Shown piece after piece: positions 1-64,000 of a DNA stretch of 64,000 nucleotides; the first letter of the stretch is position 1; every line of letters starts with the position of its first letter. Made by a program: the position numbers and the translations under genes. The notes under the pieces were generated by a model. It was not told the DNA's origin and made no database searches. It saw only the letters and a list, made by a program, of their open reading frames with translations. Source of the stretch: Asaia lannensis NBRC 102526 (GTDB taxonomy: Bacteria; Pseudomonadota; Alphaproteobacteria; Acetobacterales; Acetobacteraceae); assembly GCF_024054035.1 (NCBI RefSeq), contig NZ_JAMXQU010000001.1, positions 434,001-498,000 of the forward strand, given 5' to 3'.

Positions 1-364
1 GGCAGAGTGGAAAACGGTGCTCGAAAAGCGAGCATTCCGACTCGGCGCGCGTGTCGTTCCAGAGCAGGCAGGGGCGCAGGACTTCGCCTTGTGCATCCAG
101 CAGCACGGCGCCGTGCTGCTGCCCCGAAAGGCCAATGCCCCGCACCTGCGCAAGCGCCTCCGGATGAGAACCGTGCAGGGCGTCCAGAGCACGAAGCGTG
201 GCATGGTACCAGTCTTGGGGTGCCTGCTCGCTCCAGCCCGGATGCGGGCGGCTGACATCGAGTTTTTCGGTATGGGAGGCGATGATGCTTTGTGCCCCGT
301 CAACCAGAACCGCCTTGATTCCCGAAGTGCCGAGATCGATGCCGAGATACGTACCGGAAGTCAT
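1..364 (-). CDS. xylB: Xylulokinase (FGGY family), N-terminal part only
   Basis: Reading leftwards from an ATG at 364, the frame stays open to the window edge, so about 121 N-terminal residues are visible and the rest lies outside. The start reads MTSGTYLGIDLGTSGIKAVL, the phosphate-1 loop of the FGGY/hexokinase-actin fold. Around residue 80 comes GIGLSGQQHGAVLLD, typical of xylulokinase, followed by LRPCLLWNDTRAESEC. Xylulokinases phosphorylate D-xylulose with ATP to feed the pentose phosphate pathway. The QQHGAV signature favours xylulokinase over glycerol kinase or gluconokinase, but with two thirds of the protein missing another pentulose kinase cannot be excluded. Confidence 0.85.
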   Translation of the reverse strand, partial: MTSGTYLGIDLGTSGIKAVLVDGAQSIIASHTEKLDVSRPHPGWSEQAPQDWYHATLRALDALHGSHPEALAQVRGIGLSGQQHGAVLLDAQGEVLRPCLLWNDTRAESECSLFEHRFPLC

Positions 365-762
365 GGATGCTGCGCCTTGCTGTGGATGCTGCGTGGTGTG
401 GACATGAGCCCGCCTTCTGCCGGTCTGTCTGTATCCGGCGGCTCGTCTGGCTGATTTAGAGAGGTGCCGGTCCCTGTCGGGTGTCGGTCCATGAGGGCCC
501 GGTTCAGAATGCTGCAAAGAGGTGGATGAGGCGATCAGACACGGTGAGCGGCCCTGAAGTCGCGTCACAATCGGGTGAAATCATGGTGCTGCAGGACGAT
601 ATGGGGCAACAATCCCTGCAAAGCCTGTCTCGTCATCCCCAGTATCAGGGTTTGTCCATATGTGCGGACGGTGTAGGCATGGCGGTCGTTCCTGTCTATG
701 TTCGTGCCCCTATTGGATGGTCGAACAGACGCATGACATAAGCCCGACGGGCTAAGGGAGAG
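365..762. other. Intergenic region between xylB and the odhB-lpd operon
   Basis: About 400 bases between two divergent genes. Short open frames exist on both strands (for example 481-741 on +), but their translations are low in hydrophobic residues, lack a Shine-Dalgarno sequence and match no family I recognise. The region must hold the promoters of both neighbours; I see no convincing -35/-10 pair or large dyad. Confidence 0.5.
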
Positions 763-765
763 ATG

Positions 766-2085
766 ATGTCGGTCGAGATCAGGGTGCCGGTTCTTGGTGA
801 AAGCGTCACCTCGGCAACAATTACCCGCTGGCTCAAGCAACCCGGACAGGCAGTTGCCGCCGATGAGCCCGTCGTCGAACTGGAAACGGACAAGATCAGC
901 GTTGAGGTGCCTGCGCCTCAGGCCGGCGTGCTGGGTCACGATCTCGTGGCCGCAGGGGCTGAAGTGGCCGTCGGCAGCGTGCTCGGCACGCTCGATCCGT
1001 CCGGAACGCCCACCGCTACGCCCGATAAACCATCGGACAAGGCTAAGCCTGCCGCGGCGGCATCGTCTTCAGGCTCTGCTACGCCGTCTCCGGCTCCTGC
1101 GAAGGGAACCGATACGTCACAGCGCGAAGCCATGCCCGCCGCTGCGCGCCTCATGGCCGAGGAGCATATTGCGCCCGAGACGATCGGTCAGGCGACAGGG
1201 CTCGATGGTCGTATCACCAAGGGGGATGTGATCGCCGAGATGGCTCGCCCCCGTCAGCCATCGCAGAATCCTGCTGAAGCAAAGTCAGCTTCACCGGTGT
1301 CTGCTCCATCGGCACCTGCCGCGCCGGCAGCGTCGCCTGCTGTTGCGAGTGCACTTGCGGCTCTTCAGGGGCAGACGGAGCAGGATAGCCGCGAGCAGCG
1401 CGTGCCCATGACAAGGCTGCGCCAGACGATCGCGAGACGCCTGAAAGACGCGCAGAACACCGCGGCCATTCTCACCACCTTCAATGAAGTGGATATGAGC
1501 GCGGCCAAGGCACTGCGTGCCGAATATCGCGAGATTTTCGAGAAGAAGCACGGCGTGAAACTGGGCTTCATGTCCATTTTCGCACGCGCCTGCATCAAGG
1601 CGCTTCAGGAATTTCCTGCCATCAATGCCACGATCGACGGCGACGAGATCGTTTATCGCCGTTTCGTCAATCTCGGCATCGCGGTCGGGAGCGAACGCGG
1701 ACTCGTCGTGCCTGTTCTGCATGACGCCGACCAGATGAGCTTTGCCGATCTCGAGCGCAACATCAACGATTACGGCAAGCGCGCACGCGCCGGTACGCTG
1801 AAGCTCGATGAGCTGTCGCGCGGCACGTTCTCGATCACCAATGGTGGCGTGTTCGGCTCACTTCTTTCCACGCCCATCCTCAACCCGCCTCAATCGGGTA
1901 TTCTGGGCATGCATGCCATCCAGGACCGACCGGTTGCCGTCGATGGTCAGGTTGTGATCCGTCCCATGATGTATGTTGCGCTGTCCTACGATCACCGCAT
2001 GGTCGACGGGCGTGAGGCCGTCAGCTTCCTGGTGCGCGTCAAGCAGTATGTGGAAGATCCGCGACGCCTGCTGCTCGATGTCTGA
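766..2085 (+). CDS. sucB: 2-oxoglutarate dehydrogenase E2, dihydrolipoyl succinyltransferase
   Basis: This E2 core of the 2-oxoglutarate dehydrogenase complex transfers succinyl groups from lipoyl-lysine to CoA in the TCA cycle. The N-terminal lipoyl domain (about residues 1-75) carries its lipoylated lysine in [10 protein letters not shown] (Lys43). After an Ala/Pro/Ser-rich linker comes a peripheral-subunit-binding domain (about 122-160, [10 protein letters not shown]...GRITKGDVI). A second flexible linker leads to the catalytic domain (about 210-439), ending in SYDHRMVDG with the catalytic His and Asp (His410, Asp414). Length matches the family. Two ATGs are adjacent at 763 and 766; the AAGGGAG at 754-760 sits too close to the first, so 766 is preferred. 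lpd follows on the same strand, whereas the E1 gene is on the opposite strand. Confidence 0.96.
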
Positions 2086-2176
2086 GGCGCCTTCAGGGCG
2101 CCCGGGCTTCTGAAGGAACAGCCGGACCGAAAACCGTCGCAAGAACACATCGATGTCTGAAGAGAAAGAAACTGCC

Positions 2177-3574
<1,398 letters not shown>

Positions 3575-3612
3575 GGAAAGTCTCAACCTGCGTATCCAGG
3601 CGTGACGCGGGG

Positions 3613-3645
3613 CACCTGTCTCAGGGTATGATCCTGTGACAGGTG
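3613..3645 (+). terminator. Hairpin after lpd
   Basis: CACCTGTC at 3613-3620 pairs perfectly with GACAGGTG at 3638-3645. There is no T-tract, so this is a weak or processing hairpin rather than a textbook terminator. Confidence 0.35.
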
Positions 3646-3695
3646 AGGGGCGGGCCCCATGACGGCTTCTGTTTTCTGAAAATATCAGGCCTTTG

Positions 3696-3721
3696 CCGCC
3701 CCGGACCGAAATCCGGGGCGG
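3696..3721. terminator. Strong hairpin between convergent lpd and sucA
   Basis: A perfect 10-bp stem, CCGCCCCGGA (3696-3705) with TCCGGGGCGG (3712-3721), encloses the loop CCGAAA. It lies in the gap between the 3' ends of two converging genes, the expected place for a shared terminator. Neither side has a T-tract, so termination efficiency is uncertain. Confidence 0.55.
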
Positions 3722-3729
3722 ATGAGGCG

Positions 3730-6618
3730 TCAGCCCAGTGCTTCCTGCACCAGAGCGGCCTGCTCGGCCTGATGTTCGCTGGCCAGACCTGTCGCGGGTG
3801 AGGCTGAGGCTTTGCGGCCGACATAGATCGGGCGCGGGTGAGCGTGATTGCAGCGCTCGGCCGAGTTCTCGATACGACGATCGACAAAGGCCCAGGCACC
3901 GCCGTTCTGGGATTCTTCTTGACACCAGACGATCTGCGCATTGGGGTAACGTGCCAGCTGTTGCGAAAGCACATCGCGCGGGAAGGGATAGAGCTGCTCC
4001 AGACGGATGATGGCCACATCCTGTCTTCCGCTTTCGCGTCGCGCCGCACGCAGGTCATAATAGACTTTGCCCGAGCAGAGCACCACGCGCTTGATATCCT
4101 GATCGGGCAACAGCGCATCGGTTTCCGGCAGCACGGTACGGAAACGCGTCTCCGGTCCGAAATCGGTCAGATCGGATACAGCCTCTTTATGACGCAGCAG
4201 CGATTTCGGCGTCATGATGATCAGGGGCTTGCGGCACTCGCGTGCAATCTGGCGACGCAGGGCGTGGAAGTAGTTTGCCGGGGTCGTGATATTGCACACA
4301 CGCAGATTGTTTTCTGCGCAAAGCTGCAGATAGCGTTCGAGACGGGCCGATGAATGCTCCGGACCCTGGCCTTCATAGCCATGCGGCAGAAGCATCACCA
4401 GACCCGATGTGCGCAGCCATTTGGTTTCACCCGAGGCAATGAACTGGTCGATAATGACCTGTGCCCCATTGGCGAAATCGCCGAACTGGGCTTCCCACAG
4501 AACGAGGGAATTGGGAGCGGCCAGCGTGTAGCCGTATTCGAAGCCCAGCACGCCGAATTCGGATAGCAGGGAGTTATAGACTTCGATTTTCGCCTGACCG
4601 TCGGCGATGTTGTTGAGCGGCACATAATCGCTCTGGTTGATCTGGTCGATCAGCACGGCATGACGCTGGCTGAATGTGCCACGCTGGCAGTCTTCACCCG
4701 AGAGGCGCACGGGATGATGCTGAAGTAGCAGCGACCCGAAAGCCAGTGCCTCACCCAGAGCCCAGTCGATGCCGCCACCCGTCTCTATGGCCTGAGCGCG
4801 TGCCTGAATGACACGGCGCAGACGCGGATGAAGGGCGAAATCTTCAGGGATGCGCGTCAGTGCTGCGCCAACGCGCTGCAACCCGGAAATGCTGATGCCG
4901 GTGACGGGCTGTTCGCGCAGGGGTTCGTCGGACAGACGGGACGGATCCTGGTTGCATTCCAGCCAGTCCTCGCGGCTCGGCTCGTAGGATTTGGCAGCCT
5001 CGAACTGTTCCTGCAGATGGTCCTGGAAGAACTGGAACCGATCGTCGGCGGTCTCGGCATCGATGATCTTCTCACGTGCCAGACGCTTGGCATACAGGGC
5101 GCGCGTCGTGGGGCGGGCAGCAATCGCCTTGTACATGGTGGGCTGCGTGAAGGCCGGTTCGTCGGCCTCGTTATGACCGTGGCGGCGATAGCAGACGAGA
5201 TCGATCACCACATCGGCGGCGAATTCGCGCCGGTAATCGGCAGCAAGACGGGCGCAATAGGCCGCAGCTTCCGGCTCGTCGCCATTCACATGCAGGATCG
5301 GCGCATGAACGGCCTTGGCGATGTCGGTGCAGTAAAAGCCCGAATGCGCATGGGCCGAAATGGTGGTGAAACCGATCTGGTTGTTCGTCACCACATGAAC
5401 CGTACCGCCGGTGCGATAGCCGATGAGCTGCGACATGGCCATGGTTTCGTAAACGATACCCTGACCGGCAAAAGCGGCATCGCCATGAATCAGCAGGCCG
5501 AGATGGCGATAGCGGTTTTCAAGACCGACACACCCCTCTGAATCCTGGATGGCACGCACACGCCCCACCACAACCGGATCAACCGCTTCGAGATGCGATG
5601 GGTTGGGCAGAAGGGTCACACGCACCTTCTCGTTCGACACATGAAGCGTGGCAGCCGTGCCAAGATGGTATTTCACATCTCCCGACCCCTGCACGTCGGT
5701 CGGCTTGAACGATGCGCCGGCAAATTCGGAGAAAATGGCGGCAAAGGGCTTCTGCACGACATTGGCCATCACGTTCAGACGACCGCGATGCGCCATGCCG
5801 ACCGAAACGCTGCGTGTGCCGTGCTGCACGGATTGTTCGATAATGGCATGAAGCACCGGAATGGTGACTTCACTGCCCTCCAGTCCGAAGCGCTTGGTGC
5901 CGGTGAAGCGCTTCTGACAGAACCCCTCGAACCCTTCGGCTTCGGTCAGCTGGTTGAGAATGGTCTTTTTCTCGTCAGCGGAGAACATATGACGCCAGTC
6001 GTCGCCTTCGAGGCGGTGCTGGAGCCAAAGGCGCTGAGCGGCATCCTGGATATGCATGTATTCCACGCCGATCGGACCGCAATAGGTCTGGCGCAGCGCT
6101 GCAAGAAGTTCGTTGATGGTCGCACTGGCGCGCTCGGGCAGAAGCGAGCTGACCATCTGGCCCAGATAGATCGGGCGGTCACGGTCATTGGGGCCGAAAC
6201 CGTAGGTGGCCGGATCAAGCTCGGTATAGGATTTCGGAACCTGCAGCCCGAGCGGATCAAGACGCGCCTCGAGATGACCGCGTACGCGATAGGCGCGCAC
6301 CAGCTGGATGGCACGCACGCTGTCATCGACGCTGGACAGCAGATCGGTGGCGGAGAACTCGCCACCCGAACGCGAGGGAGGAAGGGTTTGTGAGCGGGCG
6401 TCGAGCAGGGAGGCCTGTTCGCCCCAGGCGGCCCTGTCGGCAGCATTCAGCCCTGCGGCCTGACGGGCCGCAGCCTGTTCGGCGTCGAGCGCCTTGAACA
6501 GATCCGCAAAGGAGGGGTCCACGCTGCGTGGATCGACAGCCCATTTGGCATGCAGATCCGCCAGATAGACGGTATTGGCGCCGTTAAGCGCCGTAGGTAA
6601 CGAACCGATCTCACCCAT
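3730..6618 (-). CDS. sucA: 2-oxoglutarate dehydrogenase E1 component
   Basis: Thiamine-diphosphate-dependent decarboxylase of the 2-oxoglutarate dehydrogenase complex (962 residues, a normal length). The N-terminus (about residues 13-45, NTVYLADLHAKWAVDPRSVD) is the E1o assembly segment. The TPP region includes VSVGMAHRGRLNVM, LLIHGDAAFAGQGIVYET and VHVVTNNQIGFTT, and the transketolase-like C-terminal part has LLPHGYEGQGPEHSSARLER and SLLRHKEAVS. The ATG at 6618 is preceded by GGGGAGGG eight bases upstream. The gene points toward lpd and ends 155 bases from it. In most alphaproteobacteria sucA precedes sucB in one operon, so this separation implies independent promoters for E1 and E2-E3. Confidence 0.97.
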   Translation of the reverse strand: MGEIGSLPTALNGANTVYLADLHAKWAVDPRSVDPSFADLFKALDAEQAAARQAAGLNAADRAAWGEQASLLDARSQTLPPSRSGGEFSATDLLSSVDDSVRAIQLVRAYRVRGHLEARLDPLGLQVPKSYTELDPATYGFGPNDRDRPIYLGQMVSSLLPERASATINELLAALRQTYCGPIGVEYMHIQDAAQRLWLQHRLEGDDWRHMFSADEKKTILNQLTEAEGFEGFCQKRFTGTKRFGLEGSEVTIPVLHAIIEQSVQHGTRSVSVGMAHRGRLNVMANVVQKPFAAIFSEFAGASFKPTDVQGSGDVKYHLGTAATLHVSNEKVRVTLLPNPSHLEAVDPVVVGRVRAIQDSEGCVGLENRYRHLGLLIHGDAAFAGQGIVYETMAMSQLIGYRTGGTVHVVTNNQIGFTTISAHAHSGFYCTDIAKAVHAPILHVNGDEPEAAAYCARLAADYRREFAADVVIDLVCYRRHGHNEADEPAFTQPTMYKAIAARPTTRALYAKRLAREKIIDAETADDRFQFFQDHLQEQFEAAKSYEPSREDWLECNQDPSRLSDEPLREQPVTGISISGLQRVGAALTRIPEDFALHPRLRRVIQARAQAIETGGGIDWALGEALAFGSLLLQHHPVRLSGEDCQRGTFSQRHAVLIDQINQSDYVPLNNIADGQAKIEVYNSLLSEFGVLGFEYGYTLAAPNSLVLWEAQFGDFANGAQVIIDQFIASGETKWLRTSGLVMLLPHGYEGQGPEHSSARLERYLQLCAENNLRVCNITTPANYFHALRRQIARECRKPLIIMTPKSLLRHKEAVSDLTDFGPETRFRTVLPETDALLPDQDIKRVVLCSGKVYYDLRAARRESGRQDVAIIRLEQLYPFPRDVLSQQLARYPNAQIVWCQEESQNGGAWAFVDRRIENSAERCNHAHPRPIYVGRKASASPATGLASEHQAEQAALVQEALG

Positions 6619-6889
6619 GCTTGCAGCCCTCCCCGGCTGACACGTCCGGAACTGGATAACACTTCAAAATGGCACTCTCATGGCGGTGGTCACCATGGAA
6701 CTCTTGCCTATCAGCAACAAGCATAAAACTTTTCCGAACGATTTCAGTTCACAATCGCACGTTCTGCAGACGGGGTCAGAAAGAGTCGAAACTTTCAATC
6801 CCGCTCTCCGTCTTAGACACCGTACCAGAACATCGGGTGATCTAACCCATACAGGGGCGTTCCGATATTGCAGTTTGGAGGGGTCTGTC

Positions 6890-7201
6890 ATGCGTCGCAT
6901 GCCCGCACTCGCGGTATTCACGATTTCGCTACTGTGCCAGGGCGTGTCCTGCGCGCTTGCGACTCCGGAACGACCGGTCGAGCAACAGGGCCGTCATCTG
7001 GATTTCGACAGCCGTGCACCATTGCGTTGCACGCATGCGCCCCATCTGGTTCATACGGCCTATACCCCGGGTGAAAAGCCGGTTTCCGGCCCGGTTTCCC
7101 TGCGTTCCTGCTTCTCCGATACGGATCGCATCGGCGCCGGATATACGCAGTTCGTGCGCAACAGTGCCGTCCGTCATCTGCATCATCGCATGAAGGGTTA
7201 G
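6890..7201 (+). CDS. Small secreted protein of unknown function
   Basis: A 103-residue protein not assigned to any family. The frame is open from 6680, but ATG 6890 is the likely start because GGAGGGG (6877-6883) precedes it by six bases. It then gives a clean signal peptide: MRRM, a hydrophobic stretch, and a cleavage site after CALA at about residue 24. The mature part is basic, His/Arg-rich and has two cysteines (SRAPLRCTHAPH and VSLRSCFSDT) that could form a disulphide in the periplasm. It is divergent from sucA, with 271 bases between the two starts, and 45 bases before the oxygenase gene. Function unknown. Confidence 0.6.
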   Translation: MRRMPALAVFTISLLCQGVSCALATPERPVEQQGRHLDFDSRAPLRCTHAPHLVHTAYTPGEKPVSGPVSLRSCFSDTDRIGAGYTQFVRNSAVRHLHHRMKG

Positions 7202-7246
7202 CATCCCTCTTGTGCAGGCTGTGGAGCAGGAATAGGCTCGCCTTCC

Positions 7247-7885
7247 ATGTCACAGATCGCTCTTCAATATGAAGCCCTTGAACGGACCCCGATCAGCGAG
7301 GCACCGTTCAGACATGTGGTCGTTCCGAACTTCGTGCGCGAAGAGGACCTCCAGACACTCATCAATCTGATGCCGGAGATGAAGTCCGGCGGGTCGTTCC
7401 CGCCAGAGGGCCTCAGGCTGCATCCGACCGTCAGGGCTCTGACGAAGGAACTGCAGGGGCCGAAACTCAAGAAAATCGTGGCGCAGAAATTCGGCCTGAA
7501 TGTCGAGGACGCGCCGAGCATGCTGACCCTGCGCGGTCGCACGCGCGAAAAGGACGGTCGCATTCATTGCGACTCAGAAGCCAAGCTGGTGACGATCCTG
7601 CTTTATCTGAACCCCGAGAGCGCGGCATGGTCGGCTCAGGAAGGCTGCCTGCGTCTGCTCAACGGCCCCGACAATCTGGAAGATTACGATGTCGAGGTAA
7701 AACCTGCTCACGGTACGCTTGTGATTTTCCCCAACGGTCCCAAAACCTGGCACGGCCATCGTCAGTATGTTGGTCCGCGCTATACTATCCAGCTGAATTA
7801 CATGGCCACGAATAATAAGGCGCGCTATGAACTGCGCCGTCATCGGCTATCGGCGTTGTTCAAGCGTCTGTCCTTTGCCCGCTGA
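7247..7885 (+). CDS. 2OG-Fe(II) oxygenase (prolyl 4-hydroxylase-like)
   Basis: A 212-residue non-haem iron dioxygenase. The iron triad is visible: His107 and Asp109 in GRIHCDSEAK and the distal His169 in KTWHGHRQYV. The Arg of GPRYTIQLNY (Arg178) is the expected 2-oxoglutarate ligand, and the spacing matches the double-stranded beta-helix core. LHPTVRALTKEL and LTLRGRTREKDGRIH resemble small oxygenases common in alphaproteobacteria and their phages. The substrate cannot be read from sequence; a cytosolic protein or small molecule is possible. ATG 7247 begins MSQIALQYEALERTPISEAPF. The neighbours (a secreted protein and asd) give no clue to substrate. Confidence 0.75.
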   Translation: MSQIALQYEALERTPISEAPFRHVVVPNFVREEDLQTLINLMPEMKSGGSFPPEGLRLHPTVRALTKELQGPKLKKIVAQKFGLNVEDAPSMLTLRGRTREKDGRIHCDSEAKLVTILLYLNPESAAWSAQEGCLRLLNGPDNLEDYDVEVKPAHGTLVIFPNGPKTWHGHRQYVGPRYTIQLNYMATNNKARYELRRHRLSALFKRLSFAR

Positions 7886-7918
7886 GGCGGGTAACGGATC
7901 GGCACGGTGACGATCGAA

Positions 7919-7973
7919 TTCTGACGGCTCAAATTCTGACTGGCAAACTCTGACCAGTAAACTCTGACTGGGG
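7919..7973. repeat. Four degenerate 14-15 bp tandem repeats before asd
   Basis: The core CTGAC recurs at 7921, 7936, 7950 and 7964, with spacing of 15, 14 and 14 bases. The units read roughly ATTCTGACGGCTCAA, ATTCTGACTGGCAA, ACTCTGACCAGTAA and ACTCTGACTGGGGT. The array lies directly upstream of the asd ribosome-binding site, so it is in the promoter or 5' leader. Confidence 0.6.
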
Positions 7974-7983
7974 TAATGTGATA

Positions 7984-9009
7984 ATGGGATACCGCGTTGC
8001 GGTCGTGGGCGCGACTGGTGCTGTGGGTCGTGAACTCCTGCGCATTCTTGCCGAGCGAGATTTTCCTGTATCCGAAGTGGCGGCGCTGGCTTCTGCCCGC
8101 TCAACCGGGCAGGACGTGTCCTTCGGTGACAAGAAGGTCCTTAAAATCCAGAACCTCGAAACGTTCGACTTCACGGGTTGGGATATTGCCCTGTTCTCGC
8201 CGGGCGCTTCGGTTTCTGCCGTTCATGCCCCACGCGCTGCGGCGGCCGGGTGTATCGTGATCGACAATACCTCGCATTTCCGCATGGAGCCGGATGTGCC
8301 TCTGGTCGTGCCGGAGGTGAACGCCAATGCGCTCAAGAAAATGAAGCGCAACATCATCGCCAACCCAAACTGCTCGACGGCACAGATGGTGGTGGCGCTC
8401 AAGCCGCTGCACGATCTGTTCACCATCAAGCGCATCGTCGTTTCCACCTATCAGGCGGTTTCCGGCGCGGGCAAGGATGGCATGGATGAGCTGTTTGCCC
8501 AGTGCAAGGGCAGCTTTGTGGGCGATCCGCCGACCATTGCCCAGTTCACCAAGCAGATTGCGTTCAACGTGATCCCCCATATCGACAGCTTCCTGCCTGA
8601 CGGGTCGACCAAGGAAGAATGGAAGATGGCGGTCGAGACGCGCAAGATTCTCGATCCCGATATCAAGGTCGCAGCGACCTGCGTGCGTGTGCCCGTCTTT
8701 ATCGGTCATTCCGAAGCCATCAATATCGAATGCGAAGAGCCTGTCGATCTGGCGCGCGCGCGCGAGGCGCTGCGCGAGGCCGATGGCGTGATCCTGCGCG
8801 ACGAGCGCGATGATGGCGGCTATGTCACGCCTATCGAATGCGTGGGTGAGGATGCGACCTATGTCTCGCGTCTGCGTATCGACGAATCGGTTGAGAACGG
8901 CCTGGCGCTCTGGTGCGTGTCCGATAATCTGCGCAAGGGGGCAGCGCTCAACGCCGTACAGATCGCCGAGGCGCTGATTGCGCTCGATCTGATCAAGCCA
9001 AAGGCCTGA
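7984..9009 (+). CDS. asd: Aspartate-semialdehyde dehydrogenase
   Basis: Reduces aspartyl phosphate to aspartate semialdehyde with NADPH, the branch point to lysine/diaminopimelate, threonine and methionine. The nucleotide-binding start is YRVAVVGATGAVGRELLRIL, and the acyl-enzyme cysteine is Cys130 in NPNCSTAQMV. STYQAVSGAGKDGMDEL and the His-containing VPVFIGHSEAINIE complete the active site. A GTG at 7978 is in frame, but ATG 7984 has GGGGTAA seven bases upstream and gives the usual N-terminus (341 residues). It stands alone between the oxygenase gene and the small ORF at 9138; the repeat array at 7919-7973 may affect its expression. Confidence 0.96.
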   Translation: MGYRVAVVGATGAVGRELLRILAERDFPVSEVAALASARSTGQDVSFGDKKVLKIQNLETFDFTGWDIALFSPGASVSAVHAPRAAAAGCIVIDNTSHFRMEPDVPLVVPEVNANALKKMKRNIIANPNCSTAQMVVALKPLHDLFTIKRIVVSTYQAVSGAGKDGMDELFAQCKGSFVGDPPTIAQFTKQIAFNVIPHIDSFLPDGSTKEEWKMAVETRKILDPDIKVAATCVRVPVFIGHSEAINIECEEPVDLARAREALREADGVILRDERDDGGYVTPIECVGEDATYVSRLRIDESVENGLALWCVSDNLRKGAALNAVQIAEALIALDLIKPKA

Positions 9010-9010
9010 T

Positions 9011-9040
9011 TTGACTATTCTGGCATTACATTAATGTCAT
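9011..9040 (+). promoter_or_regulatory. Possible promoter with a palindrome
   Basis: TTGACT at 9011-9016 resembles a -35 box. The perfect palindrome ACATTAATGT (9028-9037) overlaps a possible -10 hexamer TAATGT with a short 15-base spacer. It lies just after the asd stop and upstream of the 40-codon ORF at 9138 and hemH. Confidence 0.35.
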
Positions 9041-9137
9041 TATTGAGGATTTGGCATTGCGTGGGCGTCGCGTAGTGCCAAACTTCCGCCAAGGGCGGAT
9101 GCAGGATCGTACTGCAAGGGCCTGAACGGAGTTGACG

Positions 9138-9260
9138 ATGCCTGTTATCGACACCCTTATTGCCGGTCTGTTTGCTCTGGGTGCGCTCGGCGTGCTCCGT
9201 ATGGCACCCACGCCCAAGCCGGTGCCCGTGCGCGTCAAACGGAAACCCACCGCACACTGA
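9138..9260 (+). CDS. Putative 40-residue single-span membrane protein
   Basis: ATG 9138 is preceded by GGAG (9128-9131) at six bases. The product starts MPVIDTLIAGLFALGALGVL, one hydrophobic helix, and ends with a Pro/Lys/Arg-rich tail before TGA at 9258-9260. Topology by the positive-inside rule places the basic tail in the cytoplasm. It lies 43 bases before hemH, so the two may share a transcript. It belongs to no family I can name. The ribosome-binding site, membrane span and basic tail support a real gene, but a chance ORF of this length is possible. Confidence 0.45.
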   Translation: MPVIDTLIAGLFALGALGVLRMAPTPKPVPVRVKRKPTAH

Positions 9261-9303
9261 GCGGTTTTCAGTCTCTCCAGAACCAGAAGATCGATAGAGA
9301 GAC

Positions 9304-10350
9304 ATGGCGTTCATCGACAAGACCCCAGCAACTTCCGTGCCTCCCGGCGGCAAGACCGGCGTTCTGATCGCCAATCTCGGCACGCCGGACGGGACGGATT
9401 ATTTCTCGGTGCGACGTTATCTTGGCGAGTTCCTGTCGGACCGTCGCGTCATCGAGGCTCCGCCCGCAATCTGGCAGCCCATCCTGCAAGGTGTCGTGCT
9501 CACGACCCGCCCGTCGAAAAGTGGCGAAGCCTATGCAAGGATCTGGGATCGCGTGGAAGATGCGAGCCCCTTGCGTGTCTACACGCGGGCGCAGGCCGAG
9601 AAGCTGGCAGCCCGTCTCGGGTCGTCCGTGCCTGTTGCATGGGGCATGCGTTACGGCAAACCGTCGATCAGGCAGGCTGTCGAAGAGCTGATGGATCAGG
9701 GATGCGATCGCATCATCTATCTTTCGCTTTACCCCCAGTACAGTGCAACGACCACAGCCACAGCGAACGATCAGCTGTTTCGTACGCTCATGAAACTGCG
9801 CCGTCAGCCTGCTGTCATGACCGTCCCCGCTTTTCCTGATCATCCGGCCTATATTGCCGGTCTGGAAAAAAGCGTGCGCGATCATCTGGCGAGCCTGAGC
9901 TGGAAGCCGCAGCGCATTGTCGCGTCCTTTCATGGTCTGCCGAAAATCTGCGTCGACAAGGGGGATTACTATCCCGACGATTGCGAACGCACGATCGTGG
10001 CCCTGCGCAAGGCGCTCGAACTGACCGATGCGCAGATGCCCATCACCTACCAGTCCCGCTTCGGGCCCATGGAATGGATACAGCCCTATACGGCGCCCTT
10101 CGTTAAGGCCCTTCCTGAGCAGGGTATTACGCGCATTGCCGTCATCATGCCCGGCTTTATCAGCGATTGCATCGAGACCCTCGATGAGATCGGCCATGAA
10201 CTGCGTGATGAGTTCATAGAGGCAGGTGGCGAGGAACTGACGCTTGTTCCGTGTCTGAACGATACGCCCATGGCTGTCGATCTGATCGAGGCGCTCGTGC
10301 GTGAGGCCTGCCCGCCGTCATGGGCGAAGGAGAGCGGTCTCGCATCCTGA
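9304..10350 (+). CDS. hemH: Ferrochelatase
   Basis: Inserts Fe2+ into protoporphyrin IX, the last step of protohaem synthesis. The opening GVLIANLGTPDGTDYFSVRRYLGEFLSDRRV is the classical ferrochelatase N-terminus after a 17-residue extension. The catalytic histidine is in IVASFHGLPK and the conserved acidic helix is PGFISDCIETLDEI. The length (348 residues) is normal. ATG 9304 follows a GAGAGA purine stretch. Haem demand is high in acetic acid bacteria because of their cytochrome-linked dehydrogenases, which fits with gcd in this window. Confidence 0.95.
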   Translation: MAFIDKTPATSVPPGGKTGVLIANLGTPDGTDYFSVRRYLGEFLSDRRVIEAPPAIWQPILQGVVLTTRPSKSGEAYARIWDRVEDASPLRVYTRAQAEKLAARLGSSVPVAWGMRYGKPSIRQAVEELMDQGCDRIIYLSLYPQYSATTTATANDQLFRTLMKLRRQPAVMTVPAFPDHPAYIAGLEKSVRDHLASLSWKPQRIVASFHGLPKICVDKGDYYPDDCERTIVALRKALELTDAQMPITYQSRFGPMEWIQPYTAPFVKALPEQGITRIAVIMPGFISDCIETLDEIGHELRDEFIEAGGEELTLVPCLNDTPMAVDLIEALVREACPPSWAKESGLAS

Positions 10351-10360
10351 AGGCAGGAGC

Positions 10361-10387
10361 GGCCGGGATAGCCTTTAAATCCCGGTC
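10361..10387 (+). terminator. Hairpin after hemH
   Basis: CCGGGAT (10363-10369) pairs with ATCCCGG (10379-10385), extended by two more pairs including one G-T. A T-rich stretch follows only about 20 bases later, so this is a weak candidate terminator. Confidence 0.35.
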
Positions 10388-10440
10388 GGACCATGACGCG
10401 TGATCTTGTTTTGTTCTGTTTTCTGGTGGCATAAGAGGCC

Positions 10441-11544
10441 ATGTCTGAACCGACAGGACATTCTTCGGCGCGTCGCATCATCCATATCGATATGGATGCC
10501 TTCTATGCATCGGTCGAGCAGCGCGATGCGCCCGAACTGCGTGGACGGCCTGTTGCCGTTGGGCGTGGTGAAGGGCGCGGTGTCGTTGCTGCCGCAAGTT
10601 ACGAAGCGAGGCGTTTCGGTGTGCGTTCGGCCATGCCATCGCGTACCGCCTTGCGGCAATGTCCCGATCTGATGTTCGTACCGCCGCGTTTCGATGTCTA
10701 TCGTGCCGTGTCGCGCCAGATCCATGAGATTTTTGCCCGTTATACAAGTCTGATCCAGCCTCTCTCTCTCGACGAAGCTTATCTCGACGTCACACAGAGC
10801 TACCGCACTCACGGGTCGGCCACACAGATCGCGCAGATGATCCGGGCATCGATTGCAGAAGAAACCGGACTGACGGCCTCTGCTGGCATTTCCTATAATC
10901 GCTTTCTGGCCAAACTCGCTTCCGATCATCGCAAGCCCAACGGGCAATTCGTGATCACGCCGGCCATGGGCCCTGATTTTGCGGCATCTCTGCGCGTGGA
11001 GCAGTTCCACGGGATCGGTCCGGCCACACGTGCCAGAATGAACCGGCTTGGCATATTCACGGGGGCCGATCTGCGCACGATCCCTATCGAGGTCCTGGCG
11101 CGTCATTTCGGCAAGGCCGCAGGGTTTTACGCCTCGATCGCGCGCGGAATCGACGAACGTCCCGTGGTGCCGGACCGTGTACGCAAATCGATCGGAACAG
11201 AAACCACGTTCGAGACCGATCTGACCGACCTGACAGATGCACGCGCGATTTTGCATACGCTGTGCGAAAAACTCTGGCGGCAATGTGCGGCCCAGACCCT
11301 GACGGGGCGGACCGTCGTGCTCAAGCTGAAATATGCCGATTTCCAGATCGTAACCCGTACGCGCTCCGGATCGGCCCCGTTCGCAACCATGGACGCCATG
11401 CGGTCGCAGGCAGGCAATCTGCTCGACAGCCTGTTCCCGTTCGAGCGGGCCATCCGGCTCATGGGTGTCACACTTACGGGGCTTGTGAACGATGAAGAAG
11501 AAAAAACCGCACAATTGACACTTTTTGGTGAGTCAGCCTGCTGA
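10441..11544 (+). CDS. dinB: DNA polymerase IV (Y-family translesion polymerase)
   Basis: Error-prone Y-family polymerase that extends past lesions and mispaired ends. The catalytic palm motifs are RRIIHIDMDAFYASVEQ near the start and PLSLDEAYLDVT, carrying the metal-binding Asp and Glu residues. ASYEARRFGVRSAMPS is the fingers motif, and SYNRFLAKLASDHRKPNGQFVI is typical of DinB. At 367 residues it is full length with the little-finger domain, ending in QLTLF, which resembles the beta-clamp binding peptide QLxLF near the C-terminus. No LexA box was recognised in the 90 bases upstream. Confidence 0.95.
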   Translation: MSEPTGHSSARRIIHIDMDAFYASVEQRDAPELRGRPVAVGRGEGRGVVAAASYEARRFGVRSAMPSRTALRQCPDLMFVPPRFDVYRAVSRQIHEIFARYTSLIQPLSLDEAYLDVTQSYRTHGSATQIAQMIRASIAEETGLTASAGISYNRFLAKLASDHRKPNGQFVITPAMGPDFAASLRVEQFHGIGPATRARMNRLGIFTGADLRTIPIEVLARHFGKAAGFYASIARGIDERPVVPDRVRKSIGTETTFETDLTDLTDARAILHTLCEKLWRQCAAQTLTGRTVVLKLKYADFQIVTRTRSGSAPFATMDAMRSQAGNLLDSLFPFERAIRLMGVTLTGLVNDEEEKTAQLTLFGESAC

Positions 11545-11604
11545 CTTTCCGTATGCTGCGGCGTTCAGGGAGTCCATCGCTCTCCAGTGGAAGGATCTGC
11601 CGCC

Positions 11605-11685
11605 ATGAATTCAGTTTTTTCCACCTCATCGTTATGGCTCGGTGCCGCCGTTTCCGTTCTCATCTGTGCACTTGGCGCAGCATAA
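11605..11685 (+). CDS. Putative 26-residue hydrophobic peptide
   Basis: ATG 11605 follows AAGGA (11591-11595) at nine bases and encodes MNSVFSTSSLWLGAAVSVLI plus six residues, ending with TAA at 11685. It is a single possible transmembrane segment with no charged residue. It lies 60 bases after dinB and about 100 before the MFS carrier. Small hydrophobic peptides can be real membrane proteins or toxins, but no antisense RNA or partner is evident here and the ORF could be fortuitous. Confidence 0.3.
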   Translation: MNSVFSTSSLWLGAAVSVLICALGAA

Positions 11686-11789
11686 ACGCGAAAAACAGGC
11701 CAAAAACCTGTTCTGGCGGGGTGACAGCACGGGTGCGGGCTGGCAAATCTGACCCTCTGGGTACTGCATGATAGATTGGGGATGACGTG

Positions 11790-12989
11790 ATGACTGCCGG
11801 GCAGGCGAAGGCGAAGAGATCGCCTCTTGGACTTATCCTGCCAGTCGTATCGCTCAATCTCATCATCTATATCGTCATCGGCCTGCCGATGGCGGTGATC
11901 CCGATCTTCGTGCACAAGGTCCTGCACTGCAACACGATCATCGCTGGCTTTGCGGTGTCGCTGCAGTATTTCGCGACCTTCGCCTCACGCGCCTCGGCGG
12001 GGGAACGCATCGATACACGAGGCCCGAAACCTATCGCGGTGCGTGGCCTCGCACTCGGTATTTTCTCCGGCCTGATGCTGCTGGCATCCGGTATCAGTGC
12101 CGCATTCATTCCGCTCGCGCTGGTCTGTCTTTTCGTCAGCCGCCTGGCGCTGGGCTGGGCCGAAAGCTGGACATCGACATCGGCGATCGTCTGGAACATC
12201 AGGCGCGCAGGTGCGGCCAATACGGCTCAGGTCATTTCGTGGAACGGTATCACGTCCTATGGCGGTATCGCGCTGGGAGCCACGATAGGCGAGCAGCTTT
12301 CCCATCTCGGCGGCGGGTGGGGCGGTCTCGTCACGCTCGGTATCGTCTCGACGATCCTGCCCGCCCTCGGAACGTTTCTGGCTGCGCGTTACCCTGCCGT
12401 CGAACCGGTCAAATATGACGCGCCCGCCATGCCTTTTGCCAAGGTATTCCGCCTTATCCTGCCCTATGGCTGTGCGCTCGCTGCGGGGTCGGTCGGGTTC
12501 GGCGCCATATCTTCGTGTCTCGCGCTCTATTTCGCGTCCAAGCACTGGCCGGATGCAGCGCAGGCCCTTGCCGTGTTCGGTATCGTGTTCGTTATCGTAC
12601 GTTTCGTTTTTGCGCGTCAGATCGGGCGTATCGGCGGGGTAAACGTTACCCTGATCTCTCTGGCGGTCGAAACGCTGGGTCTTCTGATTCTCGCCTTCCT
12701 GCCTTCTGCCGAAGCTGCAACGCTCGGCGCCGCCGTGACGGGGGCGGGCTTCTCGCTGGTTTTCCCGGCTCTCGGCGTGCTGGCCGTCGACAGGGCAGGG
12801 GCCGAAAACCGCGGTGCGGCACTGGGCGCCTTCTCGGTTTTTCTCGACCTTGCCATCGGTATCTCGGGCCCGCTTCTCGGTCTCGTCATTCATTCGGCAG
12901 GGTATATGGCCCTGTTCATCTTCACGGCTTGCGTTACATTCCTCGGTATTCTCCAGGTGTTCAGGTTGAAGCACGCAGCCAGAACCTGA
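11790..12989 (+). CDS. MFS transporter, YhhS-like
   Basis: A 399-residue inner-membrane carrier of the major facilitator superfamily with about 12 predicted helices. The N-terminal part (NLIIYIVIGLPMAVIPIFVH, VSLQYFATFASRASAGERID, DTRGPKPIAVRGLALG) closely resembles the YhhS group of putative efflux proteins. The substrate is unknown. GTG at 11787 and ATG at 11790 are adjacent; GGGGA at 11778-11782 is better spaced for the ATG. It is followed by the LOG-family gene 41 bases later and the two may be co-transcribed. Confidence 0.85.
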   Translation: MTAGQAKAKRSPLGLILPVVSLNLIIYIVIGLPMAVIPIFVHKVLHCNTIIAGFAVSLQYFATFASRASAGERIDTRGPKPIAVRGLALGIFSGLMLLASGISAAFIPLALVCLFVSRLALGWAESWTSTSAIVWNIRRAGAANTAQVISWNGITSYGGIALGATIGEQLSHLGGGWGGLVTLGIVSTILPALGTFLAARYPAVEPVKYDAPAMPFAKVFRLILPYGCALAAGSVGFGAISSCLALYFASKHWPDAAQALAVFGIVFVIVRFVFARQIGRIGGVNVTLISLAVETLGLLILAFLPSAEAATLGAAVTGAGFSLVFPALGVLAVDRAGAENRGAALGAFSVFLDLAIGISGPLLGLVIHSAGYMALFIFTACVTFLGILQVFRLKHAART

Positions 12990-13030
12990 ACACAGCCGAA
13001 GTCTGAAACAGATCGAAGGACAGTACTGAA

Positions 13031-13612
13031 ATGACAATCGCTGCCGCCGCGGTATTCTGCGGCTCGCGCCACGGTAACGTACACGCTTTCGGTGAGGCTG
13101 CCCGCGCCATGGGCAAAGGTCTGGCAGAGCGCGATATTCATCTCGTCTATGGCGGCGGCGCGGTAGGACTTATGGGCGTGGTCGCCTCGGCCGCGCTTGA
13201 GGCGGGGGGCAAGGTAACCGGTATCATTCCGACCTTCCTGCACGATCGCGAGGTGATGAACGAGCAGGTGACCGATCTGATCGTCACGGACTCGATGCAT
13301 GAGCGCAAGCGTCTGATGTTTGCCCAGGCCGACGCTTTTCTGGTTCTGCCGGGCGGCCTCGGGACGTTCGACGAGCTGATGGAGATCATGACATGGCGCC
13401 AGCTCTCCCTGCATGACAAACCGATCCTGATCGTCAATGTGGCCAACTGGGCCGTGCATGTCATTGCCGCCCTCGAAGCCGCTATCGAACAGGGGCTTGC
13501 CGACCCGTCGGCAAGCCGCCTTTACCAGGTGGTGCCCGATGTCGATACGGCGCTGGAAGTTCTGGGCCAGACCGCCAGAGTAGAAGAAAACGCACAAACC
13601 GACCGACTTTGA
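13031..13612 (+). CDS. LOG-family nucleoside 5'-monophosphate phosphoribohydrolase
   Basis: A 193-residue Rossmann-fold protein. The family signatures are the N-terminal VFCGSRHGN, VYGGGAVGLMGVVASAAL and the catalytic PGGLGTFDELMEIMTWRQL (PGGxGTxxE). LOG proteins cleave the N-glycosidic bond of (cytokinin) nucleoside 5'-monophosphates to free base and ribose 5-phosphate. In bacteria outside plant-associated pathogens the physiological substrate may simply be AMP-like nucleotides. ATG 13031 is preceded by AAGGA. tRNA-Pro follows 66 bases downstream. Confidence 0.9.
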   Translation: MTIAAAAVFCGSRHGNVHAFGEAARAMGKGLAERDIHLVYGGGAVGLMGVVASAALEAGGKVTGIIPTFLHDREVMNEQVTDLIVTDSMHERKRLMFAQADAFLVLPGGLGTFDELMEIMTWRQLSLHDKPILIVNVANWAVHVIAALEAAIEQGLADPSASRLYQVVPDVDTALEVLGQTARVEENAQTDRL

Positions 13613-13678
13613 CCGAGTTTGATCGTCTGCCCCCCTTGCAGAGCCGGTCAACTGGCAGTATAGCCCCATCCATCGGTT

Positions 13679-13755
13679 CGGAGTGTAGCTCAGCCTGGTA
13701 GAGCACTGTGTTCGGGACGCAGGGGCCGGAGGTTCGAATCCTCTCACTCCGACCA
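13679..13755 (+). tRNA. tRNA-Pro (anticodon CGG)
   Basis: A 77-base cloverleaf with the 3' CCA encoded. The acceptor stem CGGAGTG pairs with CACTCCG. The D-arm is GCTCAGCCTGGTAGAGC. The anticodon stem CTGTG/CGCAG encloses the loop TTCGGGA, giving anticodon CGG, and the T-arm is GGAGG-TTCGAAT-CCTCT. CGG reads the proline codon CCG, the dominant Pro codon in GC-rich genomes. No integrase gene or duplicated 3' end of the tRNA was seen nearby. Confidence 0.96.
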
Positions 13756-13761
13756 GATAAA

Positions 13762-13777
13762 GCCCCCCAAGGGGGGC
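13762..13777 (+). terminator. Terminator after tRNA-Pro
   Basis: GCCCCCC (13762-13768) pairs with GGGGGGC (13771-13777) seven bases after the tRNA, followed by AACTTTCC. The stem is very GC-rich but the T-tract is short. Confidence 0.6.
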
Positions 13778-14007
13778 AACTTTCCCGGAAAATCTATTGA
13801 GTTTTTCTCGTCCTGCGAGACCGTCGGGGTCTCGTGGCGTGGGTTTTCTGCGGCGCGATACGCTCTGCCGTTTCGCGCGATGAAGAATAGCCTGTCGGAT
13901 GAAACTGCCTTAGGATTCCCCTTCCGGGACGATCCTGTCGCCGGATTTCGACAGCTTTTTCCGGAGCGGGAGGCGATGAATCAACGATCTCCATCGGCCC
14001 CGTACCG
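13778..14007 (+). promoter_or_regulatory. 5' leader of the metal-chelate ABC operon
   Basis: About 230 bases before the permease gene. It contains a perfect 7-bp hairpin CGAGACC-GTCGG-GGTCTCG (13816-13834) and a looser GCGCGA...TCGCGC pairing at about 13853-13880. A strong Shine-Dalgarno-like GGAGCGGGAGG (13962-13972) is followed by a short ORF that ends on the permease start codon. I found none of the conserved cobalamin-riboswitch boxes and no clear Fur box. Confidence 0.4.
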
Positions 14008-14011
14008 GTGA
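13976..14011 (+). CDS. Possible 11-codon leader peptide coupled to the permease gene
   Basis: ATG 13976 is five bases after GGAGCGGGAGG, the best ribosome-binding site in this leader, and encodes MNQRSPSAPYR ending in TGA at 14009-14011. That stop overlaps the proposed GTG start of the permease (GTGA at 14008-14011), the geometry of translational coupling. It may be a regulatory uORF, or the site may mean the true permease start is elsewhere. Confidence 0.3.
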   Translation: MNQRSPSAPYR

Positions 14012-15090
14012 TCCACGATCCTGACATTCCATCGCCTTCCTGCGTGTCGCATGGGCATGACGCGGCCCAGCAGGATCAGTCGGGTTCTGATGGCTTGAAA
14101 AACAAACGTACGACGCTGTGTTTCGGCCTCGGTGCGGTATTGCTCTGTCTGGTGGTGCTCGCCAGCCTGATCTGCGGGCGCTACCCCATATCCCTGTCTC
14201 AGCTGACGCAGGCCTGTCTCGGTCAGGGACCCGATGAAATCCGCGTAGTGCTGCTTCAGGCGCGTTTGCCGCGTATTCTGGCGGCTGTGCTTGTGGGATC
14301 GGCGCTTTCCATGTCGGGCGGAGCCTTTCAGGCCGTGTTCCGCAACCCGCTCGTATCGCCCGATCTGCTTGGCGTGCTGAGCGGTGCCGCTTTCGGGGCG
14401 GCGGGGGCGCTTCTTGTCCATGCCGGTTCTTTGCTTCTCGGAATCGCCCCTGTGCTCGGTGGATGCTCTGCCGTGGCGCTGGGATTTGCGATCGCCCGTC
14501 TGGTCGGGACGCAAGGGGTTCTGCCTTTGCTTCTGGGGGGGCTGATCAGCAGTGCCCTGTTCACCGCGCTTTTGTCCCTGCTCAAATATCTGGCCGATCC
14601 GTTCGATCAGCTTCCAGCAATTATCTACTGGCTTCTTGGCAGTCTGGCCCAGACGCAATGGAGCACGCTTGCTCTGCTGTCTCCCCTGATGCTGCTCGCC
14701 ATGGCGGGATTATGGGGCAGTGGGCGCGTGCTCGATACGCTCGCCCTGAGCGATGACGAGGCGCATAGTTTGGGTCTGCCTGTCGGGATGCTGCGCGCGG
14801 CTGTCCTGGTCCTGGCTACGACATTGAGCGCCCTGACCGTCTCGCTCGCCGGCATCATAGGCTGGGTTGGGTTGATCATGCCCCATATCGCGCGCCTCCT
14901 TATCGGGCCGAATCATCGTCTGATGCTGCCTTTTGCCGGGATGCTGGGCGCCAGCTGCCTCGTTCTTGCCGATACTGCGGCGCGTAGCCTGTCCCCGTCG
15001 GAAATTCCCCTTGGCATGATGACCGAGCTTTTCGGGGCCTTGGGCTTTATTCTCGTGCTCAGGCAATTGCGTCGCGAAGGGCGGCTCTAA
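14008..15090 (+). CDS. FecCD-type iron/metal-chelate ABC transporter permease
   Basis: A 360-residue inner-membrane permease of the BtuC/FecCD family with about nine or ten transmembrane helices. Typical segments are RLPRILAAVLVGSALSMSGGAFQAVFRNPLVSPDLLGVLSGAAFG near residue 85 and the coupling region LSDDEAHSLGLPVGMLRAAVL. Later come IGWVGLIMPHIARLLIGPNHR and DTAARSLSPSEIPLGMMTELFGALGFILVL. The start is uncertain: GTG 14008 leaves a hydrophilic N-terminus of about 35 residues before the first helix and lacks its own ribosome-binding site, unless translation is coupled to the short ORF at 13976. The ATPase and binding-protein genes follow immediately. Confidence 0.9.
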   Translation: MIHDPDIPSPSCVSHGHDAAQQDQSGSDGLKNKRTTLCFGLGAVLLCLVVLASLICGRYPISLSQLTQACLGQGPDEIRVVLLQARLPRILAAVLVGSALSMSGGAFQAVFRNPLVSPDLLGVLSGAAFGAAGALLVHAGSLLLGIAPVLGGCSAVALGFAIARLVGTQGVLPLLLGGLISSALFTALLSLLKYLADPFDQLPAIIYWLLGSLAQTQWSTLALLSPLMLLAMAGLWGSGRVLDTLALSDDEAHSLGLPVGMLRAAVLVLATTLSALTVSLAGIIGWVGLIMPHIARLLIGPNHRLMLPFAGMLGASCLVLADTAARSLSPSEIPLGMMTELFGALGFILVLRQLRREGRL

Positions 15091-15093
15091 CAG

Positions 15094-15867
15094 GTGAGAC
15101 TCACAATCGAGCGGCTGACTTTTTCCCGCAGCGGCAGGGCTGTTCTGCAGGATATCGCCCTGACCGGCGAATCAGGACAGATGCTTTGCCTCATGGGGAG
15201 CAACGGCGCAGGAAAGACCACGCTGCTGCGGCTCCTTCTGGGGCTCTTACGCCCCGACAAGGGCCGTATCCTGCTCGATGGGGACGATCTGCATCGTCTC
15301 GGGCGCAGGGCGCATGCGCGCCTCATGGCTTATGTGCCGCAGCGTCACGACCTGCCTCCGCCCTATGGTGTTGCCGAGATCGTCCGGCTGGGGCGCCTGC
15401 CTCATACGGGTCTGACAGGGGGCCTGTCACCGGAGGATGAAAAAGCCGTTGCGCAGGCCATGACCCAGCTCGACCTTTCAGCCCTGCAACACAGGCCCTG
15501 CACGTCCTTGTCGGGTGGGGAATACCAGCGTGTCCTGCTGGCGCGTGCCCTGGCACAGGATACGCCTGTTCTCGTGCTGGATGAGCCGCTTGCGGGGCTC
15601 GATTACGGGCATCAGCTCAGGCTCATGCGACTTCTATCGGACCTCGTTAAAAAGGGGCGTCTGGTCGTGATGACAGCGCATCAACCCGATCTTGTTTATC
15701 GTCATGCCTCACAGGTCGTTCTGTTGCAGGCGGGGCGTATTCTCGCTCAGGGCACGCCGTCGGCGGTGCTGGACGCCTCAAGGCTCAGCGCCTTTTATGG
15801 CGTATCGCTGGATCAGTACGATCACGGACCGGCCCGTTTCTTTGCGGGGGGAGAAGACTGGACATGA
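15094..15867 (+). CDS. ABC transporter ATP-binding protein (FecE/BtuD-like)
   Basis: A 257-residue ATPase of a siderophore/cobalamin-type importer. Walker A is GSNGAGKTT (residues 35-43), the Q-loop is YVPQRHD, the signature is LSGGEYQR, Walker B is VLVLDEPLAGLD and the switch His is in MTAHQPD. It starts with GTG 15094, three bases after the permease stop, and its stop overlaps the next gene by ATGA, so the three genes form one operon. PYGVAEIVRLGRLPHTGL is typical of the iron-chelate subfamily. Confidence 0.93.
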   Translation: MRLTIERLTFSRSGRAVLQDIALTGESGQMLCLMGSNGAGKTTLLRLLLGLLRPDKGRILLDGDDLHRLGRRAHARLMAYVPQRHDLPPPYGVAEIVRLGRLPHTGLTGGLSPEDEKAVAQAMTQLDLSALQHRPCTSLSGGEYQRVLLARALAQDTPVLVLDEPLAGLDYGHQLRLMRLLSDLVKKGRLVVMTAHQPDLVYRHASQVVLLQAGRILAQGTPSAVLDASRLSAFYGVSLDQYDHGPARFFAGGEDWT

Positions 15868-16895
15868 ACAGGGCACGCTGGATGAAACGGGTTCTTCCGG
15901 GCTGTCTGGTGCTGTCCGCTCTCTGCCTCTGGGCGCCGCTGCGGGCATCTGCCGCGCCCGGGCGTATCGTGGATGGATGGTACGCGCATAACGCCACCCT
16001 CATTATGCTGGGTGCCTCGGACAGGATCGTCGGCACAGTCGTTTCGCCAGCGCGCTTTGCCTGGATGTACTGCGTTGCTCCCTCGCTCCATCATGCGAAG
16101 CTTTTCGGTAGCATGACACTCAATGCCGAGGCTGTTCTGGCCCTGCATCCCGATCTCGTCTTCGTCACGCGCGAGTCCGGTGTGGCTTCTGCGCTCGACA
16201 CCCTTGGACTGAACGCGGTCCCTGTAGGCTTTACCGATTTCGATGGCCTGCTGACGACAATCGACCGCACAGCCTTTCTTCTCGATACGCAGGAAGCGAA
16301 ACAGCAGGCGTCACGCTATCGCACGGCACTGACATCGCTGATCCGGGCGCGTCCTGCCGGGCAGGGAGCGCTGAAAAGAGTGCTGCATATTGCCACGCTC
16401 ACCCCTCTGACCGTGGATGGCGATAACAGTATCGTCGATGAGTGGATACTCGATGCGGGCGGGGTCAATGCGGCCATCGGTATTCATGGGAACAAGCGCC
16501 CTGTCGCGCTTGAACAGATCCTGAGCTGGCAGCCCGATATCATCGTTCTGGGGGCCGATGCCGGAGACCCGGATCGGATGATGGACCATGCCCTTTGGTC
16601 GCGTCTGTCCGCCGTGCAGCAGAACCATGTTTTTCGCAATCCCGCGGGCGTTTTCAACTGGGATCGCTACAGCCCCGAACTGCTGCTTCAGATCGTCTGG
16701 GCCCGCCAGCTGATCGGGACAGGAACAGTCGACCCTACGGCCATGATCGACCGGATAACGGATTTCTACCGTGTGTTCTATCGCAGCAGGATCGACAGGC
16801 GAGGGGCCGAAGCTATCCTTGATGCAGCTGCGCCACCGGCTGGATCCTGTCCGGTGGACTCTGCCTCAGGCGTGACCGATCACGTTGGACAGTGA
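15864..16895 (+). CDS. Periplasmic metal-chelate-binding protein of the ABC importer
   Basis: A 343-residue class III substrate-binding protein. A signal peptide is evident (MNRARWMKRVLPGCLVLSAL..., cleavage after RASA at about residue 31). RIVDGWYAHNATLIMLGASDRIVGTV and ARFAWMYCVAPSLHHAKLF mark the first lobe, LALHPDLVFVTRESG the hinge region, and NPAGVFNWDRYSPELLLQIVWARQL the second lobe. The xGxFxWDRY motif is common among iron- and nickel/molybdate-chelate receptors, so the ligand (ferric siderophore, haem or other metal complex) stays open. Its start overlaps the ATPase stop by four bases. Its last 30 bases overlap the 3' end of the convergent yqgE. Confidence 0.85.
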   Translation: MNRARWMKRVLPGCLVLSALCLWAPLRASAAPGRIVDGWYAHNATLIMLGASDRIVGTVVSPARFAWMYCVAPSLHHAKLFGSMTLNAEAVLALHPDLVFVTRESGVASALDTLGLNAVPVGFTDFDGLLTTIDRTAFLLDTQEAKQQASRYRTALTSLIRARPAGQGALKRVLHIATLTPLTVDGDNSIVDEWILDAGGVNAAIGIHGNKRPVALEQILSWQPDIIVLGADAGDPDRMMDHALWSRLSAVQQNHVFRNPAGVFNWDRYSPELLLQIVWARQLIGTGTVDPTAMIDRITDFYRVFYRSRIDRRGAEAILDAAAPPAGSCPVDSASGVTDHVGQ

Positions 16896-17453
16896 CAGCG
16901 GATCGATATTGATGGTGGCAAGAGCCTTGCGCCATTTGACCATCTGATCGCTGCCGAAAATCAGATCGTCCGTCGCCGGTGCGCTGAGCCAGGCATTCTG
17001 CTGGATCATTTCGTCCTCAAGCTGCCCCGGCTCCCATGAGGCATGGCCAAGAGCGAGCAGGGCATGGCGCGGGCCTTTGCCATTGGCAATCTCGTGCAGA
17101 ATGTCGAGGCTGGCCGTCAGGCAGTTCTCGTTATTGATCACGAGACTGTCCTCACGGCGCCACTCTGCCGAATGGAGGACGAAGCCGCGTGTCGGCTCAA
17201 GTGGGCCGCCCATGCACAGATTGATGCGACGGCGTGGCGGTGAGGGGGTGATGTCGAGCTGATCGAACAACGTTTCAAGCGTGGGATGAGAGGCCCGTTT
17301 GTTAACGATCAGCCCCATGGCTCCATCCTGACGCGAATGGGCACAGACATAGACGACGCTGCGTGCAAAATCCGAATCGCCAAGCATCGGGCTCGAAATG
17401 AGCAGGCGACCCGTCATCGTGTCTTCTGTGGGCGTTGTGAAATCTGAAGCCAT
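16866..17453 (-). CDS. YqgE/AlgH (UPF0301) family protein
   Basis: A 195-residue protein from ATG 17453. The frame is open further upstream, but MASDFTTPTEDTMTGRLLIS matches the usual family start. Signatures are LISSPMLGDSDFARSVVYVC, GAMGLIVNK, MGGPLEPTRGFVLHS and ALLALGHASWEPGQLEDEMIQQNAWL. The family is widespread in proteobacteria but its biochemical role is unsettled; the AlgH name comes from alginate regulation in Pseudomonas. The ribosome-binding site is weak. Its 3' end overlaps the ABC binding-protein gene by 30 bases in convergent orientation. Confidence 0.92.
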   Translation of the reverse strand: MASDFTTPTEDTMTGRLLISSPMLGDSDFARSVVYVCAHSRQDGAMGLIVNKRASHPTLETLFDQLDITPSPPRRRINLCMGGPLEPTRGFVLHSAEWRREDSLVINNENCLTASLDILHEIANGKGPRHALLALGHASWEPGQLEDEMIQQNAWLSAPATDDLIFGSDQMVKWRKALATINIDPLSLSNVIGHA

Positions 17454-17635
17454 GGCTGAAAATGTCGGCGATCGGGGGGTGTTTTGCAAGTCTGCCCCGT
17501 ATGAGCCTCTGGCATGGGCCGTCGGCAGGAAACGGAAGCGACAGGCGCAACCATGGGCATGCTGACCCGTCTGGACCATGATGGCACAGGGCCTGTCCTG
17601 TAATCCCGACTGGTCCCCCAACTGGAGAAAGAACG

Positions 17636-18388
17636 ATGGCAATTATCTTGGTGACTGGCGCGACGGCCGGATTCGGTCAGGCCATTGCGAGGCGCCTCGT
17701 CAAGGAGGGGCATCGTGTGATCGGTACAGGCCGACGGGCCGAGCGTCTTGAGGCACTCCGGCAAGAGCTTGGCGATGGCTTTCTGCCGCAGGTGCTGGAC
17801 GTGACCGATGCGCAGAAGGTGAAGGCCCTGCCCGCTGCCCTGCCTTCTGACTGGCGTCAGGTCGATGTGGTCATCAATAATGCCGGTCTGGCACTGGGTG
17901 TGGGCAAGGCACAGAATGCCGATCTCGCAGACTGGAAAACGATGATTGACACGAATGTGACCGGTGTTGTCGACGTCACACGCGCGTTCCTTCCGCAAAT
18001 GGTCGAGCGCAACCACGGATACATCATCACCCTGGGCAGTATTGCCGGAACCTATCCCTATGTCGGGGGCAATGTTTACGGAGCGACCAAGGCTTTCGTT
18101 GCCCAGTTCATGCGCAACCTGCGCACCGATCTGCTGGGGACCCGTATCCGTGCCAGCACGATCGAACCCGGACTATGCGGTGGCAGCGAGTTCAGCAATG
18201 TCCGCCTGCGCGACAACCACAAGGCTGCCGATGTCTACAAGGGCACCGATCCGCTGACGCCGGAGGATATTGCCGAGACCGTTTCATGGCTTCTGAGCCT
18301 TCCGCCCCATGTCAATGTCAATGCCATCGAGATGATGCCTGTCTGTCAGGCCGCCGGTGGGCTCGCAGTGGATAGAAAAAGTGACTGA
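17636..18388 (+). CDS. ydfG: NADP-dependent short-chain dehydrogenase, YdfG-like
   Basis: A 250-residue classical SDR. The cofactor motif is TGATAGFG at residues 7-14, GRRAERL follows as the NADP-preferring strand, NNAGLALG comes near residue 82, LGSIAGTYPY carries the catalytic Ser, and VYGATKAF gives the Tyr-x3-Lys pair. EPGLCGGSEFSNVR is diagnostic of the YdfG group, which oxidises L-serine, L-allo-threonine and 3-hydroxy acids such as 3-hydroxypropionate. ATG 17636 follows GGAGAAAG. The stop overlaps the start of ppk2, so the two are probably translationally coupled. Confidence 0.9.
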   Translation: MAIILVTGATAGFGQAIARRLVKEGHRVIGTGRRAERLEALRQELGDGFLPQVLDVTDAQKVKALPAALPSDWRQVDVVINNAGLALGVGKAQNADLADWKTMIDTNVTGVVDVTRAFLPQMVERNHGYIITLGSIAGTYPYVGGNVYGATKAFVAQFMRNLRTDLLGTRIRASTIEPGLCGGSEFSNVRLRDNHKAADVYKGTDPLTPEDIAETVSWLLSLPPHVNVNAIEMMPVCQAAGGLAVDRKSD

Positions 18389-19283
18389 AATCACTCTGGG
18401 CAAGGCCCGTAAACTCCCCGGTCAGTATCTCATCAGGGACGGGCGCGATTTCGAGCTGAAATCCATCAGACCACAGGATCATGGCGGGTTTCACAAGAAG
18501 CATGCGGAGGCCTGGATTGCCAGACGGCGTGCCCATCTGGGTGCTCTGCAGGAGCGACTGGCTGCCGAGCACCGCTATTCGATGCTTGTCGTGCTTCAGG
18601 GTATGGACGGTGCCGGCAAGGATAGCCTGATCCAGCATGTCATGACTGGCATGAACCCGCAGGGCACGAAGGTCGTCTCGTTCAAGCAGCCGAATAACAT
18701 CGAATCGGCTCATGATTATCTGTGGCGCGTGCATATGGCCGTGCCGGCACGCGGGCAGGTCGGGGTGTTCAACCGCAGCCATTACGAAGATGTTCTGGTC
18801 GCACGCGTTCATGCCGACAAGCTCGATACCAATGGCATGCAGGGCGATCCCAACAAGCCCGAGTTCTGGGACAACCGCCTGAAGGACATACGCGACTTCG
18901 AGTCCTATCTCGGCCGGCAGGGGATCCATATTCTCAAGGTGATGCTGCACATGTCGCCCGATCGCCAGAAAGAGCGTCTTCTGCGCCGTCTGCGTCGACC
19001 GGACAAAAGATGGAAATTCGACGAAAGCGATCTGACGGAGCGTCAGTTCTGGCCAGCCTATTCCAAGGCCTATGAGGAGGCAATCCGGGCTACGGCGACG
19101 GAACATGCGCCTTGGCTGGTCGTTCCCTCGAACAGGAAATGGTACGCGCGTCTGGTGGTCATGGAGGCGCTGATCGCAAGGCTCGAAAGCCTGAGTCCTG
19201 AGCCGCCACCGCCTTCGCCCGAGATAATGGCCAATATCGACCGGATCGAAGCCAAACTCGAGGCGAGCCAGATACCGGACTAG
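18381..19283 (+). CDS. ppk2: Polyphosphate kinase 2 family protein
   Basis: A PPK2-type nucleotide phosphotransferase of about 300 residues that moves phosphate between polyphosphate and nucleotides. Walker A is GMDGAGKDS (residues 74-82), and the Walker-B-like VGVFNRSHYEDVLVARV and FWDNRLKDIRDFESYL are characteristic, as is the lid segment RRPDKRWKFDESDLTER. GTG 18381 is chosen because it overlaps the ydfG stop (GTGACTGA) and gives the common N-terminus ITLGKARKLPGQY. An in-frame GTG at 18357 would add eight residues. Whether it prefers ADP, GDP or AMP cannot be decided here. A terminator-like hairpin follows. Confidence 0.92.
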   Translation: MTEITLGKARKLPGQYLIRDGRDFELKSIRPQDHGGFHKKHAEAWIARRRAHLGALQERLAAEHRYSMLVVLQGMDGAGKDSLIQHVMTGMNPQGTKVVSFKQPNNIESAHDYLWRVHMAVPARGQVGVFNRSHYEDVLVARVHADKLDTNGMQGDPNKPEFWDNRLKDIRDFESYLGRQGIHILKVMLHMSPDRQKERLLRRLRRPDKRWKFDESDLTERQFWPAYSKAYEEAIRATATEHAPWLVVPSNRKWYARLVVMEALIARLESLSPEPPPPSPEIMANIDRIEAKLEASQIPD

Positions 19284-19337
19284 ACCGGGTTTGCCGGCTT
19301 GCTGCCCAGCGTTCTGGCATAGCAACTGCACAGAGAG

Positions 19338-19368
19338 ACCCGACAGGGCTTTGAGGGCTTTGTCGGGT
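19338..19368 (+). terminator. Hairpin after ppk2
   Basis: ACCCGACA (19338-19345) pairs perfectly with TGTCGGGT (19361-19368) around a 15-base loop. There is no T-tract. Confidence 0.4.
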
Positions 19369-19392
19369 GGATCTGGAGATTGAGAGAAATAT

Positions 19393-19417
19393 CGTTCTCC
19401 TGTTTCGCAGGAGAACG
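19393..19417 (-). terminator. Terminator of the DsbA-like gene
   Basis: A perfect 10-bp stem CGTTCTCCTG (19393-19402) with CAGGAGAACG (19408-19417), loop TTTCG, lies six bases beyond the stop of the minus-strand gene. On the minus strand it is followed by ATATTTCTCTC, which is moderately T-rich. Confidence 0.6.
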
Positions 19418-19422
19418 TCCGG

Positions 19423-20214
19423 TCAATGTGCGGTGCGACGGGCGGTCTTGATCTGTTCGCGCAGTTCGTCGGCCGAGATAGCGCCGGGAATGATGGCGCT
19501 GGTGCCGAAAACGAAGGTCGGCGTGCCGTCGAGCCCGATCAGACGGGCCTCGGCAAGGTTCTCGTTGATCTGAGCTGCCACACCGGGTGTGTGCATATCG
19601 GTTACGAGTTTATCCGCATTCAGGCCATTGGCCGTGGCAAGCTGGCGGATACGGTCGAGTGTCGGGGGCGCTGTATCCTGCATCAGGGCACGCTTCATTT
19701 TCTCGTAGCCGCCCTGGAGAGCTGCCGCGAAAATAGCCTGTGTATCGAGCACGCTCTTCTCGCTCAGCACCGGCACAATCTTTTCCACAAGGCGCAGCTT
19801 CGGATCGGACTTCAGCAGGGCATCCACGAGGGGGACCATGCTGCGGCAATAACCGCAGCGCGGGTCGAGAAACTCGACGATGGTCAGATCGCCCTGCGGG
19901 TTGCCACGCACTGTATAGTCCGGTCCCTTCTGCAGGCGTTCACGATCGGACCGGACATGGGTCAGGGCATCGCCAGCGGCTTTCTGCTGTGCGCCCTGAC
20001 GCAGGGCGACAATGGCGTCGCTGAGAATGCTGGGATCGTTCTTGAGGGCGTCGCGCATGATCGAGACGATCTCGGCCCGCTGCTCCGGGCTGAAAGACGC
20101 ACCGGTAGCGGGCTGCCCAGAAGCAGGCGCAGCAATGACGGGGGCGACAGTCGATGCGGTCATGCCGAGGGCGAGAAAAGCGCCGGCAAGCCGTGCGCGG
20201 GTCGGGCGGGTCAT
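19423..20214 (-). CDS. DsbA-family periplasmic thiol:disulphide oxidoreductase
   Basis: A 263-residue exported thioredoxin-fold protein. The signal peptide runs to about residue 28 (SPase site after PVIA). A helical N-terminal extension of about 70 residues (SPEQRAEIVSIMRDALKNDPSIL) is typical of the Com1/BdbD-like subgroup. The active site is FLDPRCGYCRSM (Cys120-Gly-Tyr-Cys123), and the cis-proline loop is GLDGTPTFVFG. It is likely to form or shuffle disulphides in the periplasm, where PQQ enzymes and binding proteins need them. ATG 20214 is preceded by AGGA. It stands alone, divergent from the GGT-like gene. Confidence 0.9.
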   Translation of the reverse strand: MTRPTRARLAGAFLALGMTASTVAPVIAAPASGQPATGASFSPEQRAEIVSIMRDALKNDPSILSDAIVALRQGAQQKAAGDALTHVRSDRERLQKGPDYTVRGNPQGDLTIVEFLDPRCGYCRSMVPLVDALLKSDPKLRLVEKIVPVLSEKSVLDTQAIFAAALQGGYEKMKRALMQDTAPPTLDRIRQLATANGLNADKLVTDMHTPGVAAQINENLAEARLIGLDGTPTFVFGTSAIIPGAISADELREQIKTARRTAH

Positions 20215-20420
20215 GATGACGGTCCTGCAAAGCGGGAAAAGAGAGGTCTCTGCATAGGGCAGAGCGTGCGATTTCGCAAAACCGCAGGGACGCTGGCAGG
20301 TTGCCCATCGCCCGGATCACGGTTAGATGCGTTAACGAACCCAATTTCCAGACAGTTGCCTCTTCGGCCCTGAAGATATCCAGCTCTGTCCGGATCAGTA
20401 GAGAGAAGGCTTGCCGGGTC

Positions 20421-21851
20421 ATGGAGACACCGCACGTGGCGCATCGTCGGACGAACGCCCCCCGTTGCCCTGCAGGGCGTATTGCGCGCAAGGCAGGTTT
20501 GCGGTCGGCCTGCGTTCTGACAGCGGGCGTCCTGCTGGCCGGGTGCAGCGATGTCTCGCATATCGGCCACAGCCTGTTCGGCAAGACCACACCGATCGTC
20601 ACCGGTTATATCGGCACGGTGGTAGCCGATGAGCCGCGCGCGGCACTGATCGGGCGCGATGTGCTGGTTCATGGCGGCAATGCGGCCGATGCGGCTGCTG
20701 CGGTCGGCATGGCCCTTTCTGTCACTCTGCCCTCGCGTGCCTCGCTCGGCGGCGGCGGGGCCTGTCTGGTAACCCGTGCAAACGAGACGCCACAGGCCTT
20801 CACCTTCCTTCCGGCTTCGGCACCGGCCGCTCCTGCGACGCGTCAGGCTGCGTTGCCCATGACGCCGCGCGGCCTCTTCACCATGCAGCTGCGCTACGGC
20901 ACGGTCGAGTTTGCCGATCTGCTCAGCCCGTCCGTGCGTCTGGCGCGAAGCGGCACCACGGTCAGCCGTGTACTTGCGGGCGATATTGCCGCCGTCCAGA
21001 CGGCGCTTTTTGCAGACGATGCCGCTCATACGGTGTTCAGCCGTCCCGATGGTACGCCCCTGCAGAACGGCGATGCGCTGGTTCAGCCTCAGCTCGCAAG
21101 CTTTCTGGAGCGCATGACCAATCTTGGCGTGGGCGATCTCTATAACGGGGCGCTGGGCGCAATTTTCGTCGAAGGGGCCAACAAGGCTGGCGGGGGTCTT
21201 TCCACGTCCGCCATGCGCAAGGCCATGCCCTTGCAGCTCGCACCGCTCAAGCTCGAACAGGATGGTTATACCGCCTCGTTCCTGCCGCCGCCTGCCGATG
21301 GCGGCATCGGTGCTGCCGTGGCCTTCCGTTCCGGTGGCTCGGCACAGGGCGCTGTCGCGACATGGCGCAGCGAGGACAGGCACGGTCTGAGCAGCGAAGC
21401 CCTGCTGAGCGCGGCCCAGACCCTCGTCAATTCGGGCTCGACCTATAACGGCACCTTGCCCGCCCTGCCTGCCTCGACCTCTTTCGTCGTGACGGACGAC
21501 AAGGGCGGCGCGGTGGCCTGCGCCCTGACGGATAACAACCTGTTCGGCACCGGGCGTATGGCTGACGGCACCGGTGTTCTGCTGGCGGCCGCCCCCGGTC
21601 GCTACCCGGCGCCTCTGCTGGCTGCGGCTATCCTGCAACGTCGTGGCACGCTGGTCGGCGCCATGGCGGCATCGGGACAGAACGATGCAGCCGATGCGGT
21701 TGCGCAGGCTGCGCGTGCCGCTCTTGTGGGAACGACCGTTCCGCATGAAGGGCAGGGCCGCGTGAATGCCTCGCTCTGCAAGGGTGGCGAATGCCATGGC
21801 GATACGGATCCGCGCGGCGGCGGGCTGTCAGTGGGCAGCATCAATAACTGA
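20421..21851 (+). CDS. Gamma-glutamyltransferase-like lipoprotein
   Basis: A 476-residue protein of the gamma-glutamyltranspeptidase fold. A lipobox (GVLLAGC, Cys42) after an Arg-rich N-terminus predicts a lipoprotein. ALIGRDVLVHGGNAADAAAAVGMALSVT is the classical GGT N-terminal motif, and NNLFGTGRMADGTGVLL aligns with the small-subunit NTTFGTGIVAGESGILL. In the segment matching the autocatalytic TTHYSVVD of E. coli GGT this protein reads STSFVVTD, so Ser352 sits where the Thr nucleophile is expected. It is shorter than typical GGTs (about 550-580). It could be an active enzyme with Ser, an unprocessed paralogue or a scaffold. The frame is open from 20301, but ATG 20421 gives the clean lipoprotein start. 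Confidence 0.78.
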   Translation: METPHVAHRRTNAPRCPAGRIARKAGLRSACVLTAGVLLAGCSDVSHIGHSLFGKTTPIVTGYIGTVVADEPRAALIGRDVLVHGGNAADAAAAVGMALSVTLPSRASLGGGGACLVTRANETPQAFTFLPASAPAAPATRQAALPMTPRGLFTMQLRYGTVEFADLLSPSVRLARSGTTVSRVLAGDIAAVQTALFADDAAHTVFSRPDGTPLQNGDALVQPQLASFLERMTNLGVGDLYNGALGAIFVEGANKAGGGLSTSAMRKAMPLQLAPLKLEQDGYTASFLPPPADGGIGAAVAFRSGGSAQGAVATWRSEDRHGLSSEALLSAAQTLVNSGSTYNGTLPALPASTSFVVTDDKGGAVACALTDNNLFGTGRMADGTGVLLAAAPGRYPAPLLAAAILQRRGTLVGAMAASGQNDAADAVAQAARAALVGTTVPHEGQGRVNASLCKGGECHGDTDPRGGGLSVGSINN

Positions 21852-21948
21852 CGTTTGCCGCTTGCCGGTAGAGCCTGTGAGCGGTCGCCGGCGGTGTCGC
21901 TGGAACCGGCTTCGGACAGCCCGGATTTCATCGATGGAAGTGATACGG

Positions 21949-21976
21949 ATACCCCCTCGAAAGAGGGGGTATTTTT
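21949..21976 (+). terminator. Rho-independent terminator after the GGT-like gene
   Basis: A perfect 10-bp stem ATACCCCCTC (21949-21958) with GAGGGGGTAT (21963-21972), GAAA tetraloop, runs directly into a T5 tract (21972-21976). A textbook terminator that isolates recA from the upstream gene. Confidence 0.92.
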
Positions 21977-21987
21977 CGTTCCGGCCC

Positions 21988-22037
21988 TTGCGCACACCGT
22001 GGATGATCATGATATGTTCTCAAGAACAAAAGTGAAC
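21988..22037 (+). promoter_or_regulatory. recA promoter with SOS-box-like repeats
   Basis: TTGCGC (21988-21993) and TGATAT (22010-22015), 16 bases apart, look like -35 and -10 hexamers. Immediately downstream are GTTCTCAAGAAC (22016-22027) and a second GAAC at 22034-22037. Alphaproteobacterial LexA sites are usually GTTC-N7-GTTC; here the two direct GAAC copies are separated by six bases, so the match is imperfect, but the position is right for SOS repression of recA. Confidence 0.5.
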
Positions 22038-22113
22038 GATCAACACGAATCGCTCTCCCCCGATTGCTGTTCTCATGGAGTTCGGCAACACTGGCATGAG
22101 CGGAGGACAGGAT

Positions 22114-23157
22114 ATGAGCGTGGACAGGACGAAAGCACTCGAAGGTGCATTGAGCCAGATCGAACGGGCTTTCGGCAAAGGGTCGATCATGCGCATGGGG
22201 CAGCGCCCCAAGGAACAGGCCGACGTGATTTCCACGGGCTCTCTGGGGCTCGATATCGGTCTCGGTATCGGTGGTCTGCCGCGTGGTCGTATCATCGAGA
22301 TTTACGGCCCTGAAAGCTCGGGCAAGACGACACTCGCCCTGCACGCCATTGCCGAAGCCCAGAAAAAGGGCGGCACCTGCGCCTTTATCGATGCGGAACA
22401 CGCACTCGATCCCGGCTATGCGCGCAAGCTCGGCGTCGATGTCGACAACCTGCTGCTCAGCCAGCCCGATGCCGGCGAACAGGCGCTGGAAATTGCGGAT
22501 ACACTCGTGCGTTCGGGTGCCGTCGATGTGCTGGTAGTCGACTCCGTTGCCGCTCTCGTGCCGCGTGCGGAGCTTGAGGGCGATATGGGCGACAGCCATG
22601 TCGGTCTGCATGCCCGTCTAATGAGCCAGGCCCTGCGCAAGCTGACCGGTACGGTTTCGCGCTCGAACACGATGGTGATCTTCCTCAACCAGATCCGTAT
22701 GAAGATCGGCGTGATGTTCGGCAATCCCGAGACTACGACCGGCGGTAACGCGCTGAAATTCTATGCATCGGTCCGTCTGGACATCCGCCGTATCGGCTCG
22801 ATCAAGGATCGTGACGAGGTGGTCGGCAACCAGACCCGCGTGAAGGTGGTCAAGAACAAGATGGCCCCGCCTTTCCGTCAGGTCGAATTCGACATCATGT
22901 ATGGCGAGGGAATCAGCAAGGTCGGTGAGCTGATCGATCTGGGTGTCAAGGCGAACATCGTCGAGAAATCCGGCGCCTGGTTCTCGTATGACAGCACCCG
23001 TGTCGGTCAGGGTCGTGAGAACGCCAAGCAGTTCCTGCGCGACCATCCCGAAATGGCCGCAGATATCGAGCGTCGTATTCGTGAACAGGCCGGTGTCGTG
23101 GCCGAGGCTCTGATGACCTCCCCCGGCGAGCAGGAAGAAGACGATATCGAGGCCTGA
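22114..23157 (+). CDS. recA: Recombinase RecA
   Basis: ATP-dependent strand-exchange protein and SOS co-protease, 347 residues. The N-terminal [26 protein letters not shown], Walker [10 protein letters not shown], the loop [33 protein letters not shown] and the C-terminal acidic tail EEDDIEA are all canonical. ATGs at 22075 and 22096 are in frame, but 22114 has GGAGGA (22102-22107) six bases upstream and gives the standard N-terminus. It is monocistronic: terminator before (21949-21976) and hairpin after (23168-23194). Confidence 0.98.
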
Positions 23158-23167
23158 GCCTCATCGT

Positions 23168-23194
23168 TGCGGGGTGGCTTCGAACCGCCCCGCA
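23168..23194 (+). terminator. Hairpin after recA
   Basis: TGCGGGGTGG (23168-23177) pairs with CCGCCCCGCA (23185-23194) with one G-T pair and the loop CTTCGAA, ten bases beyond the recA stop. No T-tract follows directly. Confidence 0.5.
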
Positions 23195-23333
23195 TCCTGA
23201 CAACGAGACGTTTTACGATCCGGGTTGAAAAGGGTCAGTTTCTTTCCCGGGATTGAGGTACGGGGCAAGGAGCGGCGCTCCATGCCACATGTTCTTCCCC
23301 GTCCGTCTGACGACGCAGACTCCCATGCGTTCC

Positions 23334-24365
23334 TTATTGGACCTGGTTGGCGTTTTGCGCATTTGTCGGATCGCCTGCCGGCCAGTAGGCCGCAGCCAGC
23401 TCGTTCTGGCAGGCTTCGATCTGATCCTGAATCCAGTGCATGAATTCATGCAGACCGCGAATGATGATGTCTTCGGCAGTCTGATCCTCGACCGTTGCGC
23501 GTAGCTCTGACAGGCGTTCCTGCACTGCCGAGCTCTGCTTTCTCAGATTGTAATGGCTGGAAAGCGCACCGAGCACGGAATCGGCATGGCGCAGGTTGAG
23601 GGCAAGAGAGCGGGGGAACCCCTCGTTCTTGAGCAGGAATCCGACGACATTGGCCGGTGTGGTGGTGACTGGTTTGAGGCGGCGAAAGGCGTGATAGGCC
23701 GCCGCAGATCGCAGAACGGCCGCCCATTGCGTCATGTCTATTTCAGACCCGACCTCTGCCGCATCGGGCAGAAGCGTGTGATAGCGCGTATCGATCAGGC
23801 GGGTAATCTGATCGCTGCGCTCAAGATGACGGCCCAGCAGATAGAACAGCCAGGCCTGATCGCGATAAAGCGTCCCTTCCGTGACACCTGCATGAGACTG
23901 GCACTCCTGCTTGATACGGTTACACAGGGCGGAAAGCCCGGTCTGTCGTATGTCGCTGTCGTTGAGATCGAGCATCCAGCGGGTGAAGACGTTCAGATGC
24001 ATCCACATTTCCGTGGAAATCAGGGGACGCGCCGAGCGGGCATTGTCGCGCACGAAATGCGCCATGGCCTTGATGGAGCTCGGATTGGCACAATCGGTGA
24101 TATAAAAGCGCAGATAATCCTCTTCCTTCGCAGCAGGATAGAGGGCGCGAAACCGGGCCTCATCGCTGTTGATCTGCACGATCGAGTCCCAGACGGGGCG
24201 TCCATCCACACCGCGCACGAAGGCTTCGGTCACTTCGAGCACGCGTGCCAGATTCTCGATGCGCTCCATGTAGCGCGCAAGCCACATCATGTTCTCTGCG
24301 TAGCGCGACAGAAGCGTGTTCAGATCGGGCTGTATGCTTGCCATATGCGGGTTGAAGCGGCTCAT
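23334..24365 (-). CDS. Alpha-E domain-containing protein
   Basis: A 343-residue all-helical protein whose start, LLSRYAENMMWLARYMERIENLARVLEVTEAF, carries the conserved Glu/Arg helix that names the alpha-E domain. The rest is predicted helical with RYHTLLPDA, ALNLRHADSVLGALSSHY and a coiled segment near the C-terminus. The family has no proven activity but is nearly always encoded next to a circularly permuted ATP-grasp ligase, with which it is thought to act. The ATG at 24365 overlaps the stop of that gene (ATGA), so the two are translationally coupled. An upstream in-frame start at 24380 is possible but less likely. Confidence 0.88.
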   Translation of the reverse strand: MSRFNPHMASIQPDLNTLLSRYAENMMWLARYMERIENLARVLEVTEAFVRGVDGRPVWDSIVQINSDEARFRALYPAAKEEDYLRFYITDCANPSSIKAMAHFVRDNARSARPLISTEMWMHLNVFTRWMLDLNDSDIRQTGLSALCNRIKQECQSHAGVTEGTLYRDQAWLFYLLGRHLERSDQITRLIDTRYHTLLPDAAEVGSEIDMTQWAAVLRSAAAYHAFRRLKPVTTTPANVVGFLLKNEGFPRSLALNLRHADSVLGALSSHYNLRKQSSAVQERLSELRATVEDQTAEDIIIRGLHEFMHWIQDQIEACQNELAAAYWPAGDPTNAQNANQVQ

Positions 24366-25828
24366 GCGGACATCACCCACGTATCTTTCGACCCGCCACC
24401 CTGCGAGGAATTGACCACCAGAGACCCTTTGCGCAAGGCAACGCGGGACAGGCCGCCGGGCAGCACCCAGGTGGTTTTTCCGGTTACGGCAAAGGGGCGC
24501 AGATCGACATGGCGCCCTTCCACGCCGGCTGGACAGAGCGTGGGCACCACCGACAGATCGATGACAGGCTGGCTGATATAATTGGCGGGGTTTTCGATCA
24601 GCTTTTCGCGAAAGGCATCGAGTTCGCTCTCTGTGGCATGTGGCCCGATGATAAGACCGTACCCGCCCGAATCCCCGACCGGCTTCACGACCAGACTGGC
24701 AAGATTGTCCAGCGTAAAGGCCAGTCCCTCCGGCTCGCCGCAGATATGCGTTTCCACGCTGTCGAGTATGGGTTCCTCATTCAGGTAATAGCGTATGATA
24801 CGCGGCATATAGGCGTAGACCGCCTTGTCATCGGCAACGCCCGTGCCGAGCGCATTGGCCAGGGTGACATTGCCCCGGCAATACGCCTCTACCAGACCCG
24901 GTACGCCAAGCAGGCTTTCCGGATTGAAAGCGAGCGGATCGAGAAAGGCATCGTCGATCCGTCGGTAGATCGAATGGACCGGGCGCAACCCGGCGACGGT
25001 GCGCATGAAAACATGATGGTTTTCGACCACCAGATCGCGTCCCTCGACCAGAGGTACGCCCATTTCACGCGCAAGAAACACATGTTCGAAATAGGCCGAG
25101 TTATAAATGCCCGGCGACAGCAGAACGACCTGAGGATCCGCGACGCCTTCAGGCGCTACGTCGCACAGCGCGCGATGGAGCTTTATGCCGTAATCCTCGA
25201 CGGAACGGAGCGCGATGCCCGATGCCAGATCGGGCAGGAGGCGCAGCATCATGTGACGGTTTTCGATAACGTAGGAGACACCCGAAGGGGTGCGGGCATT
25301 ATCTTCCAGAACCATAAAACGCCCGGAACGGTCACGAATGAGATCGGTGCCGTTGATATGCACATACACACCGCCCGGCACGTCCACGCCGATCATGGTC
25401 TTGCAGTAATTGGGGTTCTTCAGCACCAGATCGGCGGGGATAACGCCATCATCGAGGATCTTGCGGTCGTGGTAGATGTCCCACAGGAACAGGTTGATGG
25501 CCCTGACGCGCTGCTGAACGCCTTTCTCGACATGCTCCCATTCCTCTGCCGTCAGCAGGCGCGGGATCATGTCGAAGGGCAGGATACGGTCGATCGCCTC
25601 ACGTTCGGTATAGACGGTAAAGGTAATCCCGAGACGCCAGAGCTGGTTCTCTGCATCGGTCGTCCTGTCACGAAGATCGGTCAGGGTCAGGTGGGCCAGA
25701 CGTTCCTGCACCCTGAGCAGGGCTTCGGGCAGGGCGCTCCCGCGATTCATCAGCTCGCAGTAGAAAGGCGGCGTGTCATAGGTTGAGAAAATACCGGCTT
25801 CATGGATGGGCGAGGCGTCGAGCGCCAT
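24362..25828 (-). CDS. Circularly permuted ATP-grasp type 2 ligase-like protein
   Basis: A 488-residue predicted amide/peptide-bond ligase. Family marks are the N-terminal RLAHLTLTDLRDRTTDAENQLWRLGITF, RILPFDMIPRLLTAEEWEHVEKGVQQRVRAIN, the nucleotide-site segments FMVLEDNARTPSGVSYVIENR and LVEGRDLVVENHHVF, and the C-terminal VVKPVGDSGGYGLIIGP. Such proteins (formerly DUF404/DUF407) are predicted to couple a carboxylate to an amine using ATP. ATG 25828 follows AAGGTGAG and is preferred to the in-frame GTG at 25837. It is first in a coupled pair with the alpha-E gene and divergent from a transglutaminase/metallopeptidase pair, a known conserved neighbourhood. Confidence 0.9.
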   Translation of the reverse strand: MALDASPIHEAGIFSTYDTPPFYCELMNRGSALPEALLRVQERLAHLTLTDLRDRTTDAENQLWRLGITFTVYTEREAIDRILPFDMIPRLLTAEEWEHVEKGVQQRVRAINLFLWDIYHDRKILDDGVIPADLVLKNPNYCKTMIGVDVPGGVYVHINGTDLIRDRSGRFMVLEDNARTPSGVSYVIENRHMMLRLLPDLASGIALRSVEDYGIKLHRALCDVAPEGVADPQVVLLSPGIYNSAYFEHVFLAREMGVPLVEGRDLVVENHHVFMRTVAGLRPVHSIYRRIDDAFLDPLAFNPESLLGVPGLVEAYCRGNVTLANALGTGVADDKAVYAYMPRIIRYYLNEEPILDSVETHICGEPEGLAFTLDNLASLVVKPVGDSGGYGLIIGPHATESELDAFREKLIENPANYISQPVIDLSVVPTLCPAGVEGRHVDLRPFAVTGKTTWVLPGGLSRVALRKGSLVVNSSQGGGSKDTWVMSA

Positions 25829-26212
25829 ATGTCTCACCTTCTTGTTCGGGATTAACTGGTATATCCTGAGCCGAAACGTTACGGTTCAATATTAAACTAT
25901 CAAAAAAGAGGCTTTGCCAAGGGATAAAAGAATGCCTGTCCTGTTCGCGGTCTGCGGATTATTGGCGTCAAACAGGAGAGACATGATTTGGTTGCGACGC
26001 CCACGGGAAATTGCCTTGTCTTCGGATCACGGGTTCATGAGAGACAGCATATCGGTGAGAGGTGGGGCACCGGCGGGAAACGGGGTATCGGGGCGATAAG
26101 GTTGGACAACAGCCGTGCAACCGGCTGCATGAGAGGAGGAAACGGAGCAACGCATGAGGACGGGTACGAGGACACCGTATGCAGGGGGATGGTGCCAGCC
26201 AGAGGGCTGCTT
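25829..26212. other. Divergent promoter region of the ATP-grasp/transglutaminase cluster
   Basis: About 384 bases between divergent genes. The half next to the ATP-grasp gene is AT-rich and holds its likely promoter. The other half has an open frame on + from 25988 that joins the transglutaminase frame, but its Gly/Arg/Cys-rich translation does not look like a protein domain and I treat it as untranslated. Confidence 0.45.
25876..25903 (-). promoter_or_regulatory. Promoter of the ATP-grasp/alpha-E operon
   Basis: On the minus strand TTGATA (25903-25898) and TAACGT (25881-25876) are 16 bases apart, a good sigma-70 pair about 50 bases upstream of ATG 25828. The spacer is AT-rich. Confidence 0.5.
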
Positions 26213-27076
26213 ATGAGCACGCCTGTGCTCCTCAATCATCGTACATCCTATCGTTACGACCGGATGGTATCTCTCGGACCGCAGACCATTCGGCTGAGAC
26301 CGCCCGTTCATATGCGCAATGCCATCATGACCTACGCCCTGACGATCGGGCCGGATCATGCCGGGCTGACATGGAGGCAGGACACACATGGCAATGTCGT
26401 GTCCGAGGTCAGCTTCAGCGAGCGTATGGCGCAGTTCACCGTCGATGTGAGCATGATCGTCGATCTTGCCCCCTACGATCCGCTTGTCACGCTCTCGCGT
26501 GCTGCAGGCATGGCGCCTCATCATGAGTCCGATTACCGACGCCCGGTCGTGGCGGCAGAGGTGCTCGCCCCCTTTCTGGAAGCGGACGATCCATCTCCGG
26601 CAGAAACCCATCTCGCACGACTGACGACGCTCGCGCGTCGTATCGCGACGCGCCTGCATTATATGCGCAGGCTCGAACCCGGTGTCTGGACACCGCAGGA
26701 GACGCTCGCCCGCGAGGCGGGGTCATGCCGTGACAGTGCGTGGCTACTGATCGCTCTGGCGCGTCATCTCGGTTATGCCGCGCGTTTCGTTTCAGGCTAT
26801 CTGATCGAACCGTCTGCCCTGCAGGCCGATCCCGACCGCCTTGTGTGCGATCTGCACGCCTGGGCAGAAATCTGGGTGCCCGAACATGGCTGGGTCGGGT
26901 TCGACACCACTTCGGGGCGCCTTGCAGCACAGAACCATATCCCTCTGGCAGCCTCCGATACGCCCGAAGACGCAGCCCCCATATCGGGATTGCTCGACCA
27001 GTGTCAGGCTGAATTCGATGTTCTGATGCAGGCCCATTTCCTTCATCGCGACGACAGGCGGGAACCAAAGCCCTGA
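26213..27076 (+). CDS. Transglutaminase-like cysteine protease family protein
   Basis: A 287-residue cytosolic protein. An N-terminal beta domain (LLNHRTSYRYDRMVSLGPQTIRLRP...) precedes a transglutaminase/protease core whose triad is visible: Cys172 in AGSCRDSAWLLIALAR, His215 in DLHAWAEIWVPEHGW and Asp231 in VGFDTTSGR. Bacterial members of this group usually hydrolyse or transfer amide bonds. Start: ATG 26213 with AGAGGG a few bases upstream; the same frame is open from 25988. It is divergent from the ATP-grasp pair and followed 41 bases later by the metallopeptidase gene, suggesting a ligase/peptidase system acting on the same conjugate. Confidence 0.88.
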   Translation: MSTPVLLNHRTSYRYDRMVSLGPQTIRLRPPVHMRNAIMTYALTIGPDHAGLTWRQDTHGNVVSEVSFSERMAQFTVDVSMIVDLAPYDPLVTLSRAAGMAPHHESDYRRPVVAAEVLAPFLEADDPSPAETHLARLTTLARRIATRLHYMRRLEPGVWTPQETLAREAGSCRDSAWLLIALARHLGYAARFVSGYLIEPSALQADPDRLVCDLHAWAEIWVPEHGWVGFDTTSGRLAAQNHIPLAASDTPEDAAPISGLLDQCQAEFDVLMQAHFLHRDDRREPKP

Positions 27077-27117
27077 CAGGCAGTTCCGGGTGGGAACCTC
27101 ATCTGGATGGTCGGAAA

Positions 27118-28248
27118 GTGAAGCTCTTTTCCTGCGAATGCTGTGCCCAGCCGCTCTTTTTTGAAAATACGCGCTGCGAATCCTGCCATCATGAGGTGGG
27201 TTATCTGCACAAGGTCTGCGATCTGACGGCGCTGGAGCCGGGTGATAGCCAGGGCGTGTGGTATCCGATGGAGCCGGGATTCGAGACGATCCCGCATGTG
27301 TTCTGTGCCAATCGCCACTACGACGCCTGCAACTGGCTGCTCAGCCCCGAAGAGGCAGCAGAGGGGCCATACTGCTTTGCCTGTCAGTTCAACCGCACCA
27401 TTCCCGATCTCAACGATCCCCATAACCTCGAACGCTGGCGCAAGATCGAAACCGCGAAGCATCGTCTTTTCCATGCCCTGATCCGGCTCGACCTGCCTAT
27501 GGTCAATAGGGGTCAGGATCCTGAAAACGGTCTCGCTTTCGACTTTCTCGATGATGGACCGGAAGGTTCGGCTCCTGTCATGACAGGACATGATAACGGA
27601 CTCATCACACTTGCCGTACGCGAGGCGGATGACGATCAGCGTGAGCGCATGCGTGTCGAAATGGGGGAGTATTACCGCACGCTGCTCGGTCATTTCCGTC
27701 ACGAGATCGGTCATTATTTCTGGAACGTCCTGATACGCGACGGCGGCAGGCTGGAACGTTGCAGGGCGATATTCGGCGATGACAGGCAGGATTATCAGGA
27801 GGCCCTGAAGGCGCATTATGCCAGCCCGCCCTCGGAGGACTGGAGAGAGACGCATGTCAGTGTCTATGCAGCGTCTCACCCCTGGGAGGATTTTGCCGAA
27901 ACCTGGGCGCATTATCTGCATATCGTCTCGACGCTGGAGACAGCCTGGCTCTATGGCATCGCTATCGCTCCCAGAACCCCCGAGGCAGCGCAATATTCAA
28001 GTCCGGCCTTGCGCGGCGATCCATATCACGACCTTGGTATCGACGATATCATGAACGCCTGGCTGCCTTTGAGCATGGCCGTCAACAGCCTGAACCGGTC
28101 CATGGGGCTACAGGATTTCTATCCTTTCGTGCTGACCCCTGCCATCAGGCACAAACTCGCGTTCATCCACGATGTCATCAGGGAAACACAGGCGAGCCGC
28201 AAGCGCGACGAAGCCGGTTCTGCTCAGCCTCTTGCCAGTCCCACATAG
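27118..28248 (+). CDS. Zinc-ribbon putative metallopeptidase (DUF2248-like)
   Basis: A 376-residue protein. The N-terminus forms a zinc ribbon (Cys6, Cys8/9, Cys20, Cys23) with more Cys pairs at CxxC positions about 63-71 and 86-89. A metallopeptidase core follows with HEIGHYF at 195-199 (HExxH); a downstream EDFAETWAHYLH may supply the third ligand. No signal peptide, so cytosolic. It begins with GTG 27118 and lies 41 bases after the transglutaminase-like gene. Proteins of this type co-occur with alpha-E/ATP-grasp clusters, and I infer a role in cleaving or trimming a product of that system. Confidence 0.82.
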   Translation: MKLFSCECCAQPLFFENTRCESCHHEVGYLHKVCDLTALEPGDSQGVWYPMEPGFETIPHVFCANRHYDACNWLLSPEEAAEGPYCFACQFNRTIPDLNDPHNLERWRKIETAKHRLFHALIRLDLPMVNRGQDPENGLAFDFLDDGPEGSAPVMTGHDNGLITLAVREADDDQRERMRVEMGEYYRTLLGHFRHEIGHYFWNVLIRDGGRLERCRAIFGDDRQDYQEALKAHYASPPSEDWRETHVSVYAASHPWEDFAETWAHYLHIVSTLETAWLYGIAIAPRTPEAAQYSSPALRGDPYHDLGIDDIMNAWLPLSMAVNSLNRSMGLQDFYPFVLTPAIRHKLAFIHDVIRETQASRKRDEAGSAQPLASPT

Positions 28249-28396
28249 CCCGGTCTCAGAGCGTACAGGGCTGGCTCCTGTGGGGGAGGCAGGTTGCGTT
28301 GGAACCGCTGGCGGGTGCTGAGCGCCGGTAATGCAGGGCCTCTAACCCGATATCGGTCAAGCCAGTCGGCAGATATCTTGCCCCGGGGGCTCGGGT

Positions 28397-29143
28397 TCAG
28401 GCCGTCAGGAGATCGGCCAACGGCGCAAGATAGGCTTCGAGAGGCACGCGCAGGGGCATGAGATAGGCACTCTCGCCACGGGCACGAATGGCTGTAAGGA
28501 TCGTTCTGGCGAAAGCAATGTTCGCTTCAAGCGCAGGTTCGAATTCCGACGGGAACACCACGTGATTGACGCGCTCCCAATAGGCTCGGGCTTTCGGTCC
28601 GATGACAGGCGAAAGTCCCCAGAAGACATCGTCGTTTTCGAGCCAGGAGGCACAGAGATCGAACATGCGCATGTCGAAAAGAGGCTGGGTGAAGAACCCT
28701 GCAGCGCCAGCATCGCGCTTTCTCTGAATATCTTCGAGTTCCTGCCATGGCGCACGCCGGTAGGGATCGAATGCGGCGTAGATCCTGAGATGAGGCGCCT
28801 CCCGCCGGTAACGGGCGATGATCGAGGCGCTGCTGTTGGGCCAGGTGCGATGCGTCTCATCGGGCGGCGGATCGCCGGCGATAACCAGAACCTCCTGCAA
28901 ACCTTCCTGTTCGGCGCAGGGCAGGGGGCCATCAGGATCGATATCGATGGCGCGTATATGCGGTATGGCGGCATAGCCCTGTGCGCGGGCAAGGTCGGCA
29001 CCCTGCCAGGAACGCAGGGGCAGGCGCAGCAGATCGGGCAGATTGATGGTCGAGACTGAGGACGCAATGCGCTTTACGGTAGCCAGATCGTCGTTCAGAC
29101 AATCGGCATCGCGTGGGATCAGCTCGATGGCAACGCGGCTCAT
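28397..29143 (-). CDS. MetF-like methylenetetrahydrofolate reductase, short form
   Basis: A 248-residue TIM-barrel protein related to 5,10-methylenetetrahydrofolate reductase. Family traits are the N-terminal Glu in [31 protein letters not shown] (compare LALRGDPP of MetF) and the helix-strand pattern [13 protein letters not shown] (compare GAxFxITQ). It is shorter than typical MetF (about 290-300) and divergent, so it may use a different folate or electron donor. Its ATG overlaps the stop of folD by four bases (ATGA), linking it to one-carbon folate metabolism. The 148 bases downstream hold nothing I recognise. Confidence 0.75.
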
Positions 29144-30036
29144 GGGGTCTCGCTATCCAGAATCTGTCGTGCGGCCTGCAGGGTGTTATGCAGCAGGCAG
29201 GCAATCGTCATGGGGCCGACACCGCCCGGCACGGGGGTAATGTGCCCGGCAATGGGCGCTGCCTCGTCGAAAGCGACATCGCCCACCAGACGAGTCTTGC
29301 CATCGGGCAGGGAAATGCGCGTGATGCCGACATCGATCACCGTTGCGCCGGGTTTGATCCAGTCGCCACGCACCAGACCGTTCTTGCCTGTAGCGACCAC
29401 AAGAATATCGCCCTCACGTGCAAGGGCACGCGTATCGCGGGTGTCGATATGTCCGATGGAAACCGTGCAGCCCTCCTTGAGCAGAAGCTGCGCCATGGGT
29501 TTGCCCACCAGATTGGAGGCGCCGATAATGACGGCATTGAGTCCGCGCAGTTCGGGCAGCGTCTCTTTCAGCAGCATGAGGCAACCCAGAGGGGTGCAGG
29601 GTACCAGCCCGTCTATGCCAAGGCTCAGCCTGCCGGCATTGACCTCGCCAAGCCCGTCCACATCCTTGTGAGGTGCGATGGCATTGGTCACCAGAATGGG
29701 GTCGATCTGCTTGGGAAGGGGAAGCTGGACAAGAATGCCATGGATCTGCGGATCCGCATTCAGGCGTTCGATCAGCTCCAGCAGCTCGTCCTGCGAAGTG
29801 GTTTCAGGCAGCATGTGCATGAAAGAGCGCATGCCCGCGCGATGGGTCTGGATGGCCTTGTTCTTGACATAGACCTCGCTCGCCGGATCGTCGCCCACCA
29901 GCACCACGGCCAGACCGGGTATCTTGCCCGTACGTTCGCGCAGGGCCTCCGCCTCGGCCTTGACGCGATCCGTCAGGCGACGCGCGATGGCCTTGCCGTC
30001 GATGAGCTTTCCTGAAAGCGCCGGATCGTGTTTCAT
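29140..30036 (-). CDS. folD: Bifunctional methylenetetrahydrofolate dehydrogenase/cyclohydrolase
   Basis: Interconverts methylene-, methenyl- and 10-formyl-tetrahydrofolate with NADP+. The catalytic lysine motif is [11 protein letters not shown] (Tyr56, Lys60), followed by [38 protein letters not shown], the cofactor loop [18 protein letters not shown] and the C-terminal [20 protein letters not shown]. Length (298) is normal. It is followed by and overlaps the MetF-like gene, giving a two-gene folate operon, and is divergent from the threonine aldolase gene. Confidence 0.97.
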
Positions 30037-30111
30037 GGCTGAAATTCCTGTGGCAGGGGGACGCGAAGGGCAAAGCCCCGGGGCGGCCTCGAAAACAAGT
30101 GAGGAACAGAC

Positions 30112-31158
30112 GTGACCGAGGCAATACGCAAGAACTTTGCAAGTGACAATATTGCGCCTGTCTGTCCCGAGGTGATGGCAGCGCTCTCACGGGTCAATGA
30201 GGGCTCTGCCCCAGCTTATGGCGAAGATAGCGAGACGCAGCGCCTGTCGACCTGCATGGAGGAATGTTTCGGCGCGCCTGTCTGGGTGTTTCCCGTTGCG
30301 ACGGGCACGGCTGCCAACAGTCTTGCCCTTTCTGCAGCAACGGCACCTTTCGGCGCGGTTATCTGCGATCAGAGCGCCCATATCGCCAATGATGAAGGGG
30401 GCGCACCGGAGTTCTTCATGCATGGGGCACGTCTCATGCCCTTGCCCTCACCGGATGGGCGTATGGACCCGGTTGCGCTCGATCGCGCCATGATCGCTAA
30501 TGTCGGGGGAGGGGTCCATACCAGCCCGATACAGACGCTTTCGCTGACGCAGAGCACCGAATGGGGCACGATCTATACGCTTGATCACCTTAAGGCTCTC
30601 ACAAAGCGTGCAAGGGAGGCGGGTCTTGCGACCCATCTTGACGGAGCGCGACTGGGTAATGCCATTGCCGCACTGGGATGCGCACCTGCCGATGTGACCT
30701 GGAAGGCCGGGTTCGACATGGTCAGTTTCGGCGGCACCAAGAACGGCGCCATGGCCGCAGAGGCCGTGCTGATTTTCAGGGAAGACCTGGCACAGAATTT
30801 TGCACGTCGTATCAAGCGCAGCGGGCATCTCTGGTCAAAGCAGCGTTATCTCAGTGCGCAGCTTGTCGCATTGCTTGAAAACGGTCTCTGGCTGCGTCAT
30901 GCCGCGCACGCCAATACCATGGCCCAGAGACTGGCTCACGGGCTGCGCCGCCACCCGGCGGCTTCGCTTCCTTTCGAGGTGCAAAGCAACGAGGTTTTCG
31001 TGGTGCTTCCCGAACGCACAGTCGAGGAACTCGAGGCGCAGGGCTTCGAGTTCTATCGCTGGGCTACGCCGCCGGGGATCGACGGGGTACTGATCCGCTT
31101 CGTTACCTGCTGGGCCACGGAAGCACGTGACGTCGATCACCTGCTCGACGCCCTTTAA
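30112..31158 (+). CDS. ltaE: Low-specificity L-threonine aldolase
   Basis: A PLP-dependent fold-type I enzyme (348 residues) that cleaves L-threonine/allo-threonine to glycine and acetaldehyde. Recognisable segments are [49 protein letters not shown] and the Schiff-base lysine in [11 protein letters not shown] (Lys210). GTG 30112 has GAGGAA (30101-30106) five bases upstream. Glycine from this reaction would feed the one-carbon pool of the adjacent divergent folD operon. A strong bidirectional terminator follows. Confidence 0.93.
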
Positions 31159-31200
31159 GAACCTTTATCCGGCCCGAACCTACTGTTGATTTATCGAACG

Positions 31201-31235
31201 AAAGGGGCGTCAGGATCATTCCTGACGCCCCTTTT
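31201..31235. terminator. Bidirectional rho-independent terminator
   Basis: A perfect 15-bp stem AAAGGGGCGTCAGGA (31201-31215) with TCCTGACGCCCCTTT (31220-31234) and the loop TCAT, ending in TTTT on + and flanked by AAA so that it also works on -. It serves both the threonine aldolase gene and the convergent porin gene. Confidence 0.93.
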
Positions 31236-31264
31236 GCATTGCGGGTCAATGACGGGGTGAGCGC

Positions 31265-32533
31265 TTAGAAGCCGATCATCGCATCGCCACCGAAGGTGAA
31301 GACGCCGGTATTACGGTTATTGTTGAATGGCGAGGTGCCGTTGAGAGAACGGTCGAAACGGATTTCCGGACGTATGGCAAAAACGCGGACATGATGACCC
31401 AGATCCGGATGATAGGTCACGCCAAGGGTCAGGGCACCGTAGGTGGTCGGCGCCGCAGTTTCCGCAGGAGAATACTTGCCGGCGATGGCATCCATGTAGG
31501 ACTGGTTGGTCAAAAAGCTCGCCACGAACAGACCTGTATTGTCGCGATAGAGCTCGCCACGATAGTTGAATGTCAGGCTGGGCGTGATTTTATAGGCGGC
31601 AAAGGTCACGACACTCCATGTCTCGGCCCGTAGCCCGTCATCATGAAGGAAGTTGAATTCGCCCGTCAGGCTGAGCTTGTCGTTGACCGTATAATAGGCC
31701 GAGATATCGTTCCACCAGCGCTGCGCCGTATTGGCGCGCGGGCCGAGAACCGAAACCGCATTCTCGGGTCCGACACGCGATAGCTCGACGATATTGAGCT
31801 TGCCATCGGCAAGCCCGTTGACATTGAAGCCGAAATACCCGGCAGCGGCGTTGTTGTTGTCGCTTTTGCCGAACGTGGTCTGGTTGCCCGTATCGACGCC
31901 GAAATTGAAATCGAATGTCTTGTTGATATGCCAGTGGAACATGGCGCCGAGATGTTCGAACGGCACGGAATACTGCGATGTATAGGCCAGCGTATAGAAC
32001 GGACGCACGGTCGGATCGAGCACCTCAACCCCCATCGGAGCCTGAAGAATACCGGCCTGCATATCGAGACCGCCCTTGGTCACCCAGGGGAGGTGCACAT
32101 CGACATGGGCCTGCGCCGGAATGATCTGATAGCGGTCTTTCATCCATACATCCGAGACGCCGAGCAGATGATAATAGCGACCGTCCGAACCGTAGAGACC
32201 CTGCAGGACAAAGCCGACCTGATAGGCGTCTTTTGTGGGGTCGATGGCTTTGGTGAGCGTGAGATCGACCTGGTTAAGCTGGGGCTGATTGGCCCTGTTG
32301 CCGAAGAAGTTGCCGAAATCGACCCCGTTATCGGGACGGGCCGGGTTGGCCGTGATGCCGCCTTCGAGCAGTCCGGTCAGTGCGATATCCTGCAGCCATG
32401 GGCTCTGGGCCGATTTGAAAATGGCGATCTGCGCATGGGCCTCATTCTGCATCGCCGCAGTTGCGACGACCGTGAAAGCACCAGTTGCAATCACCTGACG
32501 AAAACGGCTCGAAACACGGCTGAGCAGGTCCAT
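31265..32533 (-). CDS. Outer-membrane beta-barrel porin (BBP2-like)
   Basis: A 422-residue outer-membrane protein. The signal peptide ends after NEAHA (about residue 34). The barrel is built of alternating strands rich in Tyr/Phe/Gly/Asn (GYFGFNVNGLADGKLNIVEL, LSLTGEFNFLHDDGLRAETW, PSLTFNYRGELYRDN) and ends in GGDAMIGF with the C-terminal Phe needed for BAM assembly. It resembles the OmpL-like beta-barrel porin 2 group (DUF1597). Probably a general or substrate-selective channel; specificity unknown. ATG 32533 follows AGGAA. The long AT-rich upstream region with dyads suggests regulation. Confidence 0.8.
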   Translation of the reverse strand: MDLLSRVSSRFRQVIATGAFTVVATAAMQNEAHAQIAIFKSAQSPWLQDIALTGLLEGGITANPARPDNGVDFGNFFGNRANQPQLNQVDLTLTKAIDPTKDAYQVGFVLQGLYGSDGRYYHLLGVSDVWMKDRYQIIPAQAHVDVHLPWVTKGGLDMQAGILQAPMGVEVLDPTVRPFYTLAYTSQYSVPFEHLGAMFHWHINKTFDFNFGVDTGNQTTFGKSDNNNAAAGYFGFNVNGLADGKLNIVELSRVGPENAVSVLGPRANTAQRWWNDISAYYTVNDKLSLTGEFNFLHDDGLRAETWSVVTFAAYKITPSLTFNYRGELYRDNTGLFVASFLTNQSYMDAIAGKYSPAETAAPTTYGALTLGVTYHPDLGHHVRVFAIRPEIRFDRSLNGTSPFNNNRNTGVFTFGGDAMIGF

Positions 32534-32990
32534 GAGCGATTCCTATTCCAGGGCCACGGGGGCGGGTCGATTCAATCCGTCTTTTTTATTTTGGATTGAT
32601 AATTGTATCAAGAAGGCAACATATTTTGTTGTCCATTGTGGTTTTCAGATAACAGAGTCCGGCCGCATGCAACGATGCGATGTAGAGCAGGAATTCGCTC
32701 GTCCTTGGTGTATTATATTATAATATGTGGCGCGTCTTTGTAGAATGAGTGCTTTGTATGGGAGGGGTAATTATCTATTTACATTATGTGGAACTGATAA
32801 ATATAGAAAGATTCCATATCGAAATAAGAAGCAAGGGCAGATCCGGCATTTCTGAATGGGCCTGAAACCCCCTGATGCCGACGAGGGTGAAGCACCTGAG
32901 CCACGATGAAAGTCTCTCCTTTTCATGGGTCTTTTTCAGGCTCATGATTTCTGTCCTGACAAGGTGCCCGGACTCGACTGGAGTTGAGAC
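32534..32990. other. AT-rich intergenic region with several dyads
   Basis: 457 bases between the divergent porin and SGNH genes, clearly more AT-rich than the rest of the window at about 32580-32840. Dyads seen: TTGATA-N4-TATCAA (32596-32611), GGCAACA...TGTTGTC (about 32616-32635, one G-T pair) and the perfect 12-bp palindrome ATATTATAATAT (32715-32726). These probably control the porin. No open frame with a ribosome-binding site is convincing here. Confidence 0.45.
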
Positions 32991-33644
32991 ATGACCATCA
33001 GACATATCCTGTGTTTCGGCGATTCCCTGACCTGGGGCTGGAAACCTGTCGCGGAAGGAACGCCCACGACGCGCTACGCTTTTCACGAGCGATGGACCGG
33101 TGTCATGGCCGAAACCCTTGGCGAGGGATGGTGCGTAATCGAGGAAGGGCTGAGCGCACGCACGACTTCCATCCTCGATCCGAACGATCCGAGGCTGGAC
33201 GGGTCTGCCTATCTGCCCGCAGCTCTGGCGAGCCATATGCCGCTCGATCTGGTTATCATCATGCTTGGCACCAACGATACCAAGAGTGCCTATAAACGAA
33301 CGCCCCATGAAATCGCCCTGGGTATGGCGAAGCTCGAAGCGCAGGTGGCGAAAAGCGCAGGCGGGGTCGGGACAGCTTATCCTTCACCGGCCACGCTGAT
33401 CGTCGCACCGCCCCCTCTGGGGTCGATATCCGGGTGGCTGGCAGCGCAATTCGACGGAGCCGATGAAAAAGCCAGGGCCTTGCCTGCGCAATATGAGGCT
33501 CTTGCTTGCGCCCGCAGGGCCAGTTTTCTCGATGCCGGAAAGCATATGACGACGGATGGATCGGATGGCGTGCATTTCACAATCGAGAATAACCGTGTTC
33601 TGGGCCGGGCGATGGCGGCGAAAGTAAGGGAAATTCTCGTATGA
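32991..33644 (+). CDS. SGNH/GDSL-type esterase
   Basis: A 217-residue hydrolase. Block I is ILCFGDSLTWGWKP with the nucleophile Ser, block III is MLGTNDTKSAY with the oxyanion Asn, and the C-terminal block V is DGSDGVHFTIENN with the Asp-x-x-His dyad. It resembles arylesterase/acyl-CoA thioesterase-like enzymes without a signal peptide, so it acts in the cytosol. Start ATG 32991. The substrate is unknown. It is followed after 130 bases by the TonB-dependent receptor gene, which appears to have its own promoter. Confidence 0.88.
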   Translation: MTIRHILCFGDSLTWGWKPVAEGTPTTRYAFHERWTGVMAETLGEGWCVIEEGLSARTTSILDPNDPRLDGSAYLPAALASHMPLDLVIIMLGTNDTKSAYKRTPHEIALGMAKLEAQVAKSAGGVGTAYPSPATLIVAPPPLGSISGWLAAQFDGADEKARALPAQYEALACARRASFLDAGKHMTTDGSDGVHFTIENNRVLGRAMAAKVREILV

Positions 33645-33715
33645 TCTCCCATCACGAAGGGGTGATATTTTGGCCACAGTCCTGCGAGAGAACCTGACTA
33701 AAGTGTTAACTTAAA

Positions 33716-33744
33716 TTGCGAATGACTCGCAGTATCGATATGTC
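33716..33744 (+). promoter_or_regulatory. Promoter with Fur-like dyad before the TonB receptor
   Basis: TTGCGA (33716-33721) and TATGTC (33739-33744), spacer 17, form a plausible promoter. The inverted repeat TGCGA-ATGAC-TCGCA (33717-33731) overlaps the -35 box and resembles an iron-response (Fur) half-site arrangement, as expected for a siderophore receptor. Confidence 0.5.
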
Positions 33745-33774
33745 TCTGCCGTTTCTTACGACAGGACATTTTTC

Positions 33775-36027
33775 ATGCGCGCGGATTTTACCCGAACGGG
33801 TCTGGTGGTTTGTGTTTCCCTAACGGCGCTGATGGCGGGAAGCGCTTACGCCCAGGACAAACAGGAAGCGCCGGGGCAAGTGGGAGACACGCGCCACGCA
33901 CAGACCGCGGCTGCACCGAAAATCGTGACGAGAGGGACCGGGTCGAGAGGGGCTGCGGCACCCGTGAAAGAGCCTTCCCCGAAGACAGAGCATCTTGTCG
34001 TGCGCGGCCAGAAAGCGGCCACAATGGCGTCTTCCGCCACCAAATCGAACACACCGCTGATCGAGACAGCACAATCCGTGACGGTGATAACGCGTAATGA
34101 AATGGATATACGCGGCGTGCTGACACTCAATCAGGCTGTACGTTATGCCGCCGGTATCACGCCCGATCTGCGTGGCGGTGTCGGAACACGCTACGATCTG
34201 TTCCAGCTGCGTGGCTTCACCATTCCCGAATTTCTCGACGGGTTGCGCCTGCAGGACAGTCCGACCGGTTATGCCATCGCGCAGATCGACACATCGCGCC
34301 TCGAACGTCTTGAAATCCTGAAAGGTCCCGCTTCGGCACTTTACGGACAATCGAGCCCCGGCGGTCTTGTTGCCCTGCAGAGCAAGCTGCCTACGGACAA
34401 GGCATTTTATGGCGCGATCAACAGCACGGGTGGTATGTTCGACCTTTATCGTGTCGATGCGGATATGGGCGGTTTCGCGACGAAAGACGGCCAGATACGC
34501 TATCGCCTGTATGGCACGGTCAACGGCCAGCATACGCAGCTGACACGCACGGGAAGCCGCCGTTTTTCCATAAGTCCGTCTGTCAGTTTCGGCGGCAATG
34601 GCCCTGACACACTCACCCTGCTGGGTAATTACCAGTACGATCCCGAAGCCGGCACCTATGGCGGCGTGCCTTTGCAGGGCTCACTCAAGCCGGCCCCGTT
34701 TGGCGGATATCTGCCACGCAATTTCTATGATGGCGATGCGCGGTTCGAGAAATTCAACCGCAAGCACGGTGCCTTCACCTATATCTATAACCATCGTTTC
34801 AACGAGGACTGGAATTTTTCGACCCGCGGGCGTTACGACGATATCAGGACACAGTATCGCAGCGTCTATAATGCGGGCTACTGGGACAGCGACAGCCTTC
34901 TGCCGCGTTATGGTTTCGGAACCACGGAACACACACGCAACCTTGCGTTCGACAGCAATTTTCATGGCAAGCTGCGCACCGGCCCCTTCACCCATCTGCT
35001 CATGACGGGTTTCGATTATCAGCAACAATGGGCCAATGAGACCGCAGGGCAGAGCGCTGCCCCCGACCTGGATGTGTTTGCGCCGAATTACGACATGGGC
35101 ATTGCACCGCTTGCAACCTATGCGCGCTACAAGGTTGATTCACATCAGATCGGTGCTTACGGGCAGGATGAGATTCACTGGGGCGGGCTGGTACTGACCG
35201 GAAGCATACGCAATGACTGGTTCCGCTCGCGCCAGATCGAGTATTACTCGGCGTCGAATTCCAAGCAGAGCCCGAGCCAGATTACCTGGCGTGCAGCAGG
35301 GCTGTATCATTTCAAATTCGGCCTCGCGCCCTATATCAGCTACGCCACCTCATTCCAGCCCCAGACGGGTGTGGTCTCCAATGACGGTGGCAAGACGCAG
35401 GGTCAGGCCAGCCCAAGCATTGGCAAGCAGCTAGAGGGCGGTCTGAAATATCAGCTGCCCGGTACCCCCATCCTGCTGACCGCCGCCGGGTTTCACATCG
35501 AGCAGACCAATGTGCTCGTTTCGGTGCCCAACACGGTTTACAGCGTGCAGAACGGTCTGGTCCATTCCGATGGGTTCGAATTCGAGGCCCATATCGATAA
35601 CTGGCATAACTGGACGGTCGATGCGGCTGTCAGTGTGCAGCGCGTCAAGGATGACTCGACCGGCAAGCCTCTTATCCAGTCCGGTCGTGGCAATGCATCC
35701 CTGTTCGGGTTTTACACGATTCCCAAAGGGCGTCTCAAATCGCTGGGTCTGGGCGCGGGTATGCGTTATTCCGCATCGGCCTATGGTGGCGAGGCCAGCT
35801 ATGGCAGTGTGAAAGTGCCGCAATATGCGCTGTTCGATGCATCGCTGCGCTACGATCTGGTCAATGTTTCGAAATCGCTCAAGGGCTGGACGGTTGGCGC
35901 CAGTGTGCGCAATCTGTTCGACAGGAATTACGTGACCAACTGCCTTGCCTATGCCTCTTACGGGCAGGAATTCTGCTATTATGGCGAACGCCGCAATGCG
36001 CAGGGTACGATCGGATTTGCCTGGTAA
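33775..36027 (+). CDS. TonB-dependent siderophore receptor
   Basis: A 750-residue outer-membrane receptor. The signal peptide is cleaved after GSAYA (about residue 26). After a Pro/Ala-rich stretch comes the TonB-box region, then the plug domain (about 95-215): TAQSVTVITRNEMDIRGVLT, LRGFTIPEFLDGLRLQDSP and RLERLEILKGPASALYGQSSPGGLVAL. The 22-strand barrel follows, ending in NLFDRNYVTNC and GTIGFAW with the terminal aromatic. The siderophore-receptor subclass is indicated by YGQSSPGGLVA and YHFKFGLAPYISYATSFQP. It is likely to take up ferric-hydroxamate or catecholate and may work with the ABC importer at 14-16.9 kb. The ligand is inference. Confidence 0.93.
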   Translation: MRADFTRTGLVVCVSLTALMAGSAYAQDKQEAPGQVGDTRHAQTAAAPKIVTRGTGSRGAAAPVKEPSPKTEHLVVRGQKAATMASSATKSNTPLIETAQSVTVITRNEMDIRGVLTLNQAVRYAAGITPDLRGGVGTRYDLFQLRGFTIPEFLDGLRLQDSPTGYAIAQIDTSRLERLEILKGPASALYGQSSPGGLVALQSKLPTDKAFYGAINSTGGMFDLYRVDADMGGFATKDGQIRYRLYGTVNGQHTQLTRTGSRRFSISPSVSFGGNGPDTLTLLGNYQYDPEAGTYGGVPLQGSLKPAPFGGYLPRNFYDGDARFEKFNRKHGAFTYIYNHRFNEDWNFSTRGRYDDIRTQYRSVYNAGYWDSDSLLPRYGFGTTEHTRNLAFDSNFHGKLRTGPFTHLLMTGFDYQQQWANETAGQSAAPDLDVFAPNYDMGIAPLATYARYKVDSHQIGAYGQDEIHWGGLVLTGSIRNDWFRSRQIEYYSASNSKQSPSQITWRAAGLYHFKFGLAPYISYATSFQPQTGVVSNDGGKTQGQASPSIGKQLEGGLKYQLPGTPILLTAAGFHIEQTNVLVSVPNTVYSVQNGLVHSDGFEFEAHIDNWHNWTVDAAVSVQRVKDDSTGKPLIQSGRGNASLFGFYTIPKGRLKSLGLGAGMRYSASAYGGEASYGSVKVPQYALFDASLRYDLVNVSKSLKGWTVGASVRNLFDRNYVTNCLAYASYGQEFCYYGERRNAQGTIGFAW

Positions 36028-36077
36028 AGGCGTCAGGTAAGGAAATCCTGGCCGGAACGATTTCCAGCCCGATATGA

Positions 36078-36111
36078 AAAACCCCGGAGTGCCAAGGCAT
36101 TCCGGGGTTTT
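36078..36111. terminator. Bidirectional terminator after the TonB receptor
   Basis: AAAACCCCGGAGTGCC (36078-36093) pairs with GGCATTCCGGGGTTTT (36096-36111), with one G-T pair and a two-base centre. A-run and T-run flanks suit both the receptor gene and the convergent nucleoside hydrolase gene. Confidence 0.9.
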
Positions 36112-36130
36112 CCTGTGGCGGATGGCCGGT

Positions 36131-37075
36131 TTACGGCAGGCGTGACAGACGTTCTGTCAGCACCTGATAAAACCCGTCTGAATCCACATCGCGCATATAA
36201 AGTGCGTTGGCGGGGCGTCCCGTTACGCTCCAGTAATCGACCACGGTCTGACCGGCAGAGAGCGGGCTTTGTGTCTCGATCTCGACATTGATCAGACGCC
36301 CCTGGAACAGATCGGGGCGCAGCAGCCACATGATGGTGCAGGGGTCATGCAAGGGGGCGCCGGGCCAGCCGTATTTTTCGAGGTCGAAACGCTCCGAAAA
36401 GCCCAGCATACCGCCTACGCAACGTCCGGCAGCATTGCCGATGGCACGAATGCGCCCAAGACGTGATGGGGTGGTGAGCACCTGATGCGTGACATCGAGC
36501 GGCAGCATGACGACCGGCACGCCGGAGGCGAGTACGATGGCAGCGGCCTCGGGATCGACATAGGCATTGAATTCGGCGTTGGGGGTAATATTCCCCCCTT
36601 CGAAACAGGCACCCAGCATGGACACGACGCGATTGATGCGCGGTGCGATATCGGGAGCCTTCTGCAGGGCCGTGGCCAGATTGGTCATCGGGCCGAGCGT
36701 CACGATGGTCAGGCTGCCTTCGGGCTCATGGCGCAGCGTCTCGATCAGGAATTCCACGGCATGAGGGGAGTCGGCCTGTTTTGTCGGGGCGGGGAGATCC
36801 GCACCGTCCAGTCCGCTCTCGCCATGAACATGATCGGCCCGTACGGGTGGGCGCTTCATCGGCAGGTCGCATCCGCTATGCAGCGGGATATCCGCACGTC
36901 CTGCCAGTTCCAGAATAGCGGCGGCATTGCGCGTGGTATTGGCGATGCCGCTATTGCCGCCCACAGTGAGGATCGCCTCGACCCTGATATCCTCGGGTGA
37001 AGCCAGCGCCAGAAGAATGGCGACGGCGTCGTCCTGACCGGGGTCGGTATCGATGATGATCCGTGTGGGCGTCAT
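36131..37075 (-). CDS. Nucleoside hydrolase (inosine-uridine preferring type)
   Basis: A 314-residue N-ribohydrolase that splits nucleosides to base and ribose. The calcium-binding signature is RIIIDTDPGQDDAVAILLAL (four Asp in the motif), with VTLGPMTNLATAL, MLGACFEGGNITPNAEFNAYVDPEAA and the catalytic-His region GAPLHDPCTIMWLL. No signal peptide, so it salvages intracellular nucleosides. ATG 37075 is preceded by AAGGAATAAGCCC and lies four bases after the DUF3297 gene, so the two are co-transcribed. Purine versus pyrimidine preference is not decidable. Confidence 0.92.
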   Translation of the reverse strand: MTPTRIIIDTDPGQDDAVAILLALASPEDIRVEAILTVGGNSGIANTTRNAAAILELAGRADIPLHSGCDLPMKRPPVRADHVHGESGLDGADLPAPTKQADSPHAVEFLIETLRHEPEGSLTIVTLGPMTNLATALQKAPDIAPRINRVVSMLGACFEGGNITPNAEFNAYVDPEAAAIVLASGVPVVMLPLDVTHQVLTTPSRLGRIRAIGNAAGRCVGGMLGFSERFDLEKYGWPGAPLHDPCTIMWLLRPDLFQGRLINVEIETQSPLSAGQTVVDYWSVTGRPANALYMRDVDSDGFYQVLTERLSRLP

Positions 37076-37079
37076 GGGC

Positions 37080-37337
37080 TTATTCCTTGCTGTCTTCCTC
37101 AGGACCCTTGACCCAGGCTTCGACCTTGCCGGAGACCTTGATGGTCATGGGGTTGCCCTTGCGGTCGAGCGTCTTGCCGACGGCCAGACGCACCCAGCCT
37201 TCGCTGATGCAGTATTCCTGCACATTGGTGCGCTCCTCGCCATTGAAGCGGATGCCGATGCCTTTTTCCAGCAGGGCCTCGTTATAGAACGGGCTGCCCG
37301 GTGTGGCGCTCAGACGGTCTGGCATGGTGTCGCTCAT
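37080..37337 (-). CDS. DUF3297 family protein
   Basis: An 85-residue conserved protein: MSDTMPDRLSATPGSPFYN, then GIGIRFNGEERTNVQEYCISEGWVR and GNPMTIKVSGKVEAWVKGPEED. The frame is open to 37385, but ATG 37337 has a perfect GGAGG eight bases upstream. The family is a small uncharacterised one found widely in proteobacteria. It sits immediately before the nucleoside hydrolase gene in the same operon; no function can be assigned. Confidence 0.85.
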   Translation of the reverse strand: MSDTMPDRLSATPGSPFYNEALLEKGIGIRFNGEERTNVQEYCISEGWVRLAVGKTLDRKGNPMTIKVSGKVEAWVKGPEEDSKE

Positions 37338-37421
37338 GGGAATTCCTCCGGTTTGGCGCGTGTTCCAGTTCTTGTCATGGGACATAGCCCGAGTTCCGGC
37401 CAGCGCAAAGCGCCGGAACGC

Positions 37422-37457
37422 AAAACGGGCGCGAGGGGGATACCCTTGCGCCCGTTT
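37422..37457 (-). terminator. Terminator of mmsA
   Basis: AAACGGGCGC (37423-37432) pairs with GCGCCCGTTT (37448-37457), with further AGGG/CCCT pairing inside. Read on the minus strand the stem ends in CGTTTTGCG, a short T-run, about 90 bases beyond the mmsA stop. Confidence 0.6.
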
Positions 37458-37480
37458 GGGGCCGTTTTGCGGCGGGTTTT

Positions 37481-37535
37481 CAGTCTGTCATCCCGGTCGT
37501 GCCGATCTGACAGACTGGCCGATTTGACAGACTGC
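37481..37535. repeat. TGACAGACTG repeats downstream of mmsA
   Basis: CAGTCTGTCA (37481-37490) is the exact inverse of TGACAGACTG at 37508-37517, which recurs at 37525-37534 within a 17-bp near-tandem repeat (37502-37518 and 37519-37535). One inverted and two direct copies thus lie in 55 bases of the intergenic space. Confidence 0.6.
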
Positions 37536-37544
37536 CCCGGCGGA

Positions 37545-39041
37545 TCAGCCGAGCGTCGGCATGACGAAATCCGCGCCCTGACGGATGCCCGTCGGCCAGC
37601 GCGAGGTGACGGCCTTGTATTTGGTAAAGAAGCGCACGCCTTCGGCACCGTGCATATGATGATCGCCGAACAGCGAGGCTTTCCAGCCGCCGAAGGAGTG
37701 GAACGCCATGGGCACCGGAATCGGCACGTTCACGCCTACCATGCCCGCCTGCACACGATGGGTGAACGCACGTGCGCTATCGCCATCGCGCGTGAAAATC
37801 GCCGTGCCATTGCCGAATTCATGCTCGTTGACCAGTTTCAGCGCGGTCTCGAAATCGGGCACGCGTACCACGGCCAGAACAGGGCCGAAGATCTCTTCAC
37901 GGTAGATGCGCATGTCAGGCGTCACATGATCGAACAGCGATCCGCCAAGGAAGAAGCCATCAGGATCCTGGGTCGATCTGAAATCGCGTCCGTCGACAAG
38001 AAGCTTTGCCCCTTCCTCGGCGCCGAGCGTGACATACGAGGCCACCTTGTCGCGGTGAACCTTCGTGACCAGCGGCCCCATTTCTGTCGCATCATCGGTG
38101 CCGTTGCCGATTTTGAGCGCCTTGACCTTGGGGATCAGTTTTTCGATCAGCGCATCGGCCACGGGGCCGACAGCGACAGCCACGGAAATGGCCATGCAAC
38201 GCTCACCGGCCGACCCGTAGGCCGCGCCCATCAGGGCATCGACGGTCTTGTCGAGATCGCAATCGGGCATGATGACGGCATGGTTCTTGGCGCCGCCCAG
38301 AGCCTGAACGCGCTTGCCGTGAGCGATGCCGGTCTCGTGGATATAACGCGCGATCGGGGTGGAGCCCACAAAGCTGATGGCCTGCACATCGGCGTGCTTG
38401 AGCAGGGCGTCCACTACGGTCTTGTCGCCATGCACGACCTGGAACACGCCATCGGGCAGACCCGCCTGCTTGAGCAGATCGGCCAGGATCAGCGAGGCCG
38501 AAGGGTCGCGTTCCGAAGGCTTGAGAATGAAGCAGTTGCCGCAGGCCAATGCCATGGGGGCCATCCAGAGCGGCACCATGACCGGAAAGTTGAACGGTGT
38601 GATACCGGCCACCACGCCAAGAGGCTGGCGCATCGACCAGGCGTCGATGCCGCGGCCGACCTGTTCGGTAAATTCGCCCTTGAGCAGTTCGGGCGCACCG
38701 GTGGCAAATTCCACCACTTCCATACCGCGCGTGACTTCGCCCAGCGCATCGGAGAGGACCTTTCCATGCTCTGAGGTAATGACTGCAGCCAGATCGCGTG
38801 CGTGTTTCTCGATCAGATCGCGAAAGCGGAACAGGACGCGTGCACGCGCCAGAGGGGTCGTCTGCGACCAGGCAGGGAAGGCGGCTCTGGCAGCAGCCAC
38901 GGCATCATCGACGTCCCGTGTGTCACCCAGAGTCAGCTGGGCCGTCACTTTGCCCGTTGCCGGGTTGAACACGTCACCGCGGCCGCTTCCATGACCGTCG
39001 GTGCGCGATCCGTTGATGTAATGCTGGATCAGACTGCTCAT
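37545..39041 (-). CDS. mmsA: CoA-acylating methylmalonate-semialdehyde dehydrogenase
   Basis: A 498-residue aldehyde-dehydrogenase superfamily enzyme that converts methylmalonate or malonate semialdehyde to propionyl- or acetyl-CoA, in valine and myo-inositol breakdown. Marks are [24 protein letters not shown] at the N-terminus, [39 protein letters not shown], the [14 protein letters not shown] loop in place of the ELGGK of ordinary ALDHs, and [14 protein letters not shown] with the catalytic Cys. ATG 39041 follows GAGAGGAAG. It is monocistronic. No other valine or inositol genes are in the window. Confidence 0.94.
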
Positions 39042-39695
39042 AAACGTCTTCCTCTCGTCTGCGGCCTTGCAATGGCCCCACTGGACCGTTGCGCTTTGTC
39101 CGCCTTATAGCATCCGTCCCGGCTTGAGGATTTCAACTCTTGCGGCAGGACTCCGCCATTGCCTATATGGAAATTAATATTCTCTTTTGTATCTCAGAAA
39201 AGAAAAATTATTCTATTTATCGCTTCGAGCAGTCACGTTCCGGTGAACTTTCGGGCTCGGTTCTGTTGTCCGCAGCTTCCTTGAGAACGAGCGAAGGGCA
39301 AAATCCGGAAGACAGGATAATGCCCCCATAGCTGGGCGTATGGGCGATAGCCCCTTGTCTGGTCTGACACGCGGTCTGGACAGGGACAGGGGAGGCGGGT
39401 TCGGGCTGTGTCGATGGCTGTTGACCGGAAAATTCCCTTTGGCCGTTCAATCGTGTCCGATAATTCCGCACATATGAGAAAACATCTGGCCCGACGCAGA
39501 AAGCTCCGGCAAAACCTGTCATGATTTTGCCGAACCTGCAGGTCAGGTTCATGCTTTCGGGACCTGAACCGGCAGGATCGGCGGGCGTTTCCCCTGTCTT
39601 CGCTCCCCTGTTTCCGCCGTTCAGGTTTCACTCCATGCCGGACACATTTTCATCGGTCCGGACGGATTTTCCACTTTTACGATCGACGAGGTCTG
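39042..39695. other. Long intergenic region, partly AT-rich
   Basis: 654 bases between divergent mmsA and the lipase-like gene. The part at about 39160-39230 is AT-rich and may hold promoters. A minus-strand frame of 111 codons (39217-39552) is open but has no ribosome-binding site and uses rarer codons than its neighbours. I see no tRNA, mobile element or convincing gene. Confidence 0.4.
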
Positions 39696-40847
39696 ATGCG
39701 TTCTGCTCTTGCCATGATGGCCATTTCCGCCCTGACGCTCACTGCCTGCGCCATGGATGCCGATGAGGATGCCGAATCCCGCTACGCACCCGTGGCAGCC
39801 GGGCAGGCCATCAAGCTCGAACAGAAAAACGCCCCCATTCCCGGCACGGCCTATCGCATGGCCTATCGCAGCACGGATGCCCATGACCCGACCCATCTGG
39901 TGGCGGTCTCGGCCGAAGTCATGCTGCCACGCGGTACGCCGCCTGCGGGCGGCTGGCCTGTCATGGCCTGGGCGCATGGCACGAGCGGTATCGGTCTGAC
40001 CTGCGCGCCGTCCATTATGGGGATTGGCGGCCCGCAGGCCAGTTTCTATGGGAGCTGGCTGCGTCGTGGGTATGCCGTAGTGGCAACCGATTACCCCGGT
40101 CTCGGCGAGCCGGGTGCCGCACTCTATCTGAATGCGAAATCGGAAGGCATGGCAGTGCTGGACTCGGTACGCGCTGCGCGCCGCCGTTTCTCCTCGCTCA
40201 GCGGTCATGTGGTCCTGCTCGGTCACGATCAGGGGGCACAGGCGGTGCTTGCCGCTTCCGCCCTTGCCCGATCCTACGCGCCGAGCCTGCAGATCAAAGG
40301 CACGATCGCACTCGGTGCGCCCTATTTCGACGGGGATTCGGGCCATATCCTGACGCAATCCCATGGCGCGCGCCGGTTCGCCCCCGGGGTGGTGTACGGG
40401 CTTCTGCTCGGGGCATCGCTGGGTAAGGCAGATCCGTCTTTCGACCCATCCTCCGCATTCAAGCCCCGTGCCTTGCCGCTTTATCGCAAGGCTTCGGAGC
40501 TTTGCCGTGGCGATTTCTTCGGGGCGGTCGAACATGCTGGACTGACGCCCGACAACACCTTCCAGCCCGATGCTGAAAACGCCCTTGCTCCCGCGCTGCA
40601 ATGGGCGCGTTATCCTTCGCTCAAGCTGTCTTCACCGGTCATGCTCGGCATTGCGTCCAACGATACGCAGGTGCCCCCCGCCCAGCAGGAGAAGCTGAAG
40701 CAGGCGCTATGCTCTGCCGGAACGGTCGTGAGCGTGCATCACTATCGCGTCGAGCATTCTCCCTTGCTGAATGCAGCCGAAAGCGAGGCACAGGCCTTTG
40801 CCGATCGCAGCCTGCAAGGCGATGCGATTTCTTCTGACTGTCAGTAA
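39696..40847 (+). CDS. Lipase-like alpha/beta-hydrolase lipoprotein with Asp at the nucleophile elbow
   Basis: A 383-residue secreted protein. The N-terminal lipobox ALTLTAC (Cys18) predicts a lipoprotein. The fold resembles secretory lipases: VMAWAHGTSGIGLTCAPS (oxyanion region), GSWLRRGYAVVATDYPGLGEPG, then the nucleophile elbow HVVLLGHDQGAQAVLAAS. The expected Ser of GxSxG is Asp178 (GHDQG), as in haloalkane dehalogenases and epoxide hydrolases. Downstream, GIASNDTQVPPAQQEKL gives the acid and RVEHSPLL the His. Possible activities are an esterase variant, a hydrolase with an Asp nucleophile, or an inactive binding protein. Start ATG 39696. Confidence 0.78.
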   Translation: MRSALAMMAISALTLTACAMDADEDAESRYAPVAAGQAIKLEQKNAPIPGTAYRMAYRSTDAHDPTHLVAVSAEVMLPRGTPPAGGWPVMAWAHGTSGIGLTCAPSIMGIGGPQASFYGSWLRRGYAVVATDYPGLGEPGAALYLNAKSEGMAVLDSVRAARRRFSSLSGHVVLLGHDQGAQAVLAASALARSYAPSLQIKGTIALGAPYFDGDSGHILTQSHGARRFAPGVVYGLLLGASLGKADPSFDPSSAFKPRALPLYRKASELCRGDFFGAVEHAGLTPDNTFQPDAENALAPALQWARYPSLKLSSPVMLGIASNDTQVPPAQQEKLKQALCSAGTVVSVHHYRVEHSPLLNAAESEAQAFADRSLQGDAISSDCQ

Positions 40848-40942
40848 TCGCGGGCGGTATCTGGAGGCTGACGGGCCCGGTGCGGATCTTGGGATCGTCA
40901 GGAACAGCTGTGCCCTGAGAAGCGTGCAAGATTACCCGCAGG

Positions 40943-40983
40943 CCCCTCTCATTCCCCCTCTCATGTATGAGAATGAGAGGGGG
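40943..40983. terminator. Two mutually exclusive hairpins between convergent genes
   Basis: The 3' arm GAATGAGAGGGGG (40971-40983) can pair either with CCCCTCTCATTC (40943-40954, 12 bp, via 40971-40982) or with CCCCCTCTCAT (40954-40964, 11 bp, via 40973-40983). The two 5' arms are a near-tandem duplication. The position between convergent ends suggests a terminator, but there is no T-tract. Confidence 0.5.
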
Positions 40984-41136
40984 AAGACAGCAGGACAGGC
41001 TTGGGACGAGCCCGGAAGGGGATGGGAGGTGACCGGGAGGTCATAATGACTGGCCTGCCGAAACAAATCTCCCCCGGTCCGTGCGATGGCTCACAATGCC
41101 CCGCAGGATGACTGCCGGAATTGGGGCCTGCGCTCT

Positions 41137-42828
41137 TCAGAAATCCGAGAGTGCGCTGCGCCGCCATTTGTCGGGTGCTACGCAAACATAATGATAATTC
41201 TGGTCGTCCTCGAATTCGCCTGGCTTGCAGGGTGACGAGCTGCTTGCGGGCGTAGCGATCGATCCCTGAAACCGCGCGCCCTCAATGAGCTGTATTCCAC
41301 CAGTGACCTGCATTGAGTTCGTGGAAACCCTGAGAGCGGAGCCGGTCGCCCAGATGGAACTGGTGCGCGTATGTGCTCCGACGCCGAAAACCAATGCGTC
41401 CTTTCCAGTCAGGTTGATGTTCCCATCGCTTGCGAGGTCTGGTGTGTTTTGGGTCCGCAGCAGTGTACGGACAGGCGTCTTCATATCGTCGATATGATCA
41501 TTATACATATTGTTCGCGAGTGTGATGGATGGGCCATTGGCATTATCCGAGAAGCTGCTTCTGGTAACGATGGAAATGTTCCCCGTTATGGCGACATTGA
41601 GGGATGATCGGTCTATCTGTAAGGGGCCATTATTCATGGCTTCCATGACGTTGCCCATAATTGCGGTTGTTTCTGCCGCGTTCACGTCTCGGCCCTTGTC
41701 GTCGTTCATTTTCGAAAACCGAATTCCGGTGGAGTTTTGGCCGGATCTGAGAAATCCGTAGAATGAGTTGCCGTTGAATGCGCTGCTGCTTGCATTCAAT
41801 GCCCAGATGCCCGCCCATCCGGGGCTCGCGGCTGAGAAAGTGCCGTAGTCTCGCGGAAGCTGTGCATTAGGGCCATAGGCGACTGGAGGCAGCGCGAAAA
41901 ACAGATTCCCCGTGAAATTCAGATTAGAGGCATTTTCTGCGTAGATGCCGGCGACGCTCGTGTTGAAATGGCTGCCTGAGACGCTGATCCATGACGCACC
42001 ATTCGATCTGAGATCGGCAGGAGCATACAGACCATAAGAAGCACCGACGATGGTGGCAGCACTGATCTGCAGGCCCTCGCTATGATTATCGATCCGGATG
42101 CCGGCAAAACCACCCGTCATGACGCTGTCCGTTATGTGGTTGTCTATGCTGGCATTGATCCTGGCTGGATCTGGCGTCGTGTAGAGCCATATGCCCGTGC
42201 CTTGGGTCGGATCTGCATTGAAGGCGCCCGGCATGGCTGAACGAAAGCCTCGTATCGTCGCATTGACCGGATTTTCCAGTTTCAGGCATGCCATGAAACG
42301 ACCATCGCATCGCAGGTCGCTTGCAGTAATGCGCATCTTGCCGCCGCCCTGATTTTGGGGAAGACCCAGAATATCGATACCGTCGCCGGTGATATGGCTT
42401 TCTGGTGTGTCATTGCGCCTTGTCACCGTCAGTCCGTGTACGATGACCCGCGATATGCCACCATGTGCTCTCGCCACCTCGCGTATGATCACCGGTGTTC
42501 GATCCTCGGCCTCGACCAGGGAGGCACCCGCTTCTGCCTCGATTTCGAGACTGCTCGATTGCGGAAGGGCGATAGGTCTGGCGTTGCGAAGGATGTATTT
42601 TCCTGGGGGTATCAGGAACCTGACTGAGGCACCGTCAGAGAGACGCTCGTTTATCCTGTCCACAGCAGAGTTATAGGCGTTCGTATCGTCTGAAAGATTG
42701 TCGCCTCTGGCACCAAATTCTCTCAGGTTGATTGCGCTATTGTCGAGGGTCGCTCCCGAGGCAGAATGAGGTGCGACCAGGAAGCCGATGGCAGCAGAGA
42801 GTGATACGCATGTTATGAGCCGAAGCAC
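41137..42828 (-). CDS. Secreted right-handed beta-helix protein (pectate-lyase-3-like)
   Basis: A 563-residue protein with a signal peptide (cleavage after SASG, about residue 25). INLREFGARGDNLSDDTNAYNSAVDRIN is the classical start of pectate-lyase-superfamily and tail-spike beta-helices. The body is a repeat of beta-helix turns (NATIRGFRSA, ISVSGSHFNTSVAGIYAENASN, NSFYGFLRSGQNSTGIRFS). The C-terminal module, PCKPGEFEDDQNYHYVCVAP followed by DKWRRSALSDF, resembles end modules of phage tail spikes and fibres. It may bind or cleave extracellular polysaccharide. It starts with GTG 42828 after GGGAG. Its base composition is visibly less GC-rich than the neighbours, hinting at horizontal acquisition. 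Confidence 0.75.
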   Translation of the reverse strand: MLRLITCVSLSAAIGFLVAPHSASGATLDNSAINLREFGARGDNLSDDTNAYNSAVDRINERLSDGASVRFLIPPGKYILRNARPIALPQSSSLEIEAEAGASLVEAEDRTPVIIREVARAHGGISRVIVHGLTVTRRNDTPESHITGDGIDILGLPQNQGGGKMRITASDLRCDGRFMACLKLENPVNATIRGFRSAMPGAFNADPTQGTGIWLYTTPDPARINASIDNHITDSVMTGGFAGIRIDNHSEGLQISAATIVGASYGLYAPADLRSNGASWISVSGSHFNTSVAGIYAENASNLNFTGNLFFALPPVAYGPNAQLPRDYGTFSAASPGWAGIWALNASSSAFNGNSFYGFLRSGQNSTGIRFSKMNDDKGRDVNAAETTAIMGNVMEAMNNGPLQIDRSSLNVAITGNISIVTRSSFSDNANGPSITLANNMYNDHIDDMKTPVRTLLRTQNTPDLASDGNINLTGKDALVFGVGAHTRTSSIWATGSALRVSTNSMQVTGGIQLIEGARFQGSIATPASSSSPCKPGEFEDDQNYHYVCVAPDKWRRSALSDF

Positions 42829-42934
42829 TTAGATTCTCCCATTACTGCTGCCAATATTGTGATGACTGCTTTTTACAGCATTGCCCGAATGGGACATCAC
42901 AGTGAAATTCAGCATTGTGCCCAACAATTTCTGG

Positions 42935-42960
42935 TATAGATATGTAAAGCAAGCTTTACA
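42935..42960 (+). promoter_or_regulatory. Operator/promoter of the membrane-protein/XRE unit
   Basis: The inverted repeat TGTAAAGC-AA-GCTTTACA (42943-42960) is perfect over 8 bp per arm. It directly follows an extended -10-like TGGTATAGAT (42932-42941) and ends 11 bases before the ATG at 42972. This is an ideal position for repression by the small XRE regulator encoded by the second gene. Confidence 0.7.
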
Positions 42961-42971
42961 TGGGGGGTGAT

Positions 42972-43352
42972 ATGTTCAGATCTGGTCGTGCAGCTTACGA
43001 GCTGGGCGCAGCCCTTGCGCTCTATATAGTCCTGCTTTTCGCGGCGAACATCATACTCTCCATGTATCGTCCCGCCGGGCTCTGGCTGTTTGCTTTGAGT
43101 ATGGTGCCGATGATCGGTGCCGTCGCCATGGCATGGACCGTATTGCGCGGGCTTCATCGTATGGATGAACTACAGAGACGGATTCAGTTCGACGCGATCG
43201 CGATCGCGTTTCTGGGTACGGCGCTGATAACTTTCGGCTGGGGATTCGGTGAGGTTGCCGGACTTCCCCCTCTGCGTGCTTTTGCTTTCTGGCCGATCAT
43301 GGGGAGTCTGTGGTTCATCAGCGTCATTTTTGCCAGCCGGAAATACCGTTGA
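42972..43352 (+). CDS. Small four-helix membrane protein paired with an XRE regulator
   Basis: A 126-residue integral membrane protein with about four hydrophobic segments: GAALALYIVLLFAANIILSM, LWLFALSMVPMIGAVAMAW, AIAIAFLGTALITFGWGFGE and FAFWPIMGSLWFISVIFA. The loop LRGLHRMDELQRRIQFDA is characteristic of small membrane proteins encoded with YvaO-like regulators. ATG 42960 is in frame, but ATG 42972 has GGGGGG five bases upstream. Its stop overlaps the regulator's TTG start, so they are coupled. Function is unknown; a signalling or stress-sensing role is only a guess. Confidence 0.8.
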   Translation: MFRSGRAAYELGAALALYIVLLFAANIILSMYRPAGLWLFALSMVPMIGAVAMAWTVLRGLHRMDELQRRIQFDAIAIAFLGTALITFGWGFGEVAGLPPLRAFAFWPIMGSLWFISVIFASRKYR

Positions 43353-43537
43353 AAAACCGTATGCGCGACCTGCGTCAGGGGCAGGGCATGAGTCAGAATG
43401 CCCTGGCCGAGGCGCTCGGTGTTTCGCGCCAGACGATCAACGCCATTGAGAACGAGCGCTACGACCCGAGTTTACCTTTGGCTTTCGCCATCGCGAAAAT
43501 CTTCGGTCTGAGCATCGAAGCGATCTTCACCCCCTGA
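43349..43537 (+). CDS. Small XRE-family transcriptional regulator
   Basis: A 62-residue HTH protein: MKNRMRDLRQGQGMSQNALA leads into EALGVSRQTINAIENERYDP and ends in LSIEAIFTP. The helix-turn-helix is SQNALAEALGVSRQTINAIE. TTG 43349 is the likely start because it overlaps the upstream stop (TTGA) and yields the family's standard MKNRxRxLR opening. It probably represses its own operon through the palindrome at 42943-42960. These mini-regulators consist of little more than the DNA-binding domain. Confidence 0.9.
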   Translation: MKNRMRDLRQGQGMSQNALAEALGVSRQTINAIENERYDPSLPLAFAIAKIFGLSIEAIFTP

Positions 43538-43555
43538 ATAGAACGGGATGAAAGG

Positions 43556-43589
43556 GGCGCTGCCCCTTTCCGGGGGATGGGGCAGCGCC
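43556..43589. terminator. Terminator between the XRE unit and serB
   Basis: GGCGCTGCCCC (43556-43566) pairs perfectly with GGGGCAGCGCC (43579-43589) around a 12-base loop, between two convergent genes. A-rich on the left and without a clear T-tract on the right. Confidence 0.65.
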
Positions 43590-43599
43590 TCATGAGCCC

Positions 43600-44490
43600 T
43601 TAATCGACGAAAACGCTTGCCGGATAACCCTGAGCGAAGAGATGCGCACGCAGGGTCGAGTGATTGACCTGCATGTCGATCATCTGGCGTACTTTCGGCT
43701 TGCCCTTATAGGCAATGCCGAGACCGGCCACGGCCAGCATGGGCAGATCATTGGTGCCGTCACCCGTGGTAAGGGCTGCCGAAGCCTTTACGCCGCGCTC
43801 TTCGAGAAGGCGGGTCAGATGCTCTTCCTTGCTGTTCGGCCCCAGAACCGGACCCACAAGTTTGCCGGTAAATACGCCATCTACAATGTCGAATTCATTG
43901 CCATAATGTTCATCGAAGCCGCAGGCTTCGGCCGCGCGGCTGGTGAAATAGGTAAACCCGCCCGAGACGAGCGCTGTGCGGGCATTATGGGCGTGCATGG
44001 TCTGGACCAGTGTGCGTGCACCGGCGTTGAGTTTCGTGTTCTGCCAGACGTCTTCAAGACAGGCAGCCGATTTGCCTTCGAGCAGGGCCACGCGCGCGCG
44101 CAGGGACTCTTCGAAGTCGAGACGACCGTTCATCGAGGCCTCGGTCAGTTTGACGACCTCATCGCCGATGCCGAGTGCAATAGCCACTTCATCGAGGGTT
44201 TCGCCATCGAGAATGGTGCTGTCCATATCGGCTACGAGTACGGCCTTGCGACGGCCACGTGTCTTGACCAGCAGGGTATCGACCTTATGGCGGGCAAGCG
44301 TGGCGCGTATGGTCGCGATAGTGGGCGCACCCGGTGCCGGGGTAGGGCAGGGGATCTCGACGGCCTCGCCGGCAGAAAGAACGACGGGGTTCTTGCCCTT
44401 GACCATGTTCCGCGCAATGTCGATGGCATCTTTGGACAGGGTGCCCTGTGCAGGGTCGGCAACGAGAACGAGAACGTAAGGTAAGGTCAT
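43600..44490 (-). CDS. serB: Phosphoserine phosphatase
   Basis: Last step of serine biosynthesis, a 296-residue HAD-superfamily phosphatase. The nucleophile motif is VLVADMDSTILDGETLDEVA (DxDxT). Motif II is ALVSGGFTYF and motif III/IV is TGDGTNDLPMLAVAGLGIAYKGKP. The N-terminal 75 residues (PYVLVLVADPAQGTLSKDAI) correspond to the regulatory ACT-like part. It is divergent from miaA with 41 bases between the ATGs, so the promoters overlap. Confidence 0.95.
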   Translation of the reverse strand: MTLPYVLVLVADPAQGTLSKDAIDIARNMVKGKNPVVLSAGEAVEIPCPTPAPGAPTIATIRATLARHKVDTLLVKTRGRRKAVLVADMDSTILDGETLDEVAIALGIGDEVVKLTEASMNGRLDFEESLRARVALLEGKSAACLEDVWQNTKLNAGARTLVQTMHAHNARTALVSGGFTYFTSRAAEACGFDEHYGNEFDIVDGVFTGKLVGPVLGPNSKEEHLTRLLEERGVKASAALTTGDGTNDLPMLAVAGLGIAYKGKPKVRQMIDMQVNHSTLRAHLFAQGYPASVFVD

Positions 44491-44531
44491 CTTGGCCCAT
44501 CTGGTAGAAACGCTTGGGACAGTTAGACAGA

Positions 44532-45515
44532 ATGGCTGATGCCCCGATTGCCCTTATTGTGGCGGGACCGACCTGTTCGGGCAAGTCGGCCCTGGCACTC
44601 GGGCTGGCCGAGCGCTTTGGCGGCACGATCGTCAACGCCGATTCCATGCAGGTCTATGCCGATCTGCATGTGCTGACGGCCCGACCCGATGCGCAGGACG
44701 AGGCGCGTGCGCCCCACAGATTATACGGCGTACTCGACGCCGCCCAGCCGGGCAGCGTCGCCTGGTGGCGCGAGGCGGCCCTTGCGGAAATGAACGCGGC
44801 CTGGGTGCAGGGCCGCTTGCCGATACTCTGCGGCGGGACCGGCATGTATCTGCGTGCGCTTCTCGATGGTCTGGTGGAGGTGCCGGAACCGGGGGATGCA
44901 GCACGCGACTGGGCACGCACTCTTGTCGAAACGCAGGGGAGCGAGGCTGCTCACGCGCTTCTGATGCAGGACGATCCCGATACGGCGCAAACCCTCAAAC
45001 CCGGTGATGGCCAGCGTGTAGCCCGTGCACTGGAGGTGCTGCGCGGCACCGGCCACGGGCTCACTTACTGGCGTGGTCAGCCGGGATTGCCTGCTGCGCC
45101 GTGCCGCTTCGTTTCTGTCAGACTGCATCCACCGCGGGACAGGCTGCGTGCCTCGATTGCCGAACGGTTCTCGCGCATGATGACCTTGGGAGCCATGCAG
45201 GAGGTCGAACGCCTTGTCGCACGTGGGCTTTCGCCCGCTCTGCCGGCCATGCGTGCCCATGGCGTGCCGGAACTGAGCGCTGTTCTGGCAGGGACGCTCG
45301 CGCTCGATGAGGCCATGACGCGCGCCGTGATCGCTACGGGGCAGTACACGCGGCGTCAGGCCACATGGTTCAACCATCATGCACTGGGTGCAGAGCAGGA
45401 TTGCATGATTTCCTTGCAAAGATATGATGAAGGTACGCAATTTTCGGAAAGAGAATTCGAAAATATAGCAACTTTCATACAATCCGCCATTGACGAATCC
45501 TCAAACCCGTCATAA
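44532..45515 (+). CDS. miaA: tRNA dimethylallyltransferase
   Basis: Transfers dimethylallyl to A37 of tRNAs reading UNN codons. The P-loop is GPTCSGKS at residues 12-19, NADSMQVYADLHVLTARP is the DMAPP/tRNA motif, LPILCGGTGMYLRALLDGL the next conserved block, and YTRRQATWFNH the C-terminal tRNA-binding motif. A TTG at 44514 is in frame, but ATG 44532 gives the usual N-terminus (327 residues). The stop is only 32 bases from ilvB, so it probably heads or joins the ilvBHC transcription unit. Confidence 0.95.
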   Translation: MADAPIALIVAGPTCSGKSALALGLAERFGGTIVNADSMQVYADLHVLTARPDAQDEARAPHRLYGVLDAAQPGSVAWWREAALAEMNAAWVQGRLPILCGGTGMYLRALLDGLVEVPEPGDAARDWARTLVETQGSEAAHALLMQDDPDTAQTLKPGDGQRVARALEVLRGTGHGLTYWRGQPGLPAAPCRFVSVRLHPPRDRLRASIAERFSRMMTLGAMQEVERLVARGLSPALPAMRAHGVPELSAVLAGTLALDEAMTRAVIATGQYTRRQATWFNHHALGAEQDCMISLQRYDEGTQFSEREFENIATFIQSAIDESSNPS

Positions 45516-45547
45516 ACCCGCCCGCTCAATGAAAGGGGTGCGCTCAC

Positions 45548-47343
45548 ATGAACGCGTCAACACAGCAGACCGGAAAAACTTCGACAGCGCCGCTCAATGG
45601 TGCCGAGGTGCTCCTGCGCGTGCTTGTGGAACAGGGGGTCGAGGTTATTTTCGGCTATCCCGGTGGCGCGGTGCTGCCCATCTACGATGCGCTGTTCAAG
45701 CAGAACCATATCCGTCACGTTCTGGTGCGTCATGAGCAGGCTGCCGTTCATGCAGCAGAAGCCTATGCACGCTCGACCGGCAAGGTGGGCGTGGTGCTGG
45801 TCACCAGCGGCCCCGGTGCCACCAATGCCGTGACCGGTCTGGTCGACGCGCTTATGGACTCCATCCCGCTCATCTGTCTGTGCGGTCAGGTGCCTACGGC
45901 GCTGATCGGCAACGATGCGTTTCAGGAAGCCGATACGACCGGCATTACGCGCCCGGCCACCAAGCACAATTATCTCGTGCGTCGCGGTCAGGATCTGGCG
46001 CCGATCGTGCGTGAGGCATTCGAGGTTGCGGCTGGCGGTCGCCCTGGCCCCGTGCTGATCGATCTGCCCAAGGATGTTTCGGTCGGCAATGCGCCTCTGC
46101 CCGCGCCAGGCGAGGGTCGACTGCATCGCCCCTATCGTCCGAATCTGGATGCCGATGGCGAGGCGATCCGCCAGACCATCGCCGCCATGAAGCGTGCCAA
46201 GCGTCCGCTTCTTTATACGGGTGGCGGTGTCATCAATGCCGGACCCAAAGCCTCCGAGGCTTTGCGCGAGCTGGCGCGTCGCACCAATTTCCCGGTGACG
46301 TCCACATTGATGGGTCTGGGCGCATTTCCCACCACCGACCGTCAGTTTCTGGGCATGCTGGGTATGCATGGCAGCTACGAGGCCAATCTGGCCACGCATG
46401 GCTGCGACCTGCTGATCGCGCTTGGCTCGCGCTTCGACGATCGCGTGACTGGGCGCGTGGATGCGTTTTCGCCGAATTCTTTCAAGGTGCATGCCGATAT
46501 CGATCCCTCGCAGATCAACAAGATCATTCGCGTGGATGTGCCGCTTATCGGCGATGTTGGTCGCACGATCGAAGCGCTTCTGGAAGCATGGGATGGCGAA
46601 GGTCAGGATCTGAGCCCCTGGTGGGCACAGATCGAGGGCTGGCGCGCGCTGGATTCCTTTGGCTTCGTGCAGGATCAGACCCCGAGTGCCATTATCCGCC
46701 CGCAATATGCCATTCGCCGTCTTTATGAAGCCACGCAGGCTCTGGGACGCGATACATTTGTGAGCACGGAAGTCGGCCAGCACCAGATGTGGGCCGCGCA
46801 GCACTTCCAGTTCGACAAGCCCAATCGCTGGCTGACATCCGGCGGCCTTGGCACCATGGGTTATGGTCTGCCTGCCGCTGTGGGCGCTCAGGTGGCCCAT
46901 CCCGATGCGCTGGTGATCGATATTGCCGGCGAGGCCTCGACGCTCATGAATATTCAGGAGCTCGGCACGATGGCGCAGTATCGCCTGCCGGTGAAGCTGT
47001 TCATCCTGAACAACCGCTATATGGGCATGGTGCGCCAGTGGCAGGAGCTGCTGCACGGTTCGCGCTATTCGCAGTCCTACAGCGAGGCACTGCCCGATTT
47101 CATCCGTCTGGCCGAGGCATTTCACGGCAAGGGCCTGCGTGCCACCTGCGTGGGTGAGCTGGATGGCGTGATCGACGAAATGCTGCGCCATGACGGCCCG
47201 GTGGTGGCGGATATCTGCGTGGCTCAGGATGAAAACTGCTTCCCGATGATTCCATCGGGCGCCCCGCATAACGAGATGCTGCTCGGTCCCGATCAGGAAG
47301 CCAATGCAGCACGGGTTACACAAGAAGGCATGATGCTGGTCTG

Positions 47344-47344
<1 letters not shown>
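45548..47344 (+). CDS. ilvB: Acetolactate synthase large subunit
   Basis: A thiamine-diphosphate enzyme (598 residues) that condenses two pyruvates, or pyruvate with 2-oxobutyrate, in valine/leucine and isoleucine synthesis. Marks: GYPGGAVLPIYDALF and HEQAAVHAAEAYARSTGKVGV (catalytic Glu), GPGATNAVTGL, FVSTEVGQHQMWAAQHF, the TPP-binding IDIAGEASTLMNIQELGTMAQY...NNRYMGMVRQWQEL and the late PMIPSGAPHNEML. The stop overlaps the ATG of ilvH (TGATG), giving tight coupling. No attenuator peptide rich in Ile/Val/Leu was found in the 32 bases before it. Confidence 0.97.
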
Positions 47345-48890
<1,546 letters not shown>

Positions 48891-48916
48891 GTTCTCTCCC
48901 CGCAGGGAAAGAACGG

Positions 48917-48942
48917 AAAGGGGGGCTTTGGCCCCCTTTTTT
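48917..48942 (+). terminator. Rho-independent terminator of the ilv operon
   Basis: GGGGGC (48921-48926) pairs with GCCCCC (48931-48936), loop TTTG, extended by AAAG/TTTT pairing, with a T6 tract (48937-48942). Strong terminator. Confidence 0.92.
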
Positions 48943-49046
48943 ATTTGCAGAAAACCGCTGAGACTGCGTGTGCGGGCAGTTGGGCATTAGGCACGCAGGT
49001 CGTCGCAGCCCGTTAATATTGCAATGGCCGATATCTCGGCGAACGC

Positions 49047-49493
49047 TCAGAAGCGTGCGATCAGCGCGACTCCTGCAATCATCAGCACGGCACCTGCAAT
49101 GCGATAGGGGTTGAGGCTATGCACTTCCATACGCAGCAGGCCGAAATGATCGATCAGCAGGCTGGTCAAGAGATTGGCGGTGATCGTAAGCCCGTTGACC
49201 GGTCCTGCCCCCAGCTTCTGGATTAAAAGTAGTCCGGCGAAGACGGCGACAGCGCCTGTAATGCCGCCCAGCGGAGCCCACCATGGCATTGAAGCAAGAT
49301 CGCCAGCGCTGGGAAGCGGGCGCGGCATGCAGGCGAAAAGCGCAATCGCGAGAAACAGAACGAGCAGGAACGACACGGAGGTCGCAAGCCAGGGGTTTAC
49401 CAGTGACTTGCTGAGCGCCCCATTCATGGTGGCTCCAAGGGCCTGCAAGACACCGGCAATCAGGATGAAGGGAAACGCCCAGGCAGCATTCAT
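49047..49493 (-). CDS. DMT-superfamily transporter, YdcZ/DUF606-like
   Basis: A 148-residue membrane protein with five predicted helices, half the size of a full EamA carrier as in the DUF606 group. Marks are FPFILIAGVLQALGATMNGALSKSL, NPWLATSVSFLLVLF, WWAPLGGITGAVAVFAGLLLIQKLGAGPVNGLTITANLLTSLLIDHFGL and AGAVLMIAGVALIARF. ATG 49493 follows GGAGAG; upstream in-frame starts to 49595 give an unlikely charged N-terminus. The substrate is unknown; it may function as a homodimer. Confidence 0.85.
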   Translation of the reverse strand: MNAAWAFPFILIAGVLQALGATMNGALSKSLVNPWLATSVSFLLVLFLAIALFACMPRPLPSAGDLASMPWWAPLGGITGAVAVFAGLLLIQKLGAGPVNGLTITANLLTSLLIDHFGLLRMEVHSLNPYRIAGAVLMIAGVALIARF

Positions 49494-50004
49494 GACATCA
49501 TCTCTCCGAAAACAGAGGCACTTCATGCATTGGACCTGTCGAACGGTCTTCCCGGTTGAGGTGCTGATTCCACCTTTCGACGGCCGCGGGCTCAACGCTG
49601 GACAGGACCCGAGGCTTCGCAGGGATGATGATTAAATTAGTGATCGGCAAGAAGTGGCGCTGCGCGATGAAAGGCCAGAGTTGCGACCGGCAAAGCTGCC
49701 GCGCGGGTGGAGCTGACACAGGGCTGTCCGTTCAGAAGGTTGCAGCGAGATTCAGGACGCTCTTTTGCGTAACGCAGGGTCATCATGCCTTTTTCGGTCT
49801 TGCCGCAACAGCCTGTCTGCCGTGGACCGATTTGGCTCCCTGTGTTCCATAATCCAGCTCTTTTGCGCTCAACGGATACTACCCGGTTCGGCTGTCGGAT
49901 CATGCCCTGGAGCGACCATCAGGGCGATTATTGGCGTCGCGTTAATTTGGGGTTCGTCCGGGCATGGGCTATAACGCCGGGGCTCCACAGGGGAATGATA
50001 CGGC
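49494..50004. other. Intergenic region before the PLP enzyme gene
   Basis: 511 bases between divergent genes. Several short frames are open, but none has a ribosome-binding site or recognisable product. The promoter of the downstream gene is at its right end. No tRNA or repeat seen. Confidence 0.45.
49947..49975 (+). promoter_or_regulatory. Promoter of the PLP enzyme/histidine phosphatase operon
   Basis: TTGGGG (49947-49952) and TATAAC (49970-49975) are 17 bases apart, a good sigma-70 pair about 30 bases before the GTG start at 50005. Confidence 0.55.
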
Positions 50005-52098
50005 GTGTTGGCAGAAGACATAACAGACAGCTTGTTTGCGGCGCTCGATCGCCCTGATCTGCAAAGCCTGTCCGATCGTGTCGTGGTCAATCTCTCTCCC
50101 CGTCTTACCCATCCCTTCACGATCCGGGACAAAACGATCACGCTCGGTGCCGTAGCGTTCGAGCGCCCCGAGATCGCGCCTGTACTGCAGCGCTATGCGA
50201 TCGAACTGGGATTTCTGATCGACGCCTTGCCCGCGCATGAGGCGCCTCTGGCTTTTGTGGTCGCTGCACGCGTCACCGCGCTGTTCCACCGGCTCGATTG
50301 TGAGACCCTTTCCTTACCGCCGTCGCTTGCCTGGCTTGAGGATTTTGCCGCGGATAGACCGCCCACAGCCGGACATATCCAGGCGCTCTGGCCTGTTCTC
50401 ACCCAGTTCTGCCCGGACAAGGCGCATGGTAAGGCAGATTTCAACAGGCTGGTGGCGTGTCTTGCCCCTCTATGGGCCAGTCTGGCGCCTGCCGAATTTC
50501 TGATGGCCGATGGCGGCGATGAGCGTCTGGTTATCAATCCGCAGACCGGGCTCAACCGTTATGGCTGCTCGCACAGACCGCGCCCCTGGGCAGTCACCTT
50601 TTCCTCATCGACAGCGTCGTCTCTTTCCGAGCGTGGCTATCTCGGAGCCGAACGTGCACGTCGGGCTTTTCTGCTCGATGCCCTGACGCGCCTCGACGGC
50701 TCCTCTGCGCGCGAGGCCGCCTGTCTCGATGTGCGCGACAGACTTGCCGCGCTTTACGGGCTTGGCGGTCGCGATAATATCGTGCTTGCCGCATCGGGTA
50801 CGGATTGCGAACTTGCCGTGCTGGCCATGGGTATGATGCGCGCCCAGGGGCAGGCGATCGTCAATATCCTGATTGCGCCGGACGAAACCGGTAGTGGTGT
50901 CCCTCTGGCGGCACAGGGGCGGCATTTCGCTGCCGGGACGGCCCTTGGCGCGGCAGCAGACAAGGCACATTATCTGGACGGTTTTCCGACAGACACGACC
51001 CTGATCGGTATTCCCATACGCACTCCCGAAGGCACACCGAGGCCCTGCGTGGATCTCGATGCCGAGGTCGAGGCAACCGTGTTACGCGCGCTTGAAGTCG
51101 GGCATCATGTGATCCTGCATCAGCTCGATATGTCCAAAACGGGTCTGGTTGGTCCCTGTGCCGGCATGCTGTGTCGCCTTGCTGCCCGCTATCCTGCCCG
51201 TATCACGCTGGTGGTCGATGCCTGCCAGGCCAGACTGGCACCGCATCGTGTCAGAAACCTCGTGAAGGCCGGCATGCTCGTCATGACGACCGGTTCGAAA
51301 TTCCTGACAGGACCTCCGTTCTGCGGGGCGATTCTTCTGCCAGACTCATTTGTTGCGGCTCTGGCAGGCTATGCCCTGCCGCAAGGTCTTGCGGCCTATT
51401 TCCATCATTGCGACTGGCCGCAAACGGCTTCGCCATCTGTCCTCTCTCATGAGGGCAATCTCGGTCTTGCTCTTCGCTGGCAGGCGGCACTGGCTGAGAG
51501 CGAGGCCTTTGCCGCAGTGCCTCCGGCGCGCATTGTCGATACGTTGCGCCGTTTCGAGCACAACGCGCATGAAGCCATCGGGGCGCATCCCGCCCTGACG
51601 CTGCTGACCATGCCGGACTTCGACCGCAATCCGGTGGAAGAAGAGGTCTTGTGGGATACCATCCCGACCGTATTCTCCTTTCTGGTGGCCGATCCGGAAA
51701 ACCCCGAAAAACCGCTCGACCTGGAAAGGTCGCGTGCCCTGCATCGCTGGCTCAATGCCGATCTCTCACCGTGGATTGCCGAACATGATGCCGCGGGTGA
51801 GGGGCTTGCGGGGTTGCTTTGTCATCTCGGTCAGCCCGTCCCCGTGCCGCACCCGGATCTGGGTGGTGAAAATGCCGGTGCATTGCGTTTATGCGCAGGT
51901 GCGCGCCTCGTATCGGGCGAGCCCTCTCATGCCGGCCTGACGGACGATGTCCGTCTGGCCCGTGAATTTGCGGATGTGCGCAGGGCTCTGGCCAAAATCA
52001 CGGTGATTCTTGATCACTGGAGCGTTCTTGCACCGGTCGATCCCCAGCCACGTTACGCCCCTTATTCCTATCAGCCGAGAAAGTCCGGTTTATCATGA
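50005..52098 (+). CDS. Uncharacterised PLP-dependent fold-type I enzyme, 697 residues
   Basis: I do not recognise the exact family. Residues 1 to about 200 form a hydrophobic/helical domain with no known motif (LAFVVAARVTALFHRLDCETL, SLAPAEFLMADGGDERLVIN). From about 205 to 530 it looks like a fold-type I PLP enzyme: IVLAASGTDCELAVLAMGMMR (cofactor phosphate site), HQLDMSKTGLVGPC, VVDACQARLAPHR with a pyridine-nitrogen Asp (Asp405) and the probable Schiff-base lysine in TTGSKFLTGPPFCGAILLP (Lys432). The remainder is a C-terminal small domain. It starts with GTG 50005 after GGGGAA. Its stop overlaps the histidine phosphatase gene by ATGA. It may be a lyase or aminotransferase for a secondary product. 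Confidence 0.7.
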   Translation: MLAEDITDSLFAALDRPDLQSLSDRVVVNLSPRLTHPFTIRDKTITLGAVAFERPEIAPVLQRYAIELGFLIDALPAHEAPLAFVVAARVTALFHRLDCETLSLPPSLAWLEDFAADRPPTAGHIQALWPVLTQFCPDKAHGKADFNRLVACLAPLWASLAPAEFLMADGGDERLVINPQTGLNRYGCSHRPRPWAVTFSSSTASSLSERGYLGAERARRAFLLDALTRLDGSSAREAACLDVRDRLAALYGLGGRDNIVLAASGTDCELAVLAMGMMRAQGQAIVNILIAPDETGSGVPLAAQGRHFAAGTALGAAADKAHYLDGFPTDTTLIGIPIRTPEGTPRPCVDLDAEVEATVLRALEVGHHVILHQLDMSKTGLVGPCAGMLCRLAARYPARITLVVDACQARLAPHRVRNLVKAGMLVMTTGSKFLTGPPFCGAILLPDSFVAALAGYALPQGLAAYFHHCDWPQTASPSVLSHEGNLGLALRWQAALAESEAFAAVPPARIVDTLRRFEHNAHEAIGAHPALTLLTMPDFDRNPVEEEVLWDTIPTVFSFLVADPENPEKPLDLERSRALHRWLNADLSPWIAEHDAAGEGLAGLLCHLGQPVPVPHPDLGGENAGALRLCAGARLVSGEPSHAGLTDDVRLAREFADVRRALAKITVILDHWSVLAPVDPQPRYAPYSYQPRKSGLS

Positions 52099-52805
52099 CC
52101 CAGTCTGACAAGACGCCTGCAACCGACCCGAAGGCACATGGTCATTTTCTCGATTCCATGCAGCTTCCGTCTGGTGTCACACGGTTCTGGCTGATCCGTC
52201 ACGCCATTGTGGAAGCCTCGGCGCGCATGCGTATCTATGGGGCGATGGATGTCGAGCTCTGCTCGGAACATCTCGCCCTGCAGGTGCCGTATTACACCGC
52301 GCTCGGGCGTCGCCTGCCGCAGGATGCCAATTGGGTGGTCTCGCCCCTCAAGCGTGCGCAGGATACGGCGCGTGCCATATTCGACGCCGGATACGGCGTT
52401 CGCAACCTGACTATAGAGCCGCGCTTTACGGAACAATCCATGGGAGAATGGCATAATCTGCCCCACGAGGAACTCCCGCTGAAACTGCGCCAGACCGCGC
52501 ATAATTTCTGGTCTCTTTCTGCCTCCGAGCAGCCGCCGGGCGGTGAAAGCATGCTTGATGTCTGCGCCCGCGTCGGCCATTCGCTCGATGAAATGGCAGA
52601 TCTTCATGCGGGGCAGGATACCGTGGTGGTCAGCCATGGCGGGGCTATCCGCGCCGCCCTGTCGCATGCGCTCAATGTCCACCCCGATACGGGGCTGCGC
52701 TTTTCCATCCAGAACCTGTCGCTCTCGATCATCGAGCGTATCAACGGTGTCTGGCGTGTCGTGACCGTCAATGAACTACCGGCAGCACTTACTATCGCAG
52801 AATAA
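52095..52805 (+). CDS. Histidine phosphatase (phosphoglycerate mutase-like)
   Basis: A 236-residue branch-1 histidine phosphatase. The catalytic motif is FWLIRHAIVEAS (Arg35, His36), with Ala instead of Gly after His. VVSPLKRAQDTARAIF holds the second Arg, RFTEQSMGEWHNLP the Glu, and VVVSHGGAIRAAL the second His (His181). Members dephosphorylate small phosphate esters (CobC-, GpmB-like). A 28-residue N-terminal extension precedes the domain. It is translationally coupled to the PLP enzyme gene, so it probably removes a phosphate from that enzyme's substrate or product. Confidence 0.85.
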   Translation: MTQSDKTPATDPKAHGHFLDSMQLPSGVTRFWLIRHAIVEASARMRIYGAMDVELCSEHLALQVPYYTALGRRLPQDANWVVSPLKRAQDTARAIFDAGYGVRNLTIEPRFTEQSMGEWHNLPHEELPLKLRQTAHNFWSLSASEQPPGGESMLDVCARVGHSLDEMADLHAGQDTVVVSHGGAIRAALSHALNVHPDTGLRFSIQNLSLSIIERINGVWRVVTVNELPAALTIAE

Positions 52806-52927
52806 TTTCCATAATCGTCACCTGTATGAATGCAGGGAGAGCACTATAACACAATAAAAACGTATTTCCTGTTGATACTCGTTGCGTATCCGATCTGAAA
52901 CCGGCGCATCGCGGGATAGCAGAAGAA

Positions 52928-53941
52928 ATGAAGAAAAAAGCCTCAGACAGGCATAAAACGCACCAAGGTATGTTTTGGCTTTGTGTCACGCTTGTATGCG
53001 GGACGATATCCAGCCTCTTGCCCTCAGCTTCGGCAAAGGCAGAGGTCGCGCCTCACGATGTCGCCCTGACTTTCGACGATCTGCCTTACGTGACGCGCGA
53101 CACCCTCTCTCCGTCTGAGGCGCAAGACGCCGCAGTCAAAGCCAATGACGCTATCCTCGCTGTCTTGCGACAGGAGGGCATAGCCGTAATGGCCTTCGTC
53201 AATGAGTCGAAGGTCGAGGCGCTCGGCTCTGTCGGGCCGCAAATCCTGTCGCAGTGGAATCAGGCCCCTTTGCAGCTCGCCAATCACGGCTATCATCATT
53301 TCGATAGCAACAAGCTGTCTCTCCAGGAGATAGAAGCCGAGATTGTGCGGGGTGAGGCAACGATACGGCCAATGGCTGAAAAGGCCGGGCGGCAACTGGA
53401 ATTCTTCCGTTTTCCTTACAATCATGCGGGCAATACGGAGGCCAGGCGGCGTGCATTGTCCGGGATATTACACAGACACGGCTATCGTCTGGCGGCAACC
53501 ACGATCGACGTTGAGGACTATATTTTCAACGATGCTTACGAATGTGCCCTGTCCCGTCATCGCCATGACGATGCCAGCCGGGTCGTCCGAGCCTATCTCG
53601 ACTACATCCGGATCGAGGTTCCGTATTATCGTGCGCTGGACGCGAAGGTCATGGGGCACGAAATTCCTGAAATCATGCTCCTGCACAGCAATGCGTTGAA
53701 CGCAGCTGTCTTGCCAGCGGTCATTGCGATATTCAAAGCGGACCATACCCGTTTTATCAGTCTTGCGGACGCCCAGTCCGATTCAGCCTATGCATATGAG
53801 CCGAAAACCGCGACAGCGTACGGGCCAATGTGGGGATATCGCTGGGCGAACGAACGACATATCCCGGTTGATGGATCCCTCGAAAAAGAAGCCCCCCAAT
53901 GGGTCGTATCGTACTGCGATCAATCCGGTCGCGCTCGTTAG
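52928..53941 (+). CDS. Polysaccharide deacetylase family protein (secreted)
   Basis: A 337-residue NodB-fold deacetylase. The signal peptide is MKKKASDRHKTHQGMFWLCV... with cleavage near ASAKA (about 38). Motif 1 is VALTFDDLPY (catalytic base and metal Asp), motif 2 is LANHGYHHFDS (metal His pair, HxxxH-like), and motif 3 is FFRFPYNHAGN. A C-terminal extension with MGHEIPEIMLLHSNALNA is usual for this subgroup. It would act on N-acetylated glycans in the periplasm or outside. The upstream 122 bases are AT-rich and probably contain its promoter. Confidence 0.9.
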   Translation: MKKKASDRHKTHQGMFWLCVTLVCGTISSLLPSASAKAEVAPHDVALTFDDLPYVTRDTLSPSEAQDAAVKANDAILAVLRQEGIAVMAFVNESKVEALGSVGPQILSQWNQAPLQLANHGYHHFDSNKLSLQEIEAEIVRGEATIRPMAEKAGRQLEFFRFPYNHAGNTEARRRALSGILHRHGYRLAATTIDVEDYIFNDAYECALSRHRHDDASRVVRAYLDYIRIEVPYYRALDAKVMGHEIPEIMLLHSNALNAAVLPAVIAIFKADHTRFISLADAQSDSAYAYEPKTATAYGPMWGYRWANERHIPVDGSLEKEAPQWVVSYCDQSGRAR

Positions 53942-54020
53942 GGCTTTGCCGGTCTTCCTGTGATTTTCCAAGATGTCGGCCCCATGACGCGTCATTGCAA
54001 GCGCCACGGGGCCTGTTCAG

Positions 54021-54314
54021 TTATTCCACCAACAGACACCACATATTGTCGATCTTGCCGCCGATCTTGCCGATATCATCGAAGACCTTGAGGACGTGGT
54101 CTGTTTTAAGATGACGCTGCAGGCTGCTTTCGTCTTCCCACTCCTCATTGATGGCGAACCGGCCCCTGTTCTCCTTGTCCTCATAGACGACAAATCTGAG
54201 GCAGCCATCATCCCGCCGCGCCAGCAGGGAGATATCATGCAGGAGGGACCGGCATTCGACATGGCGTTCGGCCGGGACGGTGACAGTCGCGCTGACGCAT
54301 GATTTCACTGACAA
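54021..54314 (-). CDS. ABM-domain protein, putative quinol monooxygenase
   Basis: A 97-residue ferredoxin-like dimeric alpha/beta-barrel: VSATVTVPAERHVECRSLLH, DDGCLRFVVYEDKENRGRFAINEEWEDESSLQRHLKTDHV, typical of the antibiotic-biosynthesis-monooxygenase/YgiN group. These act on quinols or simply bind small aromatic ligands without a cofactor. It is convergent with the deacetylase gene (79 bases between stops) and 255 bases from the divergent lacI-type gene. Confidence 0.85.
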   Translation of the reverse strand: MSVKSCVSATVTVPAERHVECRSLLHDISLLARRDDGCLRFVVYEDKENRGRFAINEEWEDESSLQRHLKTDHVLKVFDDIGKIGGKIDNMWCLLVE

Positions 54315-54493
54315 AAGAGTTCTCCCCTCGAGGCTGATTTACAGAGTCAGCCCCTCTACGTGCGACGTAGCGTATGGTTTGCAGTTTGTCGGCTGCTCGC
54401 GATCGCAATGCGGCGCTGTAGCAACGACGGATGTGACTAAGGGCACATGCCTATCCGCCAGCCAACATGGCATCATGCGACTTGATGACAGAA

Positions 54494-54516
54494 AAGTCAT
54501 TTACAGGAAATGACTT
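54494..54516. promoter_or_regulatory. Perfect inverted repeat upstream of the LacI-family gene
   Basis: AAGTCATTT (54494-54502) and AAATGACTT (54508-54516) form a perfect 9-bp dyad with a five-base centre (ACAGG). It may be an RNA hairpin or a second regulator site in the promoter region. Confidence 0.45.
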
Positions 54517-54539
54517 GTTCATCTAGGAATTGGGGGCTG

Positions 54540-54555
54540 GGTTAAACGTTTAACC
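54540..54555 (+). promoter_or_regulatory. LacI-family operator (autoregulation)
   Basis: GGTTAAACGTTTAACC is a perfect 16-bp palindrome with the central CG typical of LacI/GalR sites. It ends 14 bases before the ATG of the regulator gene, so the regulator probably controls itself and the coupled epimerase gene. Confidence 0.8.
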
Positions 54556-54569
54556 AGAAGGTCCGCTCA

Positions 54570-55598
54570 ATGGCACGCAAGACCGCGAAGATATCGATAC
54601 GCGATGTTGCCATGGCGGCAGGCGTGTCGGTTGCAACCGTTTCAAACGTGGTGCGCGATCGGAAACCTGTTTCGGCTGCCGTGCGGGCTCGTGTCGAAAA
54701 GGCAATCGATACGCTTGGATATATGCCTGACCGGGCCGCCATGCAGCTGCGTGAAGGGCGCAATCGTATTGTTGGCGTGCTGGTGCCCAGTCTGGACAAC
54801 CCGTTTTTCACGGCCATCATTGCCTGTCTTGAAGACTGCGCGCGCCGCGATGGCTACGACATTATCGTCGCCAGTGCAGGTGAGGACAGTGACCTTGCTT
54901 CCTCACGGCTCAAAGCCCTGCTGTCGTGGCGTCCGGCTGGCATGATCGTTCTTCCAAATGACGATCGCTTTGCAGATTCGGTTCTGCTCGATACGGCGGG
55001 TGTGCCCTATGTGGTGATCGATCGCCTGCCGTCTTCCTGTCATGCCGATACGGTCGCGGCTGAAAACGAACATGCGGCTGCCGAGGCGGCTGCCTGTCTT
55101 GCCGGGCTGGGTCATCGCCGCATGGCCGTGGTCGCCACGACGCTTTCACTCGCCAATATACGCGAGCGTTGCGCGGGTATCCGGGGTTTCTGCGCCAAGC
55201 AGGGACTTCCCGAGCCGCTGGTTCTGGAAGTCGGCCATCATGCTGAGGACGACATCCCGGCATTGCGCGATCTCCTGGCGGGTGAAGACGCGCCCACGGC
55301 GATTATCGCGCTGACCAATTCCGTCACTCTGGGGGTACTGCGTTGCCTGAACCAGAGCGGATATGCCGTACCCGGTGATGTGTCACTTGTCGGGTACGAC
55401 GATTACGCATGGATGCGTGCCACGCTTCCCCCCATCACGGCGATACGCCAGCCGGTGGAAGAGCTTGGGGCACAGGGCTGGACGCGCCTCATGCACCGTA
55501 TTGCGGGCGAAAGCACTGCTTATCTGCAGGTCCGGGTGTCCTGCACGCTTGCGGTGCGCGGTTCGACCGCACCTCCCAGAACAGGACAACCTTCATGA
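54570..55598 (+). CDS. LacI-family transcriptional regulator
   Basis: A 342-residue repressor. The HTH is ISIRDVAMAAGVSVATVSNVVRD with the hinge helix KAIDTLGYMPDRAAMQLREGR. The effector domain has the RNRIVGVLVPSLDNPFF, MIVLPNDDR, LAGLGHRRMAVV and SLVGYDDYAWMRATLPPITAIRQP segments of sugar-binding LacI proteins. ATG 54570 follows AGAAGG. The last bases overlap the epimerase gene by ATGA. The inducer is likely a sugar or sugar phosphate handled by that enzyme. Confidence 0.94.
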   Translation: MARKTAKISIRDVAMAAGVSVATVSNVVRDRKPVSAAVRARVEKAIDTLGYMPDRAAMQLREGRNRIVGVLVPSLDNPFFTAIIACLEDCARRDGYDIIVASAGEDSDLASSRLKALLSWRPAGMIVLPNDDRFADSVLLDTAGVPYVVIDRLPSSCHADTVAAENEHAAAEAAACLAGLGHRRMAVVATTLSLANIRERCAGIRGFCAKQGLPEPLVLEVGHHAEDDIPALRDLLAGEDAPTAIIALTNSVTLGVLRCLNQSGYAVPGDVSLVGYDDYAWMRATLPPITAIRQPVEELGAQGWTRLMHRIAGESTAYLQVRVSCTLAVRGSTAPPRTGQPS

Positions 55599-56476
55599 AC
55601 AAGCTTGGACTCCATGCCTTTGTCTGGACTGCTGGCTGGACGCGCGAAGACGCCGCCATGGCCATCCGTTCGACGGCAGAACTCGGTTATGATCTGATCG
55701 AGGCCTCGACCATGGACCTCAAGGCGTTCGACGTGCCTGCAACGCTGCGCGAGCTGGAAGCCAATCGCCTTGGGATCACCATGTCATTCGGCCTGACCGC
55801 CGATATGGATATCTCCTCGGGCGATCCCGAGCGTATCCGTCGGGGGGAGGCACATCTGCTCGATGCCATTTCTCTCGCCCGGGATGTCGGTGCGACTCAT
55901 GTCTGCGGCATTCTCTATTCCGCTTTCCAGAAATACGCGACGCCGGTTACGGCAGAAGGCATGCGCGGCTCTATCGAGGTGGTGCGTAGTGTCGCTGAAA
56001 AGGCGCAGGCCAGTGGCATCACACTGGGCATGGAAGTGGTCAATCGCTACGAATCCAACGTGCTCAATACAGCCCGTCAGGCCATTGCCTATGTGAAGCG
56101 TGTGGAGATGCCTAACGTAAAGCTGCATCTCGATTGCTATCACATGAATATAGAGGAGGCCGATTCAGCCGAGGCCATTCGTGAGGCGGGCGATTTGCTG
56201 GGTTATTTCCATACCGGCGATTCCCATCGCGGCTATCTTGGATCGGGTTCGGTCGATTTTCCGAGCATCTTCCGCGCGCTCGAAAGCATCCACTATCAGG
56301 GGCCGATCACCTTCGAATCTTTTTCTTCTGCGGTGGTCGGTCAACCGCTCGAAGGTATTCTCGGTATCTGGCGCAATCTCTGGGAAGACAGCCGCGATCT
56401 GGCCGCCCATGCCAAGGCCTTCACCGATGTGCAGATGAAATCGGCGCGCGAGGCGCTCAGGCATATAAAGGCCTGA
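55595..56476 (+). CDS. Sugar 3-epimerase-like TIM-barrel (tagatose/psicose 3-epimerase family)
   Basis: A 293-residue xylose-isomerase-like TIM barrel: HAFVWTAGWTREDAAMAIRSTAELGYDLIEAS at the start, then GMEVVNRYESNVLNTA with the metal-binding Glu and LHLDCYHMNIEEAD with metal Asp and His. GYFHTGDSHRGYLGSGSVDFPSIFRAL and a late Glu in ITFESFS complete the four-ligand site. This pattern fits D-tagatose/D-psicose 3-epimerases and L-ribulose 3-epimerases, so ketose epimerisation is likely. It overlaps the LacI gene by four bases; a hairpin at 56573-56602 may end the unit. Confidence 0.85.
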   Translation: MNKLGLHAFVWTAGWTREDAAMAIRSTAELGYDLIEASTMDLKAFDVPATLRELEANRLGITMSFGLTADMDISSGDPERIRRGEAHLLDAISLARDVGATHVCGILYSAFQKYATPVTAEGMRGSIEVVRSVAEKAQASGITLGMEVVNRYESNVLNTARQAIAYVKRVEMPNVKLHLDCYHMNIEEADSAEAIREAGDLLGYFHTGDSHRGYLGSGSVDFPSIFRALESIHYQGPITFESFSSAVVGQPLEGILGIWRNLWEDSRDLAAHAKAFTDVQMKSAREALRHIKA

Positions 56477-56839
56477 TGCTCCGTTTACCTCGGATGAACG
56501 CCTGGGTGAGGTTCCTGCCTTCCATCATCGGATATCAGCGCCTGTGACAGGAATGAACAATACTGGTTCTGCAATACTGCCGGATGACGCACCGGCAGTA
56601 TTATCCGTTGCCGGCAAACACATCTCGGTGAAGATTGCTGTATAGTAAAGATGTGATGACGGTTTGTTCATGAATTAGGTCAACACTGCCCATACCCTGA
56701 GCTTTGGGAACCGGTTCCGCGTTTCGTCATCCGGCATGGCCTTACCGGTCCGAACAGCTCGAAGCACCATCGGCTTGCGGTGTGGCAGGTCCGTTTACCG
56801 GATAGCATCGTCACCCAGAGCCTAGCCCGAGGATGATCC
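56477..56839. other. Intergenic region before gcd, with a hairpin
   Basis: 363 bases. AATACTGCCGG (56573-56583) pairs perfectly with CCGGCAGTATT (56592-56602), loop of eight bases, a likely terminator for the epimerase gene though it lacks a T-tract. The remainder should contain the gcd promoter; I see no clear hexamer pair. Confidence 0.45.
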
Positions 56840-59362
56840 GTGAGTAGCCCCGTTCGTTTTTTGAGTATCGTCTTGGGCCTTGTCATAGGCCTGCTTGGCG
56901 TCGGCCTGACCCTTGGAGGAATAGATCTTGCCTGGCTGGGTGGCAGCTGGGCCTATATCCTGCTCGGTTTCCTGATGGCCTGTGTCGGCTTTGCTGTCAT
57001 GGCGCGTCGCGCCATCGCCCTGCCGCTTTCCATCCTGCTGAGTCTGATTGCCGCTGGCTGGGCTTTTGGTGAAGTCGGCGATGTGTTCTGGCTTGTCGTG
57101 CCGCGCGTCGTCGTGTTTCTGGCTCTGCCGATTATTGTCGGTCTTCTCTCTCCGTCTTTCCATGCTTCCACGCGCGATCGTAGCGGCGCATTGCGGTCCG
57201 GTGGTGTGCCACGGGCATGGGGCTTCGGCATCGCTGCGCTCTATGCCATCGTATTCTGTGGCATCTCGCTTGGCATGTTCCAGCCGCATGCGGAAGTGAC
57301 CGCTAATGCTTCAGACGAGCCGAAGCGCGATACGTCTCAGGGGCAGCAGAACGGCAATGACTGGCCGGCCTGGGGCCGCAACCTTACCGGCGACCGTTTT
57401 GCCCCCTTCGTACAGATCAATGCCAGCAATGTGTCGGATCTCAAGCTGGCATGGAGCTATCATACAGGCGATCTCGCTATCGATGGATCGGAATATCAGG
57501 TTACGCCCCTGAAGATTGCCGATACGCTGTATCTCTGTACGCCACTGAACAAGGTCATTGCGCTCGATCCGGTCTCCGGCAAGGAGAAATGGCGCTTCGA
57601 TCCGCATCTGCAGATCACGCGTGGAAACAAGGGCTGGAAGCGCTGCCGTGGCGTCAGCTATGCAGACCTGACGACGATGTCGCTTCTGGCGCCCGATGCA
57701 AAAGCTTTCGGTCCTGAAGAGGCATCGACACCGGCAGCCGATCCTTCAGTCACGACTGCACAGGTTATTCCCGCGCCTGCACCGGCCAACACACCGGCCG
57801 TCGCTGAGGCTCCCTGCGCGCGACGTATCGTCAGCACCACCAATGATGCCCGTCTTTTCGAACTCGATGCCGCGACAGGTGCGCTGTGTCAGGATTTCGG
57901 CGATCATGGCATGGTCAATCTGCTCGAAGGCCTCGGCCCGACTGCGCCGGGTTCCTACTATCTGACCTCCGCACCACTGGTGGCCGATGGTGTGATCATG
58001 GTCGGCGGCAAGATCAACGACAACATGACCGTCGGTGAGCCTTCAGGGGTTATCCGTGGCTACGATGTCCGGACGGGTCGTCTTGTCTGGGCGTGGGATG
58101 CCTCACGTGGCAATCGTGACAGCCGTCCGCTGCCCGCTGGTCAGATCTACGCAATCGAAACCCCGAATTTCTGGGGAACAGCCTCCTACGATCCCAAGCT
58201 CGGTCTCGCTTTCATCCCGATGGGCAACCAGACGCCCGATTTCTGGACCGGAAACCGTCATCCCTATTCCGACGAATACAATGATTCCATTCTTGCGCTC
58301 GATATACGCACAGGGCAGGAGCACTGGCATTTCCGCACAGCCAATAACGACATGTTCGACTATGACGTGACGTCGCAGCCGATCCTGTACGATATGCCTG
58401 ATGGCAATGGAGGCACGACGCCGGTCGTTGTTGCCCTGACCAAGCGCAGCCAGATTTTCGTGCTCGACCGTCGTACCGGCAAGCCCGTCGTGCCTGTCAC
58501 CGATCGTCCTGTCGCGACGGATGGCATGCCCGGCCAGCATATCAGCCCGGTCCAGCCTTATTCCGAGCTGTCTATCGGTGTTGCGCCGCTCAAGGAAAGC
58601 GACATGTGGGGCGCGACGATTTTCGATCAGCTCTACTGTCGTATCGCTTTCAAGAAAATGCGCTGGGAAGGCGAATGGACGCCACTGAGCGACAAGCAGA
58701 AGACCCTGATCTGGCCCGGCTATTACGGTGGGTCAAACTGGGGCGGCGGTGCGCTCGATCCGCAGACGGGCGTGCTGGTCGTAAACGATATCCGCATGGC
58801 GATGTGGGGGCAGTTCATCAAGCGTGAGGAAGCGGCCCATGCCGGGCTCGTACCGTCCACGGAAGGCGAATATTCAGAGCAGCTCGGCACGCCTTGGGGT
58901 GTGGAACGCTCCATGTTCGTCTCACCGATGGGTGCGCCCTGTTTCAAGCCGCCTTATGGATCGCTGACGGCAATCGACCTGAAAACACAGAAGACTCTAT
59001 GGCAGGTACCGGTAGGCAGCATTCAGGATGCCGCCATTCACGGCGTGTTCGGTGAGAAGGGGATTATTCCGCATATCTATATCCCAGTCGGCATGCCGAC
59101 GATGGGTGGTCCGCTTGTTACAGGTGGTAACCTCGCCTTCTTCCACGGATCGCTCGACAATTATCTGCGCGCCTTCGACCTGAAAACAGGCAAGGAGGTC
59201 TGGCGCGAGCGTCTGCCGGTTGGCGGACAGGGGACACCGATGAGCTATATACAGGACGGAAAGCAATATGTCCTTGTCGTAGCAGGCGGTGCCACGCGCA
59301 CAGGCACCAACGCCAACAAGGGTGACTACGTGCTGGCCTACGCACTTCCCTCGACGCACTGA
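56840..59362 (+). CDS. gcd: Membrane-bound PQQ-dependent glucose dehydrogenase
   Basis: A quinoprotein that oxidises D-glucose to glucono-lactone at the periplasmic face and passes electrons to ubiquinone. The N-terminal 150 residues hold five transmembrane helices. The eight-bladed propeller follows: DWPAWGRNLTGDRFAPFVQINASNV, GYDVRTGRLVWAWDASRGN, NFWGTASYDPKLGLAFIPMGNQTPDFWTGNR, LALDIRTGQEHWHFRTANNDMFDYDV with the catalytic-base position Asp504 (E. coli Asp466), and HGSLDNYLRAFDLKTGKEVW. Its 840 residues exceed the usual 800 or so because of an Ala/Pro-rich insertion at about 283-325. GTG 56840 follows GAGG. Confidence 0.96.
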   Translation: MSSPVRFLSIVLGLVIGLLGVGLTLGGIDLAWLGGSWAYILLGFLMACVGFAVMARRAIALPLSILLSLIAAGWAFGEVGDVFWLVVPRVVVFLALPIIVGLLSPSFHASTRDRSGALRSGGVPRAWGFGIAALYAIVFCGISLGMFQPHAEVTANASDEPKRDTSQGQQNGNDWPAWGRNLTGDRFAPFVQINASNVSDLKLAWSYHTGDLAIDGSEYQVTPLKIADTLYLCTPLNKVIALDPVSGKEKWRFDPHLQITRGNKGWKRCRGVSYADLTTMSLLAPDAKAFGPEEASTPAADPSVTTAQVIPAPAPANTPAVAEAPCARRIVSTTNDARLFELDAATGALCQDFGDHGMVNLLEGLGPTAPGSYYLTSAPLVADGVIMVGGKINDNMTVGEPSGVIRGYDVRTGRLVWAWDASRGNRDSRPLPAGQIYAIETPNFWGTASYDPKLGLAFIPMGNQTPDFWTGNRHPYSDEYNDSILALDIRTGQEHWHFRTANNDMFDYDVTSQPILYDMPDGNGGTTPVVVALTKRSQIFVLDRRTGKPVVPVTDRPVATDGMPGQHISPVQPYSELSIGVAPLKESDMWGATIFDQLYCRIAFKKMRWEGEWTPLSDKQKTLIWPGYYGGSNWGGGALDPQTGVLVVNDIRMAMWGQFIKREEAAHAGLVPSTEGEYSEQLGTPWGVERSMFVSPMGAPCFKPPYGSLTAIDLKTQKTLWQVPVGSIQDAAIHGVFGEKGIIPHIYIPVGMPTMGGPLVTGGNLAFFHGSLDNYLRAFDLKTGKEVWRERLPVGGQGTPMSYIQDGKQYVLVVAGGATRTGTNANKGDYVLAYALPSTH

Positions 59363-59497
59363 GAGCGTTTGTGCCCTACCGCCCCTCGGGAAGACTGAGA
59401 GGTCGCGGTGGGGCGCGTGAAGGGAGCTCGTTCTGGCAGTATCAGGGTCTGACCACGTGCAGTCGTGAATCTCTCAGATTGAGCGGGACGGTAAAAG

Positions 59498-59531
59498 AAG
59501 CCCGGCAGACTAGTGTGTCTGCCGGGCTTTT
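59498..59531. terminator. Bidirectional terminator between gcd and the glycosyltransferase gene
   Basis: AAGCCCGGCAGAC (59498-59510) pairs with GTCTGCCGGGCTT (59517-59529) around TAGTGT, flanked by AAAAGAAG and CTTTTC so it can work both ways. It lies 136 bases after gcd and 44 bases from the minus-strand stop. Confidence 0.85.
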
Positions 59532-59574
59532 CATGTTCACGGGTGTGATGGCGGCCGCTCGGAAGCGACGTCGT

Positions 59575-62286
59575 TCAGGCGGGCTTTTGCAGAATGCTTC
59601 TGTAGAGCGTGGCCAGTTCCAGAGCCTGATCTTCATAGGTCGGCAGGCTGGATTTGTTCGGGTTCACATAGTGATCGAATCGATCCTTCTGATCGAGCAG
59701 GGATTCGATGGCCTCCTGCAGCGGCGCAGGGTCGTCGATGATCGGGATCAACGTTCCGTTCACGCCATCCTCGATTTCCTCTGCCTGACCGCCCGGCGCC
59801 GTGGAGACGACCCAGACATCGCGAGAAAGGGCCTCACGCACCGTCAGGCCGTAGCTTTCGCGCCATTGCGAGGGGAATAGCAGTACATCGACCTGATCGT
59901 AGAAATCATCCAGCCCGGCCTGGTTATAGGCAGGCACGGTTCTGATCGATCCCTTGACGAGCCACTCGGAGGTATCGATGGACGGAAAGCCCAGATTGAG
60001 CGTGTTATCGACCAAGACAAGTTCCCAGTCATCGCGCGAGGTGCGTTCGAGCGCCTTGCGGATCAGCTCATATCCCTTGACGAAGCCAATTCCACCCACG
60101 AAGCCAAAGCGGAGTTTCGAGCCAGGCTCCCGTTTCGCTTTCGGTCGGGAAGGCCAGGTGAACCCGTTTCGATTGATCAGAATACGCTCAGCCGGCACAC
60201 CGTTACGGACATACAGGCTCTTGTGTTCTTCAGAGGGGCTCAGAATTGCAGCAGCCCCGGCAAGGGCATGGCGCATGACCTTGCGGCGCTCGTTCAGATA
60301 ATAGGCCCGTGTCGATTCACCGGGCGCGAGAGGCACATCGGTATTTTCCAGGTGATATTGTCCATCGTCACGTGTGATGAACAGGGTATCGGACAGCCAC
60401 CAGCAATCATGCAGGCTGATGACATAGGGAATACCCTTTTCCTGACAGGCCCGTGCCATGCCCACACCCATTTCCTGTATGGCGTGAAAATGGACGAGAT
60501 CGGCATCCCATGCCTCCATCCAGCGATCGATCTGACGGGCAATCGTCAGATTATCTGTGGCACCGTTACGCCCGGCCACAACAGAAAAGACGTCTGTATC
60601 CAGTATGTTGTATCGAAGCGCCCCGTCAGGCAGATCGTCGAGCACAGGCCGCGTCGTCATGACGCTGTTCTCGAACCCGGCCGCAGCAAGCGGCTTCAGC
60701 AGCGCCTCCACAACGATCGTTGCCCCACCGAACGAGCGCGGGGCCATGAATACATTGACCTGAAGGACACGGGGAGCCTTGTGAACGAAGGCCGGCGGGT
60801 GACCGAAAAGCGGGCTGGCCTGCTCGGAGAGAATACGCTCCGGAGCATAAAGCCCCAGGGCGGTTTCTCTTGCCTTTTCAGCGATCGTACGACGCAGGGC
60901 AGGATCGTGCGCCAAGGTCAGAATGGCGCTCTCCCATTCCAGGGGCGTGCGAGCCAGCAGACCGTTTTCACCGGACTGAATGACGCGTCTATAGGTGTCG
61001 GTAGGAGAGCAGACAGAGGGAAGAGCAAGAATAGCGGCTTCAAGGAATTTGATATTGCTTTTACAGTCGTTGAAGATCGTTTCCTCAAGCGGCGCAATAG
61101 CGATATCCGCCTTAGCCAGCTCTGCAAGATAATGGGCATAGGACAGTTCGTTGCGTCTTTGGACACGTGCACCGAACTGGGCAAAATCAGGTGAGATTTT
61201 TAGTGGGCCGATAAGCAGGAGGTCGAGTCTGGGCTCGGCTTTCATGGCGGCGATCAGTCCCGCCTCGGCAATTCTGAAGTCCATATCGTGCGCGCGGCTA
61301 CCCGAGCCGTAGCAGATGCTGATTCTACCGTCTTTGGATGGAGGAGGTGCGTCGAGCAGCGTTTCGGCAACACTGAGCGTTTGCACATCCAGAGCATTCT
61401 CCAGCACGACAACATCATCAATGCCGATCTTGTGCATCTCTCTCGCCAAAGCCTGCGTAGAGGCTATTCCGCGCCCACAGGCGCGGAGCGCACGCAAATA
61501 GAGATCAGCGAGGTGATAGAGTCCTCGTCGCTCCGTAAATGTCAGCGTCGTCAGATTGCCGTTGCGTCGATACAGGATTTTATTGAAGAGAAGATCGTCT
61601 ATCTCCCAACGTGGCTTGAGGCCAAGACGCTTTGCCTCTTCAATCAGAGAGAGCACCGAGGCCGTTCCGGGAACACGGTAGAAAATGACCTGTGTCGCAA
61701 CCTGTAATGTGGAGAGCGCCTCGCCACTGTCCTGCCAGTCGACGATACGGACTGTCCAACCCAGCTGGCGCAGAAGTTCTGCCTTCTGTGTGACACGGTA
61801 TTTGGTGCATTGCTGCAAACCGAGATCGGCAATCAGCAGATAGCAGGGGCGAAGCATGAGCTCCGCTTGGCGGGCAGGCCGACGCATAAACGCTGCCTGA
61901 GCTTTGGTCGGGACGAAAAGCGGGTCGCTTGCCTGATCGCGATGTCGCAGAAGCTTCCGCTTTGCAGCCCCTCCGGCGAAGAAGCGATTTATTGCCTTGC
62001 TAAGGCCCTCCGCACGCAGAGAGTCCTGCCACTGCTCCCAGGCTTCCGGTAGCGGTGTTCCACGGGGCAAGCGCCCAAGGGTAAGCGCACGAACCCATCG
62101 CAGCGGTTCCATGACGCGCCAGGAAAGAGAGCGCTTCATAAGCTTGAGCTGCTGGTTTGCCAAACGGAGTTCGGCCTGTAGCGAGTCCGCGCGGATTGTC
62201 GCCAGATAGGAAGCCGCCTCTATTGCTTCGTCCCGATCATATGCGGGCTGAAGGGAAGAAGGTCGGGAATTGGGAAATTTGTGCAA
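59575..62286 (-). CDS. Tandem-domain glycosyltransferase (two GT4-like domains)
   Basis: A 903-residue protein. The N-terminal about 60 residues are helical and lead into a SLSWRVMEPLRWVRAL segment common before glycosyltransferase domains. The first domain (about 150-490) has GTs-like DICYGSGSRAHD and IAIAPLEETIFNDCKSNIKFLEAAILALPSV. The second (about 510-900) is a clear GT4 unit with FMAPRSFGGATIVVEALLKPL, LHDCWWLSD, RFGFVGGIGFVKGYELI and VLLFPSQWRESYGLTVREALSRDVWVVSTAPGGQAEEI. The first codon of the frame is TTG 62286, without a good ribosome-binding site; an ATG at codon 50 would cut the helix, so the start is uncertain. It probably builds a surface glycan or glycosylates the adjacent RTX-like protein. 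Confidence 0.8.
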   Translation of the reverse strand: MHKFPNSRPSSLQPAYDRDEAIEAASYLATIRADSLQAELRLANQQLKLMKRSLSWRVMEPLRWVRALTLGRLPRGTPLPEAWEQWQDSLRAEGLSKAINRFFAGGAAKRKLLRHRDQASDPLFVPTKAQAAFMRRPARQAELMLRPCYLLIADLGLQQCTKYRVTQKAELLRQLGWTVRIVDWQDSGEALSTLQVATQVIFYRVPGTASVLSLIEEAKRLGLKPRWEIDDLLFNKILYRRNGNLTTLTFTERRGLYHLADLYLRALRACGRGIASTQALAREMHKIGIDDVVVLENALDVQTLSVAETLLDAPPPSKDGRISICYGSGSRAHDMDFRIAEAGLIAAMKAEPRLDLLLIGPLKISPDFAQFGARVQRRNELSYAHYLAELAKADIAIAPLEETIFNDCKSNIKFLEAAILALPSVCSPTDTYRRVIQSGENGLLARTPLEWESAILTLAHDPALRRTIAEKARETALGLYAPERILSEQASPLFGHPPAFVHKAPRVLQVNVFMAPRSFGGATIVVEALLKPLAAAGFENSVMTTRPVLDDLPDGALRYNILDTDVFSVVAGRNGATDNLTIARQIDRWMEAWDADLVHFHAIQEMGVGMARACQEKGIPYVISLHDCWWLSDTLFITRDDGQYHLENTDVPLAPGESTRAYYLNERRKVMRHALAGAAAILSPSEEHKSLYVRNGVPAERILINRNGFTWPSRPKAKREPGSKLRFGFVGGIGFVKGYELIRKALERTSRDDWELVLVDNTLNLGFPSIDTSEWLVKGSIRTVPAYNQAGLDDFYDQVDVLLFPSQWRESYGLTVREALSRDVWVVSTAPGGQAEEIEDGVNGTLIPIIDDPAPLQEAIESLLDQKDRFDHYVNPNKSSLPTYEDQALELATLYRSILQKPA

Positions 62287-62366
62287 GACTTACTCATTAT
62301 CTGGCGCAGGCAAAGTGCCACCGTTTAAAGGCGGGCAAATTATAACCCAGTTTCACCAGATGGAAA

Positions 62367-62400
62367 AATGAAGGCCCGGTCATGAGACCGGGCCTTCATT
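62367..62400 (-). terminator. Terminator of the RTX-like gene
   Basis: A perfect 15-bp stem AATGAAGGCCCGGTC (62367-62381) with GACCGGGCCTTCATT (62386-62400), loop ATGA, continues into TTTTTCC on the minus strand. It lies between the RTX-like gene and the glycosyltransferase gene, so the latter may need its own promoter or read-through. Confidence 0.92.
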
Positions 62401-62430
62401 GCGCGAAGTCTTCGCAACAGTCTGTAATCG

Positions 62431-63870
62431 TTAGCTGATAACGATGTTCGACGCCTTCAGATCGGTCACGCCGAGGAAGGTCACCTTCATGTTATTGTCC
62501 AGCTGCAGCGTGGTGTTGCCGCCGTTGACCGTAGCTGTGGCGAGCAGATCCTGGATCGCCTTGTCTGCGTCGGCAGGCTTGTAGTTGTACATGAAGAACA
62601 TGTTGCCAGCCGCACTACCGAAATCGGTGATCGTGATATCACCGCCATTATGGCCGGCCAGCACGCCGAAGGTGTTCGCTGCGCCGTCACCACCGGTCAC
62701 GGTTGCATAACTGTCGCCATTCGAGTTCTCGAACTGCGTGCCGAATACGAAGTGGTCGGAGCCCGACGTACCGATGACCGTGTTGTTGCCAGCACCCGTC
62801 CAGGCTTCGAGCGTGCCCTTGGACGAGGCCGCGTCGATATACTGGCTGCCTGTTGTATTGGGCTGGTTCGCAGTGAACAGGGCAAGACCGTTTGTATCGA
62901 TCGTCGCGTGCAGGTCGTTGGCACCCCAGATCGTGCCGAGCCCGGCATTGATCGAGGTTGTACCCGTGCCGGAGATGAATTTCAGTGCACCGGAGACGCT
63001 GATGGCCTGATCGCTGCCGTGGTAGACCTGAAGATCGCCAGCAGCAGAGATGGTATCGCCAACGGCACCGACGATCGTCCCTGTTGAACCTGTAAAGTTG
63101 ACGGTCGATCCTGTGCCACCGAAGATCGTGCTGTTGATGCCGACAGAAATCTTGCTGCCAGAGAGCGCTGAATCGACGATAAGCGAATTCGATTTCAGAT
63201 CGACAACGGAGTTGCCACCCAGCAGTGTGACGGAGTCCGAAGCATTCTCGACGCCAGTGATCGTGTCCTGACCTTCGGAAGCAACGAAGTTTGCGCCGGT
63301 GCTGAGGGTGATAATGTTCTGACCATCGCCTGCACGAATGTTGTTTGTGCCTGCCGCTGCGATGATCGTATCGTTGCCGTCGCCGGTCGCAATGGTCCAG
63401 TTGCCCTTGTGACCGCTGCCATCGAACAGGTTGTTACCCATGGTCGAGACGAAAGTACCATTGTAGTTGCCAGCATAGAAGCTGACGCCTGCCGTGTTAC
63501 CTGCCAGAACGGAAAGATTGGATGCCGTAGCACCTGTGCCGTCAACCGTAACAGGAGATGACAGGGGCGAAACAGGCGCATCCTGCGTAGCGCTACCGAA
63601 AGCGCCACCCTGCGCGCCGATGACAAGGTTCGTATACGAACCCTGCATCGAGAAAGCACCACCCGTGGTGATGACTCCCTGAAGAACGCTGGTCGTCGAG
63701 GAAGGGGCAGAATTCGATCCGTTGACAAGGTCGACCGACGTCATATCACCAGTTTGGGTCGCATTCAGAATCTGCTTCGCATAGCTCGAAGCAAGAGTCT
63801 GCATGCGGGCACCTTCCACAGTGACCTGCACAGTCATACCTGACGAACCGACTACCGTTACGATCGCCAT
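62431..63870 (-). CDS. Gly/Asn/Ser/Thr-rich RTX-like secreted surface protein
   Basis: A 479-residue, Cys-free, acidic protein of low Lys/Arg content and no classical signal peptide. Glycine-Asp repeats occur at about 165-200 (ATGDGNDTIIAAAGTNNI, RAGDGQNIITLSTG) and again near 380-410 (GTGAGNNTVIGTSGSDHFVFG, VTGGDGAANTFGVLAG), reminiscent of calcium-binding RTX beta-rolls. The C-terminus is hydrophobic (TFLGVTDLKASNIVIS), as in type-I-secreted proteins. Possible roles: S-layer, adhesin or biofilm matrix protein. ATG 63870 follows AAGGAG at nine bases, so it is well translated. A tandem glycosyltransferase is encoded directly downstream. Identity to a named family not recognised. Confidence 0.75.
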   Translation of the reverse strand: MAIVTVVGSSGMTVQVTVEGARMQTLASSYAKQILNATQTGDMTSVDLVNGSNSAPSSTTSVLQGVITTGGAFSMQGSYTNLVIGAQGGAFGSATQDAPVSPLSSPVTVDGTGATASNLSVLAGNTAGVSFYAGNYNGTFVSTMGNNLFDGSGHKGNWTIATGDGNDTIIAAAGTNNIRAGDGQNIITLSTGANFVASEGQDTITGVENASDSVTLLGGNSVVDLKSNSLIVDSALSGSKISVGINSTIFGGTGSTVNFTGSTGTIVGAVGDTISAAGDLQVYHGSDQAISVSGALKFISGTGTTSINAGLGTIWGANDLHATIDTNGLALFTANQPNTTGSQYIDAASSKGTLEAWTGAGNNTVIGTSGSDHFVFGTQFENSNGDSYATVTGGDGAANTFGVLAGHNGGDITITDFGSAAGNMFFMYNYKPADADKAIQDLLATATVNGGNTTLQLDNNMKVTFLGVTDLKASNIVIS

Positions 63871-63961
63871 GCGATCAACTCCTTTATTATTTTTGGAGGC
63901 TTACGACGCAAAACGTTACACTACCCCGGAATTGCAAGTTCCGATGCGCGGCCGTGGTTTT

Positions 63962-63989
63962 GTTATCTGATAAGACCCGCTTTGACCAA
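63962..63989 (-). promoter_or_regulatory. Possible promoter of the RTX-like gene
   Basis: On the minus strand TTGGTC (63989-63984) and GATAAC (63967-63962) are 16 bases apart, about 90 bases upstream of ATG 63870. A moderate match. Confidence 0.35.
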
Positions 63990-64000
63990 CAACTTTTTTA

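Follow-up and report, generated by a model that had tools for sequence, protein, structure and literature searches.

The window, a 64,000-nucleotide stretch of the Asaia lannensis genome, carries two adjacent forward-strand genes that encode a large predicted pyridoxal phosphate (PLP) enzyme and a histidine phosphatase (Table 1). The lengths of the two open reading frames (ORFs) and their shared 4-bp ATGA, as given in the initial annotation, were confirmed in the sequence. The first ORF starts with a GTG codon at 50005 (translated MLAE), and the same start is used in the orthologs. In orthologous pairs across the acetic acid bacteria, the genes have the same overlap or a short spacing, which makes the arrangement more than a chance one, and the overlap suggests that the two genes are cotranscribed. 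The pair had also been credited with its own sigma-70 promoter, and this was not borne out: a consensus scan found 0 candidates, with 0.2 expected in shuffled sequences. Approximately 400 bp of apparently noncoding DNA lies upstream of the pair.

Table 1. Coordinates of the features discussed in the text
Feature	Position	Strand	Basis
PLP enzyme, 697 aa, unnamed class-V-like fold-type I family	50005..52098	+	ORF, GTG start; model and fold search
N-terminal domain, residues 1-168, mostly helical	50005..50508	+	Missing from core-only homologs; no close PDB fold match
Catalytic core, residues 169-697	50509..52095	+	Foldseek matches to EgtE, CsdA, and SufS; common to all relatives
Ser264-Gly265-Thr266, probable PLP-phosphate binding motif	50794..50802	+	Invariant in 35 sequences; subthreshold in-register matches to PLP enzymes
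Lys378, second invariant lysine (Asn in SufS)	51136..51138	+	35-sequence alignment; register from subthreshold match
Asp405-Ala-Cys-Gln408, probable PLP ring contacts	51217..51228	+	D405 and Q408 invariant; aligns with SufS VDACQ
Lys432 (TGSKF), predicted Schiff-base lysine	51298..51300	+	Invariant in 35 sequences
Stop and start codons overlapping in ATGA	52095-52098	+	Sequence; 4 bp
Branch-1 histidine phosphatase, 236 aa, near-universal Acetobacteraceae gene	52095..52805	+	PF00300; 190/200 genomes
SerB phosphoserine phosphatase (same window)	43645-44490	-	Above cutoff

A PLP-type fold without a family name

The curated libraries searched, Pfam and NCBIfam, name no family for the 697-residue protein. 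Pfam returned no family even at E values up to 10, with no match to aminotransferase class V (PF00266) over the curated cutoff, and NCBIfam returned nothing meaningful. Searching 33 homologs against Pfam produced only scattered noise, and no PDB chain was matched in sequence searches with the protein and with the A1 profile. The nearest named homologs are from Asaia and Swaminathania, and Asaia genomes carry the same PLP/phosphatase pair. In the assemblies of Asaia astilbis (L008:7971-10075) and Asaia platycodi (L010:7971-10074), either a frameshift or an assembly error breaks up the PLP ORF. When 399 genomes sampled from the phylum were searched with a profile, 25 carried the family, for the most part in a core-only form of ~440 to 600 aa. 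Neither Pfam nor NCBIfam has a model for it, and those annotated plasmid records that were examined label its members "hypothetical protein".

The AlphaFold model of the protein (pLDDT, 91.7; pTM, 0.93) has a fold-type I architecture by Foldseek. The top PDB matches were class-V-type enzymes of this fold (an EgtE-type carbon-sulfoxide lyase, CsdA, and SufS), followed by PLP decarboxylases, with E values of ~1e-11, a probability of 1.00, 13 to 16% identity, a TM-score of ~0.6 on the target, and a root mean square deviation of 6 to 7 Å. A viral fold library yielded generic fold-type I matches and nothing more specific. The protein represents a real, unnamed subfamily inside a known superfamily.

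In an alignment of 35 family members with a mean identity of 26%, the invariant residues are D172, R174, Y186, S201, T203, A204, S264, G265, T266, G296, K378, D405, Q408, R410, G430, S431, K432, F433, P437, F439, G487, R491, G609, and R628. Comparison of the family profile with cysteine desulfurase (SufS) fell below significance (E = 0.18), and this same subthreshold match has the expected register, with SNT over SKT (377-379) and VDACQ over VDACQ (404-408). Invariant K432 and D405 thus stand where fold and motif place the Schiff-base lysine and the ring-nitrogen aspartate. Lys432 would hold PLP as a Schiff base, an assignment that the model and the alignment support well. On the same grounds of fold and motif position, Asp405 is predicted to pair with the PLP ring nitrogen and Gln408 with O3′, while Ser264 to Thr266 would bind the phosphate.

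Because the fold matches class-V-type enzymes and Lys432, Asp405, and Gln408 are invariant, assignment of the large protein as a PLP enzyme appears well supported. The initial annotation had described it as an unrecognized large PLP enzyme, and this stands: it has no named family, structure search places it in fold type I, and Lys432 is invariant in 35 sequences. The confident match to a characterized class that had been named as counterevidence was found at the superfamily level (class-V-like fold type I) and no closer.

Alternatively, the large protein could have retained the fold and lost catalysis (with, say, a structural or regulatory role, binding PLP or nothing). Its great distance from all characterized enzymes would fit, as would a divergent second copy, present in one genome, that lacks both Lys378 and Lys432. 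We nevertheless consider this quite improbable, since all predicted PLP contacts are invariant in the 35 sequences despite their 26% mean identity. The divergent copy itself (L044:8545-10632, minus strand, in genome G108) has SETG for SKTG and TGSRF for TGSKF but keeps the aspartate; it is the only sequence in which Lys432 is replaced by arginine, and from these substitutions it is probably a noncatalytic paralog.

The N-terminal part had been described as a novel-looking domain of about 200 residues. It indeed has no known fold match, but its length is ~168 residues, as core-only homologs start matching near residues 159 to 166. Predicted alone, residues 1 to 168 form a confident fold (pLDDT, 91.5) with no close match among PDB folds (best E = 0.14), and the domain diverges faster than the catalytic core. 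Two genomes of another family (L094 and L096) apparently share part of it, so the domain is not strictly confined to the Acetobacteraceae.

Distribution of the two genes

Both genes were sought in a single set of 200 Acetobacteraceae genomes from the order Acetobacterales, with a threshold of E ≤ 1e-20 for the phosphatase. The PLP gene was present in 89 genomes and a phosphatase ortholog in 190; comparison of the two lists gave 102 genomes with the phosphatase and without the PLP gene. The phosphatase lay directly downstream on the same strand in at least 78 of the 89 PLP-bearing genomes. Among the other 11, it was on another contig in 2, had no match in 1 (G148), and in 8 had a position outside the matches listed; for four of these eight (L042, L049, L051, and L057), the flanks have no phosphatase copy beside the PLP gene. 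Conversely, four members of a single genus (L118, L119, L120, and L146) keep the phosphatase beside the rml cluster while having neither the PLP gene nor a remnant of it. Outside the acetic acid bacteria, the phosphatase is not adjacent to the PLP relatives. PLP proteins encoded next to the phosphatase group in a single clade (support, 96/89). Most simply, a PLP gene would have come to lie upstream of a long-standing core phosphatase gene on one occasion, with later loss from some lineages. We rejected a role connected with the rml (rhamnose) genes, which lie upstream in many acetic acid bacteria: this gene order is also seen where the PLP gene is absent, and it is missing beside the Asaia pair.

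These distributions bear on the suggestion, made in the initial annotation, that PLP chemistry and dephosphorylation form one two-step pathway in which the PLP enzyme makes or uses a phosphorylated compound that the phosphatase hydrolyzes. The ATGA overlap, the adjacency in most PLP-bearing genomes, and the single clade of phosphatase-adjacent proteins all speak for such a pathway, as does a SerK-like gene adjoining one distant PLP relative. Against them stand the many genomes with the phosphatase alone, the clean absence of the PLP gene where the phosphatase keeps its place, and the PLP relatives elsewhere that lack the phosphatase. A two-step pathway is unlikely because the phosphatase occurs without the PLP gene in about a hundred related genomes. 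The conserved adjacency leaves a functional link possible; even so, the phosphatase, as the obvious operon partner, is probably a misleading clue to the function of the PLP enzyme.

The phosphatase itself scored 141.5 bits against PF00300 (cutoff, 21.7), and the branch-1 residues R35, H36, R87, E113, and H181 are invariant in 19 of 19 orthologs. Its RHG motif reads RHA, as had been reported, but this is no defect: RHA is the norm in the orthologous group, and RHG was found in 1 of 19. By its distribution, the phosphatase looks like an Acetobacteraceae core gene, and it would act as a separate core enzyme on some phosphate ester. In three genomes without the PLP gene (L127, L145, and L135), it lies directly against a polysaccharide-export (Polysacc_synt) gene, which may hint at what it does.

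The phosphatase could instead belong to a known pathway, as an alpha-ribazole phosphatase (CobC) or a phosphoserine phosphatase, with the PLP enzyme as a pathway neighbor. Its best family and structure matches are indeed CobC and PspA/PSP1, and a cobalamin adenosyltransferase gene adjoins one PLP relative. However, the phosphatase fell below every cutoff tested among the NCBIfam equivalogs that it matched, including CobC TIGR03162 (97.1 bits; cutoff, 162.9) and PspA NF045917 (62.2 bits; cutoff, 350). The same genome carries a separate CobC-like gene beside CobB, itself below the CobC cutoff, and a SerB gene above its cutoff. Both roles were rejected on these scores and on the presence of the other two genes, and a known pathway uniting the pair seems to us very improbable. 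In an Acetobacter proteomics paper (PMC10742644), a histidine phosphatase is entered as GpmB without further specification, and it could not be linked to the Asaia gene.

Relatives outside the Acetobacteraceae

The genomic context of the PLP family was compared at 25 non-Acetobacteraceae loci with usable flanks, several of which are closely related and so are not 25 independent cases. An ATP-grasp protein of one of four kinds was encoded nearby in 22 loci and a PLP decarboxylase in 18. In the most frequent ATP-grasp protein, the N-terminal part is TPR-like by weak matches; the protein matched a LysX/RimK-type ligase profile at E = 5e-5. This protein and the PLP family occur together in 18 genomes, where 2 would be expected (Fisher P = 2.5e-17, with genomes that are not independent), and in 16 of these 18 the two genes adjoin. 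The core-only relatives have recurrent partners and probably act alongside a PLP decarboxylase and an amide ligase of the ATP-grasp type. No TPR/ATP-grasp protein was found when the A. lannensis genome was searched with the protein and its profile; what holds for the neighborhoods of the relatives may therefore not apply to Asaia.

In large alphaproteobacterial genomes that appear Bradyrhizobium-like from their size and gene content (L092 to L098), the cassette of decarboxylase, ATP-grasp, and PLP genes is embedded in a flagellar cluster, with flagellin genes on one side and FlgK/FlgE-type genes on the other. On Sinorhizobium medicae pSMED03 (L113), the PLP gene overlaps a large nonribosomal peptide synthetase (NRPS) gene and is followed by genes for SerK-like, SagB-type dehydrogenase, and phosphopantetheinyl transferase proteins, an apparent uncharacterized biosynthetic cluster. 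At three loci (L103 to L105), core-only relatives are divergently oriented beside a D-Ala-D-Ala-ligase-like ATP-grasp gene, unlike the TPR/ATP-grasp gene of other lineages.

The cassette appears to represent an amino-acid-derived pathway that has not been described, and Asaia would retain just its PLP member. More broadly, and tentatively, the PLP family may be the signature of such a small-molecule pathway across several proteobacterial classes (in one lineage within a flagellar cluster), with a two-domain derivative in the acetic acid bacteria that combines a new N-terminal fold with second-lysine chemistry new to class V. Literature searches on the pair, the cassette, and the PLP family turned up nothing specific, and an Asaia secretome paper (PMC12502724) yielded nothing of use. 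We regard the cassette as a more interesting lead than a PLP/phosphatase pathway, and the recurrent ATP-grasp and PLP decarboxylase partners provide a concrete handle for finding the product.

Likely chemistry and comparison with known enzymes

Taken together, the data lead us to favor, as the probable reading, a functional PLP enzyme whose class-V-like fold-type I family is unnamed, whose N-terminal domain is an addition in the acetic acid bacteria, and whose neighboring phosphatase is separate. Such an enzyme would most likely catalyze a lyase- or transferase-type reaction with an amino acid as the substrate, probably like its core-only relatives, and invariant Arg491, Arg628, and Lys378 may hold an acidic amino-acid-type substrate. 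By analogy with the nearest folds, a lyase-type reaction is weakly favored, though somewhat short of probable, and transamination is a lesser possibility; the only ground for this preference is that the closest folds belong to lyases and desulfurases. The enzyme is probably not a cysteine desulfurase, as there is no suitable conserved catalytic cysteine: C407, within the DACQ motif, is the only near-invariant cysteine in the 35-sequence alignment.

The downstream phosphatase shares the PF00300 family and catalytic residues with CobC, PspA/PSP1, and GpmB, its best solved relatives, but scores below the equivalog cutoffs and lies outside any cobalamin cluster. For the PLP enzyme, the closest comparison is with the EgtE-type carbon-sulfoxide lyase and with CsdA and SufS, with which it shares the predicted fold, an Asp-x-x-Gln motif with a lysine ~27 residues on, and the SGT motif. 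It differs from them in its 13 to 16% identity and TM-score of ~0.6 on the target, in having no Aminotran_5 match, and in its extra N-terminal domain; its family, moreover, conserves no catalytic cysteine and has Lys378 where Asn would stand. Group II PLP decarboxylases (Pyridoxal_deC) are a more distant comparison; the protein has no Pyridoxal_deC match, and a profile comparison with the decarboxylase was not significant, but these enzymes share fold type I, are among the Foldseek matches, and include a member encoded next to the PLP relatives.
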